Shown here: positions 1 through 64,000 of the stretch, piece by piece | Position numbering within the stretch: the first letter of the stretch is position 1 | Layout of the letters: each line of letters opens with the position of its first letter | Assembly: GCF_003253995.1 (NCBI RefSeq) | Contig: NZ_QKZL01000006.1 | Coordinates: 1-64,000, forward strand | Reading direction: 5' to 3' | Length of the DNA: 64,000 nucleotides | Origin: Palleronia aestuarii | Lineage (GTDB): Bacteria > Pseudomonadota > Alphaproteobacteria > Rhodobacterales > Rhodobacteraceae | Notes under the pieces: model-generated | The model's input: the letters and a program-made list of their open reading frames with translations, nothing else | The model's database searches: none | Told to the model about the DNA's origin: nothing | Position numbers and translations under genes: made by a program

Positions 1-285
1 CGTCGAGTAGTCCGGCACCGACCAGTCGAGCCCCATGAGCTTCAACAGGCTCGCCACGAAGCCCGTTGTCTGGCGAAGCGGCAGGCCGAACAGCACCTTG
101 ATGGTCAGGCACGCTTGGATCGCCGCGTCCGAGAAGGTTTGCTGCCGCCCCTGCTTGCCCGAAGGCGCCGCGTGCCAAGCCATGCCCGGGTCGAACCAGA
201 CCGTCAGAGACCCGCGCTCACGCAGCGACGCGTTGTAACTCGACCCGTTCAGGGTGCGGCAACGGGTGGGCGCAGGCTTGGACAT
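1..285 (-). CDS. IS5-family transposase, N-terminal part (partial)
   Basis: The first 95 codons of a transposase are visible, starting at ATG 285 and open to the window edge. The protein opens MSKPAPTRCRTLN and carries RERGSLTVWFDP and LPLRQTTGFVASLLKL, the N-terminal DNA-binding region shared with the other IS5 copies here. The DDE catalytic domain lies outside the window, so whether the gene is intact cannot be judged. It is more similar to the degenerate copy at 15.4 kb than to the intact copy at 537, judged by shared N-terminal residues. It points away from the neighbouring IS. Confidence 0.8.
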   Translation of the reverse strand, partial: MSKPAPTRCRTLNGSSYNASLRERGSLTVWFDPGMAWHAAPSGKQGRQQTFSDAAIQACLTIKVLFGLPLRQTTGFVASLLKLMGLDWSVPDYST

Positions 286-348
286 GCCGGACAGCTATGT
301 CGCTGGACTCACGATGTGAATCCCACGCAGGCTTTCTGCAACAAGGCC
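1..348 (-). mobile_element. IS5-family insertion sequence, cut by the left window edge
   Basis: One end of an IS5-type element lies at 330-348. Read on the minus strand it begins GGCCTTGTTGCAGAAAGCC, close to the end of the degenerate copy at 15402 and to the inverted repeat of the intact copy at 471. The transposase start lies 60 bp inside. The rest of the element is beyond the window. Only 122 bp separate it from the next IS copy, and I see no gene in that gap. Confidence 0.75.
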
Positions 349-470
349 GATCAGAGAAGGTTGGACGTCAGGCCCTTCCCCTCCGCCACTTACAATTGCG
401 AACTTGTTCTCCCGATCCGACAGCGGCCGGATTTCCGCGGCGTATTAGAGAGCGACATGCACTCCAAATG

Positions 471-1523
471 GGCGTTGTTGCAGAACGCTCGCCGTGAAGG
501 ACTCACATCAGGAATCCATGCGGTTAGACGGGCGGCATGAGCAAGCCCAAGCCCGCCCGTTACCGCACGACGAACTGGTCCGCCTACAACGATGCGCTCA
601 GGAAGCGCGGGTCGTTGTTGATCTGGCTGGATAAGGAGATGGCCTGGCACGCGCCGCATGAGGGCCGCCCCGGGCGCCCTCCGGTCTTCTCGGATGCGGC
701 GATACAGTTCTGCCTGTCGATCAAGGTGCTGTTCAAGCTGCCGCTAAGGCAGACCGCTGGCATGGTCGCCAGCCTCCTTCGCTCGGCTGGGCTGAACTGG
801 CCTGTTCCGGACTACCCCACCCTGTGTCGCAGGCAGAAGACCCTGAAGGTCCAGATCCCGTATCGCCGCGCCAACGGGCCTTTGAGCCTGCTGGTGGACA
901 GCACCGGCATCAAGTTTCTCGGCGATGGCGAGTGGCAGGCCCGCAAGCATGGCGTTCAGGGACGACGCCAATGGCGCAAGGTCCATCTGGCCATGGACGC
1001 TGCCACATCCGACATCCGTGCGGTCGAGTTCACCCCCAGCCGCGAGGGCGACAGTCCCGTCCTGCCGGACCTGCTGGATCAGGTCCCCAAGGATGAAGAC
1101 ATCGGCACTGTGACCGCGGACGGCGCCTACGACACCCGTCGTTGCCACAGCGCCATCATCGCGCGCGGCGCCATGCCAATCATCCCGATCCGCAGGAACG
1201 GTCGACGGTGGAAAGAAGACTGCCCAGCCGCCCGGGCGCGCAACGAAACCCTGCGCGCCACGCGTCACTATGGCCGGGCGTTCTGGAAGCGGTGGACCCG
1301 ATACCACGTCCGCAGCCGCGCCGAAGCCAGGATACGCTACTTCAAGTCCTTCGGCGAGCGTATCGCCGCGAGAGACCCCGACCGTCAGACCGCCGAAATC
1401 CACACCCGCGTCGCACTCATGAACCGATTCAACGCCCTCGGCACAGCCGAGATCGTCCGCGTGGGCTGACGCCTATGGGGAAAGGGGTCCTCTCGCCTCG
1501 GAACACCGTTCTGCAGCAACGCC
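471..1523 (+). mobile_element. Complete IS5-family insertion sequence (about 1053 bp)
   Basis: The ends are a 17-bp imperfect inverted repeat: GGCGTTGTTGCAGAACG at 471-487 and its complement (one mismatch) at 1507-1523. The interval holds a single full-length transposase gene. I could not identify a target duplication from the flanks. It sits immediately next to the 3' end of a broken receiver-domain gene (1524 onward), so it probably inserted there. It is the only copy in the window that looks intact and is the length reference for the degenerate copy at 15402-16701. Confidence 0.85.
537..1469 (+). CDS. IS5-family transposase (DDE type)
   Basis: A 310-residue transposase that should cut and paste its own element. 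The N-terminal domain covers residues 1-110 (NWSAYNDALRKRGSLLIW, DAAIQFCLSIKVLFKLPLRQ). The catalytic triad is visible as D121 in LLVDSTGIK, D195 in TADGAYDT and E263 in RSRAEARIRYFK. No frameshift or internal stop is present and the length is normal for the family. It starts at ATG 537, 49 bp inside the left inverted repeat, and ends 37 bp before the right one. It lacks every short insertion found in the related pseudogene at 15465, so it is either recent or has escaped them. Confidence 0.92.
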   Translation: MSKPKPARYRTTNWSAYNDALRKRGSLLIWLDKEMAWHAPHEGRPGRPPVFSDAAIQFCLSIKVLFKLPLRQTAGMVASLLRSAGLNWPVPDYPTLCRRQKTLKVQIPYRRANGPLSLLVDSTGIKFLGDGEWQARKHGVQGRRQWRKVHLAMDAATSDIRAVEFTPSREGDSPVLPDLLDQVPKDEDIGTVTADGAYDTRRCHSAIIARGAMPIIPIRRNGRRWKEDCPAARARNETLRATRHYGRAFWKRWTRYHVRSRAEARIRYFKSFGERIAARDPDRQTAEIHTRVALMNRFNALGTAEIVRVG

Positions 1524-1785
1524 TACCCCGAGGCAAAGTCAATCCGGATCGGCGGCCACCCGTCCCGGATCGCGGTCGCCAGCCTCCTCTCCCCATGCCC
1601 CTCGGCATGTCGATAGCGCTGAAAACGATCCGGATATCTGTCCGCCGTCCCCGGATGGCGATGGCCTGCTCTGCATCCGCCGCCCCGAGCGGCTCGAAGC
1701 CTGCCTCCTCGAACATGTCCACGTCGTTCATCCGGAGGAGGAGTTCATCCTCGAGTGCGAGTACGACGGGCCGTTCTTCCCCGTA
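1524..1785 (-). pseudogene. Broken CheY-like response-regulator receiver domain
   Basis: Read from about 1767 downward the translation is VVLALEDELLLR, then MNDVDMFEEAGFEPLG and DIRIVFSAIDMP, the beta1 acidic pocket, alpha1 and beta3 of a receiver domain. A frameshift near 1600 separates this from LATAIRDGWPPIRI and DFASG, the expected alpha3-beta4-beta5 part. The phospho-acceptor position (normally D in a T/S-D-I-D-M-P context) is Ala in FSAIDMP. There is no clear start codon (a TGA precedes the frame) and the IS at 471-1523 abuts the 3' end. It is a remnant with frameshift, lost Asp and lost ends; the original output domain cannot be told. Confidence 0.7.
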
Positions 1786-1933
1786 TCGGGTCGTTACCGA
1801 CCATCACCTCACGTTCGCTGCATTAAAGTCATGCTCGAATGATCAACTCGTTTCCAACAAGAAAGCGCGGCATGCTCTGTGAACCGATACCTTAGAAAAT
1901 TTCGTCATGCTTTGGTCGGGTAAAACTGAAAAA

Positions 1934-1963
1934 TTAACCATGGTCAATATTATTTATGGTTAA
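1934..1963. promoter_or_regulatory. Inverted repeat TTAACCAT-N14-ATGGTTAA in an AT-rich promoter region
   Basis: An 8-bp perfect inverted repeat (1934-1941 and 1956-1963) lies about 100 bp upstream of the VPLPA-CTERM gene, in the most AT-rich stretch of the neighbourhood (1890-2062). It could be an operator for that gene; no regulator is assigned. The gene's ribosome-binding site TAGGAG lies just before ATG 2063. Confidence 0.4.
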
Positions 1964-2062
1964 CAAGGCGTTACAACGTAATTCTGCTTGCGTCGAATCC
2001 CTAATGGAGCGTAAACAAAAGCCTGTAAAGCGCACAGGTCGCGCACTGTTTAGGAGTAAAAG

Positions 2063-2617
2063 ATGAAGCATTTCGGCAAACTGAAAATGGCGGCTGCCGT
2101 ACTTGCGTGCAGCGCCGGCATGGCCTCGGCCGCAACCGTAATCAATCCGGGCGACGAGGTTCTGAGCGTCGGCGGCATCGTCACGGCAGGAAACGGCAGC
2201 TCGTTTCAGTACGACTACCAGGTGTCCGACGATCTCTTTGTGCGGGAATTCGCACTCTCGGCCGTTGGGTTCAACGGAGGAGACGACATCGAGAAGATCA
2301 TTGCCAGCCTGACGCATGGCGGTGGTTCGAGCGTTACTCTCGAGGCAATGCTGAATCCCGACACGGATGCCGGTCAGGGCCGCGTTACCTTCGGCGGCCA
2401 GTTCCTCAATGGAATGTCTTTCGTTTCGGGCGACACTTTCTCCATTCTTTTCCGCGTCGCGGATGGAAAGACCACGACGAGCAATGTCGGTGTGCAGACG
2501 AGCTTCACGGCCGTCGATGCGCCTGCTCCGGTTCCGGTCCCCGCTGCGGGCGCGCTTCTGCTGACGGCCCTGCTGTCGGGTGGAGTTGTCGCGCGTCGCA
2601 AGAAGAAGGCGGACTGA
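2063..2617 (+). CDS. Secreted VPLPA-CTERM sorting-domain protein
   Basis: A 184-residue exported protein of unknown role. Residues 1-23 form a signal peptide (MKHFGKLK, hydrophobic core, ASA before the likely cleavage). The body (24-150) is rich in Gly, Ser, Asp and Val and looks beta-structured, with no motif I know. The C-terminus shows a linker of Pro-Val-Pro-Val-Pro, a hydrophobic stretch (AAGALLLTALLSGGVV) and the tail ARRKKKAD. That layout is the VPLPA-CTERM signal of Rhodobacteraceae, which a membrane exosortase-type enzyme is thought to process. The start is fixed by TAGGAGTAAAAG before ATG 2063. It has its own terminator and appears monocistronic. Confidence 0.85.
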   Translation: MKHFGKLKMAAAVLACSAGMASAATVINPGDEVLSVGGIVTAGNGSSFQYDYQVSDDLFVREFALSAVGFNGGDDIEKIIASLTHGGGSSVTLEAMLNPDTDAGQGRVTFGGQFLNGMSFVSGDTFSILFRVADGKTTTSNVGVQTSFTAVDAPAPVPVPAAGALLLTALLSGGVVARRKKKAD

Positions 2618-2662
2618 TCGCAATGTAGGCCGAACCGGCGTACTCCCCGGCCCGGCCTAAGG

Positions 2663-2691
2663 CCCTCGCGCTTCAGCGCGAGGGTTTTTTT
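2663..2691 (+). terminator. Rho-independent terminator after the VPLPA-CTERM gene
   Basis: A perfect 8-bp stem CCCTCGCG / CGCGAGGG (2663-2670, 2677-2684) with a 6-base loop is followed directly by seven T. It lies 46 bp past the stop codon at 2617. Confidence 0.92.
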
Positions 2692-3840
2692 GTCTTGAAG
2701 GATCTTTATGGTGTAATCACCCCCCAACGGGGCGTTGATGGTATGACCGCCCCCCGACGGCATCGATGTGTCAAGTGGAATCGTCAGCGATCCAAGAGGC
2801 GGAGTGGAATCCTCGAGTTTCCCACGGTTTGACCAATTCTGACTAAGAGCCGAAGCCGACGTGATCGTGGTTCCGGGTCGGACGAGGATCGACGTCTCTC
2901 TGCCGACACCACTCAGCAAGGTCATGCAGGAGACCCATCGTCGGCACGCACGGGCAATGTCGCTCTATTCGAACGTGTTCGTTTTGCAGCTGTGGGCTCC
3001 TCGACCGACTTAGGATCACGGCAGATTGGTGCTAGGTCGACATATCGTCGAGAGCCCATCCAGATGCTCGTGTCGATCCGGACATGCTGTTCGTCGAGGA
3101 GGGGCGCCCACTAACCTAGTTCGGGTCGACGGAGGGGCTCGATCTGGTCCTTCTTGTCATCCGGCATAATTACGGAGCAAGGGTTGTCGCGGTGTCACCT
3201 CGTTTTCCATACGAAACGCAGCGGCGGTCAGACCGCGAACGCTGCCCTGCCTGTTCGCGGACGAGGTATAGACGACCCCGCTCGCATGGCTCGCAGCGCG
3301 CGTCTCGCGCGGGGCAGAGCTTGGGAAGAAGGGGTAGCTGTCCCTACCAAATACTTTTGCAGCCTTCGGCGTCGGCACCGTCGGGATATTGGGGCGAAAG
3401 TTCTGCCACGCGATCGGCGTCACGCCAGCCCGGTACGAGGAACGGTCCGGGTCGATCGAGTTCCTCCAGAAGGGCGTGGTGCGTTGATAGGACCGAATGC
3501 GACGGATTTGTTGTCGCGATGCACACCTTTGACTTTCAGAACCCCTAGGAGTGGAAACAGAATTTGCGTGGAACAGCATGTTGAATGCGCGGGGCTTTCT
3601 TCCCGTGCATTTCGTGATGTTCTGCGAAGCGCTGGTCTAACAGCGCTTGAAACCGACTGGCGCCGCACGTCGGATGTTGCCTCGGTCAGGATCGCCGAGG
3701 GTCTGCTTGGCCGTAATTCCTGCTCAGTTGCGACGCGCTGTCCGTCCCAGATTGGGCCGGATCCTCACCAGACGTGGAAGAAATTCTCCTGCAGGTCATG
3801 CGGCCTCGATCGGCTTAAGGGGCGAGGGACGGAGCCGATG
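2692..3840. other. No recognisable gene (about 1.15 kb)
   Basis: The longest open frames are 3154-3846 plus and 3157-3579 minus. They have no recognisable domain, no good ribosome-binding site, and residue composition that looks like random reading of GC-rich DNA. At 2716-2760 a short direct repeat (CCCCCCAACGG / CCCCCCGACGG) is visible. The stretch may be decayed mobile DNA, but nothing identifies it. Confidence 0.5.
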
Positions 3841-4197
3841 TCATGATGGATCGGGGCCGAGATTGTCCGCCGACAGGATCAACAGGCCGCCTGCGATCGC
3901 CCAGTTCTTGATGAAGATCGACATCTGCCAGCCGTCTTCGGGTACGAAGTGGAAGACGCTCGTCAGCATGCAGTAGATCGCAAGCGCCAAGGCTACGGGT
4001 CCCAGCCAGAACCCGCAGACCAGGGCGATTGCCCCGAAGGCATTGAATGCCAGTGCCGGCCAGGCGAGCCAGGCGGGCAAGCCGTATCCGGCCAGCAGGC
4101 CCTCGACGATCTCGGGCGACACCGCCTTCTGCACGGCGCCGGCAACGAACAACCCGGCCAGCAATACCCGGCCGGCTCGTCCCATCATCTTCTTCAA
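3841..4197 (-). CDS. DoxX-family membrane protein
   Basis: A 118-residue integral membrane protein with about four transmembrane helices: residues 8-25 (GRVLLAGLFVAGAVQKAV), 41-60, 65-85 and 95-112. The start AGRVLLAGLFVAGAVQK and the later FHFVPEDGWQMSIFIKNWAI fit the DoxX/DoxD-like family; members occur in terminal oxidases or in redox-stress complexes, but most have no assigned role. It starts at ATG 4197 with GGAGGTGTTGGCTTGAAG upstream. It is divergent from the alkaline phosphatase across about 300 bp. No partner gene hints at a specific function. Confidence 0.8.
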   Translation of the reverse strand: MKKMMGRAGRVLLAGLFVAGAVQKAVSPEIVEGLLAGYGLPAWLAWPALAFNAFGAIALVCGFWLGPVALALAIYCMLTSVFHFVPEDGWQMSIFIKNWAIAGGLLILSADNLGPDPS

Positions 4198-4494
4198 GCC
4201 AACACCTCCTTCAAACGGGCATTACACAACCCGAGACCCGGAACCGGCCGTTCGTGCCCGCGCGCAGTATGGACCGGGGCATGAACGTCAGTGGTGCGGG
4301 CCAATACTGGCCTCGGCATACCGGGTCGCAAGCGCGATCGGAATGCGGAGCATGCAGAGAGACCCAATTCAGGAAAGCGACACATAACCTTCAGATCGCA
4401 GTCATCGTGCCGTTACCTCCGGTTGTGAGATGGCAGCCACGGCTTGTGGGCTTTGTATCCCTTGCCGCGTCCGTCAAAACCCATGAGGTCCTCC

Positions 4495-5979
4495 ATGACA
4501 TTGTCGATGTCCCGCCGTACCCTTCTTGCCACTTCGGTAACGGCATTCATCCTGCCAGTAGCTTCCGACGCCGCCACGCTGGGCGGAGCCAAGAATGTGA
4601 TGATGTTCGTGTCGGACGGCGCGTCCTGGGGTACCTGGGACATGGCCAGCTACTACGAACACGGAGAGACCGGTCGGCAGGCCTATGACGCGTTCGACAC
4701 CAAACTCGGCATGACCACCGGGTCGGCGTCGACCGAGCAGCCCTACGATCCCGAGGCGGCATGGAACGGCACGCCGACGGGCGACGAGGATCGCTTCGAG
4801 GGCTACACGCGTATCAAGCAGGGCGCCTCGGACAGCGCCGCGGCGGGTACCGCGCTCGCGACAGGGACGAAGACGCTCAACGGGCGGATCAATGTCGGGC
4901 CCGACGGAGAGAAGCTGCCGTTTCTCAGCCAGGCGATGAAGACGGCCGGCAAGAAGGCCGGCGTCGTCTCCAGCGTGCCCTTCAGCCATGCCACACCGGC
5001 AGCTTTCGGGGCGCAGAACATCGACCGGAACAATTACCTCGAGATCGCCGGTCAGATGATCAACGAGGGCACCCTCGACGTGATCATGGGAGGCGGCAAC
5101 CCGAATTACGACGGCAGCGGCCAGCGTCTCGACGAAGCGAATTACAACCGCATCTCGGAGGCGGATTGGGAGGCACTGAACGGTGCAGACGCGCCGATGA
5201 CCCTGATCGAGACCCGCGAGGCGTTCGAGGCCCTTGCTGACGGATCGCGGAAGATCGATGACCGCGTCATTGGCCTGCCACGGGTTGGCGATACGCTGCA
5301 GGTCAACCGCGACCCCGAAGTGGTCGGTTCCGATCCTGACAATCCCACCGGGGTCGCCTTCGTCGACGGTGTTCCCACGCTCGAGACGATGACCCGAGGG
5401 GCGCTGAGGCAGCTCGGCGACGACGAGGACGGCCTGTTCCTGATGGTCGAAGGCGGCGCCGTCGACTGGGCGGCCCATGCCAACAGCACCGCGGGCATCA
5501 TAGAGGAGCAGATGGACTTCAATGCCGCAGTCGAGGCGGGCGTGGATTGGGTCGAGGCGGAATCGTCCTGGGACGAAACGCTGATGCTGGTGCTTACCGA
5601 CCACGGAAACGGCATGCCCATGGGCCCCAACTCCGACGAGATCGCCTTCCAGCCGATCGAGAATAACGGCGAGGGGGTGCTGCCGGGTGTGATGTGGCAC
5701 ACGGGCGGCCACACGACCGAGAACACCCTTTTCTGGGCACACGGTGTCGGGTCGGACTTGTTCGCTGACGAGATTGCCGGAAACGATCCCTTCCTGGCGT
5801 CGATCCTCGAGTTCAACGACGGGGCGTTCTTCGACAATACGGCGGTCGCAGGCGTCGTGTCCGCCGCGGCCGGGATAACCGACCCCGCTCCGGTGCCGGT
5901 CCCGGCCTCGTTCTGGCTTCTGGCGCCGGCCTTCGGCCTTCTCGGCGGCATCCGTCGTCTGAAGAAGCGCCAGAACTGA
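4495..5979 (+). CDS. Alkaline phosphatase with VPLPA-CTERM anchor
   Basis: A 494-residue exported phosphomonoesterase of the PhoA superfamily. A signal peptide covers residues 1-26 (MSRRTLLATSVTAFIL). Metal-site and nucleophile motifs are in order: VSDGAS (D41); ASDSAAAGTALATGTKT with the nucleophile Ser near 114; VEGGAVDWAAHAN; VLTDHGNG; and WHTGGHTTENT. The C-terminus is a VPVPA motif, a hydrophobic stretch (SFWLLAPAFGLLGG) and the tail RRLKKRQN, a VPLPA-CTERM signal, so the enzyme is probably tethered or sorted at the cell surface. ATG 4495 is chosen because GAGG lies six bases upstream; ATG 4483 and 4507 are alternatives. It would release phosphate outside the cytoplasm. No Pho box was recognised. 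Confidence 0.9.
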   Translation: MTLSMSRRTLLATSVTAFILPVASDAATLGGAKNVMMFVSDGASWGTWDMASYYEHGETGRQAYDAFDTKLGMTTGSASTEQPYDPEAAWNGTPTGDEDRFEGYTRIKQGASDSAAAGTALATGTKTLNGRINVGPDGEKLPFLSQAMKTAGKKAGVVSSVPFSHATPAAFGAQNIDRNNYLEIAGQMINEGTLDVIMGGGNPNYDGSGQRLDEANYNRISEADWEALNGADAPMTLIETREAFEALADGSRKIDDRVIGLPRVGDTLQVNRDPEVVGSDPDNPTGVAFVDGVPTLETMTRGALRQLGDDEDGLFLMVEGGAVDWAAHANSTAGIIEEQMDFNAAVEAGVDWVEAESSWDETLMLVLTDHGNGMPMGPNSDEIAFQPIENNGEGVLPGVMWHTGGHTTENTLFWAHGVGSDLFADEIAGNDPFLASILEFNDGAFFDNTAVAGVVSAAAGITDPAPVPVPASFWLLAPAFGLLGGIRRLKKRQN

Positions 5980-6007
5980 TCGGCACTGCCTGACCGGATG
6001 AACTTCG

Positions 6008-6037
6008 ACGGGGGTTCTTTTCTGAAGGAGCCCCCGT
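6008..6037 (+). terminator. Hairpin after the alkaline phosphatase gene
   Basis: Stem ACGGGGGTTC (6008-6017) pairs with GGAGCCCCCGT (6027-6037) with G-T wobbles around a loop TTTTCTGAA-like segment. There is no T run after it, so it is a terminator candidate by position (28 bp past the stop) and stem strength only. Confidence 0.5.
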
Positions 6038-6097
6038 AGACTTCGCGGGAATGGTCTGCATAGCCCGCGCTCGTCACACCCATGCCGAGCGTTAGCA

Positions 6098-6574
6098 TCA
6101 GCCCAGCGGAGTGGCGCGGGTGACGTCGAAGCGCTTGCAGTTGCGCTCCGACGTGGTGCGCCACGTGCGGAACCCCATGGCCTCGTAATAGGCCTGACCT
6201 TCGACATTGTGCAGACCGATCGCAGCCTCGATCTCGGTGAGACCGGCAGCGCGGGCAGCGGCGAGGGTCTCGACGAACAAGCGACGGCCGATGCCTCGCC
6301 CACCGGCCTCCGGGTGGACGTGGGTGCCGATGGCGCCCCAGCCTTCCGGAGTGCCGTAGGGCGACGCGCCGTCGGAGCGACTGAGAACCTGGAGGCCGAG
6401 AACCCGGTCGCTTTCCAGCGCCAGATGCGTGACGAGACGAGTGCCGCCGGTGTAGTGGGCCCGTACGTAGGCCTCATCTCCGGGGATCGTCCGCTTGCCG
6501 GCTGCAATGAGGGCATCGAGCAACGTGACGATGTCCTGCGTATCGTCCGGGGTGGCCGGCCTGATCTGAACCAA
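6098..6574 (-). CDS. GNAT-family N-acetyltransferase
   Basis: A 158-residue single-domain acetyltransferase expected to move acetyl from acetyl-CoA to an amine. It opens IRPATPDDTQDIVTLLDAL, the N-terminal strand and helix of GNAT proteins. The acetyl-CoA loop is visible in HPEAGGRGIGRRL (about 107-119) and the C-terminal strand in AYYEAMGFRTWR. The substrate is unknown. The start is TTG 6574 (TTGGTTCAGATC) with AAGGAT upstream; no ATG is better placed. It stands alone, with its 3' end facing the phosphatase gene. Confidence 0.85.
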   Translation of the reverse strand: MVQIRPATPDDTQDIVTLLDALIAAGKRTIPGDEAYVRAHYTGGTRLVTHLALESDRVLGLQVLSRSDGASPYGTPEGWGAIGTHVHPEAGGRGIGRRLFVETLAAARAAGLTEIEAAIGLHNVEGQAYYEAMGFRTWRTTSERNCKRFDVTRATPLG

Positions 6575-7072
6575 TGAAGTGATCCTTGGGTGAAGGGATT
6601 TTGCCTGCCGCAGAGTAGGCTGCCGAGCCGCGCGGCAAAAGGGATCGGTACAATTTGGACTGCGTCGCGTACACGTGGGAGACCTGATCCCAGCAGGGTG
6701 TATTTACGAACGCAAGCGACACGGAACGGTCCTTCGACACGATTTCGTTGAAAGTCCACGTTGAGGTTTCGTTGTATTGCGACCGAACACGTTGGTCCGT
6801 CGCAGCAAGCGTCTCGACTGGCTTTCATCTGGGGGCCTCTCGATCGGGATGCGGACCACCCATTGCTGATCAAGTAGAACGATACGAATTTGCGCATTTT
6901 CGGGACCGGTAAGCGACGGCTCATCAAACTAGATCCCAAAGCCCTGCATCTGCGCCGAGCCGGTAAATTGCAGGCCGGACCTCCATCCCGATAGTCTTGC
7001 CTTGACCCTTGGTCAGGGACACTCTCTGCTGACGTACCCGCCAGACGTTGCTCACCCCATGGGAGATCTCCA
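6575..7072. other. Intergenic region between two divergent genes, with an inverted repeat
   Basis: About 500 bp without a coding frame I trust. It should hold the promoters of the acetyltransferase (leftward) and the symporter (rightward). The only clear structure is TGACC-CTT-GGTCA at 7003-7015, 58 bp upstream of the symporter start. It resembles TTGACC/GGTCAA half-sites of RutR-type regulators but has a 3-base spacer. Confidence 0.45.
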
Positions 7073-8494
7073 ATGTTCAGTGCCAGCCAGTCCCTAATTC
7101 TCGCGATCATGGTCATACTGTGCGCGGCGGCACTGCTCTGCCTGTCCTGGTATTTTCACCGCCAGATCAGGACGTCGGAGGATTACAACGTCGCAGGCCG
7201 CAAGACCTCGCTGTTTCCGCTGATCTGTACCCTCGTCGGCACGGCGATCGGCGGCTCGACACTTCTGGGCTTCATGTCTGCGGGTTTCGCCAGTGGAGTC
7301 GGACAAATCTGGTTGCCGGGTGCGATCACGGTTACCGGGATCATCCTGTTGATGTTCTTCGTCTCCCGTATCCGTCGGTGGGGCGAGCGATACGACATGG
7401 TGACGCTGGCGGATTTCATGGTTCGCCGGTACGGGCCCGCTGCACGCTTGCCGACCGTCATCAGCGTCATCTCCGCCTATGCTGCGATCACGGGCATGCA
7501 GTTCGTCGCTGTGGGCACGGTCCTACAACTTGTGTTCGGCTTGAACCTGTCCGTAGCCATCGTGATCACCTGGGCCGTCCTGACCTTGAAGACGTGGCTC
7601 GGCGGCTTGATGGCGGTCATCTGGTCGGACGCCATCCTCGGGGCACTTCAGACCGTCGGCATCTTCTTTCTCCTCGGCGTAGTCTACATCCAGGCGGGTG
7701 GGATCGACGCCATGACCGCGAGCCCGGAGCTGGCCGAGAATCCGGGTTTCCTGAGCATCTTCGGCATCGGCCCCGCCGAACTCTTCGTCTATCTGATGAC
7801 GATTGGCGGCTATCAGTTCGTCCGCCAGGACCTCTGGCAGCGGTTCTGGGCCGCCGACAGCGCCCGTACGGCCTACACGGGTTATGTCGTGGCCGTGATC
7901 TTCACGATGCTGATTGGTGGCGCTGCCGTGCTCATCGGTACCTTCGCCCGGCTCGGACTGGACGTCTCCGTCGAGAACCCCGACCTCGTCTACTATTCCG
8001 TCCTCCAGTCCACGCTGCCATTCGCGCTCGTCGTCGTGATGATCGTCGTGCTGCTCGCGACCGTGATCTCCTGCGCGGACTCGTTCTTCATCGCCGGCGC
8101 CTCGTCGATCTCGAACGATATCCTCAGGCCCTATCTCAAGGTCGAAGACGATGCCCGGCTTCTTGCCTACAGCCGTCACGCCGTCATCGCGATGTCAGTG
8201 ATCGCCCTCGCGCTGGCGCTTTACGCCCCGAACCTCGTGGCGATCTGGATCCTCGGAAGCGCCATGCTGGTTTGTGGCGTCGTCGTTCCGGCACTCGCCG
8301 CACTCCTCTACGACGATCTCGATCCCCGGTTCGCAGTCGCGTCGATGTGGCTGGGCCTTTTTTCGGCATCGGTCTGGCAGGTCCTTGGCCAGCCTTTCGG
8401 AATCCACCCGGTCTTCGTCGGCCTGCCTCTTGCCTGCCTCATGCTTCCCTTCATGCTGCGAACGGCAAATCGCACCGCCGTCCAGCCTGGGTAG
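7073..8494 (+). CDS. Sodium:solute symporter (SSS family)
   Basis: A 473-residue inner-membrane carrier with about 13 transmembrane segments. Family signatures: SEDYNVAGRKTSLFPLICTL near residue 35, GTAIGGSTLLGFMSAGFASG (about 60-80), TLADFMVRRYGPAARL, and the sodium-site helix LLATVISCADSFFIAGAS (about 325-342). Length and layout are normal for the family, which moves sugars, amino acids, organic acids, vitamins or urea with sodium; the substrate here cannot be told. The start is ATG 7073 with GGGAGA eight bases upstream. An IS fragment lies 55 bp past the stop. Confidence 0.88.
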   Translation: MFSASQSLILAIMVILCAAALLCLSWYFHRQIRTSEDYNVAGRKTSLFPLICTLVGTAIGGSTLLGFMSAGFASGVGQIWLPGAITVTGIILLMFFVSRIRRWGERYDMVTLADFMVRRYGPAARLPTVISVISAYAAITGMQFVAVGTVLQLVFGLNLSVAIVITWAVLTLKTWLGGLMAVIWSDAILGALQTVGIFFLLGVVYIQAGGIDAMTASPELAENPGFLSIFGIGPAELFVYLMTIGGYQFVRQDLWQRFWAADSARTAYTGYVVAVIFTMLIGGAAVLIGTFARLGLDVSVENPDLVYYSVLQSTLPFALVVVMIVVLLATVISCADSFFIAGASSISNDILRPYLKVEDDARLLAYSRHAVIAMSVIALALALYAPNLVAIWILGSAMLVCGVVVPALAALLYDDLDPRFAVASMWLGLFSASVWQVLGQPFGIHPVFVGLPLACLMLPFMLRTANRTAVQPG

Positions 8495-8549
8495 GCTCCG
8501 GGAAAGGCAGGTCTCCACCATCAGGCCAGTCCGGATCGAGGGTCGCCCC

Positions 8550-8825
8550 GGCTCTGTTGCATAGATCTCGTGAGGGATTCATCTCGTGAATTCCAGAGTG
8601 GTAGCTGGGATGCACGAGCAGATTGCGACCGCCCACCTACAAGGCAAAGAACTGGCCGGTCTATTACTTAGGGCCCAAGCGCCAAGGTTCGCTGACGATC
8701 TGGTTCGATCCCGAGATGAGCTAGGAGGCCACGCCGACGGGAAGGCGCGGCCGCCGGCCGAGCTACAGCGATGCAGCCATCCCGACGTGCCTTTCGATCA
8801 AGGGTGCTGTTCGGCATGGTCGACA
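8550..8825 (+). mobile_element. Decayed IS5-family fragment (5' end only)
   Basis: The stretch begins GGCTCTGTTGCATAGAT, like the left ends of the other IS5 copies. Downstream translation gives KRQGSLTIWFDPEMS, then a stop, then EATPTGRRGRRPSYSDAA and TCLSIKG, the N-terminal part of an IS5 transposase. The start codon is lost, there is at least one internal stop, and similarity ends near 8825 before the catalytic domain. It is not functional. Confidence 0.75.
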
Positions 8826-8874
8826 TCAATGCGCCATCGGCTCGAGCGCGATGTCGACGCGGCAGACAACCGGC

Positions 8875-9816
8875 TCAGGCCTGCGTCGCGGCGGCCCCGT
8901 AATCCACCGGGGTCGCGTGCCAGCCTTCCGACCGACGGCGCCAGAACGCATCCCGCAATGCCGTCGAGATCGGACCGGGCCGATCGTTCGCCATCCTGCG
9001 ACCTTCGATGCGGGAGGCGGGCATGATGCCCCCGGCGGTCGTGCAGGCGAAGATCTCGTCCGCCTCGGTGAACTCGATAGCCGGGATAGCGCGGGCCTCA
9101 GCGGGGTAGCCCATCTCAGCGCAGAGCTCGAAGACGCTGTCCCGCGTGATGCCGTCGAGGCCGCCGCGAGCCGGGGTCGATACATGGCCGTCTTTCACCA
9201 TGAATACGTTGAACCCCGGCCCCTCGGTGATGTTACCCTCCGCGTCGAGAAGGACGGCGAAGTCGGCTCCGGCATCCTGCGCCTCGAAGAGGCCTCGCGT
9301 GAGGTCGCCCCAGTGGAAATTCTTGACCCGTGGCTCCACGCTTTCGGGCGGGATGCGTCGCACCTCCTTCGCGATGACGAGATGAAGGCCGCGTTCCATT
9401 TGCTCGGCGCTCGCCACGGAGACCCACGGCACTGCGAAGCACATGAGGTAGTTGCGCGCCCATGCGGGATGGCGTGGCATTCCGGGGCTGGGGACGCCGC
9501 GCAGACAATCCATCGCCACATATGCCGCGCGCAGACCCGCAGTAGCTACGACACGATGCAGAATTGCGCGGATCTCTTCGTCGGTCTCGCGCGGTTCGAG
9601 ACGTAACGCGGTCATGGAGGCGCGGAACCGGGCGATATGGTCGTCCAGCCGGAAGAACGCGCCGTCCCAGACGCCCACGACGTCATAGACGACATCGGAG
9701 CGGCGGTATCCAAAATCTGTCACGGGGATCGCGGCTTCGCCTACCGGCATGAAGCGCCCGTCGAGATAGGCGGCGCCGGCCGCCCATCGCGCTTCGAAAT
9801 CGGCGGAATGCTCCAT
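8875..9816 (-). CDS. Class IV PLP aminotransferase (D-amino acid / branched-chain type)
   Basis: A 313-residue fold-type IV transaminase. It starts YLDGRFMPVGEAAIPVTDFG, the usual N-terminal beta hairpin. The PLP lysine is K165 in RVKNFHWGDL and the cofactor-binding glutamate is E198 in ITEGPGFNVF. GGIMPASRIEGR near 273 holds the phosphate-binding turn. The family includes D-alanine transaminase, BCAT, aminodeoxychorismate lyase and R-selective amine transaminases; motifs alone do not decide. It is divergent from a polyamine-type ABC importer, suggesting it handles the amine or amino acid that the importer brings in. The start at ATG 9816 follows AGAGGAGATAAGCC. Confidence 0.85.
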   Translation of the reverse strand: MEHSADFEARWAAGAAYLDGRFMPVGEAAIPVTDFGYRRSDVVYDVVGVWDGAFFRLDDHIARFRASMTALRLEPRETDEEIRAILHRVVATAGLRAAYVAMDCLRGVPSPGMPRHPAWARNYLMCFAVPWVSVASAEQMERGLHLVIAKEVRRIPPESVEPRVKNFHWGDLTRGLFEAQDAGADFAVLLDAEGNITEGPGFNVFMVKDGHVSTPARGGLDGITRDSVFELCAEMGYPAEARAIPAIEFTEADEIFACTTAGGIMPASRIEGRRMANDRPGPISTALRDAFWRRRSEGWHATPVDYGAAATQA

Positions 9817-10047
9817 GGCTTATCTCCTCTGGCAAACCAGCTTACAGCCTCAGTCCGCTTACTACTCGAGCCGGTGTGGCGTGATGCGCCTTGTACTCTT
9901 GCACATTCCGTTCCGGATGCCCCATGGCCTGCAATACCCTTGCCGAAGTACGGCTTTCATGTTCCCCTTGATTATTAAGGTTTTGCCCGGGCTCTAACCA
10001 GTCAGCGGCCTCTGCATCCATCGGACGACACAGAAAGAGGTATTTCA

Positions 10048-11097
10048 ATGGGAATTTCGGGTTCCTCATCGTTTCTCGCAGCGGTCGCGATCATTACGGG
10101 TCTGTCCAGCGGGGTCGCGGCGGCACGCGATCTGACCGTCGTCTCCTGGGGCGGCAATTATCAGGATGTTCAACGCGAAATCTATTTCGAGCCGTTCTCC
10201 GAGCAGAACGAAACTCCCATTCTCGAGGAATCCTGGAACGGCGGATACGGCGTTCTTGCCGCGCAGATGCAGGGGGGCGCGCCCAGTTGGGACGTCATCC
10301 AGGTGGAAGCGGAGGAACTGGAGCTCGGCTGCTTCGACGGCATCTACGAGACGATCGACTGGGAAATGATGGGCGGCGAGGATCAATTCTTCGACTCCAC
10401 CGTCTCCGAATGCGGGGTCGGCGCCATCGTCTGGTCGACGGTACTGGCGTATGACGGGGATCGCCTTGATGCCGAAATCGATGGATGGGAAGATTTCTGG
10501 GATATCGAGACCTACCCCGGCAGCCGCGGCCTGCGGCGCGGGCCAAAGCTGACCCTCGAGATCGCCCTCATGGCAGACGGCGTGCCGCCGGAAGATGTCT
10601 ATGACACGCTGCGCACCGATGAGGGCGTCGATCGGGCATTCGCAAAGCTTGACGAGATCAAGAACGACATCGTCTGGTGGGAGGCTGGCGCGCAACCGCT
10701 GCAGCTTTTGGCCTCGGGCGAGCTGGCGATGACGGCAGCCTATTCGGGCCGCATATTCGCCGCGAACGAGACCGAGGACCGCAACTTCGAGGTGGTCTGG
10801 AATGGCAGCATCTACGCCGTCGACAGCTGGGTCGTCCTGAGCGGTTCGCCGAACAAGGACGCGGCGATGGAGTTCATCCGTTTCGCCTCCCTCGCGGAGA
10901 ACCAGGCAAAGATGCCACCGGAAATCCCTTACGGGATGTCGAATGTGGACGTGTCGAACATGCTCTCGGACGACGTTCTCGAGCAACTTCCGACCGCGCC
11001 CGCGAATCTCGAGGGTGCGCTGGAGACGGACGTCAATTTCTGGGTCGACAACGTCGAGGAGTTGACCGGACGCTTCAACGCCTGGCTCGCCCAGTAG
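10048..11097 (+). CDS. ABC transporter substrate-binding protein, PotD/spermidine-putrescine type
   Basis: A 349-residue periplasmic binding protein and first gene of a four-gene importer operon. Residues 1-26 are a signal peptide ending AAARD. The mature start LTVVSWGGNYQDVQRE and the later GGAPSWDVIQVEAEEL are typical of family 1 polyamine/opine-type binding proteins. VVWNGSIYAVDSWVVLSGSP near 250 is the second-lobe region. The ligand is probably a small cationic or amino compound, by family and by the neighbouring transaminase; this is inference. AAGAGG lies 10 bases before ATG 10048. Confidence 0.88.
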   Translation: MGISGSSSFLAAVAIITGLSSGVAAARDLTVVSWGGNYQDVQREIYFEPFSEQNETPILEESWNGGYGVLAAQMQGGAPSWDVIQVEAEELELGCFDGIYETIDWEMMGGEDQFFDSTVSECGVGAIVWSTVLAYDGDRLDAEIDGWEDFWDIETYPGSRGLRRGPKLTLEIALMADGVPPEDVYDTLRTDEGVDRAFAKLDEIKNDIVWWEAGAQPLQLLASGELAMTAAYSGRIFAANETEDRNFEVVWNGSIYAVDSWVVLSGSPNKDAAMEFIRFASLAENQAKMPPEIPYGMSNVDVSNMLSDDVLEQLPTAPANLEGALETDVNFWVDNVEELTGRFNAWLAQ

Positions 11098-11166
11098 GCA
11101 CCTCGTCCGTTCCCCCGGACTGTCGTCGCCGCGGACGCGCGCGCTCCATTCGAACACGGGAAGTCG

Positions 11167-12222
11167 ATGTCTGCTTCGCTCATCCGCTTCGAGAACGTCA
11201 GCAAGGCGTTCGGGTCCACCGTCGTGATTGACGACCTCAATCTCGATGTAAGGAAAGGAGAATTCCTGACCCTTCTGGGACCGTCCGGATCCGGAAAGAC
11301 GACGACGCTCTTGATGCTGGCCGGCTTCGAGGCGCCGTCCGGTGGCACGATCCTGGTAGACGGGAAGCGCATCGACGACTTGCCGGCCCATCGGCGGGGC
11401 ATGGGGGTGGTGTTCCAGAACTACGCCCTATTCCCGCACCTCACAGTCGCGCAGAACGTTGCATTTCCCCTGCAAATGCGCGGCGTTCCGCGCGGCGAGA
11501 TTGCACGGAGGGTGGACGCTGCGCTCGACAGGGTCCAGCTGCGGCACCTCTCCTCCCGCAAGCCCTCGCAGCTCTCGGGCGGGCAGCAACAACGGGTCGC
11601 GCTCACCCGCTGCCTCGTGTTCGAGCCGAAGGTGATCCTGATGGACGAGCCGCTGAGTGCCCTCGACAAACAGCTGCGCGAACGCCTTCAACTCGAGATT
11701 CGCGAGCTTTATCGCAGGGAGGGCTTGACCGTCGTCTTCGTGACGCATGACCAATCCGAGGCGTTGACGATGTCGGATCGCATCGCCGTGTTCAATCGTG
11801 GCGCCATCGCGCAGATCGGGACGCCGGCCGACATCTACGACCGCCCGGCCAACCGCTTCGTCTCCGAATTCATAGGCGAGACGAACCTCCTCGAGGCCGA
11901 GGTGACGGGACGCGGCGACGACCATCTCGATCTCGCTCTCGAAGGCGGGCCCGGGATCCGGGTGCCGGGCCGTTGCGAAGACCGCGCTGTCGCTGTCTCG
12001 ATCCGGCCGGAGCGGCTGGTGCTGGACGCCCCGGAGCTCGACAACCATCTCGACGCCACGGTGGATGACGTCGTCTATCAGGGCAATCACCTGCGCATCC
12101 ACCTGTCGTGCGGCCCCCTGCGGCTCGTCGCCCAAAGCGAGCGCCGGATCGAGCCGCCGGTGGTTGGGCGGAAGGTGCGGGTCTCTTTCGCTGCCGAGGA
12201 CTGCACGGTACTGACCGAATGA
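11167..12222 (+). CDS. ABC transporter ATPase, PotA type
   Basis: A 351-residue importer ATPase. Walker A GPSGSGKTT is at 38-46, the Q-loop VVFQNYALFP at 81-90, the signature LSGGQQQRVAL at 136-146, Walker B VILMDEPLSALD at 156-167 and the switch histidine in FVTHDQSEAL. A TOBE-like regulatory domain fills 240-351. It is the energy-coupling subunit for the permeases that follow. Its stop codon overlaps the next start (ATGA at 12219-12222), so translation is probably coupled. Confidence 0.92.
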   Translation: MSASLIRFENVSKAFGSTVVIDDLNLDVRKGEFLTLLGPSGSGKTTTLLMLAGFEAPSGGTILVDGKRIDDLPAHRRGMGVVFQNYALFPHLTVAQNVAFPLQMRGVPRGEIARRVDAALDRVQLRHLSSRKPSQLSGGQQQRVALTRCLVFEPKVILMDEPLSALDKQLRERLQLEIRELYRREGLTVVFVTHDQSEALTMSDRIAVFNRGAIAQIGTPADIYDRPANRFVSEFIGETNLLEAEVTGRGDDHLDLALEGGPGIRVPGRCEDRAVAVSIRPERLVLDAPELDNHLDATVDDVVYQGNHLRIHLSCGPLRLVAQSERRIEPPVVGRKVRVSFAAEDCTVLTE

Positions 12223-13403
12223 AACGAGGGCACCTTCGCCGCCGGGCAGGAGCCCTCGTGCTCATCGCACCACTCGTTGTCTTCCTCGCGGTTTTCATGC
12301 TGTGGCCGTTGTGGATCATGATCTCGCTCGCGATCCGCGACGATGAAGTCTCGGAGGTGCTGCCGCGCACAGCCGCGGCTCTCGCGGACTGGAACGGCGA
12401 AGGAATTCCCGGCTCTGCGGCAGGGCAAGCGTTGGCTGACGATCTCAGGGGGGCGGAGAGGACGCGACTCGGCCCGGCCGTACGCCGCCTGAACAGCGAC
12501 ATCTCGGGCTTCCGCACGCTGATGGCGCGCACGCAACGCGCGGCAGATGACGTCACGGACGGCGCGCCGATCGATCTCGTCGCCGTCGACGAACGATGGG
12601 GGGAGACGCGCTACTGGCGCGCGATCGCAAACGCCGTGCAACCCTACACCGACCGTTATCTCCTCGCCGCGGTGGACCTCGAGCGTGATCCCGATGGGGC
12701 AATCGCGTCCATGCCCGAGGGCGCCTCCGCCAACGCCGCGATTATCGTGCGCACCTTCACGATCGCGGGTACCGTCACCGCGATCTGCGTGATGATCGGC
12801 CTGCCCTACGCGATGCTCATTGCGGCAACGGGGGGGTGGGTGCGCAACGCCCTTCTTCTGTCGGTGCTGTTGCCGCTCTGGACCTCGCTGCTCGTCCGCA
12901 CCACCGCCTGGGTAATCCTGCTGCAGAACGAGGGATTGGTGAATGCCGCGATCACCGGCCTCGGTCTATCCGACACGCCGCTTTCACTCATCTTCAACCG
13001 AACGGGCGTCGTGATCGCGATGACGCATGTCTTGCTGCCCTTCATGGTCCTGCCCATCTTCTCGGTCGTGAACGCGATCCCGCGAAACCTGATGCCTGCG
13101 GCCGCTTCACTGGGTGCGCCGCCCCTGCGGGCGTTCTACCGCGTCCTGCTTCCCCTCAGCATGCCCGGCGTCCTCGCCGGTTCACTCCTCGTCTTCATGG
13201 TGGCAATCGGGTACTATATCACACCGGCCCTCGTCGGCGGGGCGGACGACCAGATGGTCGCCTCGGTGATTGCCTTCTTCGCTCTCGAGACCGCGAACTG
13301 GGGTATGGCCGGTGCGCTCGGTCTCATCCTTCTTGCCGCCACGACCATCCTGTTCATCGTCTATGGCCGCCTGTCGCGCAGCGGCGCTCCGATCGGGGCA
13401 TGA
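12219..13403 (+). CDS. ABC permease, PotB type, with a long periplasmic insert
   Basis: A 394-residue inner-membrane subunit starting at ATG 12219, overlapping the ATPase stop by four bases. TM1 is residues 12-40 (LIAPLVVFLAVFMLWPLW). About 130 hydrophilic residues (41-170) follow before TM2 (TFTIAGTVTAICVMIGLPYA); classical PotB has a much shorter loop. The coupling EAA-like loop is NLMPAAASLGAPPLRAFYRV, followed by LPLSMPGVLAGSL. It forms the translocation channel with the next permease. Confidence 0.88.
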   Translation: MKRGHLRRRAGALVLIAPLVVFLAVFMLWPLWIMISLAIRDDEVSEVLPRTAAALADWNGEGIPGSAAGQALADDLRGAERTRLGPAVRRLNSDISGFRTLMARTQRAADDVTDGAPIDLVAVDERWGETRYWRAIANAVQPYTDRYLLAAVDLERDPDGAIASMPEGASANAAIIVRTFTIAGTVTAICVMIGLPYAMLIAATGGWVRNALLLSVLLPLWTSLLVRTTAWVILLQNEGLVNAAITGLGLSDTPLSLIFNRTGVVIAMTHVLLPFMVLPIFSVVNAIPRNLMPAAASLGAPPLRAFYRVLLPLSMPGVLAGSLLVFMVAIGYYITPALVGGADDQMVASVIAFFALETANWGMAGALGLILLAATTILFIVYGRLSRSGAPIGA

Positions 13404-13501
13404 TGAGTTCATGGCACGCCGAATCCGTATGCGCGGAGGTGGACCCTGTCGCGTCTGGCGACCCGTGCGACGGTCTGAATTCCCGTGATGGAGGCTGAGC
13501 C

Positions 13502-14293
13502 GTGCTGCGCGTAATCCAGGTAATTTTCGGCACGGCGGTCGCGGCCTTCCTGGTCGTCCCGATTGTCGCGATCCTGCCGCTTGCTTTCACCTCCAGCATT
13601 TTCCTGAATTATCCGATCCCGAGTGCCTCCATGCGCTGGTTCGACGAACTCGCCGAAGAGCCTGTCTGGCGCATGTCCATCATCAACAGCCTTGTCATCG
13701 GCGGCGCGGCTACGCTGGTTTCCGTCGTTCTCGGGACGGCCGGGGCGCTGGGACTGCGGCATGGCCGTATTCCGCTCGGCGAGGCGGTTCGAACGATGTT
13801 CCTCGTGCCGATGGTGGTGCCGCCCGTCGTGCTCGGCGTAGGATTGCAGATCACACTCGTGCGTCTCGGGCTGGCGAATTCTCATCTGGGTGTCGTCGTG
13901 TCGCACGCCGTCCTGTGCATTCCTTTCGTTGTGGTTTCCGTCTCTACCGCGCTCGCCGGTATCGACACGCAGGTCGAACTGGCGGCGGCGAGCTTGGGAG
14001 CCGGCCCACTGCGAACATTTCGCCGCGTGACCTTTCCTCTCGCATTTCCCGGCATCGTGACGGGGGGCGTCTTCGCATTCGCCACTTCGCTCGACGAAGT
14101 GGTGCTGACGTTGTTCGTGGCCGGACCCAACCAGCGAACGCTCGCCCGGCAGATGTTCTCGTCGATCCGGGAGAACATCTCGCCCGCGATCGCCGCAGCC
14201 GCGTTCCTCCTCATTGTCGGTACGCTGCTCCTGGCGGGGCTCGTCGCTCTCTTGCGGTGGCGCGAGCGGGCTCGGCCGGGCGCTTCGGAATAA
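13502..14293 (+). CDS. ABC permease, PotC type
   Basis: A 263-residue inner-membrane subunit with about six helices. The EAA loop is QVELAAASLGAGPLRTFRRV (about 158-177) followed by TFPLAFPGIVTGG; MVVPPVVLGVGLQITL is the third helix region. The start is GTG 13502, supported by GGAGGCTGAGCC directly upstream. A 98-bp spacer separates it from the first permease, longer than elsewhere in the operon, with no structure that I can call. It completes the importer SBP-ATPase-PotB-PotC. Confidence 0.88.
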   Translation: MLRVIQVIFGTAVAAFLVVPIVAILPLAFTSSIFLNYPIPSASMRWFDELAEEPVWRMSIINSLVIGGAATLVSVVLGTAGALGLRHGRIPLGEAVRTMFLVPMVVPPVVLGVGLQITLVRLGLANSHLGVVVSHAVLCIPFVVVSVSTALAGIDTQVELAAASLGAGPLRTFRRVTFPLAFPGIVTGGVFAFATSLDEVVLTLFVAGPNQRTLARQMFSSIRENISPAIAAAAFLLIVGTLLLAGLVALLRWRERARPGASE

Positions 14294-14700
14294 GTGGTTG
14301 GGCCGTGCAGTTGCACAGATCAGTCCACCATGTGCCGGCTGGCGATCGGCGCCCTGCCGATGAGGCTGGAAGGGCAAAAGACGACGTGCGCGCGGGAGGT
14401 CATACCCCCCACGCGCCGTGACAGCGCGTCGAAAGTTGCGTCCAAGTCGAGCCCTCTGATCTGCATGCGCAAAACCAACCGGCCCGAGCGGTCGCATCTA
14501 CCTAGTGACATGCCGCACGCTCGCTGCGGCTTCGAGACCAGTCACGATCCAGGCAAGTTCGCCGCCTGGTATGGGTTTCGAAAAAATGAACTGGCGGGGA
14601 ATCCAGCGGCCGCGTGCGCTCCCGGCTTCATGTCGTCACTCGTTACCCTCATCGAACAGCGGCCCACCTCTCCCGTTCGGACAGGACGGACGGCTGTGCC
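14294..14700. other. No recognisable gene (about 400 bp)
   Basis: It lies between the convergent ends of the importer operon and the truncated iclR gene. A 63-codon minus frame (14320-14511) has no family resemblance or ribosome-binding site. No hairpin with a T run was found for either converging unit. Confidence 0.5.
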
Positions 14701-15414
14701 TCAGCCCAGCAATCGCACCGTGCCGAGCAATCCCAGGACAATCTTGTCGGTCAGTTCGTCCGGCGGCAAGGCGCCCGTTCGGCAGGAGACGTGGACCGCG
14801 CCGACGGGGCGCCCGTCTGCGGCGCGGATGGCGGCGGCGAAGACAGTCTCGTTCTCGATCACCTCGGAGGTCGCGACCGCCCAGCCCTGCTGCCGCGCTG
14901 TCTCGACCTCGCGCCAGATTTCCAACGGATCGGTCTTGGTAAAGCGGGTGATCGGCAGACGCTCTTCTTGTTCCAGCAGATTACACGCCTCCGCCTCTGG
15001 CAGGCTGGCCAGTACGCTGCGCCCGCCAGACGAGCAATAAAGCGGCACACGGCGCCCGATCAGGGTCGTGTAGAACAACGCGGTCTGACTCTGATGGCGC
15101 TGGATATAGGTGAGTTGGTTTCGGAAGAGGACGCTGAGATCGACGCGTTCGTCGCATTGCCGGCGCAGGTCGATCAGGATCGGCGTGGCGCGTTCGACCA
15201 ACGGATGGCGCCGCAAATATTCGTATGCGGGTTCGAGGATCCGCGGCGATAGGCCGAAACGTTGCGTGGCCGCGGATTGGTGCAAGTAACCCAACTCGAC
15301 GAGTGTATGGGTCATCCTCTGCACCGCGCTTTTGTCGAGCCCGGTCCGCTGGACGATCTCCCGGAGTGAAAGAGTTTCAGCATCCCGGAAAGCCTCCAGA
15401 AGGCCTTGTTGCAC
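14701..15414 (-). pseudogene. IclR-family transcriptional regulator, 5' end replaced by an IS
   Basis: The visible part has the IclR winged helix (LSLREIVQRTGLDKSAVQRM then TLVELGYL) and the C-terminal ligand domain (ATPILIDLRRQCDERVDLSV, CSSGGRSVLASLPEAEA, SCRTGALPPDELTDKI). The HTH is preceded by only VQQGLLEAFRDAET; family members normally have roughly 10-20 more residues. The IS end starts at 15402, right where the usual start should be, and the frame stays open into the IS. GTG 15414, inside the IS end, could serve as a new start and give 237 residues. So it is either a pseudogene or a gene restarted from IS sequence. A target among the adjacent catabolic genes is plausible but not shown. 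Confidence 0.75.
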
Positions 15415-15737
15415 GAAGCCTGCCTGGGATTCACACTGCGAGCCCAACAGCATGGCTGGGCGGCATGTCCGAGCCCGTCCCGACCCGCTACCGCACCCTG
15501 AACTGGTCCGCCTACGATGCCTCGCTGCGCGAGCGTGGGTCGTTGACGGTCTGGTTCGACCCTTCGACGCCCTGGCACGCAGTGCCATCGGGCAAGCGTG
15601 GCGGCCAACTGGTCTACGGCGACGCGGCAATCCAGGCTTGCCTGACGATTGAGGTCCTTGACGGCCTGCCGCTTCGTCAGACGACGGGCTTCGTCGCGAG
15701 CCTTCCGAAGCTGGCAGACCTCGACTGGCCGGTGCCC

Positions 15738-15784
15738 TTCGTCGGGCGATCCTTCCACTGGAAGACTCGCTGATCCTCCTCAGT
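15738..15784 (+). repeat. Type-1 palindromic mini-insertion, copy 1
   Basis: 47 bases replace 5 expected ones, net +42. On the minus strand the hairpin is CTTCC-AGT-GGAAG with an outer GCGA/TCGC pair. Minus-strand translation is EEDQRVFQWKDRPTK, matching copies at 16100 and 27339. It introduces a TGA in the transposase frame. Confidence 0.75.
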
Positions 15785-15869
15785 CTCGACGCTCTGCCGA
15801 CGGCAGAAGACCTTGGCCGTGCAGTTGCCTGACCGTGGTAGCGGCGACCCTTTGCACCTGTTCGTAGAC

Positions 15870-15911
15870 AATGAGGCATCGACCGCCATCGGTCCGAGGG
15901 TGGAGCCGAAT
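15870..15911 (+). repeat. Type-2 mini-insertion, copy 1
   Basis: 42 bases (14 codons, NEASTAIGPRVEPN) replace two expected codons between LFVD and GVKVRGEGEW, net +36. The core GCCATCGGTCCGAGG is shared, in reverse orientation, with the copy at 16512. Confidence 0.75.
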
Positions 15912-16034
15912 GGCGTCAAAGTCCGCGGCGAGGGCGAATGGCATGCCCGAAAGCATGGTGGAGCGCGCAGGGGGGTCTGGTGCAAGGTCCACCTCGCCGT
16001 CGATGAGAACACGCTCGAGATCCGTGCAGTCGAG

Positions 16035-16082
16035 AGTTCACTGGCGCATGCCACTGGTCCGAGAGAGCCGGTAGACGGCAGC
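16035..16082 (+). repeat. Type-2 mini-insertion, copy 2
   Basis: About 48 bases lie where three or four codons are expected between IRAVE and GIGDAP, net about +36. The core GCCACTGGTCCGAGAGAGCC pairs as ACTGG / CCGGT. It keeps the frame. Confidence 0.65.
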
Positions 16083-16099
16083 GGCATCGGCGATGCGCC

Positions 16100-16147
16100 A
16101 TTCGTCGGGGTATCGATCCACTGGATCGATCCCTGTTCCTCCTCATT
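16100..16147 (+). repeat. Type-1 palindromic mini-insertion, copy 2
   Basis: 48 bases replace 6 expected ones between GIGDAP and PDLLGQVP, net +42. The hairpin is ATCGATCC-ACT-GGATCGAT, a perfect 8-bp stem. Minus-strand translation is EEEQGSIQWIDTPTN. About 37 of 47 bases match copy 1, and stem differences are compensated on both arms. Confidence 0.78.
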
Positions 16148-16220
16148 GCCCGACCTGCTTGGCCAAGTCCCTGTGGACAAGCCAATCGCATCCGTTACCG
16201 CCGACGGTGCCTACGACACC

Positions 16221-16263
16221 GTTCGCCAGCGGGCTCGAACCGGTGGCGCCGCGCCAGCTCACC
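16221..16263 (+). repeat. Type-2 mini-insertion, copy 3
   Basis: 43 bases starting GTTCGCCAGCGG and ending CTCACC replace 6 expected ones after GAYDT, net +37. It aligns without gaps to the copy at 16512 over its full 43 bases (roughly 30 identities). The hairpin is CCAGCGG / CCGGTGG. Confidence 0.72.
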
Positions 16264-16443
16264 TGCCGCGATGCCATCGCGAACAGGGGCGCGGACGCGG
16301 TCGTGCCGCCCCGGCGCAATGCAAGGCCGTGGAAGAAAGACAGCCCCGGAGCAACAAGCAGGAACGAGGCGCTGCGTGCCATGAAGCGCCTCGGCCGGAC
16401 TATCTGGCGGCGCTGGAGTGGATACCATCGCCGAAGCCGCGCC

Positions 16444-16468
16444 GAGACGAGACGAGACGAGACGAGAC
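16444..16468 (+). repeat. GAGAC pentanucleotide repeat, five copies
   Basis: Five perfect tandem GAGAC units inside the transposase pseudogene where related copies have one. It adds 20 bases and reads as repeated ETRRDE residues. Probably replication slippage in an unselected sequence. Confidence 0.9.
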
Positions 16469-16511
16469 GAAAATGAACTGCATGAAGCTGCTCGGCCAGA
16501 AGCTCATGGCC

Positions 16512-16554
16512 GTTCGGCATCGGCCTCGGACCGATGGCAGCTCGATGCCTCACC
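16512..16554 (+). repeat. Type-2 mini-insertion, copy 4 (same orientation as copy 3)
   Basis: 43 bases starting GTTCGGCATCGG and ending CTCACC replace 6 expected ones inside KLMA-(RD)-FDRQ, net +37. The hairpin is GCATCGG-CCTCGGA-CCGATGG. Its reverse complement matches copy 1 at 15870 closely. Confidence 0.75.
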
Positions 16555-16867
16555 TTCGATCGACAGACCGCCGAGCTTCAAATCCGCATTGCCATCCCGA
16601 ACCGCTTCAACGCCCTCGGCATCCCCGTCACAGAGGCCGTCGGCTGACATCGGCAACGGAAAGGGGAAGCGCGACCTTCAGGCGTTCCGTGCAACAGAGC
16701 CGGGAGACGGCAACCATCCGCTTGAGGCGGACCAACCGACAAGCGCGGGCCACGGTCACGGGGCCGCGTTGGCAATGGACACGCGACACCTCAAAAGCCA
16801 TAGTCTCGTCAGTTCAGGACAAGCCATCACCGGTGGTCAGAAACTGAACTATTGCGGGAGACGTACC

Positions 16868-17998
16868 GTGTCTAAATACTCTGCTATTATCCGCGTTGAA
16901 GCCCGCGCCGTACGTGTGCCGCTGGATGTGACGACTTCCCTATCCACACGTGTCATCGCGCACCGTGATTACGTCCTCGCCCGCATTGAGACGCAGGACG
17001 GCGTGTGCGGGATCGGATTTTGCTACGGCGGCAGCGATGCCGGCATACTCGTGGCGCATGCCGTCCGCGACCTCTTCGCGCCGCTCCTGATGGGCGAAGA
17101 TGCGACGCGGGTGGAGGGGCTTTGGCAAAAGATGTACGCCAGTGGACTCCTGCACGGGCGCGCGGGTTCGGTTATGCGGGGCCTTTCGATCCTCGACACG
17201 GCGCTCTGGGATCGCAACGCCCGCGCGACCGGAATGCCGCTTCATCGGTTCCTTGGGGGGTACCATGACGAAACGGTGCCAGCTTATGCCTCCGGGGGTT
17301 ACTACATCGACGGGAAAGGCCCCGACCGTCTCGCCGAGGAGATGGCAGGCTATGTGTCGGAGGGTTTCAAGGCCGTCAAAATGAAAGTCGGCCGTCTCGA
17401 TCCGAGCGAGGAAGAGGATCGGATCCGTGCCGTGCGGGATGCAATCGGCCCCGACGTTCTGCTGATGCTCGATGCCAACAACGCTTGGCGCGATCTGCCG
17501 ACCGCCATGCGGTACATGACGCGCTACGAACCCTATGATCCGTATTGGATCGAGGAGCCGTTCTCACCCGACGATATCGACAATCACGCGCGTCTTGCGG
17601 CCCGCACCCGGATTCCTGTCGCCACCGGCGAGATCGAGGCCGGCCGTTGGCGCTTCCGCGATCTGCTCGACAAAGGCGCCGCGCAGATACTACAGACCGA
17701 CGCCGCCGTCTGCGGCGGCATTTCGGAGTACAGACGCATCTCGGCCACTGCAGCGAGCTATGGTGTGAACGTATGTCCGCATTGGTTTCACGACCTTCAC
17801 GTCCATTTGGTCGGATCGTCGCCGAACGGCGAGTTCGTGGAGTACTTTCCGGACGATCAGGTGCTGAACTTCCGACGATTGATCGACCACCAGCTTGAGT
17901 TGCGCGGCGGGGACCTGGTTCTGCCGACCGGTCCGGGACTGAGCTTCAACTTCGACGACGGTGCACTCAAAAGCTATGCGCTCGACGATTGGGCATGA
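16868..17998 (+). CDS. Mandelate racemase / muconate lactonizing enzyme family protein
   Basis: A 376-residue enolase-superfamily enzyme, which abstracts the alpha proton of a carboxylate, commonly as a sugar-acid dehydratase or racemase. Catalytic features: KMK with K171/K173 at the end of the second barrel strand; Mg ligands D202 (LMLDANNAW), E229 or E230 (WIEEPF) and E255 (ATGEIE); D278 in LQTDAA; and H305 in NVCPHWFHD. KxK with a His-Asp pair is the mandelate racemase pattern. The start is GTG 16868 with GGGAG seven bases upstream. It lies just beyond the degenerate IS and near the tct/ilvD sugar-acid genes, so an acid-sugar substrate is likely; the exact one is unknown. Confidence 0.87.
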   Translation: MSKYSAIIRVEARAVRVPLDVTTSLSTRVIAHRDYVLARIETQDGVCGIGFCYGGSDAGILVAHAVRDLFAPLLMGEDATRVEGLWQKMYASGLLHGRAGSVMRGLSILDTALWDRNARATGMPLHRFLGGYHDETVPAYASGGYYIDGKGPDRLAEEMAGYVSEGFKAVKMKVGRLDPSEEEDRIRAVRDAIGPDVLLMLDANNAWRDLPTAMRYMTRYEPYDPYWIEEPFSPDDIDNHARLAARTRIPVATGEIEAGRWRFRDLLDKGAAQILQTDAAVCGGISEYRRISATAASYGVNVCPHWFHDLHVHLVGSSPNGEFVEYFPDDQVLNFRRLIDHQLELRGGDLVLPTGPGLSFNFDDGALKSYALDDWA

Positions 17999-18234
17999 CG
18001 GGTCCGGAATGACAAAAAGATGCCGGTTGGACGGTGATGGTTTCCAGCCGCATCTGGAAGAAACGTGCCAACGCATCCGAGGCGCCGAGTGGATCATGAT
18101 CGGACGCCTCCGCCCGAATTAAGGGTGTGCCTAGCCCCCTATCGGATCAATGTCGTTATCTCGGGAATATCCGAACAAGGGCTCGATTTCCGCCAGTTTC
18201 ACGAGAATGGCCAACTAGGTGGAACGCCCGGAGG

Positions 18235-18966
18235 TCAGCTGTACCGGGAATTCCAGACCTCGATATAGCGGTTTTTGGCGGGCGTCAGATGCTCGCGGCA
18301 GAGCCGGACGAGCGCCTCCCTGTCGCCTCTGCGCATTGCCTCGATCATCGCCAGATGCGCGTCCGCGGCCCACTCCTGATATGATTGATCGTTGACCAGG
18401 ATCGAACGATAGGCGTGCGATTTCTGAGCATGCATCTCGATGGCGGCGACAAGGGCACAATTTCCGCAAAGCCGGAATAGCCGACTGTGGAACTCAAGGT
18501 TGCTGCGGAATGTCTCCCGATGCCGACCCGCCGTGATGGCGGCAAGATGACGTTCCGCGATGGCACTGAGAGCCGCGAGGTCCGCATCAGGGGCGGGCAA
18601 GGCCACCAGCGACGCGGCGTGGCCCTCCAGAAGATCGCGGACCGCGTTGATGTCCTCGACCTCCTGCGCAGTGTAGAGGCGGACGACGGCGCCGCGGTGA
18701 CGTACGTGTTCGATCAATCCCAAACGCTCGAGGCCCGCGATCGCCTGCCGGATAAGATGGCGCTTGACCGCGAAGCGCTCGGCGAGTTCCTCCTCGATCA
18801 GGCGCTCGCGCGGCTGCAGGCGACCAAGAACGATGTCTTCCTCGAGTGCGGTCACGACGGCCGCCGCACTTGTCGCATGGCCAGTACTGTCCGCCGTCAT
18901 CGTCCCGCCCATATCGGCCTTTTTGCCCCGATACGTTTTCGCATCCGGGCGATCAAGCTGCGCCAT
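18235..18966 (-). CDS. GntR-family regulator (FadR/FCD type)
   Basis: A 243-residue repressor-type regulator. A winged helix covers about 36-98 (DIVLGRLQPRERLIEEELAE, VKRHLIRQAIAGLERLGLIE). An FCD ligand domain follows (VRDLLEGHAASLVAL, NLEFHSRLFRLCGN, and HLAMIEAMRRGDREALV with RLCREHL), with His and Asp residues that commonly bind a metal and an organic acid. It starts 9 bp after tctA ends, so it is the last gene of the tctCBA operon; later starts at 18912 or 18900 are possible. FadR-type boxes (TTGT-YG-ACAA) at 22104 and 26839 are its likely targets, giving one regulon for this locus. Confidence 0.87.
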   Translation of the reverse strand: MAQLDRPDAKTYRGKKADMGGTMTADSTGHATSAAAVVTALEEDIVLGRLQPRERLIEEELAERFAVKRHLIRQAIAGLERLGLIEHVRHRGAVVRLYTAQEVEDINAVRDLLEGHAASLVALPAPDADLAALSAIAERHLAAITAGRHRETFRSNLEFHSRLFRLCGNCALVAAIEMHAQKSHAYRSILVNDQSYQEWAADAHLAMIEAMRRGDREALVRLCREHLTPAKNRYIEVWNSRYS

Positions 18967-18974
18967 CGCGAACG

Positions 18975-20525
18975 TCAGTCGTCCGCACTTCCACCCGCCT
19001 GTCTGTGCGGGGGGCGGAGCTGGCCCTTGCGGCGTCCGATAAGCCGTCCAATCGACCCGAAAAAGGGGGTCGCCTGCAGGACCGAGAGGGCCGCTATGAC
19101 GAGGAGGACTGCCGAGATCGGGTTCTGGAAGAAGATGGCATAGCTGCCGCCACCGATCAGGAGTGATTGCTGCAATGTCGAGTCGAGAATGGGCCCGAGG
19201 ATAAGACCGATCACCAGTGGCGGTGTCGGGATGCGGAAGCTGTCGAAGGCCAGGCCGATCATCCCGAACGTAATCATCAGGCCGATATCGAAGACGGAGT
19301 TGTTAATCGCGTAGGATCCGATCACCGACAGAACCACGATGACCGGGCCTACCACCCGGTTCGGGACACGAGTGACGACGACGCAGGCGCGGGTGAAGAG
19401 CAGTCCAACCAGGAACAGCATGACATTGGCGAAGAGCACGGCCCATAGAAGGGTGTAGGTCACATCGCCATGGTCCGTCATCAGGGACGGACCGGGCAGA
19501 ATTCCATGCACCATCAGACCACCGAGCAACACGGCCGTCGAGGACGAACCGGGTATTCCCAGCGCGATGGTGGGGATCAGCGCGCCGCCGACGACGGCGT
19601 TGTTGGCGGCCTCCGGCGCGACGATGCCGGCGGCGCACCCCGTACCGAACTCGGATTTGCGCTTCGAAAACCGCTTTGCCTCATTGTACGCGAACCAAGA
19701 TGCGGTATCGCCGCCCGTTCCCGGGATCAATCCGACGAAGATGCCGATTGCGCCCGACCGCAAGCTGTTTGGAATGAGGGCACGGAACTCCCGTCCCGTC
19801 GGCAGCATGCGGTCGCGTACCTTCGAGACGGTCTCACCACTCTGGCCGTCTCCTTTCGCGATCAATCTGACCGCCTGGGGAATCGAGAAGAGGCCGATCA
19901 GGGCGACCGTGAAATCGATGCCGCCGAAGAGGTTCAGGTATCCGAACGTGAATCGCGGGGTGCCCGTGGTCAGGTCCATCCCCACCATTGCGAGTAGCAA
20001 TCCGATCGCGCCGGACATCAACCCGAGGATCGCCGATCCCGCGGAAAGCGAGCCGATGATAGTGATCCCGAGCACCGCAACCGCGAATATCTCGACGGGA
20101 CCGAAGTTGAGCACGATCCGACCGAGTAGCGGCGCGATGGAAAGGAGAGCCGCCGCCGACATCACCCCGCCGATCAACGACGCGGTGAGTGACAGCCCGA
20201 GCGCCTTGCCCGCCTGTCCACTCTGGGCCATCGGGTAGCCGTCTATGACGGTTGCGGCGGCTGCAGGCGTTCCGGGCGTTCGCAGCAGGATCGCGGCGAT
20301 GGACCCGCCATACATTGCCGCGAGGTAGAGCGAGGCCAGCATCGCCAGCCCGGTCTCTGGCTGAAGAGAGTATGTCAGCGGCAAGAGCAGCGCGATGGCC
20401 ATCGTGGCCGAAAGCCCGGGCATCGCGCCGATGAACATTCCGATCATCGTCCCCGCCAGAATTGCGAGGAGGTTGTAGGGTTGGACGACGTTCGAGAGCC
20501 CTACGAGCAAGAAGGAATCCGTCAT
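18975..20525 (-). CDS. tctA: Tripartite tricarboxylate transporter large permease TctA
   Basis: A 516-residue inner-membrane protein with about 11-12 helices. Family motifs are clear: GTMIGMFIGAMPGLSATMAI (about 25-44), SLYLAAMYGGSIAAILLRTP, GTPAAAATVIDGYPMAQSG, and the second repeat GLIPGTGGDTASWFAYNEAK. With TctB and the binding protein TctC it imports a carboxylate using an ion gradient. It lies 10 bp downstream of tctB. Confidence 0.92.
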   Translation of the reverse strand: MTDSFLLVGLSNVVQPYNLLAILAGTMIGMFIGAMPGLSATMAIALLLPLTYSLQPETGLAMLASLYLAAMYGGSIAAILLRTPGTPAAAATVIDGYPMAQSGQAGKALGLSLTASLIGGVMSAAALLSIAPLLGRIVLNFGPVEIFAVAVLGITIIGSLSAGSAILGLMSGAIGLLLAMVGMDLTTGTPRFTFGYLNLFGGIDFTVALIGLFSIPQAVRLIAKGDGQSGETVSKVRDRMLPTGREFRALIPNSLRSGAIGIFVGLIPGTGGDTASWFAYNEAKRFSKRKSEFGTGCAAGIVAPEAANNAVVGGALIPTIALGIPGSSSTAVLLGGLMVHGILPGPSLMTDHGDVTYTLLWAVLFANVMLFLVGLLFTRACVVVTRVPNRVVGPVIVVLSVIGSYAINNSVFDIGLMITFGMIGLAFDSFRIPTPPLVIGLILGPILDSTLQQSLLIGGGSYAIFFQNPISAVLLVIAALSVLQATPFFGSIGRLIGRRKGQLRPPHRQAGGSADD

Positions 20526-20535
20526 CGTGCGCTCC

Positions 20536-20982
20536 TCACATTGCCGGGTAGAGCGGTATGGACAGGTTCAGGAACCAGACAAAAACGAACCAGATGAATG
20601 CCGTCACGGCCGCCGTCGTCGCTACTGCTGCCAGCGGGCTGATCGGGCGCAGTCCCAGAAACGGGATCAGCATGAAAAGCGGCGTCGCGATGAGGTAGCC
20701 AAGGGTGGTGATGCTCCAGGCATAGAGCAGGATCAGCAGAAGGAAGCCGCCGCCGATACCGATTGCTTGCCAATCGGGGGGCGGCAGGATTTCCAGCCGC
20801 CCTTCGGCATTCTGGCGTCGCCAATTTAGAACCACCTGAAGGATGGCAAGGCAGGCAAGCCCGGCCACCACCCAGCCAATGAGATTGGGCAGACGCGCCG
20901 CGGTTTCGGGGTACTCCGCCGCCCGGATGCGGAAGAGGACGACCAGCGCGATCGCCGCCAGAGAAACGAGTATGCGGCCCAT
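20536..20982 (-). CDS. tctB: Tripartite tricarboxylate transporter small subunit TctB
   Basis: A 148-residue membrane protein with four hydrophobic segments (residues 3-18, 34-50, 76-95 and 112-140). FLLLILLYAWSITTLGYLIA and ATPLFMLIPFLGLRPI fit the TctB family. It lies between tctC and tctA in the same direction and is assigned by both sequence and position. Its start at ATG 20982 follows GGAGGCGTCAGG. Confidence 0.88.
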   Translation of the reverse strand: MGRILVSLAAIALVVLFRIRAAEYPETAARLPNLIGWVVAGLACLAILQVVLNWRRQNAEGRLEILPPPDWQAIGIGGGFLLLILLYAWSITTLGYLIATPLFMLIPFLGLRPISPLAAVATTAAVTAFIWFVFVWFLNLSIPLYPAM

Positions 20983-21040
20983 CCTGACGCCTCCGTTCCA
21001 CGGGTTGGCCGGGCGCGATGGCGGGCCCGACCATCACCGG

Positions 21041-22015
21041 TTACTTTGCCTGGACTTCGTCTTTGATGGATGCCCAGATCTCCTGGTACTCGGCCTCCTG
21101 CTCCTTCAGCATCGCGGCGTATTCGTCGCCCGGAATGAAGTCGATATTGAGAGCCTGGTCCGCCGCGGCTTTCTGGAAGTCGGGATTATCCATCACCCTC
21201 TGCATTGCGGCGATCATCGCGTCCCGGTCTTCGGAAGGGAAATCGCCCGGGCCGCTGTAGCCACGCGATGACCCGGCCACCAACTCATATCCCAACTCCG
21301 TGGCTGTCGGGACATCCGGAAGTTCCGGCAGACGCTCCTCGGCGAAGACGGCGAGAGCGCGAAGATTGCCGTCCTTGATCTGCGGATAGGTCACTCCGAC
21401 ATTGGTGAAGCTCGCGTCGATCTTGCCGCCCATGGCCGCAGTCCACGACGGGCCGTCTCCCTGGAACGGAACTTTCTGCAATTGCACTCCGGCCGCCTTC
21501 TCGAATTGAAGGGACGTGAAGTAATCGTCGCCGCCGACCCCTGAATTGCCCACCGTCACGGTTCCGGGCGCGGCCTCGGCGGCCTCCACGAAGTCCTCGA
21601 ATGTCTGGAAGGGACTATCACTTGATACGACCGCGATGCCGGGATCGGTGACGATATTGGCAATCGGAGTGATCTCGTCGATCGTGTAGGTGATCGACGG
21701 ATTCATGATGTAATTCGTCGTCAGCATCGGCGTGTTCGTAATGCTGATCGTCGAGCCGTCATTGGGAGCCTGCTTGGCGAGGCGGGTCCAGGCGATGGCG
21801 CCGGTCGCGCCGGGAATGTATTCGTTGACGAAGTTCACGCCGAGTTCCTCGGCAAGGTATGGTTGGACGAGCTGCGCGAGCGCGTCGGATCCGCCTCCGG
21901 CCTTGAAGCCCTGCATGACCTCGACTTCGGTCTGGCTGTATCCTGAATCCTGAGCACCGGCCGTACCGGTGAGGGTCGTTGTGGCGGCGAGTGCCGCGGC
22001 GATGGTCAATCTCAT
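21041..22015 (-). CDS. tctC: Tripartite tricarboxylate transporter substrate-binding protein TctC
   Basis: A 324-residue periplasmic binding protein (Bug/TctC family). Residues 1-21 form the signal peptide (AAALAATTTLTGTAGAQ). VEVMQGFKAGGGSDALAQLV and VNEYIPGATGAIAWTRLAKQ are the ligand-binding first lobe, and VGNSGVGGDDYFTSLQFEKA the second. ATG 22015 is preferred to the longer frame because the signal peptide begins there and GGGAGG lies upstream. It is first in the operon tctC-tctB-tctA-gntR and diverges from the dehydratase gene. The ligand is probably a sugar acid or hydroxyacid, by neighbours. Confidence 0.92.
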   Translation of the reverse strand: MRLTIAAALAATTTLTGTAGAQDSGYSQTEVEVMQGFKAGGGSDALAQLVQPYLAEELGVNFVNEYIPGATGAIAWTRLAKQAPNDGSTISITNTPMLTTNYIMNPSITYTIDEITPIANIVTDPGIAVVSSDSPFQTFEDFVEAAEAAPGTVTVGNSGVGGDDYFTSLQFEKAAGVQLQKVPFQGDGPSWTAAMGGKIDASFTNVGVTYPQIKDGNLRALAVFAEERLPELPDVPTATELGYELVAGSSRGYSGPGDFPSEDRDAMIAAMQRVMDNPDFQKAAADQALNIDFIPGDEYAAMLKEQEAEYQEIWASIKDEVQAK

Positions 22016-22092
22016 GAGGAACCTCCCTGATCCGTAGAAATCGGCGCTCCCCCAAGCGCACTGCGTGAACGTTAGACGGCGCTTTCGAAGAC

Positions 22093-22113
22093 TGTCAAAC
22101 ATATTGTTGACAA
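22093..22113. promoter_or_regulatory. Probable GntR operator between tctC and the dehydratase gene
   Basis: TGTCAA-N8-TTGACA at 22093-22112 overlaps TTGTTGACAA at 22104-22113, one base off the perfect palindrome TTGTCGACAA found at 26839. It lies about 78 bp from the tctC start and 59 bp from the dehydratase start, well placed to control both. The shape fits FadR/FCD GntR boxes (GT-N-AC core). Confidence 0.65.
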
Positions 22114-22171
22114 TTCTACCTGTGCCGTATCACGTCGGTAGCGATGAAATCTGCACTGAAGGAGGGTCCTT

Positions 22172-23902
22172 ATGTCCGATGACACACGGGGTCTGAAGAG
22201 GGGTCTGACGAGTTACGGGGATGCTGGATTTTCCCTCTTTCTGCGCAAGGCCTTCATCAAGGGAATGGGCTACTCCGACGATGCGCTCGAACGTCCCATC
22301 ATTGGAGTCGTCGATACGTCGAGCAGCTATAACGCCTGCCATGCCAACGTGCCCGACCTTATCGAGGCGGTGAAACGTGGCGTCATGCTGGCCGGGGCGC
22401 TCCCGGTGCCGTTCCCGACCATCTCGATCCATGAATCGTTCGCCCATCCGACCTCGATGTATCTGAGGAACCTCATGTCGATGGATACCGAGGAAATGAT
22501 CCGCGCCCAGCCGATGGATGCCGTGGTGATGATCGGTGGCTGCGACAAGACCGTCCCCGCCCAGCTGATGGGCGCCGCAAGCGCCGGTATTCCGGCGATC
22601 CAGCTTGTCACCGGCCCCATGCTGACGGGCAGCCACCGAAACGAGCGTGTCGGTGCCTGCACCGACTGCAGGCGCTTCTGGGCGCGCTACCGCGCCGAGG
22701 AGATCGACGACCAGGAAATCTCCGAGGTCAACGACCAACTGGTGCCCGGTGCGGGAACCTGCGGCGTGATGGGTACGGCCTCGACCATGGCGCTCGTTAC
22801 CGAAGCGATGGGCATGATGCTGCCAGGCGGCGCCACCGCGCCCGCCGTTTCCGCCGATCGACGCCGGATCGCAGAGGCCACCGGCGCGTGCGCCGTCTCG
22901 ATGGCCCGTGACGGCCGAACGCCCAGGGCCATCATGACCCGAAAGGCGTTCGAGAACGCCTTGACCGTGCTTCTCGCGATCGGGGGCTCCACCAACGGCA
23001 TCGTGCATCTGGCCGCGATCGCCGGCCGCGCCGGGCTCTCCCTTGATCTAGAAGCGTTCGATCGGATCGGGCGCGACGTCCCGGTGCTGGTGGACCTCAA
23101 GCCGTCGGGCCGGCACTACATGCAGGATCTGCACCACGCCGGCGGGTTGGTGACGATCCTGCGTGCCTTGCGGGAGCATCTCCACCTCGATTGCGTGACG
23201 GTCACCGGACGGACGCTTGGCGAGGAGATCGATGCTGCGCCTGCCGGGTTCGAGCAGGAAATCGTCTCGTCCGTTGCCGATCCGGTATATGCGGAAGGCG
23301 GGATGGCGGTGCTACGCGGCAACCTCGCTCCGGGCGGCGCGATCGTGAAGCAGTCCGCGGCAAGTCCTCAACTGATGCGACACCGCGGTCGCGCCGTCGT
23401 CTTTTCGTCCGTCGAGGATATGGGCGCGCGGGTCGACGACCCCGATCTCGATGTATCGGCCGAAGACGTGCTCGTCCTGCAGAACGCAGGACCGAAAGGC
23501 GCCCCGGGAATGCCGGAGGCGGGCTACATGCCGATCCCGCGAAAACTCGCCCGCGATGGGATCAAGGATATGGTCCGCATTTCGGACGCCCGGATGAGCG
23601 GCACGGCATCGGGAACGATCGTGTTGCACGTCACGCCGGAGGCCAGCGCGGGAGGCGCACTGGCACTCGTGCGCGATGGCGACATGATCGAACTCGACGT
23701 GGCAGCGCGGCGGCTGACACTGGATGTGCCGGAAGAGGAACTCGAGCGCCGACGCGGAGAGGTCACCGAGCGCAGCCATGAGGGGTCCGATCGCGGTTAT
23801 CTGAACCTGTTCTTGAGCTCCGTGCTCCAGGCAGACAGGGGATGCGATTTCAGCTTCCTCGTGCCGGCCGCTACCGGAAAAGTTCCCTCATCAGATGACT
23901 GA
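22172..23902 (+). CDS. IlvD/Edd-family dehydratase, probably sugar-acid specific
   Basis: A 576-residue Fe-S dehydratase. The three cluster cysteines are C56 (SYNACHANVP), C124 (MIGGCDKTVPAQ) and C197 (GAGTCGVMGTASTM). IGGSTNGIVHLAAIAGRAG and the C-terminal KGAPGMPEAGYMPIP and DARMSGTASGTIVLH complete the family pattern. It removes water from a 2,3-dihydroxy acid. GMGYSDDALERPIIGV at the start, the TTT importer next door and the absence of ilv neighbours favour an aldonic or similar sugar acid over branched-chain synthesis. It starts at ATG 22172 after GAAGGAGGGTCCTT. Confidence 0.9.
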   Translation: MSDDTRGLKRGLTSYGDAGFSLFLRKAFIKGMGYSDDALERPIIGVVDTSSSYNACHANVPDLIEAVKRGVMLAGALPVPFPTISIHESFAHPTSMYLRNLMSMDTEEMIRAQPMDAVVMIGGCDKTVPAQLMGAASAGIPAIQLVTGPMLTGSHRNERVGACTDCRRFWARYRAEEIDDQEISEVNDQLVPGAGTCGVMGTASTMALVTEAMGMMLPGGATAPAVSADRRRIAEATGACAVSMARDGRTPRAIMTRKAFENALTVLLAIGGSTNGIVHLAAIAGRAGLSLDLEAFDRIGRDVPVLVDLKPSGRHYMQDLHHAGGLVTILRALREHLHLDCVTVTGRTLGEEIDAAPAGFEQEIVSSVADPVYAEGGMAVLRGNLAPGGAIVKQSAASPQLMRHRGRAVVFSSVEDMGARVDDPDLDVSAEDVLVLQNAGPKGAPGMPEAGYMPIPRKLARDGIKDMVRISDARMSGTASGTIVLHVTPEASAGGALALVRDGDMIELDVAARRLTLDVPEEELERRRGEVTERSHEGSDRGYLNLFLSSVLQADRGCDFSFLVPAATGKVPSSDD

Positions 23903-24456
23903 CGGGTTCCGCCGTTCAGGCAGGACCCCCGCACCTTCCAATCGTCTGGCATTGCGAAGGATTGCTCCGGCAAGGTGTTATGCAGCCGTTGCACGGTCCC
24001 GTCGTCGAACATCGTCAGAGGTGGCCGCACCCGGTGTCAGTGCAGAACGTTGATGGCGATTCCGAAAGCTGGACTTCCCATCACCGATTGATCACCTGAT
24101 CTCCGCAGTGATCGAGTTACAACCCGAACCGCCATTGCGCCAAGCCTCGAGCAAGAACTCCTCCCGGCCACGAACGGTGTCGGGGTAAACCCGCAGTAAC
24201 CGTTCGATCAGGTCGTGCGGGGTCGGCACGTTGTTGATCTGCGGAATATGGCAAAGACAGAGAGGAAAACGGGCGTTGCAGGCGCGCGGCTTTGGGCATG
24301 GAGAAGGCGATGGTGCTCGGCGTCATCTGTGAGACGTTCAGCCACCATCCCGCTCATGGAGCCGGCGGCGATGCACGAGCTACCGGTCAGCGTCTGGCGC
24401 GTGATCGGCGCCGAAGAAAGCTACGACTGGCGCCGGCACGCCGTACAACTGTCCGA
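23903..24456. other. No intact gene; a possible gene tail on the minus strand
   Basis: About 550 bp between two converging genes. On the minus strand, 24250 down to a stop at 24092 reads INNVPTPHDLIERLLRVYP then TVRGREEFLLEAWRNGG, which looks like real protein but has no start and no family that I recognise. On the plus strand 24297-24490 gives no convincing frame. This may be a site of past deletion. Confidence 0.45.
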
Positions 24457-25767
24457 TCATGGATGCTGCCCGGTCGTCATCCGATGCGATAGCCCGACAT
24501 CGGGCATAGCCAACAGATCCTGCGTCATCTCGGACGTTCCTGCGATGCCGAGAAGCGCCATGTTCCGGTCGATCTCGGCCGAGAGGAGATCGATGGCGTA
24601 CCGAACACCAGGTGCTCCCGCGACTGCAGCGGCGTAGAGCATGGGCCGCCCGACGAAGACGAACTGCGCCCCGAGCGCCAGGGCCTTCAGGACGTCCGTG
24701 CCCCGTCGTACGCCGCTGTCGAGCATCACTGTCATGTCTCCCGCGGCATCGAGGACCCGCGGCAGCGTCGAGATGGCCGAGACGGCACCGTCGAGCTGAC
24801 GGCCCCCGTGGTTGGAGACGATCACGCCGTCGCAGCCGATGGCGCGCGCGCGTTCGACGTCGCGGGGCGACAGCACGCCCTTCAGCACGAAGTTGCCTTT
24901 CCAGCGGTCCCGCGCGGCCTCGACGTGATCCCATTTCAGTTGCTCGCGCCCGGAGAAGGACCGGATCAGGTCGCGCGCGAGGATCGGCGGACCCCGATCC
25001 ACGTCGAGATTCTCGAAATGCGGCATCCCGTGGGTACGCAGCGTCCGGAAGGCCGTGTTCCAGAGCCATTCGGGATGTGTGATACCCTGCCAGGCAAGGC
25101 GCGGCGTCGGCTTCAAGGGCGTGGCGAAGCCGTTGTGCAGATCGGTCTCGCGATTTCCGTTCACGGCAACGTCGACGGTGACGACGAGCGTCTCGAATCC
25201 CGCCTGCGCGATCCGGTCCGTCATGCCAAGGACGCGGTCTTTGTCACCAGGGAAATAGGCTTGGAACCATCGGCTTCCTGCTTCCGACGCGACCCGCTCG
25301 AGCGACGTGAGCGAGGTCGCACTCATTACCGCAAGAGTGCCGCGTTCAGCTGCCGCCCGCGCCAGCACGACGTCACCGTCATAGGCCGCCAGTGCGCTCA
25401 AACCCATCGGCGCGATGCCGAAAGGCCGATCGTATTGCCGGCCGAAGAGCGTGGTCTTCTGGGACCGGTCGACATGACCTTGCAAAGCATTGGGGACGAA
25501 GCCGATGGCAGCGAAATCTGATCGATTGGCAGCGAAACTGCGACCGGTCTCGGCGGCCCCCGCGACGTAACCGAAGACCGGTTTCGGCAGGTACCTGCGT
25601 GCCGCGGCCTCGAAATCGTCGAGCGAGAAGGCCCGGCGCAGACCGCGCGGCGCAATCGTCTTCTCGCGTTTCGAGACTGCCGGCTCGTAGCGTGGGGACG
25701 GCGCGGCGTTCGGCGCAGTCCCGCTGGGTGCCTTGGCCTTCTCGGTCATTTCGGGTGTTCCGGACAT
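24457..25767 (-). CDS. FMN-dependent alpha-hydroxyacid oxidase/dehydrogenase (LldD/GOX family)
   Basis: A 436-residue enzyme oxidising an L-2-hydroxyacid to the 2-oxoacid. After a Pro/Ala/Lys-rich N-terminal extension (1-40) comes the barrel: FSLDDFEAAARRYLPKPVFG, FGIAPMGLSALAAYDGD, WFQAYF, VTVDVAVNGNRE, K296 in NFVLKGVL, the catalytic H320 with R323 in SNHGGRQLD, and DSGVRRGTDVLKALALGA for the FMN phosphate. All catalytic residues are present. The start at ATG 25767 follows AAGGAAAC. It lies 17 bp downstream of the dehydrogenase gene and probably shares its promoter and operator. Confidence 0.9.
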   Translation of the reverse strand: MSGTPEMTEKAKAPSGTAPNAAPSPRYEPAVSKREKTIAPRGLRRAFSLDDFEAAARRYLPKPVFGYVAGAAETGRSFAANRSDFAAIGFVPNALQGHVDRSQKTTLFGRQYDRPFGIAPMGLSALAAYDGDVVLARAAAERGTLAVMSATSLTSLERVASEAGSRWFQAYFPGDKDRVLGMTDRIAQAGFETLVVTVDVAVNGNRETDLHNGFATPLKPTPRLAWQGITHPEWLWNTAFRTLRTHGMPHFENLDVDRGPPILARDLIRSFSGREQLKWDHVEAARDRWKGNFVLKGVLSPRDVERARAIGCDGVIVSNHGGRQLDGAVSAISTLPRVLDAAGDMTVMLDSGVRRGTDVLKALALGAQFVFVGRPMLYAAAVAGAPGVRYAIDLLSAEIDRNMALLGIAGTSEMTQDLLAMPDVGLSHRMTTGQHP

Positions 25768-25784
25768 CGATGTTTCCTTCGGTT

Positions 25785-26708
25785 CTATGCTCGCGATCTC
25801 GAGGCGCTCTCGAAGTGATTGAGAACCTTGCGAACAATCTCCGTCCCCACCCGTTCGAGACCGCCATTGGTCGACGCACCCAGATGCGGCATCGCAAGGA
25901 AGCTCGGCTGATGCAGGAGCGGGTTTTCGGGCGTGGGGGGCTCGACCGCGAAGACGTCCGATGCGGCTCCTGCCAGATGTCCCGAGGCGAGCGCATCGGC
26001 CAGTGCGTCTTCGTCGACGATCCCGCCACGGGCGCAGTTGATCAGATACGATCCCTCTGGCATCGCGGCCAGGGCATCTGCATTGATGACGTTTCGCGTT
26101 TCGGGAATGAGCGGCAGGTGCAGAAAGACGATCCGGCTGTGGCGCAGCAGAGTGTCGAGGCTGTCGGCCCGGATCACGCCCGAGACGGGGGGAGCGTCCG
26201 CCAGCCTCGGGGAATAGGCCATGGTCTTCGTGCCGAACCCGTCCACGAGGCGGCGCGCCACGGCCTGTCCCGTGGCCCCGAAGCCCACGATACCCGCTTC
26301 GAGTTCGCCAAGGTCCCAGCCCACGCGCAGGGACGGGTCCACCGAGCGACCGTCCCTGAGGGCAAGCGTGATCGGCACGATGTTCCTCAAAAGCGCCAGT
26401 GCGAACCCGATGGCGAGATCGGCGACTGTCCCGGCGTTCGTGCCGGGCGTCGATTCAACCACGATTCCCCGTGCGGCGGCAGCTTCGACATCGATGGCAT
26501 CGACACCGGCCCCGTGCTTGCCGATGACCCTGAGATTCGGACAGGCCTCCATATCGGCTCTTGGGATCGGGCGAGTTCTTACAATCACGGCATCGCAATC
26601 GGAAGGAAACTGGTCCGCATCAGTAAGGACATCAGCCGAGTGTTCGAGAAGTGCGATAGCTGAGGGGTGTACGGAGCCCAGTACATGTACAACGGGGCGT
26701 TGCCTCAT
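25785..26708 (-). CDS. D-2-hydroxyacid dehydrogenase (NAD-dependent, SerA/DdlH family)
   Basis: A 307-residue dehydrogenase interconverting a D-2-hydroxyacid and its oxoacid. The Rossmann motif is GIVGFGATGQAVARRL (about 140-155). The active site shows NCARGGIVDEDALADAL (catalytic Arg) and PHLGASTNGG (catalytic His). VIGKHGAGVDAIDVEAA and ESTPGTNAGTVADL are family signatures. ATG 26708 matches the usual family start; ATG 26726 is an alternative. As first gene of the minus-strand pair it lies downstream of the palindrome at 26839. The pair could racemise or oxidise hydroxyacids released by the dehydratase pathway (inference). Confidence 0.88.
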   Translation of the reverse strand: MRQRPVVHVLGSVHPSAIALLEHSADVLTDADQFPSDCDAVIVRTRPIPRADMEACPNLRVIGKHGAGVDAIDVEAAAARGIVVESTPGTNAGTVADLAIGFALALLRNIVPITLALRDGRSVDPSLRVGWDLGELEAGIVGFGATGQAVARRLVDGFGTKTMAYSPRLADAPPVSGVIRADSLDTLLRHSRIVFLHLPLIPETRNVINADALAAMPEGSYLINCARGGIVDEDALADALASGHLAGAASDVFAVEPPTPENPLLHQPSFLAMPHLGASTNGGLERVGTEIVRKVLNHFESASRSRA

Positions 26709-26838
26709 TTGCGGAACCCGGCGCATCGGTTTTTGCCGCGTGGTGACTCCGCCACGTGGGTCTGCACGTCATAAGACACGATCTCTGTTTCCTTCTCGAC
26801 AGGTAGAACAAAAGGTCGACAAGGAATTGATAGCAATG

Positions 26839-26848
26839 TTGTCGACAA
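26839..26848. promoter_or_regulatory. Probable GntR operator TTGTCGACAA
   Basis: A perfect 10-bp palindrome 131 bp upstream of the hydroxyacid dehydrogenase start, in a short AT-rich intergenic tract. It matches TTGTTGACAA at 22104 in nine of ten positions and continues with the same following base (T). Confidence 0.6.
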
Positions 26849-26879
26849 TCATCCAACGTAATTTCACTTAGGGACTGCT

Positions 26880-27094
26880 GCCTTGCCGCTGGAGTTTCAT
26901 CCAGCTTCGACCGGAGCCCGTTTGGTATTTACGCGTGTGGGCGCGGCTTGAGCAATCGCCCGACGCGCGGAGCCCTCATGTCGCGCAGCGGGGCGGGCAA
27001 TGGCGCAGGTCAGGGTCCGCGCGTAGGCATGAGGGTTCAGCAATTCAGGGCCGAATGGGGGCGCTCGCGGTTGTCGTCCATAGCCTAGGTGTCT
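26880..27094 (-). pseudogene. IS3-type transposase C-terminal remnant
   Basis: On the minus strand DDNRERPHSALN, typical of the end of the IS3 OrfB integrase domain, reads from about 27082. After a frame change the line continues with LLNPHAYARTLTCAIARP, then ARRAIAQAAP and RAPVEAG, which looks like the usual tail of such proteins. No start, no DDE core and a frameshift make it a dead fragment. It abuts the IS5 remnant on its other side, consistent with nested insertions. Confidence 0.5.
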
Positions 27095-27226
27095 GATCCC
27101 AGCGAGTATGGCCCGCCGAAGATGCTTTAGAACCGGTGGAAGCGGTGGAGCGATATGGGGGTGTTCGCCAGGATCATGGATGGCCTGGCGGCCGATAGCC
27201 CCGAGCACAAGACGATCATGATCGAC

Positions 27227-27268
27227 GTGAGCAGGGGAACGTCATGCGTTCGAGAGAGCCTGCGCAAG
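27227..27268 (+). repeat. Type-2 mini-insertion, copy 5
   Basis: 42 bases (14 codons, VSRGTSCVRESLRK) replace two expected codons between IMID and YLKAHRTAS, net +36. The core GTCATGCGTTCGAGAGAGCC aligns with copies at 15870, 16035 and 16221 (reversed). The frame is kept. Confidence 0.65.
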
Positions 27269-27338
27269 TATCTCAAGGCGCACCGCACGGCTTCCAGCCT
27301 GCGGTTGAAAGAGGGGGCGTGGCAGGCTGATCGGGCGG

Positions 27339-27386
27339 AGTTCGAGGATCAGGAGACGATCCAGTGGATCGTTTCCCCGAGGACGG
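27339..27386 (+). repeat. Type-1 palindromic mini-insertion, copy 3
   Basis: About 48 bases lie between the GRLIGR-coding and GMNTKLHAV-coding segments. The hairpin is ACGATCC-AGT-GGATCGT (perfect 7-bp stem, same AGT loop). Plus-strand translation is FEDQETIQWIVSPRT, matching the minus-strand reading of the copies at 15738 and 16100. Confidence 0.75.
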
Positions 27387-27960
27387 CGGGATGAACACGA
27401 AGCTTCACGCCGTAACCGACAGCATCGGGCGCCCGATCCGGTTCTTCATCACGGCCGGTCAGGTCAGCGACCATACCGGGGCCAGGGCTTTGTCGGGCAG
27501 TTTGTCAGCGGCAGAATGGCTGCTGGGAGATCGCGGATATGATGCCGACTGGTTCCGGGAAGACCTTGCAGGCAAGGGCATGACGCCCTGCATTCCGAGG
27601 CGAAAGTCGCGCGACATGCCCGTCCGATACGACAAACGCCGCAGCAGGATCGAGATCATGTTCGGGCGTCTGCAGAACTGGCGTCGCGCAGCTACTCGAT
27701 ATGATCGCTGCCCAAAGGTCTCCCTGTCAGCAATCGCCCTCGCAGGAAGCGTTCCGTTCTGGCTCTCAATCAATGGGCCTGGAGCCTAAGCAAGGTGATA
27801 ATCAAGTCGGTGAAACTTAGCCGTTGTGGCGACTGCGCATACGTTCACTGTCTCTGACGCGAGCGGTATCGGGTCTTCGCGCAACCATCTCTCCGTCGAA
27901 ATCGTGCCCCGTCGCATCCGCCGCCCTGCAGCGTCATTCCGAGCGCGCGGACCGGGATGA

Positions 27961-27988
27961 CTGTCGCCCCGCCGGAACGGGGCGACAG
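27961..27988 (-). terminator. Strong hairpin after the manganese catalase gene
   Basis: A perfect 11-bp stem CTGTCGCCCCG / CGGGGCGACAG with a 6-base loop, 8 bp past the catalase stop. There is no T run after it, so termination is inferred from position and strength. Confidence 0.6.
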
Positions 27989-27995
27989 ACCGGGG

Positions 27996-28823
27996 TCACA
28001 TCTGTTCGGTCTGGGCGCCCGATCCCTCGCGGGCGCGGCCGAGATCCGGGACCTGGCCTTCGGGTTCGACCCGATCGCGGGCGGTGTAGGTGCCGCGTCC
28101 GTCCATCGCCGGGCCGCCGTTCGTCCAGACGCCTTCGGGCGTCGGCTCGTCGAGCGAGGTGTTCAGGAAGTAGTAGGAATGCGCGAGGTTCTCGTGCTCC
28201 TCGGGCGTCGAGTTCGGCACCGGCATGCAGGCCTCGATTCCACCCAGCTCCTCGATCACGGCGAGCCATTGCTGCTGGTGCATCGTGTCGCGCGCGATCA
28301 GGAAGGACAGCATGTCCTTCATGCCCGCATCGTCCGTCATGTTGTAGAGGCGGCTCGCCAGGACCCGGCCGGAGGATTCGGCCATCGCGTTCGCGAGCAT
28401 GTCGGCGGCGATGTTGCCGGTGGCGTAGATATGCGACATGTCGAACGGGATGCCGTTGGCGTTGACCGGCATCGCGGCCAGCCCCGAGGACAGGACGTGG
28501 CGCGGGTTCTGCCCGCCGAGGATCGCGCCCACGACCGGATCGGCGGAGGCGGCTTCCTGCGCGGACAGGGGCGCCCCCTCGAGGTTCAGGGCGACCGCGT
28601 GGCCCAGGAACTCGATATGGCTCAGCTCCTCCGTGGCGGTCATCATCAGCATGTCGCGGAAGCGCTTCTCGCCCCGCGCGCCCATGGCCTGGAACATGTA
28701 CTGCATGGCCACGCGGATCTCGCCCTCGACGCCGCCGATGGCCTGCTGGAGGTATTTCGCGAAGACCGGATCGGGCCGATCGACCCGGACCTCATATTGC
28801 AGCTTGCCTGAATGGTAGAACAT
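27996..28823 (-). CDS. Manganese (non-haem) catalase
   Basis: A 275-residue dimanganese catalase that splits hydrogen peroxide. The two metal-binding helix pairs are visible: GGVEGEIRVAMQYMFQAMG (about 31-49) with MMTATEELSHIEFLGHAVAL (about 60-79), and ASRLYNMTDDAGMKDMLSFL with IARDTMHQQQW (about 158-186). The conserved Glu/His ligands E35, E66, H69 and later Glu/His are present. ATG 28823 is preferred because AAGGAGA lies seven bases upstream. The start lies inside the end of the glycosyltransferase gene (32-bp overlap), so it is probably the last gene of that operon, linking peroxide removal to its biochemistry. Confidence 0.88.
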   Translation of the reverse strand: MFYHSGKLQYEVRVDRPDPVFAKYLQQAIGGVEGEIRVAMQYMFQAMGARGEKRFRDMLMMTATEELSHIEFLGHAVALNLEGAPLSAQEAASADPVVGAILGGQNPRHVLSSGLAAMPVNANGIPFDMSHIYATGNIAADMLANAMAESSGRVLASRLYNMTDDAGMKDMLSFLIARDTMHQQQWLAVIEELGGIEACMPVPNSTPEEHENLAHSYYFLNTSLDEPTPEGVWTNGGPAMDGRGTYTARDRVEPEGQVPDLGRAREGSGAQTEQM

Positions 28824-29643
28824 CGCAGTCTCCTTCATGCGGTGTGGGGAGCGGGGGCCATGCCTCGCGTGGCACGAGCGCCGCGAGGCGGCGTTCGAGG
28901 GCGGCGCATTCGCGGCCGAGCGCGACGGTCTCGAGGGACAGGTCGGAGCGGGCGCGTTCGGCGATCGTGGCGGCCATGCCGCCCGGTGCGCGGCCCCGAA
29001 GACGGCAGGACGCGATCACGACGGCGTCCCACGGGCGCGCGACGCGCAATCCGGCATCCTGCAGCGTGGCCGCCATCCGGCGATCCTCGTTGCGCGGCAT
29101 CGGGACGATCCCGCCGACCGACCGGTACGCGTCGGGGCGCCACGCGATCAGGGCGCCGGGGCTCTGGCCGTGGCAGGGTATCGGGTTCCACGAACAGGCG
29201 GCCACGTGACCCGCGATCAGGGCGCTCAGGACGTCGCGGCGATCCTCGAGCAGGCCGTGATGGCGGACGGCGGGGGGCAGGTCCGCGAATTCGCCCGGAT
29301 CGGGCTCCACCCGGCCGAAGACGGCATCCGCGTCGCGCAACGCGCGCTCAAGGACGGCGCCCGTGCCCGGGGCGAGGACGCAATCCGCGTCCGTGGTCAT
29401 CACCCAGGCGGGATTGCGCAGGAGCGCGGAGGACAATCCGATCGCGCGGGCCTCGCCCACGCCGCCGGAAAGCATCGGCGTCTCGATCACCTCGACGCCG
29501 AGCGCGCGGGCGACCGAAGCGGTCGCGTCGCAGCACCCATTCGCCACGACCAGCGCCGTCACGCCCTCGCGATGCAGCGCGGCGAGCGCGGCGGGCAGGC
29601 GGCGGGCCTCGTCGCGGGCGGGGATCACCGCGATCGGGATCAT
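28792..29643 (-). CDS. Glycosyltransferase family 2 (GT-A fold)
   Basis: A 283-residue cytoplasmic transferase. IAVIPARDEARRLPAALAAL is the nucleotide-sugar start, LVVANGCCDATASVARAL the next strand-helix, and MTTDADCVLAP (about 80-90) contains the metal-binding DxD. PMPRNEDRRMAATLQDAG near 190 is the acceptor-side ED motif. There is no membrane segment. Donor and acceptor are unknown. ATG 29643 overlaps the methyltransferase stop by four bases. It is fourth in the operon dehydrogenase-deacetylase-methyltransferase-glycosyltransferase, a set that suggests building or remodelling of a glycosylated small molecule or lipid. Confidence 0.85.
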   Translation of the reverse strand: MIPIAVIPARDEARRLPAALAALHREGVTALVVANGCCDATASVARALGVEVIETPMLSGGVGEARAIGLSSALLRNPAWVMTTDADCVLAPGTGAVLERALRDADAVFGRVEPDPGEFADLPPAVRHHGLLEDRRDVLSALIAGHVAACSWNPIPCHGQSPGALIAWRPDAYRSVGGIVPMPRNEDRRMAATLQDAGLRVARPWDAVVIASCRLRGRAPGGMAATIAERARSDLSLETVALGRECAALERRLAALVPREAWPPLPTPHEGDCDVLPFRQAAI

Positions 29644-30218
29644 CGCGCCGCCTGCTCGAGGGGGGTGAAGATTTCGATCCGGTAGAGCGCCCCGGTCTCG
29701 ATCTGACGCCGCGCACGCGGGGTGGCGTCGGCGAAGGCGGCGACGGCCTCCGCGCCCGTCAACGCATGACCCGTCGGACCGCCCCAGGTGACCGTCACGA
29801 CATCCGCCTGCGGAGAGGTCCGGTCGATGCAGGCGGCGAGGTCGCGGATCGCGTCGCGGTCGAGAAAGTAGAGGATCTCGCTTAGAAGGACGAGGTCGTG
29901 GTTCTCCCCGGGCAGGTCGCACGGTAGGAAGCCCTCGACGAAGCAGGCCTCCGGCACCGCGAGGCGCGCGGCCGCCAGAGCGGTAGGAACGGCGTCGAGC
30001 CCCGTATAGGCCGCGCAGCGGGAGGCGATCCGGCGCGCCAGCTCGCCATTGCCGCAGCCGAGTTCCAGGGCGCTCTCGTATCGCGGCCGGGGCAGGGCGC
30101 GCGCCACCGCGTCGAGGCGGCCCAGCTCGAAGGCCGACGTGCGGAAGTTCCATGGGTCGTCCGTCGCGTCGTAGAGGTTGAGCAGATGGCCGAGATCGGC
30201 GGGCGAGTGACCGCTCAC
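29640..30218 (-). CDS. Class I SAM-dependent methyltransferase (NodS-like)
   Basis: A 192-residue methyltransferase. The start HLLNLYDATDDPWNFRTSAF resembles NodS-type N-methyltransferases. SAM-binding motif I is ALELGCGNGELARRIA (about 50-65), followed by YTGLDAVPTALAAAR and HDLVLLSEILYFLDRD. NodS methylates a deacetylated amino sugar, and here a PIG-L deacetylase gene lies directly upstream, so the same logic (deacetylate, then N-methylate) is attractive but unproven. It overlaps both neighbours by four bases. Confidence 0.85.
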   Translation of the reverse strand: MSGHSPADLGHLLNLYDATDDPWNFRTSAFELGRLDAVARALPRPRYESALELGCGNGELARRIASRCAAYTGLDAVPTALAAARLAVPEACFVEGFLPCDLPGENHDLVLLSEILYFLDRDAIRDLAACIDRTSPQADVVTVTWGGPTGHALTGAEAVAAFADATPRARRQIETGALYRIEIFTPLEQAAR

Positions 30219-30907
30219 GGGCGAACCGGCATGTAGATTTCCGCCTCCTCGCAGAACCGCTCGACGAAAGCCGGCGCCATCGCGAACCCGTCCGGATCGT
30301 CACGGACCACGAGACCCATCTGGCTGCGATGCGCCGCGATCGCGTTTCGCTTGGCGCGGCGCCGCGCGGAGAGGTCGAGGGGGAGCCCCGGCATCTCGTC
30401 CCCGGCCTGCCACGCGATCCAGCGCGACCAGATCGGGTAATGCCAGAGCCGCAGATGCGCGGAACGATCGCAGACAAGCGCCGCCGCTTCGGCGCCGGCC
30501 TCGTGATCGCAATGGGCATCGGCGGGCGAGGCGGAGAGCAGGGTCCCGGCGGCGAGTTCGTCCGCCAACCGGGCCACCGCACGGGCAAGATCGACGCCCG
30601 GCCCGTGCAGGCGATGTAGCGCCGCGTCCGGAAAGCCTAGCCACGTCAGATCCCGCGCCGGGTCCCCGCCCAACCGGCCTATGGCCTCCTCCAGTTCGCG
30701 TCGCCGCAGCTCCGCGAGGCGCGCGCCCGGCCAGCAGGTCGAGCCGGGATGGGAGGCGGCGCCGTCGGTGAGGCAGGCGACATGGGCGGGACGCCCGCGC
30801 GCCCAGCGTTCCGCGAGCAGGAGCCCGCAACCGAGCGTCTCGTCGTCGGGATGCGGCGCGAGGACGAGGACGGGCGCGGCACCCTCCACGAGGTCGTCGA
30901 GGCTCAT
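30215..30907 (-). CDS. PIG-L family zinc deacetylase
   Basis: A 230-residue LmbE/PIG-L hydrolase, a family that removes acyl groups from N-acetyl sugars. The zinc site PHPDDETLGCG is at about 18-28, and DAHCDHEAGAEAAALV near 142 supplies the second His/Asp set. LTDGAASHPGS is the substrate loop. ATG 30907 overlaps the upstream stop (ATGA). The likely substrate is an N-acylated sugar or amine made or used by the same operon; nothing in the sequence fixes which. Confidence 0.88.
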   Translation of the reverse strand: MSLDDLVEGAAPVLVLAPHPDDETLGCGLLLAERWARGRPAHVACLTDGAASHPGSTCWPGARLAELRRRELEEAIGRLGGDPARDLTWLGFPDAALHRLHGPGVDLARAVARLADELAAGTLLSASPADAHCDHEAGAEAAALVCDRSAHLRLWHYPIWSRWIAWQAGDEMPGLPLDLSARRRAKRNAIAAHRSQMGLVVRDDPDGFAMAPAFVERFCEEAEIYMPVRP

Positions 30908-32052
30908 CTGAGCGCCTCCAGCCCGGCATCCGTCGCGATGGAGAGGGCGCGGTCGAGCTTGGCGTCGGGCGCGGCCTGGCGCAGGAACAGCGACAGGTCC
31001 CGCCGCATCAGATCGACGGGTCCGTGCGTGTCCTGCGCCCCCATGCCCAGCGACCGCTCGCAGAGCGCGAGGATGCGGATGCAGGACCCCTCCACGGCTT
31101 CGCGCGCGAGAAGCCCGTGCGCGACCGCCCGCTCGATCACCTCGGGGGACGCGTCGCCCGCCTCCTCCACCGCCCTGGCCGCCGCTTCCACCACGGCGCG
31201 CGCCGCGACGACTTCGGCCATCGCCCGGCCGAGCCTGTCGCGCTGCACCGGATCGTCGAGGCGGCCCATGCGCTGCAGGACCTCCGTCCAGCGCGAGATC
31301 AGGCCTTCGGCCCCCCCGACATGCGCCGCGCAATATCGCCAGACGCCGCCCTCGAACCACGGCTCGGTCATGAGATCGCCTGCGCGTCCCACGTATCCCG
31401 TCTCGTCGAGGACGATCCCAGTCGCGTCGAACCCGCCGGAGCGCGTGGCCCGCATCGCCGAAGCCGTCCAGGCGTCATGGTCGTGGCGCGCCGGATCGTC
31501 CGCGGGGACGAGGAACATGCGCCCGGGCGCGCCCGGTGCGGCCCGCGCGGTCACGACGGCGAGATCCACGTGTCCCAGCCCCGAGGCGAAGCGCTTTCGC
31601 CCCCTGAGCTCGACGCCGCCCTCGATCCGGTCCACCCATTCGAGCGGCTCGGGCCCGTCGGCCCCCCACACCCCCAGAAGCGCGCCGCCCCGCAAGGCCG
31701 CGCGCATCGCGTCGCGCACGGGGCGCTCGCCATGCACCTCCACGAGGAGGGCCGCGTTGACATGCCCCTCGACGAGACGGGCGAGGGCGAGGTCGGCGCT
31801 GCCGATGCGGCGCAGGAGGTCGGACAGCGGGTGCGCCGTGCCCCGCGCCCAGCCGAGCCCGCAGCCCTCCGGAGACGGCAGCACGGCACGCAGGACGCCC
31901 GCGCCGCGCAGCAGGTCGAGCGCCGCGCTCAGGTCGGGCAGGTCGCGCGCCGCCGTAGCGGTCGCGGTCCGCAGACGGTCGAGCACCTTGGGAATGGCAA
32001 GGGCGAGCGTGGCTGCGGTGAGGGGGTCGGGGGTCTGGCAAGCGGTCTGCAT
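30904..32052 (-). CDS. Acyl-CoA dehydrogenase-like flavoprotein
   Basis: A 382-residue protein with the three-part ACAD layout. The N-terminal helical domain holds VLRAVLPSPEGCGLGW and LADLALARLVEGHVNA-like helices. The middle beta domain holds LLGVWGADGPEPLEW, GRKRFASGLGHVDLAVVTAR and MFLVPADD. The C-terminal helices include WRYCAAHVGGAEGLISRW and ERSLGMGAQDT. I do not see the classical catalytic Glu context with confidence, so the reaction (acyl-CoA or other amine/hydroxyl oxidation) is uncertain. ATG 32052 is chosen because GGGAGGATTC precedes it. It is the first gene of the operon. Confidence 0.82.
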   Translation of the reverse strand: MQTACQTPDPLTAATLALAIPKVLDRLRTATATAARDLPDLSAALDLLRGAGVLRAVLPSPEGCGLGWARGTAHPLSDLLRRIGSADLALARLVEGHVNAALLVEVHGERPVRDAMRAALRGGALLGVWGADGPEPLEWVDRIEGGVELRGRKRFASGLGHVDLAVVTARAAPGAPGRMFLVPADDPARHDHDAWTASAMRATRSGGFDATGIVLDETGYVGRAGDLMTEPWFEGGVWRYCAAHVGGAEGLISRWTEVLQRMGRLDDPVQRDRLGRAMAEVVAARAVVEAAARAVEEAGDASPEVIERAVAHGLLAREAVEGSCIRILALCERSLGMGAQDTHGPVDLMRRDLSLFLRQAAPDAKLDRALSIATDAGLEALR

Positions 32053-32107
32053 GAATCCTCCCACCCGAACGGGATGGTCACGTCACGCAGCTAGCCGGAT
32101 ATGGCCC

Positions 32108-32130
32108 TTAACAAGCTTTCGTTTAACAAG
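32108..32130 (-). promoter_or_regulatory. Direct repeat CTTGTTAA x2, 15 bp apart
   Basis: TTAACAAG occurs at 32108-32115 and 32123-32130 (CTTGTTAA on the transcribed-direction strand), in the 87-bp AT-rich gap between the Crp-type regulator and the dehydrogenase start. The 15-bp spacing is not a full helical turn multiple. It may be a promoter element or operator of the five-gene operon. Confidence 0.4.
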
Positions 32131-32139
32131 TTTATCCAG

Positions 32140-32865
32140 CTACCCCTTAGGGTGAGTAAGCTCGAGGTAGGCCGGATCGAAACCGGCGAACTCGGCCAAT
32201 CCGCCGGGGTCGGGGAGGCGCATGCGTCCACCCGTCCATTCGAGGAGCCCCTCGGCCCGCAGGTCCCGCACGGCATGGTTCACGTGGACCACCGAATATC
32301 CCAGCACCTCCGCCAGGCCGCGCTGATCGAGCGGCATCTCGAAGCCGCCGCCGTTCACCAGCCCCACCATGCCGAGACGGGCATGCAGCTCGCAGATCAG
32401 GTGCCCGACCCGCTGCGAGCCGCGCAGCGCCGCGCGCGTCGCGACCCACATCCGGTGCATCTTGGCGTCGATGAGCGTCTCCAGCCAGAGGAGCCGGCCG
32501 AGATGCGGGTAGTCCCGGGTGATCTCCTCGAGATGCTCGGCGGCGACGAAATCGATCGTGCAGGGCCCCACGGCCACGATGTCGTGGTCGAGATGGTCGA
32601 GAAGGAAGGAATGCAGATCCACGAAGTCGCCCGGCACGTGCAGCGCGCTGACGACGCGCTCGGACCGCCCGATCCGGTGGGCCCGCATGGCCATGCCGCG
32701 CACGAGCAGGCAGGAGCCCTCCGGGGCGATCCCCTCGCGGACGATCAGATCGCCATGCGCGTATGTCGATCTCTCCGACGGGAGGGCGCGCAGGACGACG
32801 CGCTCCTCGTCGGTCAGCGACCTGCGACGCGCGAGGCTCGCTTCGAGATGCGTTGTGGCAGCCAC
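32140..32865 (-). CDS. Crp/Fnr-family transcriptional regulator
   Basis: A 241-residue regulator. The N-terminal cyclic-nucleotide-binding fold runs about 20-130 (YAHGDLIVREGIAPEGSCLL, VRGMAMRAHRIG, ALHVPGDFVDLHSFLL). The C-terminal winged helix is about 165-235 (MPLDQRGLAEVLGYSVVHVN, AVRDLRAEGLLEW). No cysteine cluster of the FNR type is seen. The start is GTG 32865 with GAGGA upstream. It lies in the same direction and 87 bp ahead of the acyl-CoA dehydrogenase-like operon, so it may control that operon. Confidence 0.87.
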   Translation of the reverse strand: MAATTHLEASLARRRSLTDEERVVLRALPSERSTYAHGDLIVREGIAPEGSCLLVRGMAMRAHRIGRSERVVSALHVPGDFVDLHSFLLDHLDHDIVAVGPCTIDFVAAEHLEEITRDYPHLGRLLWLETLIDAKMHRMWVATRAALRGSQRVGHLICELHARLGMVGLVNGGGFEMPLDQRGLAEVLGYSVVHVNHAVRDLRAEGLLEWTGGRMRLPDPGGLAEFAGFDPAYLELTHPKG

Positions 32866-33226
32866 GTGGCGGATCCTCGTTATGACGGCGCGATGCGGCC
32901 GGACCGATGCGGCCCGACCGCCGCGATGCAGATCATGCCCGGACGTCGGGCGCGGCCCGGCTGCATCCATCGGAACGGCGCCGGAGATAGTGCGGCCCCG
33001 AGCGGAGCTTTGCAAACGACGCGGCGGAAACCCGCCCCGGGACGACGCGGCTCGCCCGCGCGGGGCCTTCGAACGGCGCCGGGGCCGCCACCGCCGATGC
33101 TTTTGGAACGACGCCCGGGAAAGGGGCCCGGGATCGGGCCTCTCATCGACAGCGAACCCCGAAACCTCGGGACCGGCGCGATGCGTCCCCCGCACGCGCC
33201 GCCCGGGCACGCGCGGGGGCGGCGCG
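32866..33226. other. GC-rich intergenic region without a gene
   Basis: 360 bp between the binding-protein stop and the Crp-type regulator start, both on the minus strand. A GC-rich imperfect hairpin (CCCCCGC ... GCGGGGG, about 33187-33222) directly after the binding-protein stop may end that transcript. The rest should contain the regulator's promoter; no operator was recognised. Confidence 0.5.
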
Positions 33227-34219
33227 TCAGTTCAGCGCCTGGTCCGTGATCTCGTGCGTCCAGGCGCCGTCCGACGGCTCCTCCGTGATCGCCGGGTTCT
33301 CCTCGCTCACGGCCGAGAGCAGCGTCTCGACGGTCTGCTCGTAGGCGGCGGGATCGAGCGCGCCGTCCGAGCCCGAGGTGAGCTTCGCGACCTCGCTCAT
33401 CATGTAGACCTGATGATCGAGCGTCTGCGCGCCGGTCATGTCGTTGTCGACCACGATCTGCGCCGCCTCCTCGGGGTTCTCCTCCGCCCATTTCCAGCCC
33501 TTCATGGAGGCGCGGACGAAGCGGGTCATCTTGTCGACGAAGGCCGAATCCTCCAGATTCCCCTCCATTACGTAGAGCCCGTCCTCCAGCATCCCGATCC
33601 CCTCCTCGAGATAGTTGAAGTTGGCGAGCTCGTCCTCCGCATAGCCCGCGTCGAGCACCTGTCCGTACTCGTTGTAGGTCATGGTGGAGATGCAATCGGC
33701 CTGCCCCTGCAGCAGCGGATCGACGTTGAAGGCCTGGCGCAGCACCTCTACGCCTTCGTCCGATCCGTCCGTGGGAATGCCCAGCTGCGCCATCCAGGCG
33801 TAGAAGGGATATTCGTTGCCGAAGAACCAGACGCCGAGCGTGCGGCCGGGGAAATCCTCCGGGCTCTCGACCCCGTTCGACTTGAGGCAGGTGAGCTGCA
33901 GGCCGCCGGTGGCGAAGGGCTGCGCGATATTGACGAGCGGCACGCCGCGTTCGCGCGCCGCGAGGGCCGCGGCCATCCAGGTGACGATCACGTCCGCGCC
34001 GCCGCCCGCGATCACCTGCTCGGGCGCGATGTCGGGCCCGCCCGGATTGATCGTGACGTCGAGGTTCTCCTCCTCGTAGAAGCCCTGGTCCTCGGCCACG
34101 TAATAGCCCGCGAACTGCGCCTGCGTGACCCATTTGAGCTGCAGCGTCACCGCATCCTGCGCCTCCGCCGCGCCGGCGAGCCCCAACGCGGCCGTGGCCG
34201 CGATCGTCCAGTTCCTCAT
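33227..34219 (-). CDS. ABC transporter substrate-binding protein, NMT1/THI5-like
   Basis: A 330-residue periplasmic binding protein with a signal peptide at 1-20 (AATAALGLAGAAEAQ). LQLKWVTQAQFAGYYVAEDQ (about 26-45) is the pyrimidine-binding start seen in ThiY/NMT1-type proteins, and INPGGPDIAPEQVIAGGGAD and ADCISTMTYNEYGQVL belong to the same fold. It is last in a row with two permeases and an ATPase, all on the minus strand. With dihydropyrimidinase and PreA/PreT genes next door, a pyrimidine base or its reduced product is the likely ligand. Confidence 0.88.
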   Translation of the reverse strand: MRNWTIAATAALGLAGAAEAQDAVTLQLKWVTQAQFAGYYVAEDQGFYEEENLDVTINPGGPDIAPEQVIAGGGADVIVTWMAAALAARERGVPLVNIAQPFATGGLQLTCLKSNGVESPEDFPGRTLGVWFFGNEYPFYAWMAQLGIPTDGSDEGVEVLRQAFNVDPLLQGQADCISTMTYNEYGQVLDAGYAEDELANFNYLEEGIGMLEDGLYVMEGNLEDSAFVDKMTRFVRASMKGWKWAEENPEEAAQIVVDNDMTGAQTLDHQVYMMSEVAKLTSGSDGALDPAAYEQTVETLLSAVSEENPAITEEPSDGAWTHEITDQALN

Positions 34220-34256
34220 GACGTACCCTTTCCCTGGTGAAGGTCGTTTCCGGATG

Positions 34257-35102
34257 TCATCTCCGGTGCGACGGGTGCCAGAACGTCACCCGTGTCTCGA
34301 TGAGCGCGATGATGCCGTAGAACGCGCTCCCCGCAAGGGCCGCGACGACGATCTCGGCCCACACGGTGTCGAGCGCGAGCTGCCCCACGCTGGTGGAGAT
34401 CCGGAACCCGATGCCCTGTGTGGGCGAGCCGAAGAACTCCGCCACGATCGCCCCGATGAGCGCCAGCGTGGTCGCGATCTTGAGCCCGTTGAACACGAAG
34501 GGCATCGCCGCGGGCAGCCGCAGCTTCAGAAGCGTCTGCGCATAGGACGCGCCGTAGGTCCGCATCAGGTCGCGCTGCATCGCGGAGGTGTCGCGGAGGC
34601 CCGCCACGGTGTTCACGAGCACCGGGAAGAACACCATGACGACCACGACCGCCGCCTTCGACTGCCAGTCGAACCCGTACCAGCCGACGAGGATCGGCGC
34701 GGTGCCGACGATGGGCAGCGCCGCCATGAAATTGCCCACGGGCAGCAATCCGCGGCGCAGGAACTCCACCCGGTCGGCGAGGATCGCCACCGCGAAGGCC
34801 GCGAGGCAGCCCATCGCATAGCCCGAGAGCGCGCCCTTCACGATCGTCTGCACGAAATCGGCCCAGAGCATCGGCAGCGCGCCCACGAAGCGCGCGGCGA
34901 TCACGCTCGGCGCGGGCAGGATGACGAGCGGCACGTCGAGGCCGCGCACGACCAGTTCCCACACCAGCAGAAGCGTGATCCCGAAGATCACCGGCACGAG
35001 GATCCGCCGCCCCCGCCCGGCAGGTCCGGACCGGTTGGCGAGCCGCACATTGAGCGCCCAGAGCCCGGCCCAGAGGAGAAGGGCCACCAGAACGAGGCTC
35101 AC
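34257..35102 (-). CDS. ABC permease (SsuC/ThiX type)
   Basis: A 281-residue membrane protein with about seven helices. The coupling loop is TYGASYAQTLLKLRLPAAMP (about 192-211), followed by FVFNGLKIATTLALIGAIVA. It starts at GTG 35102, overlapping the stop of the upstream permease by four bases (GTGA). It is the second of two non-identical permeases, so the channel is probably a heterodimer. Confidence 0.87.
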   Translation of the reverse strand: MSLVLVALLLWAGLWALNVRLANRSGPAGRGRRILVPVIFGITLLLVWELVVRGLDVPLVILPAPSVIAARFVGALPMLWADFVQTIVKGALSGYAMGCLAAFAVAILADRVEFLRRGLLPVGNFMAALPIVGTAPILVGWYGFDWQSKAAVVVVMVFFPVLVNTVAGLRDTSAMQRDLMRTYGASYAQTLLKLRLPAAMPFVFNGLKIATTLALIGAIVAEFFGSPTQGIGFRISTSVGQLALDTVWAEIVVAALAGSAFYGIIALIETRVTFWHPSHRR

Positions 35103-36094
35103 TGCCCCATCCCCATCCGCGCGAGCAGCCCGCGCTCGACGAGCCCGATCAGTCCCACGAGCCCCGCCGCGAGGAGCGCCGCGGCGAAGAGCGCCGCCCA
35201 GATCTGGATGTTCTGCCCGTAATAGCTCCCCGCGAGGAGCCGCGCGCCGAGACCCGCCTGCGCCCCCGTGGGCAGTTCCGCCACGATCGCCCCTACGAGG
35301 CTCGCCGCCACGCCGATCTTCAGCGACGCGAAGAGGTAGGGCAGCGACGCCGGCAGGCGCAGCTTGCCGAAGATCTGCGCCCGCGTCGCGGCATAGGTCC
35401 GGAGGAGATCGAGCTGCATCGCGTCGGGGCTGCGGAACCCCGTCACCATGCCGACCACGACCGGAAAGAACGACAGGTAGGCGGAGATCACGGCCTTCGG
35501 CACGATCCCCTGCACCCCCACGGAATAGAGCACGACGATGATCATCGGCGCGATCGCGATGATCGGCACCGTCTGGCTGACGATGGCCCAGGGCATGACG
35601 CTCATCTCCATCACGCGGCTATGGACGATCCCCACGGCAAGGAGGATGCCGAGACCGGTGCCGATGGCGAACCCCAGAAGCGTCGCCGAAAGCGTGACCC
35701 AGGCGTGGTAGACGAGGCTCCGCGCGGAGGTCACGCTCTGCCCCGCGACCCCGTCCCAGAGCGCCACGGCCACCTGGTGCGGCGCCGGCAGGCGCGGCCG
35801 CTCGAGGCTCCAGGCGCCCGGCAGGAGAGAGGGATTGGCCGCCATCAGCGCCACGCTCCCCATCTGCCGCCGCGCCGCCGGGCCTTCGGGCGTCACGACC
35901 GCCCCCGCGCGTTCGGCCTGCAGCAGTGTATTGCCCACGTTCATCGGCAGGCAGGCCGCGTACCAGATCGCGACGAGCACCGCGACGACCGCCACGACCG
36001 GCCCCGCCCGGTGCCCCATCCCCCGCGCCACTGCTGCCACCCGCGCGGACCGCCCGATCCCTCCGGAGGGCGCGGAGAGGGGCGCGTCGCTCAC
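35099..36094 (-). CDS. ABC permease (SsuC/ThiX type) with N-terminal extension
   Basis: A 331-residue permease. After TM1 (AVVAVLVAIWYAACLPM) about 80 mostly polar residues precede the core domain: GFAIGTGLGILLAVGIVHSR, and the coupling loop TYAATRAQIFGKLRLPASLP (about 233-252). It starts at GTG 36094, overlapping the ATPase stop by four bases. The frame extends further upstream but that part is antisense-like reading through the ATPase gene. Confidence 0.85.
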   Translation of the reverse strand: MSDAPLSAPSGGIGRSARVAAVARGMGHRAGPVVAVVAVLVAIWYAACLPMNVGNTLLQAERAGAVVTPEGPAARRQMGSVALMAANPSLLPGAWSLERPRLPAPHQVAVALWDGVAGQSVTSARSLVYHAWVTLSATLLGFAIGTGLGILLAVGIVHSRVMEMSVMPWAIVSQTVPIIAIAPMIIVVLYSVGVQGIVPKAVISAYLSFFPVVVGMVTGFRSPDAMQLDLLRTYAATRAQIFGKLRLPASLPYLFASLKIGVAASLVGAIVAELPTGAQAGLGARLLAGSYYGQNIQIWAALFAAALLAAGLVGLIGLVERGLLARMGMGQ

Positions 36095-36870
36095 AAGGCC
36101 TCCATGCCGGCGCGCAGCCCCTCGCGGACGCGATGCGCCACGGCGATGAACTCCGCGCTGTCGCGGATGTCGAGCGGACGCTCGGCCGGCAGGGGGCTCT
36201 CGATCACGTCGCTGATCCGTCCGGGCCGCGGGCTCATCACCACGATCTTCGTGGACAGGTACACCGCCTCGGGGATCGAATGGGTGACGAAGAGCATCGT
36301 CTTGCCGGTCCGCGCCCAGAGCGCGAGCAACTCCTCGTTGAGGCGGTCCCGCACGATCTCGTCGAGCGCGCCGAAGGGCTCGTCCATCAGGAGGATGTCG
36401 GCGTCGAAGGCGAGCGCGCGCGCGATGGAGGCGCGCTGCTGCATCCCGCCCGAAAGCTGCCAGGGGAACTTGCCCGCGAACCCGCCCAGATCGACGAGCG
36501 CGAGCGCCTCCTCGACCCGCTGCCGCCGATCCGCCTTCGCGAACCCCATGATCTCGAGCGGCAGCGCCACGTTGCCCGCGATCGTCCGCCACGGATAGAG
36601 CCCCGCCGCCTGGAATACGTAGCCGTAGGCCCGCGCCTGCCGCGCCGCGTCGGGGCTCATCCCGTTGACCTCGAGCGTCCCGCCCGTCGGCGTCTCGAGG
36701 CCCGCGACGCAGCGCAGGAACGTCGTCTTGCCGCAGCCCGACGGCCCGATGAAGGAGACGAACTCGCCGCGGCCGATATCGAGCGATACGTCGGAGAGCG
36801 CATGGACCGACCCGTCGCCGGTCGCGAAGGTCAGGTCGAGCCCCTCGGCCCGGACGACCGGCGCGCTCAC
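36091..36870 (-). CDS. ABC transporter ATPase (SsuB/ThiZ type)
   Basis: A 259-residue ATPase with Walker A GPSGCGKTTFL (42-52), signature LSGGMQQRASIARAL (about 138-152), Walker B DILLMDEPFGALDE (about 157-170) and switch His in FVTHSIPEAV. GTG 36870 is the start. It is first in the four-gene importer operon ATPase-permease-permease-binding protein and is separated from hydA by 208 bp containing REP-like palindromes. Confidence 0.9.
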   Translation of the reverse strand: MSAPVVRAEGLDLTFATGDGSVHALSDVSLDIGRGEFVSFIGPSGCGKTTFLRCVAGLETPTGGTLEVNGMSPDAARQARAYGYVFQAAGLYPWRTIAGNVALPLEIMGFAKADRRQRVEEALALVDLGGFAGKFPWQLSGGMQQRASIARALAFDADILLMDEPFGALDEIVRDRLNEELLALWARTGKTMLFVTHSIPEAVYLSTKIVVMSPRPGRISDVIESPLPAERPLDIRDSAEFIAVAHRVREGLRAGMEAL

Positions 36871-36890
36871 GCGCCCCCCCTCGCGCCACG

Positions 36891-36953
36891 CGCCCCGGGC
36901 GCGACCCGGGACCTCGCCGCTCCACGCGGCCCCGGCTCGGGGGCCGGGGCGCG
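36891..36953. repeat. Pair of REP-like palindromes
   Basis: GCCCCGGGCGCGACCCGGGACCTCGC (about 36891-36917, written in two parts: CGCCCCGGGCGCGACCC and GGGACCTCGC) resembles the 38609 repeat. A second palindrome, CCCCGGC ... GCCGGGG (about 36928-36950), follows in the opposite sense. They sit in the gap between hydA and the importer ATPase and may be read-through structures or a BIME-like unit. Confidence 0.55.
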
Positions 36954-37078
36954 TCGGTGCGGGGTGGCGGATCTCACGCCGCAGCCCGGCACTTCGGCAC
37001 GCCGAATGCGATGCCGTCGCCCGCGTGACCGCGAACGCGACGCGTTGCCTCCAGAAGACCGTCCGGCCGCGACGCCAT

Positions 37079-38533
37079 TCACACCCCGCTCGCCGGGATC
37101 CCCGACCGTTCCACCGGTCGGGGGGCGGTCAGCGCCTTCCAGGACGACAGCGCCTGGTTCACGGAGCCCTTGGGAGGGCGGGGCACGAAGGTGCCGTGGC
37201 CCTCCTCCGCGCGGATCGCACCGTCGGAATAGGCGAGCTTGCCGCGCGAGAGCACGTGGCGCGGCAGGCCCTTCACGCGCTGGCCCTCGAACACGTTGTA
37301 ATCGATCGCAGATTGCTGGGTACCCGCGCTGATCGTCTTCTCCGCCTCGGGGTCGAACACGACGAGATCGGCATCCGCGCCCACGAGAACCGCGCCCTTG
37401 CGGGGATAGCAATTGAGGATCTTGGCGATGTTGGTGGAGGTCACGGCGACGAACTCGTTGGGCGTGAGCCGCCCCGTCGCGACCCCGTGGGTCCAGAGCA
37501 TCGGCAGCCGGTCCTCGAGCCCGCCGGTGCCGTTGGGGATCTTGGTGAAGTCGCCCACCCCCGTGCGCTTCTGCTCGGTCGTGAAGGCGCAGTGATCGGT
37601 CGCCACGACCGAGAGCGATCCCGCCTGCAGCCCGGCCCAGAGCGATGCCTGGTGCTGCCTGTTGCGGAAGGGCGGCGACATCACGCGCCGCGCGGCATGG
37701 TCCCAGTCCTGGTTGAAGTACTCGCTCTCGTCGAGCGTCAGGTGCTGGATCAGCGGCTCGCCCCAGACCCGCTTGCCCTGCTGGCGCGCGCGCCGGATCG
37801 CCTCGTGGCTCTCCTCGCAGGAGACGTGGACGACGTAGAGCGGCACGCCCGCCATGTCGGCGATCATGATGGCGCGGTTCGTGGCCTCCCCCTCGACCTG
37901 CGGCGGGCGGGAATAGGCGTGCCCCTCCGGCCCGGTATTGCCCTCCGCGAGGAGTTGCGCGGAAAGGTCGGCCACGACGTCGCCGTTCTCCGCATGGACG
38001 AGCGCGATGCCCCCGAGTTCCGAGAGCCGCTTGAACGACGCGTACATCTCGTCGTCCTGCACCATGAGCGCGCCCTTGTAGGCCATGAAGTGCTTGAAGG
38101 AATTGATCCCGCGGTCGCGGACCACCGCCTCCATCTCCTCGAAGACCTGCTCGCCCCACCAGGTCACGGCCATGTGGAAGGAATAGTCGCAATGCGCCCG
38201 CGTCGACTTGTTGTCCCACATCTTGAGCGCGTCGAGCAGCCCCTGTCCGGGGGAGGGGAGGGCGAAATCCACGACCATCGTGGTGCCCCCCGCGAGCGCC
38301 GCGCGGGTGCCGCTCTCGAAATCGTCGGCGGAATAGGTGCCCATGAAGGGCATCTCCAAATGCGTGTGCGGATCGATCCCGCCCGGCATGACGTAGCATC
38401 CCGTGGCGTCGATCTCCTCGTCGCCCCCGAGCCCCGGCCCGATCTCCGCGATCCTGTTGCCCTCCACGAGGATGTCGGCCTCGTAGGTGAGGTCGTGGGT
38501 GACGATCGTGCCGTTCTTGATCACGGTTGTCAT
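37079..38533 (-). CDS. hydA: Dihydropyrimidinase
   Basis: A 484-residue cyclic amidohydrolase opening dihydrouracil or dihydrothymine to the N-carbamoyl beta-amino acid, the second step of reductive pyrimidine degradation. The binuclear zinc ligands are present: H56 and H58 (GGIDPHTHLE), carboxylated K153 (FKHFMAYKG), H180 (VHAENGD), H236 (VVHVSCEES) and D313 (ATDHCAF). ATG 38533 is chosen because the conserved MTTVIKNGTIVTHDL begins there. It follows the GIY-YIG gene and the carbamoyl hydrolase gene in the same direction. Confidence 0.92.
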   Translation of the reverse strand: MTTVIKNGTIVTHDLTYEADILVEGNRIAEIGPGLGGDEEIDATGCYVMPGGIDPHTHLEMPFMGTYSADDFESGTRAALAGGTTMVVDFALPSPGQGLLDALKMWDNKSTRAHCDYSFHMAVTWWGEQVFEEMEAVVRDRGINSFKHFMAYKGALMVQDDEMYASFKRLSELGGIALVHAENGDVVADLSAQLLAEGNTGPEGHAYSRPPQVEGEATNRAIMIADMAGVPLYVVHVSCEESHEAIRRARQQGKRVWGEPLIQHLTLDESEYFNQDWDHAARRVMSPPFRNRQHQASLWAGLQAGSLSVVATDHCAFTTEQKRTGVGDFTKIPNGTGGLEDRLPMLWTHGVATGRLTPNEFVAVTSTNIAKILNCYPRKGAVLVGADADLVVFDPEAEKTISAGTQQSAIDYNVFEGQRVKGLPRHVLSRGKLAYSDGAIRAEEGHGTFVPRPPKGSVNQALSSWKALTAPRPVERSGIPASGV

Positions 38534-38564
38534 GTGCGTCTCGCTCCTCGCCTGTTCCCCGCCA

Positions 38565-38583
38565 TCCCGGACAGGATCCGGGA
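38565..38583. repeat. REP-like palindrome TCCCGGA-N5-TCCGGGA
   Basis: A perfect 7-bp stem (38565-38571, 38577-38583) 32 bp upstream of the hydA start. It belongs to the same CCCGG-rich palindrome group as the 38609 and 38954 repeats but has a different stem. Confidence 0.6.
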
Positions 38584-38608
38584 CAGGTGGTCGGTGCATC
38601 GTCTCCCC

Positions 38609-38637
38609 GCCGCCCCGGGCTTGACCCGGGGCCTCGC
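38609..38637 (+). repeat. 29-bp inverted repeat, left copy (REP-like)
   Basis: Core CCCCGGG-CTTGA-CCCGGGG (38613-38631), flanked by GCCG and CCTCGC. Its reverse complement matches 38954-38982 in 28 of 29 positions. It lies 8 bp beyond the GIY-YIG stop. Confidence 0.85.
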
Positions 38638-38645
38638 GGGTCCGC

Positions 38646-38936
38646 TCACGCGTGCGGGATCTGCGCGCTCACGTCCTGCCAGTCCGGATTGCTTTCGGCG
38701 ATCAGATCGATCTTCCACGACCGCCGCCACCGCTTCATCCGCCGCTCCTGCGTCAGCGCCTCGGAATAGGTCTCGAACGCCGCGAACCAGACCAGCGTCC
38801 GGATGCCGTAGCGCTGCGTGTGGCCCGGGATCGCGCCGGAGCGATGCTGCTCCAACCGCCGGCGCAGATCGTTCGTCGAGCCGAGGTAGAGCGCACCGCC
38901 GGGGCGCGAGGCCAGCAGGTAGACGTAATGGGCCAT
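38646..38936 (-). CDS. Small GIY-YIG nuclease-domain protein
   Basis: A 96-residue single-domain protein. The start AHYVYLLASRPGGALYLGST is the GIY-YIG pair (YVYLL and YLGST). TNDLRRRLEQHRSGAIPGHT follows with the catalytic Arg. LVWFAAFETYSEALTQERRM contains the conserved Glu. KRWRRSWKIDLIAESNPDW is the usual tail of the UPF0213-like group. It stands between two pyrimidine-catabolism genes but has no obvious link to them. It is bounded by nearly perfect 29-bp inverted repeats, so the unit 38609-38982 may be a small mobile or REP-associated cassette. ATG 38936 follows GGAGCGAGGATGG. Confidence 0.85.
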   Translation of the reverse strand: MAHYVYLLASRPGGALYLGSTNDLRRRLEQHRSGAIPGHTQRYGIRTLVWFAAFETYSEALTQERRMKRWRRSWKIDLIAESNPDWQDVSAQIPHA

Positions 38937-38953
38937 CCTCGCTCCTCCGCCCG

Positions 38954-38982
38954 GCGAGGCCCCGGGTCGAGCCCGGGGCGGC
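38954..38982 (-). repeat. 29-bp inverted repeat, right copy (REP-like)
   Basis: Core CCCCGGG-TCGAG-CCCGGGG within 38954-38982, mirror image of the left copy with one mismatch. It lies 17 bp upstream of the GIY-YIG start and 20 bp past the carbamoyl hydrolase stop. Confidence 0.85.
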
Positions 38983-39002
38983 ATGGCGCGGGGAGGCGGC
39001 CC

Positions 39003-40256
39003 TCACCCCTCCACCCCGGCCGTCTCCACCACCGCGTGGAGGAGCACATCCGTTCCCGCCCGCGCCCAGTCCTTGGTGATCTCCTCCGCCTCGTTGTGCG
39101 AAAGACCCTCGACACAGGGGCACATGACCATCGCGGTCGGCGCCACGCGGTTGATCCAGCAGGCGTCGTGGCCCGCGCCCGAGACGATGTCCATGTGGCT
39201 GTAGCCGAGCCGCTCGGCCGCCCCGCGGACCGCCGCCACGCAGCCCTCGTCGAAGGTCACCGGGTCGAAATGCCCCGCCACCTCGATCTCGCAGCCAAGC
39301 CCCATCTCCTGCGCGATGCGCGGCGCGTCGGCCTCGAGCGCGGCCTTCATCCCGTCGAGCTTCTCGCGGTCGGGCGAGCGGAAATCGACGGTGAAGACCA
39401 CGCGGCCGGGGATCACGTTGCGCGAGTTGGGATAGACGTCGATATGGCCCGCGGCCCCCACCGCGTCGGGCTGCGCGGCCATCGCGATCTCGTTGACCCG
39501 CTCGAGGATCCGCGCCATGCCGAGGCCTGCGTCCCGCCGCATCGCCATCGGCGTCGAGCCGGTATGCGCGTCCCGCCCGGTCAGCGTCACCTGCAGCCAC
39601 CATTGCCCCTGGCCATGCGTGACCACGCCGATGTCGCGCCCCTCCGCCTCGAGGATCGGGCCCTGCTCGATATGGAGCTCGAAGCAGGCATGCATCTTGC
39701 GCGCGCCGACCTCCTCCTCGCCCTTCCAGCCGATCCGCTCCAGCTCCTCGCCGAAGCGCTTGCCGGCGGCGTCCGTGCGCTGGTAGGCCCAGTCGGTCTC
39801 GTATTGCCCGATGAACACGCCGGAGGAGAGCATCGCGGGCGCGAAGCGCGTCCCTTCCTCGTTGGTCCAGTTCACCACCACGATCGGATGGCGGGTCTTC
39901 ACGCCCAGGTCGTTGAGCGTGCGCACCACCTCGAGCCCGCCGAGGACGCCCAGCACCCCGTCGTACTTGCCCCCCGTGGGCTGCGTGTCGAGATGGGAGC
40001 CGACATAGACGGGCAGGGCGTCCGGATCCGTTCCCTCGCGCCGGGCGAACATGTTGCCCATCCGGTCGAGCCCCATCTCGCAGCCCGCCGCCTCGCACCA
40101 GCGCTGGAAGAGCGCGCGGCCCTCGGCATCCGCGTCGGTCAGCGTCTGGCGGTTGTTGCCGCCCGCCACGCCCGGGCCGATCTCGGCCATCTCCATCAGG
40201 CTCTGCCAGAGACGGTCGCCATCGACCCGCATGTTCTCGCCCGCTGCAGCGCTCAT
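39003..40256 (-). CDS. Zn-dependent N-carbamoyl hydrolase (beta-ureidopropionase / HyuC-AmaB type)
   Basis: A 417-residue M20-type amidohydrolase. Metal ligands: H88 (GSHLDTQPTGG), D99 (KYDG), E133/E134 (WTNEEG), the His in FELHIEQGP, and a C-terminal His in SGAGHDACW. It should cleave N-carbamoyl-beta-alanine or N-carbamoyl-beta-aminoisobutyrate, the third step after PreAT and HydA. ATG 40256 is chosen over an upstream frame start because the operator at 40279-40296 lies just before it. It is the first gene of the unit hydrolase-GIY-YIG-hydA. Confidence 0.9.
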   Translation of the reverse strand: MSAAAGENMRVDGDRLWQSLMEMAEIGPGVAGGNNRQTLTDADAEGRALFQRWCEAAGCEMGLDRMGNMFARREGTDPDALPVYVGSHLDTQPTGGKYDGVLGVLGGLEVVRTLNDLGVKTRHPIVVVNWTNEEGTRFAPAMLSSGVFIGQYETDWAYQRTDAAGKRFGEELERIGWKGEEEVGARKMHACFELHIEQGPILEAEGRDIGVVTHGQGQWWLQVTLTGRDAHTGSTPMAMRRDAGLGMARILERVNEIAMAAQPDAVGAAGHIDVYPNSRNVIPGRVVFTVDFRSPDREKLDGMKAALEADAPRIAQEMGLGCEIEVAGHFDPVTFDEGCVAAVRGAAERLGYSHMDIVSGAGHDACWINRVAPTAMVMCPCVEGLSHNEAEEITKDWARAGTDVLLHAVVETAGVEG

Positions 40257-40278
40257 TCCCGTTCCCCCGCAATCCCGA

Positions 40279-40296
40279 TTTGACCAAAAGGTCAAA
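40279..40296. promoter_or_regulatory. RutR-like operator TTTGACC-AAAA-GGTCAAA
   Basis: A perfect 7-bp inverted repeat with a 4-base spacer, 23 bp upstream of the carbamoyl hydrolase start and about 108 bp upstream of the divergent TetR-type gene. It closely matches the TTGACCA-NN-TGGTCAA operator known for E. coli RutR. A related but weaker site lies upstream of preT. Confidence 0.8.
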
Positions 40297-40403
40297 GCGA
40301 CGCTACCAAAGCGGGGGGGTCAGTCAAGGATGGCGCGGATGGGGCCGAGCTTTGCCGGAAATACGGGCGGATTTCGATCCCCTCGGGCCGCGATGCCTGC
40401 GCT

Positions 40404-41015
40404 TTGACCGAAACCGGACCCTCCCGCATCCAGTCGGAGAAGCGCGCGGCCATCCTGGGCGCGGCGCTGGAGGTTTTCGCCGCCGAGGGGTTCCGCGGCG
40501 CGACGCTCGATCGGATCGCGGGCGAGGCGGGGCTCTCGAAGCCGAACCTGCTCTACTACTTCCCCTCGAAGGAAGAGGTCCACGAGGCGCTCCTTTCGGG
40601 CCTCCTCGATCTCTGGCTCGCGCCCCTGCGCCGCATCGACCCCGACGGCGAGCCGATGGCGGAGCTCCTCGGCTATGTCCGCCGCAAGCTGGCGCTGAGC
40701 CGGAGCCATCCGCGCGAGAGCCGCCTCTTCGCCAACGAGATCCTGCAAGGCGCGCCGCGGATCGGCCCGACGCTCTCGGGCGCGCTCCGCGATCTCGTCG
40801 AGGAGAAGGCGCAGGCGATCGCGGCCTGGGCGGAGACCGGGGCGATCGCGCCCGTCGATCCGCGCCACCTCATCATCTCCGTCTGGGCGCTCACCCAGCA
40901 TTACGCCGATTTCGACGTCCAGGTCCGCGCCGTGCTCGGCCGCGACGATCCCCTCGACGGGGCGGAAGCGCATCTGGAGATGCTTTTCGAAAGGCTGCTC
41001 GCGCCGCGCGCGTAG
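40404..41015 (+). CDS. TetR-family regulator, RutR-like
   Basis: A 203-residue repressor. The N-terminal HTH (about 13-60) reads KRAAILGAALEVFAAEGFRG, LDRIAGEAGLSKPNLLYYFP. The C-terminal ligand domain resembles RutR (LRRIDPDGEPMAELLGYVRR, LFANEILQGAP, VWALTQHYADFDVQV), the sensor of uracil/thymine in E. coli. The start is taken as TTG 40404; no ATG or GTG is in frame upstream, and a TTTGACC half-site overlaps the start. Divergent from the carbamoyl hydrolase across the palindrome, it probably represses the pyrimidine genes and itself. Confidence 0.87.
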   Translation: MTETGPSRIQSEKRAAILGAALEVFAAEGFRGATLDRIAGEAGLSKPNLLYYFPSKEEVHEALLSGLLDLWLAPLRRIDPDGEPMAELLGYVRRKLALSRSHPRESRLFANEILQGAPRIGPTLSGALRDLVEEKAQAIAAWAETGAIAPVDPRHLIISVWALTQHYADFDVQVRAVLGRDDPLDGAEAHLEMLFERLLAPRA

Positions 41016-41285
41016 GCGCCCTGAATGACGCCTTAAGGGGATCGACTGGCTGCAGAACATAGACGATGCCCTCCCGGACGGGCGCCGTTTTCCAATGACC
41101 ACCGCCCGCGCGACGACGACCGACGCGGAGTGCTGCGCTAAATTTGTGCAGAGGGCGCCCTGCGGCCACAAAACGCTTTGGCGGAAATCACGGCGGCGTT
41201 AACGTGGCCCATTCGCGCCGCACGGTCCGCTTGCCGTGCGCATCGCATCGCGTCGGCGCGTCGGTTCCAGGAGGGATACCTGACG

Positions 41286-42932
41286 ATGGCTGACACGACG
41301 GCAACCGGCGCCCCGGCGCCCGAAGAAAGCGCGATCCAGACCGACTACAAGATCGGCCAGGACAATATCCGGGGCCAGATCGGCCCCTTTGGCCTCGACA
41401 TCCACAATCCCGTCTTCGCGATATCGGGCGTGAGCGTGATCATCTTCGTGATCGTGACGCTCCTCTTCCCGGATACCGCCACCGGCGTCTTCGGCGCGAT
41501 GATGTCCTGGGTGACGACCCGGTTCGACTGGTTCTTCATCCTGACGGCCAACATCTTCCTCGTCTTCGCGATCTTCCTCGCGATCTCGCCCTACGGGAAG
41601 GTCCGGCTCGGCGGGCCGGATGCGAAGCCCGACTTCACGACCTCCGGATGGCTCGCCATGCTCTTCGCCGCGGGCATGGGGATCGGCCTTCTCTTCTGGA
41701 GCGTCGGTGAGCCCATGACCCATTTCGCGAGTTCCGTGGCCGAGGATGCCGGCACGCCGGAAAGCTGGGCGCCGCTCGGCGGGATGCCCGGCGACGTGGC
41801 GGGCTCGGCCCGCCTCGGCATGGCCGCGACGCTCTATCACTGGGGCCTGCAGGCTTGGGCGATCTACGCCGTCGTGGCGCTGGCGCTCGCGCTCTTCGCC
41901 TTCAACAAGGGGCTGCCGCTCGCGCTCCGCTCGGCCTTCTACCCGATCTTCGGAGAGCGCGTCTGGGGCTGGACGGGGCACATCATCGACACCCTCGCCG
42001 TCCTCGCCACGCTCTTCGGCCTCGCCACCTCGCTCGGTCTCGGGGCGGAGCAGATCAACGCGGGCCTGAACTATCTCTACGGCGTGCCGGTCAACAGCTT
42101 CGTCAAGATCGTCCTCATCGCCGTCATCACCGGCGTCGCCCTGACCTCGGTGCTGCGCGGTCTCGACGGCGGCGTGAAGCTCGCCTCCGAGATCAACATG
42201 GCGCTCGCCTTCCTGCTCCTCCTCTTCGTCCTCTTCGTGGGCCCGACCGGTGCGGCGCTGTCGCGCGTCGGCACCTCGGTGGTTGATTACTTCGCCTACC
42301 TGCCCGCCCTCTCCATGCCCTTCGGACGCGAGGACGAGAACTACGCGCAGGGCTGGTCCTCGTTCTACTGGGCCTGGTGGGTGTCTTGGTCGCCCTTCGT
42401 CGGCATGTTCATCGCGCGCGTCAGCCGCGGCCGGACGGTGCGGGAATTCATCGTCTGCGTGATGCTGATCCCCTCGGCCGTCTGCATCATCTGGATGTCG
42501 ATCTTCGCCGGCGTGGCCTTCGACCAGTACATCAACGACGGCTACACCGCCGTGGCCGACGCGGCGCTCGAGGTGAAGCTTTTCGAGATGTTCGACGTGA
42601 TGCCGCTCGCGCAGCTCACCTCGCTCATCGGCATCATCCTCGTCGCGGTGTTCTTCATCACCTCCTCGGACAGCGGCTCGCTCGTCATCGACACGATCAC
42701 CGCGGGCGGCAAGGATGACGGGCCGATCCCGCAGCGGGTGTTCTGGTGCATCTTCGAGGGGCTGGTCGCCATCGCGCTCCTGCTCGGCGGCGGTCTCGGC
42801 GCACTCCAATCCATGGTGGTGACGACGGGCTTTCCCTTCGCCTTCGTCCTGCTCCTCATGTGCGTGAGCATCGTCATGGGGCTGCGAAGCGAACCGGTGG
42901 TCCGCGACCGCCGGACACCCGCCGCGACCTGA
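41286..42932 (+). CDS. BCCT-family transporter
   Basis: A 548-residue carrier with 12 predicted helices. It carries the family hallmarks FAAGMGIGLLFWSVGEP (about 125-141), SVGEPMTHF, YHWGLQAWAIYAVVALALA, and the region FYWAWWVSWSPFVGMFIARV (about 365-384). SSDSGSLVIDTITAGG follows near 460. BCCT proteins usually bring in betaine, choline or carnitine with sodium or protons; the location in a pyrimidine locus makes beta-alanine or another zwitterion possible but unproven. ATG 41286 follows AGGAGGGATACCTGACG. Confidence 0.9.
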   Translation: MADTTATGAPAPEESAIQTDYKIGQDNIRGQIGPFGLDIHNPVFAISGVSVIIFVIVTLLFPDTATGVFGAMMSWVTTRFDWFFILTANIFLVFAIFLAISPYGKVRLGGPDAKPDFTTSGWLAMLFAAGMGIGLLFWSVGEPMTHFASSVAEDAGTPESWAPLGGMPGDVAGSARLGMAATLYHWGLQAWAIYAVVALALALFAFNKGLPLALRSAFYPIFGERVWGWTGHIIDTLAVLATLFGLATSLGLGAEQINAGLNYLYGVPVNSFVKIVLIAVITGVALTSVLRGLDGGVKLASEINMALAFLLLLFVLFVGPTGAALSRVGTSVVDYFAYLPALSMPFGREDENYAQGWSSFYWAWWVSWSPFVGMFIARVSRGRTVREFIVCVMLIPSAVCIIWMSIFAGVAFDQYINDGYTAVADAALEVKLFEMFDVMPLAQLTSLIGIILVAVFFITSSDSGSLVIDTITAGGKDDGPIPQRVFWCIFEGLVAIALLLGGGLGALQSMVVTTGFPFAFVLLLMCVSIVMGLRSEPVVRDRRTPAAT

Positions 42933-42943
42933 CCCCGACGCCC

Positions 42944-42970
42944 GGCACGGCCCGATCGCGGGGCCGTGCC
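42944..42970 (+). terminator. Hairpin after the BCCT gene
   Basis: A perfect 10-bp stem GGCACGGCCC (42944-42953) / GGGCCGTGCC (42961-42970), 11 bp past the stop. No T run follows, so it is a probable rather than certain terminator. Confidence 0.6.
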
Positions 42971-43100
42971 GATCCCGCGCCCGCTGATGCGGCCGTCGCG
43001 ACGGGCGAGGGGGCGTCGCCCCGGCCTGCCCGGTCCCGACCGCCATCGAACGCCCCGTTAATCCGCCGGCACCCCGTTCGGGGCCGCGTCATACGGGCGG

Positions 43101-43221
43101 TGCACGTTCGCTGCACATTCCATGCACGATGTATGCACGTTCGCTGCACGCCCGCATGACGCAACGTGCACGCGCGCCGCACGTCCCGTGCACGTTATCC
43201 GCACGACCGGTGTACGCGCTG
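43101..43221. repeat. Array of eleven 11-bp TGCACGnnnnn units
   Basis: Without a gap, eleven consecutive 11-bp units start at 43101 (examples TGCACGTTCGC, TGCACATTCCA, TGCACGATGTA, TGCACGCCCGC, CGCACGTCCCG, TGCACGTTATC, TGTACGCGCTG). The first six bases (T/C)GCACG are kept in nearly all; unit 6 (ATGACGCAACG) is the most diverged. The last five vary, though units 1 and 4 are identical. It ends 14 bp before the preA stop, in the 303-bp gap between the converging BCCT and preA genes, which holds no gene. One unit per helical turn would put every TGCACG on the same DNA face. Confidence 0.85.
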
Positions 43222-43235
43222 TGCCAGGCCTCCGG

Positions 43236-44540
43236 CTACTCCGCCGCCACCGCGCCCGGATTGTTCGGATGGGTCGTCCAGTTCGCGTATTCCTCCTCGA
43301 CGACCTTCCCGGTCCTGGGGTCGGTCTCGCCCGGACGCATCTCCACCATCGTGATGCAATCCTCCACCGGGCAGACGTCGATGCAGAGGTTGCAGGCCAC
43401 GCATTCCTCGTCCTTCACCGTGAAGACCCGCTCCGGCGACATCGCGATCGCCTGGTGCGATGTGTCCTCGCAGGCCGCGTAGCACCGCCCGCACTTGATG
43501 CAGGCATCCTGGTCGATCCGGGCCTTGGTTACGTAATTGAGGTTGAGATACTGCCAATCCGTCACGTTCGGCACCGCGCGGCCAACGAAATCAGAGGTTT
43601 GCGCGTAGCCTTTCTCGTCCATCCAGTGCGACAGGCCCGCCGTCATCTCCGCCACGATCTTGAAGCCGTAGGTCATCGCCGCCGTGCAGACCTGCACGTT
43701 GCCGCAGCCGAGCGCCATGAACTCCGCCGCGTCGCGCCACGTCGTGATCCCGCCGATGCCGGAGATCGGCATCCCCCGCGTCGCCTCCGCCCGCGCGATC
43801 TCCGACACCATGCTGAGCGCGATCGGCTTGACCGCCGGCCCGCAATAGCCGCCGTGAGAACCCTTCCCGTCGATCGTGGGCTCCGGGCACATCGCGTCGA
43901 GATCGACGGAGGTTATTGAATTGATGGTGTTTATCAGGCTCACCGCATCCGCCCCGCCCCGCCGCGCGGCCTCCGCGGGCTTGCGGATATCGGTTATGTT
44001 GGGCGTCAGTTTCACGATCACCGGCATCCGCGTGTACTGCTTGCACCAGCGCGCCACCATCTCGATGTATTCCGGGACCTGCCCCACGGCGGAGCCCATG
44101 CCACGCTCGCTCATCCCGTGCGGGCAGCCGAAATTGAGCTCGATCCCGTCCGCCCCGGTCTCCTCCACCTTCGGCAGGATCGCCCGCCACGCCTCTTCCT
44201 CGCAGGGCACCATGATCGAGGCCACGAGCGCGCGGTCCGGCCAGTCGCGCTTGACCGCCTTCATCTCGCGCAGGTTCACCTCCAGCGGCCGGTCGGTGAT
44301 GAGCTCGATGTTGTTGAGGCCCAGCACCCTCCGGTCCGCCCCGTGCACCACGCCGTAGCGGGGGCCGTTGACGTTGACGATCGGCGGCCCCTCCGCCCCC
44401 AGCGTCTTCCACACGACCCCGCCCCAGCCCGCCTGAAACGCGCGGCGGACGTTGTATTCCTTGTCCGTCGGCGGCGCGGAGGCGAGCCAGAACGGGTTCG
44501 GAGACTTGATCCCCACGAAGTCGCTTCTCAGATCGGCCAT
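43236..44540 (-). CDS. preA: Dihydropyrimidine dehydrogenase subunit PreA
   Basis: A 434-residue FMN/Fe-S protein that reduces uracil and thymine with electrons from PreT. The DHOD-like barrel starts GIKSPNPFWLASAPPTDKEY. The substrate loop is ELNFGCPHGMSERGMGSA (about 134-151), then VGQVPEY. The FMN region is ISGIGGITTWRDAAEFMALG. Two [4Fe-4S] motifs close the protein: CIKCGRCYAAC and CVACNLCIDVCPVEDC. The place where I recall mammalian enzymes having the active-site Cys (GLACGQ) reads GSAVGQ here. ATG 44540 follows GAGAGGATTTGCAG. It is last in the operon preT-mutM-preA. Confidence 0.92.
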   Translation of the reverse strand: MADLRSDFVGIKSPNPFWLASAPPTDKEYNVRRAFQAGWGGVVWKTLGAEGPPIVNVNGPRYGVVHGADRRVLGLNNIELITDRPLEVNLREMKAVKRDWPDRALVASIMVPCEEEAWRAILPKVEETGADGIELNFGCPHGMSERGMGSAVGQVPEYIEMVARWCKQYTRMPVIVKLTPNITDIRKPAEAARRGGADAVSLINTINSITSVDLDAMCPEPTIDGKGSHGGYCGPAVKPIALSMVSEIARAEATRGMPISGIGGITTWRDAAEFMALGCGNVQVCTAAMTYGFKIVAEMTAGLSHWMDEKGYAQTSDFVGRAVPNVTDWQYLNLNYVTKARIDQDACIKCGRCYAACEDTSHQAIAMSPERVFTVKDEECVACNLCIDVCPVEDCITMVEMRPGETDPRTGKVVEEEYANWTTHPNNPGAVAAE

Positions 44541-44563
44541 CTGCAAATCCTCTCGATCGGCGC

Positions 44564-45343
44564 TCAGGCGCCCTGGTGACTGTCGCAATAGAAGGCCGTC
44601 CGGCCTCCGACCTTGCGCTTGGCGATGGTCCCCCCGCAACGCGGACAATCCGCGCCTTCCTTGCGGCCCGGCTTCAGCCAGTCGGAGGGGAGCTTCGAGT
44701 AATCCGCATTCACCTCGATGAGCGTGCCCAAAACCTCTCCCATCGCGTCGAAAAGCGCGTCGAGCGTCTCTTCGTCGAGATCGCTGCCCTTGGCCGTGGG
44801 GGCGACACCTGTCTGGAACAGCATCTCGTCGGACCAGAGATTGCCGAGCCCCGCGAGCTTGCCCTGATTCATCAGCGCCGATTTCAACGCGCCGCCGCTG
44901 CCGCCGATCACCTCGCGGAAGGCGTCACGCCCGATCTGGCGCGCGTCCGGGCCGACCCGATCCTCGGCGAGGTAGGTCTCCGGATCGTCGATCACCTTCA
45001 TCCAGCCGAACTTCCGCGGATCGCGGAACCCGAGCCGCCGGTCGCCCTCGAACTCAACTGCGATCCGCGTGTATTCCGGTCGCTCTTCCCCGTCATAGGG
45101 CCGGAGCGATCCGGTCATGCCCAGATGGACGGCGAGCCAGGGGCCCGATTTGGAACCGGCAAAGATGATCTTTCCGTGGCGCCGGGTTTCCGTGATCTGC
45201 CGCCCGACAAGACGGGCGCGTTCGTTGTCTCCGGGGATATCGACATGCTCCGTATCGCCGAGCCAGAACCCTTCGATCGTGCGGTTGAGCGCATCCGCCT
45301 CGATCCGGCGGCGGTTCGCCTCCGCCTCGGGCAGTTCAGGCAT
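44564..45343 (-). CDS. mutM: Formamidopyrimidine-DNA glycosylase (MutM/Fpg family)
   Basis: A 259-residue base-excision glycosylase/AP lyase. Catalytic P2 and E3 are in MPELPEAE, and K58 is in RRHGKIIF. The helix-two-turn-helix region reads LMNQGKLAGLGNLWSDEMLF. The C-terminal zinc finger is CPRCGGTIAKRKVGGRTAFY then CDSH, so the fourth ligand appears to be His rather than Cys. It overlaps the preT stop by 8 bp and ends 23 bp before preA, so it is co-transcribed with pyrimidine catabolism. A second Fpg/Nei gene elsewhere in the genome is likely; this one may be a specialised paralogue. Confidence 0.88.
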   Translation of the reverse strand: MPELPEAEANRRRIEADALNRTIEGFWLGDTEHVDIPGDNERARLVGRQITETRRHGKIIFAGSKSGPWLAVHLGMTGSLRPYDGEERPEYTRIAVEFEGDRRLGFRDPRKFGWMKVIDDPETYLAEDRVGPDARQIGRDAFREVIGGSGGALKSALMNQGKLAGLGNLWSDEMLFQTGVAPTAKGSDLDEETLDALFDAMGEVLGTLIEVNADYSKLPSDWLKPGRKEGADCPRCGGTIAKRKVGGRTAFYCDSHQGA

Positions 45344-46673
45344 CGGAGCGGGAAAGTGCTGCGTGAATGTCCTCCGCCGCGTCGCGCCCCTGTGCCACCG
45401 CCGTCACGGTGAGATCGTCGCCGCGATTCGTACAATCGCCCCCGGCCCAGACGCCGTCCATCGACGTGCGCCCCGCCTTTTCCACGACGATCTTACCGCG
45501 TTCTAGGTGGAGCCCCGCCTCGAGCGTCAGGGTCTGCCCGATCGCGCGGAAGACCTGATCCGCGGGGAGGCGCATCCGCTCCCCCGTCCCCGTGAGGCCG
45601 GTTCCGTTATCGGCGGTGTATTCGAGTTCGATCTCCGCCGCGGCACCATTGCCGTGGATCGCCACCGGCATCGCGTTGCAGACGATGCGGACCCCCTTGG
45701 AGGCCGCGAGATCCTGCTCGTACTTCGATGCACCCATCCGGTCGCGGTCCCGACGATAGGCGATGGTCACGTTCTCCGCCCCAAGGAGCTTTGACTGCAC
45801 CGCAACATCGATGGCGGTCATGCCGCCCCCGATGACGACGACGTTGCGCCCGACGGGCAGGGCGGTGAGATCGTCGGCTTGGCGCAGCGCGGCGATGAAG
45901 CCCACGGCATCCATCACGCCGTCCTTACCCGCCCCATCCGCCGACAGGGCATTGACGCCGCCGAGGCCCAGGCCAAGGAACACCGCGTCGAATTTTTGAC
46001 GCAGCGCGTCGAGTGACAGGCCATGTCCGAGCGAGCGGCCCCGCTCCAGCGTGATGCCGCCGATCTCCAGCAGCCACTCGACTTCCCGCGCGGCGAAATC
46101 GTCGGTGGACTTGTAGGCGGCGATCCCAAATTCGTTGAGGCCTCCGGGCTTGTCCTTCGCGTCGTAGACGACGACCTCGTGCCCCTTCGTCGCAAGACGG
46201 TGCGCGCAGGCAAGGCCGGCGGGACCGGCACCCACGACGGCGACGCGTTTGCCCGTCGCAGGGGCGCGGGTGAAAGGGTGGCCCTGCCGCGCCATCAGCG
46301 CGTCGGTGGCGTGCCGCTGCAGCCGGCCGATCTCCACCGGCTTGCCCTCCGCCGCCTCCCGCACGCAGGCCCCTTCGCAGAGATCCTCCGTGGGGCAGAC
46401 GCGCGCGCACATGCCGCCGAAGATGTTCTGCGCGAGGATTGTCTCCGCCGCGGCCTCTGGCTGGCCGGTCGCGATCTGCCGGATGAAGAGCGGTATGTCG
46501 ATCTCGGTCGGGCAGGCGGCGATGCAGGGCGCATCGTGACAGAAGTAGCAGCGATCCGCCGCCACCGCCGCCTCGTGCAGGTCGAGCGGGCGGTGTAGGT
46601 CCGCGAAATTCGCCGCCACGCGCTCCTCGCTCAGGCGGCCGGTGGCGATGCCGGGGGTCAGGGTGTCGGTCAT
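45336..46673 (-). CDS. preT: Dihydropyrimidine dehydrogenase subunit PreT (GltD-like)
   Basis: A 445-residue NAD(P)H-oxidising flavoprotein that feeds PreA. The N-terminal Fe-S domain has two cysteine sets: C42, C45, C50, C54 (RCYFCHDAPCIAACP) and C89, C93, C99, C103. The FAD site is VAVVGAGPAGLACAHRL (about 144-160). The pyridine-nucleotide site is VVVIGGGMTAIDVAVQ, and VWAGGDCTNRGDDL is the C-terminal FAD signature. ATG 46673 is preferred to the longer frame because MTDTLTPGIA is the family-type start and the RutR-like site lies upstream at 46719. First gene of preT-mutM-preA. Confidence 0.9.
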   Translation of the reverse strand: MTDTLTPGIATGRLSEERVAANFADLHRPLDLHEAAVAADRCYFCHDAPCIAACPTEIDIPLFIRQIATGQPEAAAETILAQNIFGGMCARVCPTEDLCEGACVREAAEGKPVEIGRLQRHATDALMARQGHPFTRAPATGKRVAVVGAGPAGLACAHRLATKGHEVVVYDAKDKPGGLNEFGIAAYKSTDDFAAREVEWLLEIGGITLERGRSLGHGLSLDALRQKFDAVFLGLGLGGVNALSADGAGKDGVMDAVGFIAALRQADDLTALPVGRNVVVIGGGMTAIDVAVQSKLLGAENVTIAYRRDRDRMGASKYEQDLAASKGVRIVCNAMPVAIHGNGAAAEIELEYTADNGTGLTGTGERMRLPADQVFRAIGQTLTLEAGLHLERGKIVVEKAGRTSMDGVWAGGDCTNRGDDLTVTAVAQGRDAAEDIHAALSRSDA

Positions 46674-46718
46674 GAACGTCCATCCTCGATGATCCATCGA
46701 GAGTGGCACGGAACGTTT

Positions 46719-46736
46719 TTTTATCAAACGGTAAAT
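46719..46736. promoter_or_regulatory. RutR-like site upstream of preT
   Basis: TTTTATCAAACGGTAAAT matches the palindrome at 40279 in 13 of 18 positions, including spacer length. It lies 46 bp upstream of the preT start in the AT-rich promoter gap. Weaker than the 40279 site but in the expected place. Confidence 0.5.
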
Positions 46737-46780
46737 TATGGGCGGATCGCGAAGCGCGAATTCTATGGGTCCGCAGCGGG

Positions 46781-46797
46781 GTTCTCGGGTAGAGAAC
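46781..46797 (-). terminator. Small hairpin just after rbsK
   Basis: GTTCTC-GGGTA-GAGAAC, a 6-bp stem directly beside the ribokinase stop at 46799. It is short and without a T run, so it is only a weak termination or processing signal. Confidence 0.35.
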
Positions 46798-46798
46798 G

Positions 46799-47737
46799 TT
46801 ACTCCGCTTGCCTGCTCCGTTCGAGAAGGGCGTCGATCCCGGCACGATCGGGCATCGAGGCCGCAGCGCCGGACCGCGTGACCGAAAGCGCGGCGGTGGC
46901 ATTGGCAAAACGGACGGCATCCGCCGCATCGAGCCCTTCCGCGAAGGCCACGGCGAGCGCGCCGTTGAACGCGTCGCCCGCCCCCGTCGTCTCCGCGACC
47001 GGCCCCGCATCGAGGCCTTCGACGTGCAGGGAGCGCGTCGCATCGCGATAGAGCGCGCCCCGCTCTCCCAGCGTCACGATCACGGCGCCCACGCCCTTGG
47101 CGAGCAGCGTATCGGCTGCCCGTTCCGCCTCCGCGACGGAGGATACCGCGATCCCCGTCAGCGCCTCTGCCTCGGTCTCGTTCGGGGTCAGGACATCGCA
47201 GAGCGCAAGCATCGCGTCGGGCAGCTCGGTGGCCGGAGCGGGATTGAGGATGGTCTGAACGCCGCCTTCGCGGGCGATCGCGAGCCCTTGATGGGCCGCG
47301 TCGAGTGGCTGTTCGAGCTGGGTGAGGAACACCTTGGCGCCCTGGATCTCGGCGCGGCGCGCGTCGAGGTCCTCGGGCCCGATCTCGGCCGCGATGCCCT
47401 GCGTGACGATGATCGCATTGTCCCCGGAAACGTCGTCGACGAAGATGAAGGCCGCCCCGGTCTGGCCGTCGTCGTGGGTCGAGGCGAGCGATGTCACGCC
47501 CGCCTCCCGCCAGATGTCGAGCGCCATGTCGGCGAAGACGTCACGCCCGAGCCGCGTGATCATTCCGACATGACCGCCCGCCCGCGCCGCGGCGACGGCC
47601 TGGTTCGAACCCTTGCCGCCCGGACCGAGGGAGAACGACCGACCGAGGATCGTCTCACCCAACCGGGGCTGACGTTCCGCGCGATAGGTCGTGTCGGCGA
47701 CGAAGATGCCGAGGATTACGATGTCGGGGCTGCTCAT
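46799..47737 (-). CDS. rbsK: Ribokinase (PfkB family)
   Basis: A 312-residue sugar kinase phosphorylating ribose at O5. The N-terminal substrate motif is LGPGGKGSNQAVAAARAGGH (about 39-58), and ATP/anion-hole motif 2 is ETTGAGDAFNGALAVAFAEG (about 252-271) with the catalytic Asp. NPAPATELP and LTPNETEAEALTG are ribokinase signatures. It lies upstream of preT on the same strand with a 125-bp gap, so it may salvage ribose from nucleosides whose bases the pre genes destroy. ATG 47737 is preferred to GTG 47743 (GGAAGAG upstream). Confidence 0.88.
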   Translation of the reverse strand: MSSPDIVILGIFVADTTYRAERQPRLGETILGRSFSLGPGGKGSNQAVAAARAGGHVGMITRLGRDVFADMALDIWREAGVTSLASTHDDGQTGAAFIFVDDVSGDNAIIVTQGIAAEIGPEDLDARRAEIQGAKVFLTQLEQPLDAAHQGLAIAREGGVQTILNPAPATELPDAMLALCDVLTPNETEAEALTGIAVSSVAEAERAADTLLAKGVGAVIVTLGERGALYRDATRSLHVEGLDAGPVAETTGAGDAFNGALAVAFAEGLDAADAVRFANATAALSVTRSGAAASMPDRAGIDALLERSRQAE

Positions 47738-47889
47738 CGTCACTCTTCCGTCCGTATTCCGCCGCCCGGCCCAAGTCTTCTGTCCGGTCTGCCGTCAGAC
47801 TTCGCGGCAGCGCGTCCGTTTCCCTCGGCTGGACGCGCCGCGACCCATTCGATCGGGGCAGGGGCATCGGGGACGCCCCGCCCGCCACG

Positions 47890-49599
47890 TCATTCCTGAC
47901 GTTCGAAAGTCTCGCCGGAGAAGAGGCAACCGTCCGCGTCCCCGACATCGAAGCCGCCATCGGTCTCAGTCACCGGGCAGGACATCGGGAATTGCGCATT
48001 GCCGATATCGCCGTCGACGTTGTCGAGCGTGAGCGTCCCGTCAGACACCGCGTAGTCTCCGCGGACGTTCTGCAGCTGATCCTCGCTCGACATCTGGAAC
48101 GACCCCTCCTGGGTGAACGTCGCGGTGATCGACTGCACGCGGTACTGCCCCGGGGCGACGATCGTCCCGCTTTCCGCACCACCGGACGCGTCAGCCTCGT
48201 CCTGCGAGGAGGCGGATTGTCCATCATCGCCCGCTTCGCCGGATTGCGCATCCCCGCCCGACGCATCGCCATTCTCGGAGGATTGCCCGGAGTCACCGTT
48301 CGATGCCGCGTTCTCTTGCGATTGCTCGGATGCATCACCGGATTGGGCCGCGTCGCCCCTTTCCGAGCCGGACTGTGCTTGTTCGCTGCCCGACTCAGAT
48401 TGCGCCGGTTCCTCCCCCGACGCCTCGCCGGAGGATGCTTCGTCGCTGCCTGCGGCTTGCGACGCGTCGGAGTCAGACTGCGGCTGTTCGCTGTCCGTAT
48501 CCGATTGCGCCGGCTCGTTTCCCGAAGCCTCGCCGGACGATGCGCCATCGCTGCCTGCCGACTGCGCCGTGTCGCCGCCATCGGAACCGCTCTGGGCCTG
48601 GTCGCCATCCGACTGCGATTGCGCCTGTCCCTCATCGGACGAGGTCTCTTCGCCCTCGCCCGATTGCGCCTGATCCCCGCCTTCCTCCATTTCCTGCGTA
48701 CCGGCAGAGGCGCGGAGCTGATTGATGCGCTGCTGCGTCTCCGCGATCTGGTTTTCGGTACTTGCGAGTTCGGCAGAGCGGGCGGAGAGGGTCTGCGACA
48801 TCTCCGTGACCTGCGTCTGCAATTCGTCGCGCCGAGTCGTGGCCTGCGCTACGTCGTTGGCCAAGGTCTCCTGCCGCTGCGTCAGATCGGCGATGTTGCG
48901 GTTCAACTCGGTTTCGCGCGACTGAAGCTGTTCCACCTCGTCGCGGAGGTCGGCGAGGTTCTGTTGCACGCTCGCTTCCTGCGAAACGGATTGCTGCAGA
49001 CGCGATTCCGCCTCGGATGCCTGTTGCGTCAGACGCGCGACCTCGTTCGTCAGGTTCGCGACGCTTTGCTGCGTCTCGGCTTCCTGCGAGCGTGCCTCCT
49101 CGAGCCGGGCTCCGACCGCGGCGAGCTCGGCCGTCTGGTCGATCACGGATTGCTCCGCTGTATCGCGCCGGTCCTGGAAGGTCGCGATTTCCTCGCGCAT
49201 CGGCTCCACGCGTTGCGTGAGTTCGGTAAGCGTCTGCTCCCGCTGCGCGATCTGATCGCTCAGATTGGACGACTGCTCCTGCAGGGAAGACGTCTCGTCC
49301 CGCAGGGGCGGCAATTCGTTCGTCAGGCTGTCGCGCTCGTCGGTCAGCGATCCGATCTCGGTGGACAGCGACTCGCGCCGCCCTTCCAGTTCGTCGACGG
49401 TTCCGGCCGTCTCGATCTGGCTGGCAAGCTCGGCCTCAACCGATTGCCGTTCGGAGGTCACGGACGCGACTTCCTCGGTCAGGCGGGTCTCCGTCGCGCT
49501 TTGTGTGGTCCAGCCCCAGACGGCCACCAGCCAGCCCACGATTGCCACCGCAACGACGATCCAGAATGTCGCCTTGCTTTGTCCTGCCTCACCGGCCAT
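47890..49599 (-). CDS. Membrane-anchored coiled-coil protein with S/Q/G/D-rich region
   Basis: A 569-residue protein that I do not recognise. Layout: short cytosolic start; one transmembrane helix (about 10-28, FWIVVAVAIVGWLVAVWGW); a long heptad-type coiled coil (about 30-300) rich in Glu, Gln, Ser and Thr; a low-complexity acidic Ser/Gln/Gly/Asp/Ala tract (about 310-475) with repeated SGEAS- and AQS-like words; and a compact C-terminal domain of about 90 residues beginning GTIVAPGQYRVQSIT and containing two Cys (MSCPV, DGCLF). A periplasmic or cell-surface spacer carrying a C-terminal domain is the simplest reading. The start at 49599 has GGGGA upstream; 49614 is possible. It appears to be a single-gene unit. 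Confidence 0.8.
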   Translation of the reverse strand: MAGEAGQSKATFWIVVAVAIVGWLVAVWGWTTQSATETRLTEEVASVTSERQSVEAELASQIETAGTVDELEGRRESLSTEIGSLTDERDSLTNELPPLRDETSSLQEQSSNLSDQIAQREQTLTELTQRVEPMREEIATFQDRRDTAEQSVIDQTAELAAVGARLEEARSQEAETQQSVANLTNEVARLTQQASEAESRLQQSVSQEASVQQNLADLRDEVEQLQSRETELNRNIADLTQRQETLANDVAQATTRRDELQTQVTEMSQTLSARSAELASTENQIAETQQRINQLRASAGTQEMEEGGDQAQSGEGEETSSDEGQAQSQSDGDQAQSGSDGGDTAQSAGSDGASSGEASGNEPAQSDTDSEQPQSDSDASQAAGSDEASSGEASGEEPAQSESGSEQAQSGSERGDAAQSGDASEQSQENAASNGDSGQSSENGDASGGDAQSGEAGDDGQSASSQDEADASGGAESGTIVAPGQYRVQSITATFTQEGSFQMSSEDQLQNVRGDYAVSDGTLTLDNVDGDIGNAQFPMSCPVTETDGGFDVGDADGCLFSGETFERQE

Positions 49600-49846
49600 G
49601 CGAATTATCCCCATTTCCAATCGTTTCGGACGAACACCTACGAGACACACCCTGTTCCGCCGAGACCCCCTCGTCCGGCGTCAAGGCGCACGTCCTCAGC
49701 CTCTCTAGCATCGCGCCCGGCCGCGGCAAAACGGATTCAGTCTTTCCGTGGCTGTCCTCTGACCGTGCGGTCCGCTTCGACTGGACGTGCTGACATCCGC
49801 AAGTTGAAGGTGCTCGAAAGAGCTCCCAGGAAATTCGGGATTTTCG

Positions 49847-49880
49847 CAATGCTGCACTTGCAATGCTGCAGTGCAGCATT
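49847..49880. promoter_or_regulatory. PhaR-type operator upstream of the phasin gene
   Basis: CAATGCTGCA is repeated at 49847-49856 and 49861-49870. The second copy forms a perfect 19-bp palindrome AATGCTGCA-G-TGCAGCATT (49862-49880) containing CTGC-AGT-GCAG. CTGC-N3/4-GCAG is the binding pattern reported for PhaR repressors of phasin genes in Paracoccus/Rhodobacter relatives. The 342 bp between 49600 and 49941 otherwise hold no gene. Confidence 0.75.
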
Positions 49881-49941
49881 ATTTAGAGATTAGAAGACGG
49901 GGACAGCCCCGGAACTGATACGAGACCGAGGAGACGCACCA

Positions 49942-50361
49942 ATGGCCAAGACGACCAAGAGCAACCCGACCTTTTCGAATATCCCTTCCATGTTCGATGC
50001 GAAGGCATTTCAGGACGCGATGTCCGATGCCGCTCAGCGCAACGCGCGCATGACGTCGATCTTCCTCGACGCCGCCGCCCGCTCGACCGAGATCGCAACG
50101 GCCGGGACGCACGAGACGCTGTCGAACATCCGTGATCTCACCGCAATGCGGGACGAGCCGGGCGAATATGCCGAAGCGTATTCCGACTTCATGCGCCGTC
50201 AGGCCGACCTCGCACGCCGTTCGGCCGAGGAACTGGCCAGCGTCACGCAGCGGGCAGGCACGGAAACGAGCGAGATCGTGACCGACGGCGCCGAGGCTGT
50301 CTTCGCGAACGCCAACAAGGCCGCGCAGAAGACCACGTCGGCTGCAAAGAAAGCTGCCTGA
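49942..50361 (+). CDS. phaP: Phasin-family protein (polyhydroxyalkanoate granule-associated)
   Basis: A 139-residue amphipathic helical protein with no signal peptide. FSNIPSMFDAKAFQDAMSDA leads into long helices (NARMTSIFLDAAARSTEIAT, YAEAYSDFMRRQADLARRSA) and an Ala/Lys-rich tail (KAAQKTTSAAKKAA). That fits phasins, which coat PHA granules. A PhaR-like palindrome about 60 bp upstream and a strong terminator downstream support a single-gene, granule-regulated unit. ATG 49942 follows GAGGAGACGCACC. Confidence 0.87.
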   Translation: MAKTTKSNPTFSNIPSMFDAKAFQDAMSDAAQRNARMTSIFLDAAARSTEIATAGTHETLSNIRDLTAMRDEPGEYAEAYSDFMRRQADLARRSAEELASVTQRAGTETSEIVTDGAEAVFANANKAAQKTTSAAKKAA

Positions 50362-50384
50362 ACTCAAATTCGGTTCAGAACGAA

Positions 50385-50420
50385 AAAGGCGGCGGGCCCG
50401 AGGGTCCGCCGCCTTTCTTT
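50385..50420 (+). terminator. Terminator after the phasin gene (possibly bidirectional)
   Basis: A perfect 11-bp stem AAAGGCGGCGG (50385-50395) / CCGCCGCCTTT (50406-50416) followed by CTTTT. The A run on the left side would let it also end the converging oxidoreductase operon whose last stop is at 50439. Confidence 0.92.
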
Positions 50421-50438
50421 TGCGATGCCCGCGCCCTT

Positions 50439-52628
50439 TTACTCGGGCAGATGCGGGAAAATCTTGTCCGGCGTCGCGGGATAATCCCGCACCCGGACGC
50501 CGCAGGCATTGTAGATCGCGTTCGCCACCGCCGCGCCCGCGCCGGAAAGGCCAAGCTCGCCGATCCCCTTGGATTGAAGCGGATTGGAATGGTCGTCGAG
50601 TTCCTCGACGAACATCACGTCGAGATCGGGCACGTCGAGATGCACCGGCATGTGATACTCGGCGAAATCGTGGTTCACGATCCGGCCGTCACGGGGATCG
50701 TGCTCGATCGCTTCCGTAAGTGCCGAGCCGATACCCCAGATCATCCCGCCATGGCCTTGCGACCGGGCGGTCTTCTCGTTCAGGATCCGCCCTGCGGCGA
50801 AGACCGCGAGCATCCGGCGCACGCGCACCTCGCCCGTCACGGCATTCACGCCCACTTCGCAGAAATGCGCGCCAAAGCCCGATTGCGCGAATTCCTCCAT
50901 CGTCGTGCCGGGCTCGATATGGCCCTCTTCGCTGATCGGGCCCGACATGAGCTCTGCCAGGGGACGGCGATTGTTTGCCCCTGTCGCGATCCCGTCCTTC
51001 AGCCGCAATTCCTCGGGCGCGCATCCGAGCGATTTTGCGATCTTCGACCGGATCGCCTTCGCGCCGAGAAAGACCGACGATCCCGCCGAGGCCGCGCCCC
51101 AGGAACCGCCCGATCCGGACGCGCCAGGGAGGTTCGTGTCGCCGAGCTCAACCGTGACCTTCTCAGTGGGCAAACCGAGCATCTCCGCCGCGATCTGTCC
51201 GAGGATGGCATAGGTACCGGTACCGATATCGGTCATGTCGGTTTCCACGAGTGCCGTACCGTCCGGGTTCAACGTGACGCGCGCACGGCTCTCCATCAGG
51301 ATGTTGGTCCGTGCCGCAGAGGCCACGCCCATCCCGACGAACCACTCGCCCTCGCGCCGCTTGCCCACGCCCTTGCGCTCCGACCAGCCGAAACGCTCCG
51401 CCCCGTCGGTGAGGCATTGCGCCAGGCTGTTCGACGAGAAGGGCAGGCCCGATTCCGGGTGCTTCTCGGGGATGTTCTGGATGCGCAGCTGCACGGGATC
51501 GATGCCCGTCTTCTCCGCGAGCTCGTCCATTGCGCATTCGAGCGCAAGCTGGCCGATCGCCTCGCCGGGCGCGCGAACCGATCCGGCGGTCGTGCGATGG
51601 ATCCGGGCGACCTCCTGGCGAAAGAACCGGTTCTCACCCCCGTAGAGAAAATGGCTGGCGACCGCCGTCGGCTCCGAAAAGCCCTCCTCGGGCAGGTTCG
51701 ACACCCGGTCCTCATGGGCGAGCCCGGTGATCTTGCCGTCCTTGTCGGCGGCGAGGCGTACGCGCTGGCGGCTTTCCGTCCGGCGCATTGTCATCTCGAA
51801 GACCTGCTGGCGGGCCATGACCACCCGCACCGGGCGCTTGAGTTCCCGCGCCGCCACGGCGGCGGCGATGGCCTCCTGCGATATCCCGAGCTTGCCGCCG
51901 AAACCGCCGCCCACATAGGGCGAATGGATGCGAACCTTCTCGGGATCGATGCCGAGGGAATCGGCAAGTTCCTCGCGGTTGAACTTCAGCATCTGGTAGG
52001 CGCCGTGCAGGACGAGGTTGTCCCCGTGCCATTCGGCGAGGGAGGCGTGGGGCTCCATCGCGGCCGAATTGTGCGGGGGCGTCGTGTAGGTTGCGTCGAC
52101 GGTGAATGCGGCATCGGACATCGCCGCTTCGATATCGCCCTGGTCGAGCAACTGGCCGTCCGGCACGTCGATTTCGCTCGCCGTTTCCGGATCGGTCTCG
52201 GCCGTCTCTGCCTCGTACGCGATCTTCAGATTGCTTGCCGCATGCCGCGCCTGCTCGAAGCTCTCGGCCACGATGACGGCGATGGGTTGTCCGAAATAGT
52301 CCACTCGGCCCTCGGGCTGGATCGGGGCGGCGCCCGCCGTGCCCTGCGCCGGGCTGCGGGGCATTTTCCCCGTCGCGAAGACGCCGAGCACGCCGGGCAG
52401 CGACGTCACGCTGCCCTCGTCGATCGACGTGACCTGGCCCTTCGTGATCGTCGCGCGGACGAGCACGCCGTATGCCATGTTCTCCGCCTTGTATTCCGCG
52501 GCGTAGGTAGCCTGGCCCGCGACCTTCAGCCGCCCCTCGGGCCGATCCATCGGCACGGTGATCGCGCCCTGTCCGGTTTCGTCCAGCATCCGCGGCTGGA
52601 CCTTGTCCATCTTCAGGTGTTCGGTCAT
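50439..52628 (-). CDS. Molybdenum hydroxylase large subunit (xanthine dehydrogenase / aldehyde oxidoreductase family, PaoC/YagR type)
   Basis: A 729-residue molybdopterin-binding catalytic subunit. Family motifs: [20 protein letters not shown] near the start, [36 protein letters not shown] (about 260), [31 protein letters not shown], and the catalytic Glu in [17 protein letters not shown] near the end. It hydroxylates an aldehyde or N-heterocycle with water. It overlaps the FAD subunit stop by four bases. Substrate is unknown. No Tat or Sec signal is present in any of the three subunits, so the enzyme should be cytoplasmic. Confidence 0.9.
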
Positions 52629-53596
52629 TGGCTTACTCCGGTCAGCTCGCGAAGGGCCGCTTTCAGCGTGCGGCGGGCGAGCGGTATCTTGAAGTCGTTG
52701 TCGCCCTGGCCCTTGGCGTCGGCGAGCAGGATGTCGGCTGCACGGTCGAAGAGCGCCGCGTCGGGCGTCTGGCCCACGAGCGCATGCTCGAGTTCCGCGT
52801 TCCGCCAGGGGCGCGGCGCCAGCCCGCCGAAGGCAAGCGAGGCATGGGCGATCTTGCCACCCTCTATGCCGAGCACACCGCCCACGGAAACGAGCGCGAA
52901 GGCGTAGGACGACCGGTCGCGCACCTTGCGGTAGATGTGCTTGCCCGGTTCCGGTTTGGGAATATGGATCGAGGTGATCAGGTCCCCTTCGCCGAGGATC
53001 GTCTCTTTCTCCGGGTTGCCGCCGGGCAGGAGATAGAAGTCGTCGAGCGTGGCGAGACGGATCTCCCCGTCGTGACCGCGGATCTCTACCCTGGCGTCGA
53101 GCGCGCGCATCGCCACGGCCATGTCGCTCGGATGCGTGGCGATGCACTTCTCCGAAGCGCCGAGAATGGCGAGGATGCGGTTCTTGCCGCCGATCGCGGC
53201 GCATCCCGAACCGGGGTCGCGCTTGTTGCAGGGCTGGGACGTGTCGGTGAAGTAGGTACAGCGCGTGCGCTGCAACAGGTTGCCGCCGGTCGTCGCCTTG
53301 TTGCGCAGCTGCCCGGACGCGCCCGCGAGCAACGCGCGGCTCAGCACCGCGTAGTCGCGGCGGATATGCGGGTCGGCCGCGAGATCGCTGTTGGTCACCA
53401 GCGCGCCGATCCTGACCCCGTCATCGTCTGCGTCGATCGACTTCATGTCGAGCCGCGTCACGTCGACGAGCGTTTCCGGCGTCATGACCTCGAGCTTCAT
53501 CAGATCGAGCAGGTTCGTGCCGCCCGCGATGATCGTCGCGCCACTACGAACCGCGTCCTCGGGCTTCGATGCCCGGATATATTCGAAACTTCTCAT
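52625..53596 (-). CDS. Molybdenum hydroxylase FAD subunit (PaoB/YagS type)
   Basis: A 323-residue electron-transfer subunit. The FAD-binding segments are [20 protein letters not shown] (about 20-39) and [13 protein letters not shown] (about 107). The insertion [20 protein letters not shown] with the following C is the four-cysteine loop that in E. coli PaoB carries an extra [4Fe-4S] cluster, unlike ordinary xanthine dehydrogenase medium subunits. ATG 53596 overlaps the Fe-S subunit stop by four bases; its own stop overlaps the large-subunit start. Confidence 0.9.
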
Positions 53597-54147
53597 TCCG
53601 CGGCCACCCTCTTCTCTTCAATTGACTTCTGATCGGCGCCGGGCCGGTCTTCCTCGGCCGCGTCGAAGATCGCGGCGACGATGCCGGGATAAGCCGAACA
53701 CCGGCAGAGATTGCCGCTCATCCGTTCGCTCAGTTCTTCCCGCGTGAGGTCGGTATCGCCCTCCAGGTCCGCGGTGACGTTGCTGGGCCACCCCTCGGCG
53801 ACCTCGTTCAGCATTCCGGTGGCCGACATGATCTGGCCCGGCGTGCAATAGCCGCACTGATACCCGTCGTGACGGATGAAGGCCTTCTGCAGCGGCGACA
53901 GGTGGTCGGGCGTACCCACGCCTTCTATCGTGGTGATCTCGTCGCCCTCGTGCATCACGGCGAGCGCCAGGCACGAATTGATCCGCCGGCCGTTCACGAG
54001 CACCGTGCAGGCCCCGCATTGTCCGTGATCGCATCCCTTCTTCGACCCGGTGAGGTCGAGATGGTCGCGCAGCGCGTCGAGCAGGCTCGTCCGCGGATCA
54101 AGTTCGAGATCATGGGGCGTCGCGTTGACGTTTAACGTAATCTTCAT
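53593..54147 (-). CDS. Molybdenum hydroxylase 2Fe-2S subunit (PaoA/YagT type)
   Basis: A 184-residue iron-sulfur subunit. The plant-ferredoxin-type cluster is [19 protein letters not shown] (about 38-56) with C59; the second cluster is [10 protein letters not shown] (about 97-106) and [10 protein letters not shown] (about 147-156). It begins [16 protein letters not shown], with no twin-arginine signal, whereas E. coli PaoA is exported. First gene of the three-gene operon. Confidence 0.9.
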
Positions 54148-54227
54148 GGCTAGCCTCTCGTTTCCCGGATCAGGAACCGAAGCACGGGGCGAAGGTTCCC
54201 GCAGTGATTGCGACATTAGGAGGCAGG

Positions 54228-54689
54228 ATGCGGATCGGCGTGATCTCCGACACCCACGGGCTCGTCAGACCGGAGGCCCTCGCCGCGCTCCAAGGCGTCG
54301 ATCACATCCTCCATGCGGGCGATCTGGGGCGGGGCGACATGCTCTCTCCGCTCGAGGCGATCGCCCCGGTGGTTGCGATCCGCGGCAACATCGATCGGGA
54401 GGGCCCGGCCGCGGCCTTGCCTGATCGCGAGACCGTGGAGATCGCGGGCGCGCGGTTCCATATCGTCCACGACATCGCCGATCTCGACGCGGCTCCGGCG
54501 GAGGAGGGCTGGGACGCGGTCGTTTTTGGCCATTCCCACAAGCCGGGGATGGAGCGGCGGGACGGAGTCCTCTTCCTCAATCCGGGCAGTGCGGGACCGC
54601 GCCGCTTCTCCCTGCCGGTCACCCTAGCGATCGTGACGGTCGAAGGCGGCCGCCTCGAGGCGGAGATCGTGACGCTCCTGCCGCGTTAG
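54228..54689 (+). CDS. YfcE/MJ0936-type metallophosphoesterase
   Basis: A 153-residue calcineurin-like phosphodiesterase. Metal motifs are in order: GVISDTHG (D8, H10), HAGDLGRGD, RGNIDRE, VHDIADL in place of the usual HG, and GHSHKPG (about 104-110), then NPGSAGPRR. It should hydrolyse a phosphodiester in the cytoplasm. ATG 54228 follows AGGAGGCAGG. Its stop overlaps the stop of the convergent PhoD-type gene by four bases. Confidence 0.87.
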   Translation: MRIGVISDTHGLVRPEALAALQGVDHILHAGDLGRGDMLSPLEAIAPVVAIRGNIDREGPAAALPDRETVEIAGARFHIVHDIADLDAAPAEEGWDAVVFGHSHKPGMERRDGVLFLNPGSAGPRRFSLPVTLAIVTVEGGRLEAEIVTLLPR

Positions 54690-56128
54690 ATCGACATCGG
54701 CGGCGTCGGACCGGACTTCTCGAGCTCCCAGCAGGCCGTCCATTCCTCCTCCGTGCGGGTCAGAACGAGGTAGTTGCGTTCCGCGGTGTAGATCGTGCGC
54801 TTCCCGGGCAGGGGTTTCATTCGAATCGGATGGTCCGCGAGCGGCCCCTCGCCCAGCCGTGCCAGCGCGGCCAGACCGAAGGCGTAGGCACGGTGCGGCG
54901 CAGGATGGGAAATGCCGGAGGCGACGAGCTGGTGCAGGACGCCGTCCTCCACCTTCATCGTCCCGCGCGTGGCGAGATGGATCTCGCCCGAGAGCACGGT
55001 CACGTCCGTCTCCGCCCGGTCGTCCACCGCGACGAGCGCGGCGAGGAACCGTTTCCATTCCTCGCGGTGGGCATAGCTTTGCCACTGATCTCTGAGATCG
55101 TCCTCGTAGCGCTCCATCCGTTTCGTGAGCCGCATCACGCGCTCGACGAGGGAGAGCCGAGGCCCGAGCGCCGGCACGCTCGACATCACGAGCACCCGCC
55201 CGGGCCCCGCATTTCCAAGCACGGTGTCGAGATCGCGCCAGGCGTTCTGGTCCATCACCCGGTCGGGCCGCCGCGTGCTGCGCAGGTCGGGCGCGACGAT
55301 GTCGAGACCGGGCAGCTTCAGCGCCCAGTCGAGCGACGGCCCCTCGCGGGAGACGCAGATCTCCGGCACCTCGTCGGGACGGCACCCGAACTGGAAGAGA
55401 AGAAACGCGTCCCGCGCCGCCTTGAAGAGAAGGACGCCGAGCGGCGAGTCGAGCGCCTCCGGCCGCAGCGAGCCCCAGCCGTCGCAGATGTCGTGATCGT
55501 CCCACATGGCGAGGGAGGGGATCGAGGCCAGCGCCTCGCCGTAACCGCCCTGCGCCTGCTGCACGGCGTAGCGGAGGAAGAAGGCCTGGCCGAGCGCCTC
55601 GGCAATCTCCGCTTCCTGCGCGTCGTCGAGCCTCTCGGGCCAGCGTTCGGGCCAGTCGCGCGCGAGAGGGTGGGCGTTCGTCACCTCGTCCGCATAGATC
55701 TGGTCCCCGCCATGCAGGAGCAAGTGGAACGGTTCGGCCGCGTGCTGTTCGACGAGCCTGCGCCACATCGCGTTGCGGCTCGCCACGGGCCGGTCGAGGT
55801 CGCCGTGTTCCTGACCGTTGCAGGCGACGTAGGCGATCCGAAGGTCGCCGCCGAGCTCGGTCGCGACGGGATGTGGCGTGCCGTCGAGCGTGAAGCCCGT
55901 ATCCGGAGCCACGGGCAACGCGAATTCGTAGCGCCAGACCACCACGCCGGCAGCGGAGTGGATCATTTCGGCCGCGATCTCGCCATCGGCGGTGGCGAGG
56001 ACCGGCGCGGCCTCGCCCTCGGGCCGGATCACGGTCGCGGCGAGGCGGACGGATGCCGGCTCGACCGCGCGCAGGAACAGCACGGGGCCGGATGGCGGGG
56101 CGGTCTCGGGGAGCTCGGTCTCAGACAT
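54686..56128 (-). CDS. PhoD-like metallophosphatase
   Basis: A 480-residue predicted phosphatase/phosphodiesterase of the PhoD-like group. ACNGQEHGDLDRPVASRNAM leads the catalytic domain; LLLHGGDQIYADEVTN (about 136-151), PSLAMWDDHDICDGWGSL (about 207-224) and VTVLSGEIHLATRG (about 381-394) are the metal-binding segments. There is no signal peptide or Tat motif, unlike secreted PhoD, so an intracellular role is likely. The N-terminal 100 residues look like a beta-sandwich domain. Confidence 0.83.
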   Translation of the reverse strand: MSETELPETAPPSGPVLFLRAVEPASVRLAATVIRPEGEAAPVLATADGEIAAEMIHSAAGVVVWRYEFALPVAPDTGFTLDGTPHPVATELGGDLRIAYVACNGQEHGDLDRPVASRNAMWRRLVEQHAAEPFHLLLHGGDQIYADEVTNAHPLARDWPERWPERLDDAQEAEIAEALGQAFFLRYAVQQAQGGYGEALASIPSLAMWDDHDICDGWGSLRPEALDSPLGVLLFKAARDAFLLFQFGCRPDEVPEICVSREGPSLDWALKLPGLDIVAPDLRSTRRPDRVMDQNAWRDLDTVLGNAGPGRVLVMSSVPALGPRLSLVERVMRLTKRMERYEDDLRDQWQSYAHREEWKRFLAALVAVDDRAETDVTVLSGEIHLATRGTMKVEDGVLHQLVASGISHPAPHRAYAFGLAALARLGEGPLADHPIRMKPLPGKRTIYTAERNYLVLTRTEEEWTACWELEKSGPTPPMSI

Positions 56129-56176
56129 CGCTCGGACATATGTGTCGGAGCGGCCGCATCAACGTCTCGTCATGCC

Positions 56177-56776
56177 TCATCGCGTCCGGAGCGCTGCGAA
56201 GATCGCGAGAGCGACGACGGCGAGCATCGCCGCGGCCATTCCGAAATTGATTGCCCGCTGCGCCCGGGGGCTCAGATCGAGGCGTCGGAGCGTGACGCCG
56301 GCCCAGAGCCATGCGAGGTGAATCGGGATCCAGATCACGTTGAGGATCAGGAGCTTGAGCACCGTCTCCGTCGCGAAACTCTGTCCCTGGAAGGCGAAGC
56401 CCGTGAAGAGGGCGGTGTTCACCGCATAGGCCTTGGGATTGATCGCCTGGAGCGCGATGCCCGCGCCGGGGCCGGGCGCCGAACGCGTCTCCAGAAACGA
56501 GATCTTCGATCCGGCGAAGGCGATCCGCCCCGCGAGATAGAGGAGGTAGGAGATCGACGCCGCCATCAGCACGTCCCGAACCCAGGGCACGCCCAGCACG
56601 ATCGCGGAAAGCCCGGTGATCACGGCGAGCGACACCAGCGCGTGGCCGACGAAGAGGCCCGCGACATAGGACATGGCCGCGCGGAACCCGTAGGCCGATC
56701 CCACCCCCGCGACGCTCATCACCCCGGGCCCGGGCGTCACGATGAGGAAGAAGACGGCGGCGGCGAAGGCAAGCAT
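56177..56776 (-). CDS. LysE/RhtB-family amino-acid exporter
   Basis: A 199-residue inner-membrane protein with about six helices. VFFLIVTPGPGVMSVAGVGS (about 8-27) contains the conserved TPGP; GLFVGHALVSLAVITGLSAI and YLLYLAGRIAFAGSK follow; and QAINPKAYAVNTALFTGFAF (about 111-130) has the conserved N-P-K. It exports amino acids or derivatives; the substrate cannot be told. ATG 56776 is chosen at the first hydrophobic segment; the longer open frame upstream is not coding. It is divergent from the dehydrogenase gene. Confidence 0.85.
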   Translation of the reverse strand: MLAFAAAVFFLIVTPGPGVMSVAGVGSAYGFRAAMSYVAGLFVGHALVSLAVITGLSAIVLGVPWVRDVLMAASISYLLYLAGRIAFAGSKISFLETRSAPGPGAGIALQAINPKAYAVNTALFTGFAFQGQSFATETVLKLLILNVIWIPIHLAWLWAGVTLRRLDLSPRAQRAINFGMAAAMLAVVALAIFAALRTR

Positions 56777-56866
56777 TCGGAACTCCGCGGGCGATCGGAC
56801 GGGTTGTGAACCGGCCGCGATGGTATACCAATCCACGGGGTCGGCAAGCGAAGCAGGGAGACAGGC

Positions 56867-57790
56867 ATGGCGAGCACACCCGTCATCGGATTCATCGGCG
56901 TGGGCTACATGGGCCACGGCATGGCGAAGAACATCCTCGAAGGCGGCTACGCGCTTCAGGTCAGGGGCAATCGCAACCGTGCGCCCGTGGACGACCTCGT
57001 CTCTCGCGGCGCAACGGAGGCCGAGAGCCCGAAAGCGATGGCGGAGGCCTGCGACATCGTCCACATCTGCCTCGGCAATTCGCCGCAGGTCGAGGCGGTG
57101 ATCTACGGTCCCGACGGGATCCTCGCGTCCGGAAAGTCCGGGCTGATCGTGATCGACTGCACCACCGCCGATCCCGCCTCCACCGACAGGCTCGCCGCGG
57201 AGCTCGGGGACGCGGGAATGCGCTTCGTCGATGCGCCCCTCGGGCGCACGCCGAAGGAGGCGGAGGCGGGCACGCTCGACGCGATGGTCGGCTGCGACGA
57301 AAGGACCTTCGAGGAGATCGAACCGGTGCTCGCGTGCTGGTCCGCCTCGGCCACGCGTATCGGGGAGACGGGCAGCGCGCACCGCATGAAACTCGTGATG
57401 AACTTTCTCGCCATGGGCTACGGCGCGCTCTATTCCGAGGCGCTGACGCTGGCGGCGAAGAACGGCCTGTCACCGCAGATGGTGCGGCAAGTGATCGGCG
57501 GCAGCCGCATGTCGAGCGGGTTCTTCGAGACCTTCATGCAGTATGTCGTCGACCGGGACCGCGACGCGCACAAGTTCACCCTGACGAACGCCCTGAAGGA
57601 CGTGAGCTACGTCGCGAACATGGCGGATGCGGCGCAGGTCGCGAACCCGCTCGGGGCGGCGATCAAGAACACGTACATGCACGCTGTCGCGATCGGTGCG
57701 GGGGACGAGTACGTGCCGATGATCTCGGACCATGTCGGGCGCCTGAGCGGGATCGAGATGGCCGAGGCGGTGGAGAAGGGCCGGGGGTAA
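56867..57790 (+). CDS. Beta-hydroxyacid dehydrogenase (3-hydroxyisobutyrate dehydrogenase family)
   Basis: A 307-residue NAD(P)-dependent enzyme. The Rossmann start is GFIGVGYMGHGMAKNILEGG (8-27), followed by VIDCTTADPAST and FVDAPLGRTPKEAEAGTLDA (the substrate-binding DAPxGR region), and the catalytic Lys in HRMKLVMNFLAMGY (about 173). It oxidises a 3-hydroxy acid to its semialdehyde or reduces the reverse. Specificity is not clear; 3-hydroxyisobutyrate, tartronate semialdehyde and glyoxylate reductases share these motifs. ATG 56867 follows GCAGGGAGACAGGC. Confidence 0.88.
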   Translation: MASTPVIGFIGVGYMGHGMAKNILEGGYALQVRGNRNRAPVDDLVSRGATEAESPKAMAEACDIVHICLGNSPQVEAVIYGPDGILASGKSGLIVIDCTTADPASTDRLAAELGDAGMRFVDAPLGRTPKEAEAGTLDAMVGCDERTFEEIEPVLACWSASATRIGETGSAHRMKLVMNFLAMGYGALYSEALTLAAKNGLSPQMVRQVIGGSRMSSGFFETFMQYVVDRDRDAHKFTLTNALKDVSYVANMADAAQVANPLGAAIKNTYMHAVAIGAGDEYVPMISDHVGRLSGIEMAEAVEKGRG

Positions 57791-57870
57791 ACCGCCTTTC
57801 GGGACCGTGACTTGACCGCGTGAAAGGCGCTCGCCATGGTACCGGCGCATCTCGAACCGGAGGTCGTTCC

Positions 57871-59337
57871 ATGTTCCGCACCGCCCCGATCACCGCGCTT
57901 CTCGCCGCCGGGCTCGCCTTGCCCGCCACGGCGGAGATCACCGCCGACGAAGTGTGGCAATCCTGGCAGGATGCGTCTTCTCCGGGCGTCAGGATAGACG
58001 CGGCGAGCGAGACGCGCGAAGGCGACGTACTCCGCCTCGAAGGCGTGACCGCGCGCTTCGGCGAGCGGGGGGCGGAGAATACCGCGCTGATCGACTGGGT
58101 CGAGCTCGCCGATCAGGACGACGGCACCGTCCGCGTCTCCAGCGCGCCGCTCTACCGCCTGCGGATGGAGCAGGTCGCGACGGAGAACGTAGAGGGCACG
58201 GTCGTCGAGGGCAGCCTGCGCCACGACGGTGCCGTCACCACGATCGCCCGCGAGGACGAGGTCTTCACGTACGAAACCCAGGCGCCGGAGATCGTGGTTC
58301 TCGTGGAGGACATCCCGTCGAGTGATACCGGCGCGACGACCGACGCGACCATGACCCTCACGGATCTGACGCTCCACACCCGCGATGCCGTGCAGGACGC
58401 GACGTCCCGCACGGAGATCGACGCCTCGTCCGTCGCCCTCGACATCCAGGGCGAGGAGCCCGACACCACCTACAGCCTCACCGCGCGGTTCGAGGGATTC
58501 GAGGGGACGACGGTCGATCTGCTCGGCGCTCTGGCGCGGCGCGATGCGGCGGACGCTCCCATGGCACCGGAATTCTCGGCGGAAATGTCGCACCAGGGCA
58601 GCAGCACCCGGCTCGACATGAGCTCGCTGGACGGTGACTCCCGGATCGAGACGCAGAGCGGTTCGGGGCAGATCGGGATTACGAGCGCCGACGGGATGGG
58701 CCGCTACCGCGCGGAAAGCGATGCGGTCACGCTGTCGGTGTCGGGCCCGCAGGTCCCCGTGTCGGACCTCTCCGCAGAGATCGACCGCGTCGCCCTGTCG
58801 CTCGGGATGCCGCTCGTTCCGACCGAGGAGCCGAAGGATTTCGACGTCTCCTACGACCTCACGGGCGTGACGGTTTCGGAGCAGGTCTGGAACCTCGTCG
58901 ATCCGACAGGAGCCCTGCCGCGCGATCCGGCCACGCTCGCCATCGAGGCCACAGGGCAAAGCCGGCTGACGCGGTCACTCGCCAACACCCCCGAGGTCGG
59001 AGGCGCCGATCAGATCGTTGCCCTCACCTCACTCGATATCGATCGTATCCTCCTCGATGCCGTCGGTCTCGTCCTCACCGGGGACGGGAGCCTGGATTTC
59101 GATGACGGGCCCGGGCAGCTGGAGCCGGAAGGGGAAATTGCGCTCCGGCTCGAGGGTGGAAACGGGCTCCTCGATACGCTCCTCGAAGCCGGTCTCTTTC
59201 CGCCAGGCCAGATCCTCGCGATGCGAACCGGCCTCGGGATGTTCTCTCGCCCGGGAGAGGGCGAGGATGTCGTCGAGAGCACGATCCGCTTTCTCGGCGA
59301 TGGCGGGATCGAGGTGAACGGCACGCGCATCCGTTAG
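57871..59337 (+). CDS. DUF2125-type exported protein
   Basis: A 488-residue protein with a signal peptide (residues 1-20, ITALLAAGLALPATA) and an Asp/Glu/Thr-rich, probably beta-repeat body. ITADEVWQSWQDASSPGVRI directly after the signal, VTVSEQVWNLVDPTGALPRD (about 330) and the final LEAGLFPPGQILAMRTGLGM fit the DUF2125 family of alphaproteobacteria, which has no known function. ATG 57871 is chosen by the signal peptide and GGAGG nine bases upstream. It is followed 64 bp later by pmbA. Confidence 0.8.
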   Translation: MFRTAPITALLAAGLALPATAEITADEVWQSWQDASSPGVRIDAASETREGDVLRLEGVTARFGERGAENTALIDWVELADQDDGTVRVSSAPLYRLRMEQVATENVEGTVVEGSLRHDGAVTTIAREDEVFTYETQAPEIVVLVEDIPSSDTGATTDATMTLTDLTLHTRDAVQDATSRTEIDASSVALDIQGEEPDTTYSLTARFEGFEGTTVDLLGALARRDAADAPMAPEFSAEMSHQGSSTRLDMSSLDGDSRIETQSGSGQIGITSADGMGRYRAESDAVTLSVSGPQVPVSDLSAEIDRVALSLGMPLVPTEEPKDFDVSYDLTGVTVSEQVWNLVDPTGALPRDPATLAIEATGQSRLTRSLANTPEVGGADQIVALTSLDIDRILLDAVGLVLTGDGSLDFDDGPGQLEPEGEIALRLEGGNGLLDTLLEAGLFPPGQILAMRTGLGMFSRPGEGEDVVESTIRFLGDGGIEVNGTRIR

Positions 59338-59401
59338 GCTGTGGCCTTGCGGCGTACGGGGTGGCGGGCTACCTGCCGGGTGACCCGCCAAGGAGCGCCC
59401 A

Positions 59402-60748
59402 ATGGATGACCGCCTTTCCCGGCTGAGCGCCGATCTTCTTCACGCCGCGACACGCGCGGGGGCGGAAGCCGCGGATGCGCTGGTCATGGAGGAGGCGTCC
59501 CTTTCCGCCGACGTGCGATCCGGTGCCCTCGAACACGCGGAACGCTCGGAATCGATCGAGATCGGGCTCAGGGTGCTGATCGGTCGCAGGCAGGCCTGCG
59601 TCTCGGCCTCCGATACGCGCCCGGAAACGATGGCGCGCATGGCGGAACGGGCCGTGGCGATGGCGCGGGAAGCGCCCGAGGATCCGGGAGCGGGCCTGGC
59701 CGAACCCGGACAGCTTTCCGATCTGCGCAATGCGGATGCCCTCGATCTCTTCGATCCCTCCGGCGATCCGGCGCCCGCGGCGCTCGCCGAGGCCGCGCTG
59801 AGGGCGGAGGCCGCGGCGCTCGCGGTGGCAAGGGTCTCGCAGGTCGATTCGTCCTCCGCGGGCTTCAGCCGCGACCGCGTCCATCTCGCCGCGACGAACG
59901 GCTTTACCGGCGGCTATGCACGTACCCGGTCGTCGCTCTCCTGCGTGGCGATCTCGGGCGAGGGGACGGCGATGGAGCGGGACTGGATGAGCGATGCGCG
60001 CGTCTATTCCGCCGATCTGATGGCGCCCGAGGAAATCGGTCGTATCGCTGGCGAACGCGCGGTGCGGGCCGCGGGCCCACGCCGTGCGAAATCGGGCGCC
60101 TTCCCGGTGATCTACGACGAACGCGTCGCGAGCTCGTTGATCGGCCATCTCCTCGCCGCGACGAACGGAGCGCTGATCGCGCGGGGCTCCTCCTGGGCGC
60201 GCGATCTAGCGGGCGAGATCGTGCTCCCGCCGGACCTGACGCTGTCCGAGGAACCGCATCGCCCGCGCGTCTCCGCCTCCCGCCCATTCGACGCGGAAGG
60301 GCTGCCGACCGCGCCGCGCGACATCGTCAAGGATGGCGTGCTGACGGGCTGGACGCTCGACCTCTCGACGGCACGCAAGCTCGGTCTCGCCTCGACCGGG
60401 AATGCGGCCCGGAGCGCGGGCAGCCCGCCAAGCCCCGCCGTGGGCAACGTGACGCTCACGCAAGGCTCCCGCAGCCGCGAGGACCTCCTGGCGGAAATGG
60501 GAACGGGCCTTCTCGTGACCTCGATGATCGGCAGCACCATCAACCCCAATACCGGCGATTATTCCCGCGGCGCGTCGGGCTTCTGGATCGAGAACGGAGA
60601 AATCGCCTATCCTGTCAACGAGATCACGCTCGCCGGCAATCTGATCGAGATGCTGAAGACGATCGTTCCAGCCAACGACGCGCGGACGCACCTGGCGCGC
60701 GTGATCCCGTCGCTGCGTGTCGAAGGGCTCTTCCTTGCCGGCGACTGA
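59402..60748 (+). CDS. pmbA: PmbA/TldE metalloprotease-family subunit
   Basis: A 448-residue cytoplasmic protein, partner of TldD in trimming antitoxins and modified peptides. RSGALEHAERSESIEIGLRV (about 38-57), VIYDERVASSLIGHLLAATN (about 231-250) and GLLVTSMIGSTINPNTGDYS followed by GASGFWIENGEIAYPV (about 370-400) are family signatures. The HExxH motif of TldD is absent, as expected for PmbA/TldE. No tldD is seen in this window. It overlaps the next gene by 14 bp if that starts at 60735. Confidence 0.87.
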   Translation: MDDRLSRLSADLLHAATRAGAEAADALVMEEASLSADVRSGALEHAERSESIEIGLRVLIGRRQACVSASDTRPETMARMAERAVAMAREAPEDPGAGLAEPGQLSDLRNADALDLFDPSGDPAPAALAEAALRAEAAALAVARVSQVDSSSAGFSRDRVHLAATNGFTGGYARTRSSLSCVAISGEGTAMERDWMSDARVYSADLMAPEEIGRIAGERAVRAAGPRRAKSGAFPVIYDERVASSLIGHLLAATNGALIARGSSWARDLAGEIVLPPDLTLSEEPHRPRVSASRPFDAEGLPTAPRDIVKDGVLTGWTLDLSTARKLGLASTGNAARSAGSPPSPAVGNVTLTQGSRSREDLLAEMGTGLLVTSMIGSTINPNTGDYSRGASGFWIENGEIAYPVNEITLAGNLIEMLKTIVPANDARTHLARVIPSLRVEGLFLAGD

Positions 60749-61505
60749 CCTACCGCTCCTCATCGACGCGGCCCGCGCTGCGGGCCAGATCGCGATGTTG
60801 CATTGGCGCGCGGATCCGAAGACGTGGAAAAAATCCGACGACAGCCCGGTCAGCGCCGCGGATCTCGATGTCGATGCGGCGCTGCGCGACGCGCTCTGCG
60901 GGGCGCGGCCACGCTATGGCTGGTTGAGCGAGGAAAGCCCTGACGACGGCACGCGGCTCGGAGCGGAGCATTGTTTCATCGTGGACCCGATCGATGGAAC
61001 GCGCGCCTATCTCGACGGACAGGTGGATTGGGGCCTTTCGCTCGCCGTGGCCGAGGGCGGACAGATCACGGCGGGCGTCGTGCACATGCCCGCCAAGGAT
61101 CTGACTTACACCGCGGCGATCGACGAGGGGGCGTTCCTGAACGGGGAGCAGATCGGAGCGACGAGCGCCACGTCGACCCGGGACGCGACCCTCCTGACCT
61201 CGAAGGCCACCTATGCCAGTGCGAACTGGAAGGAGGGCGTTCCGCATTTTTCCCGCAAGTTCCGCCCCTCCATGGCCTACCGAATGGCCCTTGTGGGGGA
61301 GGGGCGCTACGACGCGATGATGACGCTCAAGCTCGCCTGGGAATGGGACATCGCGGCGGGATCGCTGATCGCGGCCGAGGCGGGAGCGATCGTGACCGAT
61401 AGACGCGGCGGGCCGCTCCGCTTCAATTCCGAAACCCGCCGCACGAATGGCGTTCTCGCGGCGCCCGCGGGCCTGCACGCCGCAATCCTCGACGCGCTGG
61501 CCTGA
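60735..61505 (+). CDS. Inositol monophosphatase-family phosphatase (CysQ-like)
   Basis: A 256-residue Mg-dependent phosphatase. Metal-site motifs: SPVSAADLDVDAALRDAL (about 38), WLSEESPDDG (E near 65), IVDPIDGTRAYLDGQVDWGL (about 84-103) and WEWDIAAGSLIAAEAGA (about 198). These match inositol-1-phosphatase/CysQ (PAP phosphatase). The start is uncertain: TTG 60735 has GAAGGG upstream and gives the usual family beginning PATDLPLLIDAA; GTG 60717 would add six residues. Probably translated together with pmbA. Confidence 0.86.
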   Translation: MPATDLPLLIDAARAAGQIAMLHWRADPKTWKKSDDSPVSAADLDVDAALRDALCGARPRYGWLSEESPDDGTRLGAEHCFIVDPIDGTRAYLDGQVDWGLSLAVAEGGQITAGVVHMPAKDLTYTAAIDEGAFLNGEQIGATSATSTRDATLLTSKATYASANWKEGVPHFSRKFRPSMAYRMALVGEGRYDAMMTLKLAWEWDIAAGSLIAAEAGAIVTDRRGGPLRFNSETRRTNGVLAAPAGLHAAILDALA

Positions 61506-61524
61506 CGATACGCCGCCATCCGGT

Positions 61525-62250
61525 TCAGGCGGTCAATTCCTCGACCTCCCGCGCCTCCTCCTCGGAGATGTCGAGCCTCTGGCGCAAGGTCTCGAGATAG
61601 GACCGGTTCGCCTCCGTTTCCCCGTCCACCGCGGCGGCGGAGGCGAGATAGAACTCCTCGGCCGTCTCCTTGTCCTGCACGTCTCTCAGCAGTTCGTCGA
61701 GCGGCTTGGGATTGGCGATCTCCCGTTCCATCACCTGCCTGTCCTCGGCATCGCCGCCGGCTTCCGCGATCTCGCCCATGATCCGCTCGCGCTCCTCCGA
61801 CGAAAGCGCGCCGTCGGAATAGGCCGCGGTGATCATTGCCCGGATGAGCAGCAGCGCCTTGGCGTCGCTGAGGTTCTCCGCCGCCTGCTCGTCCTCGCGC
61901 AACTCCGCCGCACTCGGCTCCTCCGCCTCGGTGGCGGTGGAGGAGGTCGCGCCGCTGATCGTGTCGACGAGCTTGTTGACCATGCCCCCGATCCCGCCAT
62001 CGGTCTGGGTCGCGCCGGTACCGGCGGTCTGGACGCCGGCGGTGCCGGGGTTTCGCGCCTGATGATCGCGGTAGGCACGGTAGGCCATGAAGCCGAGGGC
62101 GGCGAGGCCCGCCTTGCCGCGCAGTGCGGGGCGCCGCCGGTAGCCCATCCCGCCCAGGAGCGCGGAACTCCCAAGTCCTCCGCGCCGACGTCGACCACGA
62201 CCCGCCAGCCGGGAGGCCAGCACCGTACCGAGTATCCGCTTCAAGCTCAT
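61525..62250 (-). CDS. DUF533 (TerB-like) protein
   Basis: A 241-residue protein. The N-terminal 50 residues are basic and Gly/Arg-rich (GRGRRRRGGLGSSALLGGMG), followed by a possible short hydrophobic segment (AGLAALGFMAYRAYRDH). The C-terminal half is helical: KALLLIRAMITAAYSDGALS, ERERIMGEIAEAGGDAEDRQ, EFYLASAAAVDGETEANRSY, the TerB/DUF533 pattern with an EF-like acidic helix. Function unknown; often membrane-associated. ATG 62250 follows GAAGGGGTCGTG. Confidence 0.82.
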   Translation of the reverse strand: MSLKRILGTVLASRLAGRGRRRRGGLGSSALLGGMGYRRRPALRGKAGLAALGFMAYRAYRDHQARNPGTAGVQTAGTGATQTDGGIGGMVNKLVDTISGATSSTATEAEEPSAAELREDEQAAENLSDAKALLLIRAMITAAYSDGALSSEERERIMGEIAEAGGDAEDRQVMEREIANPKPLDELLRDVQDKETAEEFYLASAAAVDGETEANRSYLETLRQRLDISEEEAREVEELTA

Positions 62251-62299
62251 CACGACCCCTTCCGTTTCCATGCCGAACGCATGGGGAGCGGTGCCGTTC

Positions 62300-63235
62300 C
62301 TAGGCGGGGCTCAGCATCGCCAGGGCAAACTGCATTTCCGCGTCGGTGAAGAGTTCGTCGCAGGACCAGCCGGTCTCCTCTGCGAGGCTGCGCAGGCTTT
62401 CGGGCGTGTACTTGTGGCTGCTCTCCGTATGGATCGTCTCGCCCTTGCCGAAGGCGACGTCGAGGCCGTCCACCTGCACCGATTGATCCTCGAGGCTTTC
62501 GAGGTGCATCTCGATCCGAGCGGCATCGGCGTTCCAGATCGCGCGATGGGCGAAGCGCTCCGGGTCGAAATTCGCGCCCGCCTCGCGGTTCAGCCGGGTG
62601 AGGAGGTTCAGGTTGAACTCCGCCGTGACCCCGTCGGCATCGTCGTAGGCGGCGACGAGCGTGGTCTCGTCCTTCACCAAATCCGCTCCGAGTATGAAGC
62701 CCGCGACACCCGGCCAAGCGCGGACCGTCCGCATCAGGCGCCGTGCGCCTTCGGGGTCGAGATTGCCGATCGTCGAGCCGGGGAAGAACGCCACTTTCGC
62801 ACGCGGCGCGATATCGAAAGGAAAATCGAGCGGTGCGGTGAAGTCGCCCGCGATGGGGCGGATATCGAGCGCGGGATAGTCGAGAGCGAGTTCCGCGGCG
62901 GAGGCGTGCAGGAAATCCTCCGAGATATCGACGGGAACGTAGGCACCAAGCTCGGGCAACGCGTCGAGGAGCAACCTGATCTTGATGCTCGCGCCGCTGC
63001 CGAGCTCGACCAGGGCCGCCCCCGCCGGCACGGCCCGGGCGAGCGCCTCCCCATGCGTGCGCAGAATCGAGATTTCGGTCCGGGTGGGATAGTATTCCGG
63101 CAGCTCGGTGATCCGCTCGAAAAGCGCGCTGCCCGCGGCGTCGTAGAACCACTTCGGCGACATGCGCTTGGGCGAGGCGGAAAGGCCTTCCCGCGCGGCG
63201 TCCGTGAAGACGCGATCGGGCACGATCCTGTCCAT
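62300..63235 (-). CDS. egtD: L-histidine N-alpha-methyltransferase EgtD
   Basis: A 311-residue SAM methyltransferase making hercynine (trimethyl-histidine), the first step of ergothioneine synthesis. SPKRMSPKWFYDAAGSALFE (about 21-40) and LPEYYPTRTEISIL are EgtD signatures. The SAM site is ALVELGSGASIKIRLLLDAL (about 74-93), followed by YVPVDISEDFL and FPGSTIGNLDP. It starts 2 bp after the egtB stop, so egtB-egtD form one operon, egtB first. Confidence 0.92.
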   Translation of the reverse strand: MDRIVPDRVFTDAAREGLSASPKRMSPKWFYDAAGSALFERITELPEYYPTRTEISILRTHGEALARAVPAGAALVELGSGASIKIRLLLDALPELGAYVPVDISEDFLHASAAELALDYPALDIRPIAGDFTAPLDFPFDIAPRAKVAFFPGSTIGNLDPEGARRLMRTVRAWPGVAGFILGADLVKDETTLVAAYDDADGVTAEFNLNLLTRLNREAGANFDPERFAHRAIWNADAARIEMHLESLEDQSVQVDGLDVAFGKGETIHTESSHKYTPESLRSLAEETGWSCDELFTDAEMQFALAMLSPA

Positions 63236-63237
63236 GC

Positions 63238-64000
63238 TCAGGCGTCCCGCGCCAGCCGCAGGCCCAGCATCTGCCACCGCTGATGGGGGTAGAAGAAGGT
63301 CCGGTAGCTTGGTCGCATCTGCGCGCGCGGTGTAGCACAGGAGCCGCCGCGCAGGACGAACTGGCTGACCATGAACTTGCCGTTGTACTCCCCGAGGGCG
63401 CCTTCGGGCGGGCGGAAGCCGGGATAGGGGGTGAAGGGCGACTGCGTCCATTCCCAGACATCGCCCCAGGGGCCGCCATCCGGCAGCGGCCTAAGCGCGC
63501 CGTCATCGAGGAAATTTCCCTCGATCGGGCGATCGCCGAGCGCGACCTCCCATTCCGCTTCGGTAGGCAGGCGCGCGCCCGCCCACCGGGCAAACGCCTC
63601 GGCCTCGTAGTAGCTGACATGGCAGACGGGCGCGTCGAGGTTCACGGGCTGCGGTCCCCGCAGCGTGTAGGTCCACCAGACCTCATCCTGTTTCCACCAG
63701 TAGAGCGGCGTTTCCCAACCTTCGCGCCCGGCACGCGCGATGCCGTCCATGAGCCACAACTCGGGCCTCGTGTAGCCGCCATCCTCGATGAAGGCGATCC
63801 AGTCGCGGTTGCTGACCGGGCGATTCGCGATCTCGAACGGATCGAGCCAGACCTTGTGGCGCGGTCCCTCGCAATCGTAGGCGAAGCCCGCCCCGTCATG
63901 GCCGATCTCGCAAAGCCCGCCGTCGTGACGTTCGAATCGCAGGGGTAGCTCGGAACTGACCGCGACCGGTTCGGGATCGCGGTAGGCGGGGAGGAGCGGG
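63238..64000 (-). CDS. egtB: Ergothioneine sulfoxide synthase EgtB, C-terminal part
   Basis: About 254 codons are visible; the N-terminus (DinB-like iron-binding domain) lies beyond the right edge. The FGE-sulfatase-type domain is clear: FAYDCEGPRHKVWLDPFEIA, RPVSNRDWIAFIEDGGYTRP, VCHVSYYEAEAFARWAGARL, PTEAEWEVA, WGDVWEWTQSPFTPYPGF, VLRGGSCATPRAQMRPSYRT. EgtB joins oxygen, hercynine and a thiol (gamma-glutamylcysteine or cysteine). It is followed directly by egtD. Confidence 0.9.
   Translation of the reverse strand, partial: PLLPAYRDPEPVAVSSELPLRFERHDGGLCEIGHDGAGFAYDCEGPRHKVWLDPFEIANRPVSNRDWIAFIEDGGYTRPELWLMDGIARAGREGWETPLYWWKQDEVWWTYTLRGPQPVNLDAPVCHVSYYEAEAFARWAGARLPTEAEWEVALGDRPIEGNFLDDGALRPLPDGGPWGDVWEWTQSPFTPYPGFRPPEGALGEYNGKFMVSQFVLRGGSCATPRAQMRPSYRTFFYPHQRWQMLGLRLARDA

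Follow-up and report, generated by a model that had tools for sequence, protein, structure and literature searches.

Organisation of the locus

The window, which is the whole stretch of 64,000 nt of Palleronia aestuarii DNA that was analysed (contig NZ_QKZL01000006.1, positions 1 to 64,000), carries a small GIY-YIG gene between two mirror-image, REP-like palindromes, and the whole unit of palindrome, gene and inverted palindrome spans 374 bp. Its setting is a pyrimidine/hydantoin degradation operon, where it lies between the hydA-type and hyuC-type genes. The features of the region are:

36891..36923, + strand: extra copy of the same palindrome family, 85% identity over 33 nt
37079..38533, − strand: context gene, dihydropyrimidinase/hydantoinase of the hydA type (TIGR02033)
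38565..38583, + strand: looser palindrome with a related stem and a different loop
38609..38637, + strand: REP-like palindrome at the gene's stop side, tail (CCTCG) facing the gene (sequence comparison)
38646..38936, − strand: predicted GIY-YIG nuclease gene, 96 codons, ATG at 38936 (PF01541, conserved residues, confident predicted fold)
38954..38982, − strand: inverted REP-like palindrome at the gene's start side, tail facing the gene, 28 of 29 positions as in its partner
39003..40256, − strand: context gene, hydantoinase/carbamoylase-family amidase of the hyuC type (TIGR01879 and NF006769)

The first-pass annotation had described the gene as framed by 29-bp palindromes, and this was confirmed by eye: 38609-38637 and the reverse complement of 38954-38982 are equal at 28 of 29 positions, with gaps to the gene of 8 nt at the stop side and 17 nt at the start side. 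The longer pair 38609-38640 and 38951-38982 is 94% complementary over 32 nt. Of the two further palindromes that it had listed, the one at 36891 is a real member of the family and the one at 38565 is present in the looser form. An in-frame ATG at 38984, beyond the outer palindrome, opens the longest ORF, which encodes 112 aa; the start at 38936 is favoured over it by the starts of the homologues.

The GIY-YIG protein

The protein matches PF01541 with 58.5 bits against a cut-off of 22.6, and the Pfam scan returned GIY-YIG only; no NCBIfam family matches it. Eleven positions are invariant in 85 aligned sequences, including Y17, R27, H31, E64 and N83, which we take to be among the catalytic positions of GIY-YIG enzymes, and Y6 is conserved in at least 90% of them. 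Both the domain score above the curated cut-off and the conserved residues place the protein in the GIY-YIG nuclease superfamily, and it is predicted to be a GIY-YIG nuclease. It is the product of the only solo GIY-YIG gene in the genome, the other match being found within a 626-aa frame that is presumably UvrC.

The predicted structure has a mean pLDDT of 93.9. A Foldseek comparison with solved folds placed a UPF0213 protein first (E 1.8e-5) and SLX1 second. A second structure aligner gave SLX1 as the top match (Z 7.5, 94 of 96 residues, rmsd 3.2), followed by UPF0213, I-TevI and UvrC domains; a Z below 8 is too low to settle kinship within the GIY-YIG fold. By sequence the closest solved structures are UPF0213 proteins, 1zg2 (3.2e-11) and 1ywl (4.5e-8). 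SLX1 is a nuclease that cuts branched DNA, to which REP hairpins and cruciforms also belong, and an SLX1-like predicted fold fits the cutting of structured palindromes, while falling short of proof.

The protein is under purifying selection, as judged from dN/dS ratios of 0.02-0.13 in seven of nine pairs, of which one includes a broken copy (L145) and another has a dS of more than 2; of the remaining two pairs, a distant one had a ratio of 0.48 and the other was saturated. Expression and regulation of two GIY-YIG genes, which may belong to this family or to another, have been reported in Caulobacter crescentus (PMC10688885). The homologue of Caulobacter segnis (L159) has no inverted flanks (score 9.5, on the scale given below).

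A defence role was dropped, as PADLOC returned no match. A phage origin was also dropped, since a tblastn search of 50,697 phage records gave no match and the PHROG match was only weak.

The palindrome family in the genome

When palindromic sites were scored on both strands, the window held five matches to the palindrome pattern; 100 shuffles averaged 0.17 matches and never reached five. Scored in the same way, the whole genome held 54 matches against three for a reversed control pattern (two mismatches allowed). With the strict pattern (the exact 17-nt palindrome form) there were 29 matches, and thirteen gene-free genus mates have 0-3 pattern matches each. The REPs that flank the gene are thus abundant in the host genome, as is the case for RAYT genes. 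A frequent tail of the family is CCTCGCGGG, and in both palindromes beside the gene the tail is turned to the gene. The genome also carries gene-free dimers in the same orientation as the unit, for example at C1:51196/51255 and C9:73864/73921, and two dimers in the opposite orientation, at C3:34225/34277 and C6:87242/87315.

Inverted flanks across homologues

Homologues were drawn from relatives, from class genomes and from a wide bacterial scan (the best 80 of at least 578 matches), and these searches reach the nearer part of the GIY-YIG family. Each match was given a flank score, which is the likeness of its left flank to the reverse complement of its right flank. A score of at least 14 was reached by 130 of 162 matches and by 6 of 838 shifted windows of equal shape from the same loci; the limit of 14, like the limit of five REPs used below, was picked after data inspection. 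The 162 include the window's own unit, and three of 165 distinct matches were excluded as their flanks were too short. They are not independent, as orthologues at one locus were counted, a few broken genes were counted twice or more (L051, L110, L144 and L145) and a few matches (L050, L053) belong to another GIY-YIG subfamily. The survey of homologues suggested in the first-pass annotation has therefore found them mostly flanked.

It could be argued that the REPs are ordinary terminator or mRNA-stabilising hairpins that surround the gene by chance, and REPs are indeed reported to lie chiefly downstream of coding regions (PMC3733652). In the same 111 loci, inverted flanks surround 89 of 118 GIY-YIG genes, compared with 19 of 1331 other genes and, among small ORFs, 9 of 234, which makes this explanation extremely improbable.

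Among the 32 matches under the limit, of which 17 were inspected for REPs, several have either a one-sided REP or a pair of REPs with unlike stems. In a set from multi-copy genomes, which overlaps the main set in part, 28 of 42 matches reached the limit. One 5.4-Mb genome (G428) has 11 GIY-YIG matches; ten were read, and five of these reached the limit, with five different palindromes. The inner edges of the arms are near the gene, at median distances of 25 and 17 nt from the edges of the domain and with both at 60 nt or less in 76 of 130 units, and arms were found again elsewhere in their own locus of about 20 kb in 11 of 59 loci, compared with 3 of 157 random pieces. In the Sinorhizobium meliloti unit (L282) both flanks carry a composite element, the 119-nt left copy of which occurs at at least 40 places in the record; it is reminiscent of the published RIME mosaics.

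A second GIY-YIG subfamily (L050, L053 and L212) has flanking palindromes of the TTCGACAAGCTCAGG type, and the palindrome association may extend past the subfamily of the window's gene. Across the sequences compared, the association is seen in many phyla and is no local oddity; the best 80 of at least 578 matches in the wide scan came from Alphaproteobacteria, Bacteroidetes and others.

Two side observations concern individual loci. In L053 (G047) the second-type domain lies in a 354-aa open frame with a long downstream part, which to our eye resembles an RNA methyltransferase, and a REP-like sequence lies between the two. In L030 (G016) there is a very long unbroken run of G about 90 nt from the match edge, which is possibly an assembly artefact.

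Arm plan and repeat class

The arms vary strongly between genomes, yet are mostly REP-type stem-loops, and the two arms of one unit usually have the same stem. The units share a common plan in which a GTC tag points outward and the tail faces the gene. In 93 of 130 units both arms carry GTC in their outer 18 nt, and in 2 of 130 both carry GTRG there. With the stricter GTCRY tag, the tag was outward only in 68 of the 130, inward only in 7, both in 14 and neither in 41. The Neisseria gonorrhoeae homologue sits among GTCATTCCC repeats with inward tags.

This plan recalls the CGTC-tagged REPs, which were described from five phyla, mainly Alphaproteobacteria (Di Nocera 2013, PMC3733652). These consist of the tag, a stem of 8-9 bp, a loop of 4-5 nt and tails that are mostly CCA, and occur mostly as dimers with the tags outside and with most spacers of 20-100 bp (PMC3733652). 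The tag, stem-loop, short tail and dimer plan fit many of the homologue flanks; the difference is that in the GIY-YIG units a nuclease gene replaces the dimer spacer. The REPs of the window itself form a GC-rich variant (stem without the AT start, degenerate tag, CCTC tail), and because of this the likeness holds for the homologues as a set and the class assignment of the window's REPs alone is not settled. Transposases were sought in the 2013 survey, and in the part of its text available to us only a few fortuitous neighbours are given and the repeats 'apparently lack a dedicated transposase' (PMC3733652). In Bradyrhizobium units such as L127 the arms hold the published Br-REP1 consensus.

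History of the unit

Within the window's family, 33 of 295 genomes have the GIY-YIG gene at E<=1e-10 to profile A1, a criterion that also admits some members of the second subfamily. The locus was read in 30 of the 33, and in 23 of these 30 the gene has hyuC and/or hydA no more than 1.5 kb away; G156, G262, G317 and a second copy each of G091 and G266 are not part of this count, and in 3 of the 23 one neighbour gene only was seen. The 23 genomes belong to different genera. The first-pass annotation also held that the unit interrupts the operon; it does sit between hydA- and hyuC-type genes, but the shared place argues against a recent interruption.

The empty hyuC-hydA sites that it had proposed to look for were found in four genus mates. 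The junction runs from hyuC directly to hydA in G011 and G013, in which hydA is 87-91% identical, and also in G006 and G012 (hydA 62% identical), so that both empty and occupied alleles of the junction exist. A homing endonuclease would cut the former and be copied into it. Other genus mates have different sequence upstream of hydA, and in two no hydA match was obtained. Upstream of hydA in unit-free relatives (L235-L254) there are often a few hundred bases with apparent small, unrelated ORFs, and the junction appears to be generally plastic.

One genus mate (G007, L240) carries, upstream of hydA, a decayed copy of the whole unit that is colinear with it and retains both REPs. This copy scored a similarity of 96, where 200 simple shuffles gave no more than 49.5; the gene part by itself scored 56.5, and the maximum of 300 shuffles was 35.5. 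Taken together, the site shared by 23 of 30 genomes, the empty junctions and this relic indicate that the unit at hyuC-hydA is old, mostly inherited and often lost.

Elsewhere the unit has changed places. Once places represented twice had been removed, 20 of 28 protein pairs at 80-90% identity have no homologous neighbour in common within 3 kb; the 20 pairs involve no more than 10 loci, of which eight are in Rhizobiales. All five pairs above 90% identity share a neighbour. The Rhizobium bangladeshense locus L090 holds a tandem duplicate of the whole REP-gene-REP unit at 2.2-3.3 kb, with proteins 94% identical. L145 is a syntenic copy of the L113 unit and is decaying, its nuclease frame being broken by a stop while both REPs are kept.

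Homology blocks of about 370-400 bp were considered as signs of recent movement and rejected, since the best pair (L113/L145) is the same locus with diverged spacers. Rhizobium plasmids compared as candidate empty sites have contexts that are unlike on both sides and gave no clean pair. At the loci compared, no nucleotide-level insertion, target-site duplication or clean occupied/empty pair was found.

Gene presence and REP abundance

At least five window-type palindromes (exact 17-nt form) were present in 25 of the 33 gene-positive genomes of the family and in 21 of the 262 gene-negative ones (p=4e-17, Fisher, kinship ignored). In the hyuC-hydA clade, 22 of 23 genomes have at least five. For a second REP type, counted in 289 class genomes, the same limit was reached by 27 of 98 genomes with the gene and by 8 of 191 without it (p=3e-8, Fisher, kinship ignored). 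At most 17 candidates were scored per genome in both the family and the class, and some gene-negative labels may be wrong; a recheck covered the 21 family exceptions and left out the 8 in the class. Of the eight gene-positive genomes with few palindromes of the window's type, four (G062, G091, G267 and G294) have another REP type at the unit read.

A looser gene search in the 21 REP-rich gene-negative family genomes found the gene in 0 of 21. No clear relic of the unit was seen upstream of hydA in the REP-rich gene-free genomes, with 18 of 20 fetched loci readable; two loci were at contig edges, including that of G152, which has the most REPs, and for two of the 21 genomes no hydA locus was obtained. 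The biggest relic-like excess, in G154, was 33.0, compared with a maximum of 27.5 over 60 shuffles. REPs can therefore persist without the gene.

Across genomes, REP similarity climbs with protein identity from 0.23 to 0.91, to which orthology at one locus contributes. Tested in 14 multi-copy genomes, cognate pairing gave a negative result: the similarity of REPs was 0.33 to the nearest homologue in another genome and 0.34 among paralogues of the same genome (p=0.80), with 142 of 154 kept by a length filter; the unfiltered set, which includes gene fragments with spurious matches, gave p=0.97.

These patterns bear on two further explanations. The first is that the nuclease is a domesticated repair enzyme, which trims or resolves REP cruciforms and hairpins at replication and so shields a chromosome rich in palindromes, and that the flanking REPs serve its own regulation or are relics. 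The SLX1-like fold, purifying selection, old syntenic position and co-occurrence with REPs would all be in keeping with such a role, but it leaves unexplained why the gene should lie between inverted REPs in 130 of 162 matches, and 21 of the 46 family genomes with at least five REPs do without the gene. We regard it as quite unlikely.

The second is that the REPs are older and independent hot spots, and that a homing-like nuclease gene inserts between the REPs of a dimer, its nuclease cutting REPs for that insertion but not spreading them. Co-occurrence of gene and REPs is equally expected from this explanation, the gene-bearing unit is indeed arranged like a dimer whose spacer holds the gene, REPs have been reported as insertion targets of IS elements (PMC1525189), and REP-rich gene-free genomes exist (the 21 of 262). 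It sits less well with the arms, which are usually of the same stem in one unit and differ from genome to genome, and with a single site kept in 23 genomes of different genera, unlike a scatter into many dimers. Insertion into existing REPs is unlikely on balance, and is nonetheless the main rival to a RAYT-like partnership, as it explains much of the same evidence; the partnership is the best reading and is ranked first.

Proposed mechanism

The best explanation of the 374-bp stretch, as far as its sequence and those of its homologues go, is that it is a REP-nuclease unit belonging to a widespread family. It is probable that the nuclease cuts structures formed by REPs and that host repair spreads them, the hyuC-hydA unit being an old one. 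This proposal is built on the flank association, the outward-tag geometry, the co-occurrence of gene and REPs and the purifying selection, each of which can be read directly from the sequences. The first-pass annotation had proposed, by analogy with RAYTs, a REP-associated nuclease that moves or maintains the palindromes; the association stands, and for the moving or maintaining we infer the following steps.

The nuclease would recognise the hairpin or cruciform formed by its own REPs and would nick near the base of the stem, and repair of the cut by the host would then copy or convert REP sequence. DNA cleavage by GIY-YIG enzymes is hydrolytic and passes through no covalent intermediate, so any joining would be left to the host. 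In this scheme the unit with the gene would represent the complete element, from which the REP dimers would derive as non-autonomous, gene-free forms.

The GIY-YIG family is probably the missing partner of a large REP class whose spread lacked an explanation. More tentatively, and with somewhat more doubt than confidence, the CGTC-type REPs could be the non-autonomous form of an undescribed class of mobile element, the sole protein of which is a GIY-YIG nuclease of about 96 aa. Such an element would encode neither a transposase nor a ligase; it would spread by structure-directed hairpin cutting followed by host repair, and its likeness to the RAYT/REPIN plan would be the result of independent evolution and convergence. 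A specific, widespread and conserved enzyme inside the dimer arrangement makes the question of the missing transposase testable in ordinary laboratory strains.

Comparison with known systems

No report of a link between GIY-YIG proteins and REPs was found in the open-licence literature; preprints were outside this scope, and an unseen report is possible. The plan of a partnership between an enzyme and REPs is already known, and the partnership described here appears to be new as regards its enzyme and its repeat class. Br-REP1/Br-REP2 of Bradyrhizobium have sequence in common with the L127-type arms, and the main text of the paper describing them, as available to us, has no word beginning nuclease, excinuclease or UvrC (PMC5082802).

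With the UPF0213 proteins 1zg2 and 1ywl, the closest solved proteins by sequence, the window's protein shares a stand-alone GIY-YIG domain, a similar size and the same fold. They are labelled hypothetical proteins in the PDB, and the comparison was made at the level of the proteins. The fold is also common to the GIY-YIG nucleases SLX1 and UvrC, which are host repair enzymes with extra domains or partners; to our knowledge, their genes are not bounded by repeats.

A close parallel is with RAYT genes. These are generally regarded as old, mostly vertically inherited and repeatedly lost, and the unit of the hyuC-hydA lineage is likewise old, vertical and often lost. In RAYT-REP units the gene lies between two inverted REPs whose relatives are dispersed (PMC2817692), and dimers are the common form of REP (PMC2817692, PMC3733652); the units described here have the same gene position, dispersed relatives and dimers as the RAYT-REP/REPIN system (PMC2817692, PMC3116915). 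They differ in the enzyme, which is a predicted GIY-YIG nuclease by Pfam and by fold and not an HUH tyrosine transposase (Transposase_17, IS200/IS605-type), and in the repeat, which has an outward GTC/CGTC tag and not a GTAG-type (GTRG) head. They also differ in their distribution, as RAYTs were described from gammaproteobacteria only in the part of that report available to us (PMC2817692), whereas these units are mainly found in Alphaproteobacteria, Bacteroidetes and others. If the partnership proposed here is true, two unrelated nucleases have independently become partners of bacterial palindromic repeats.
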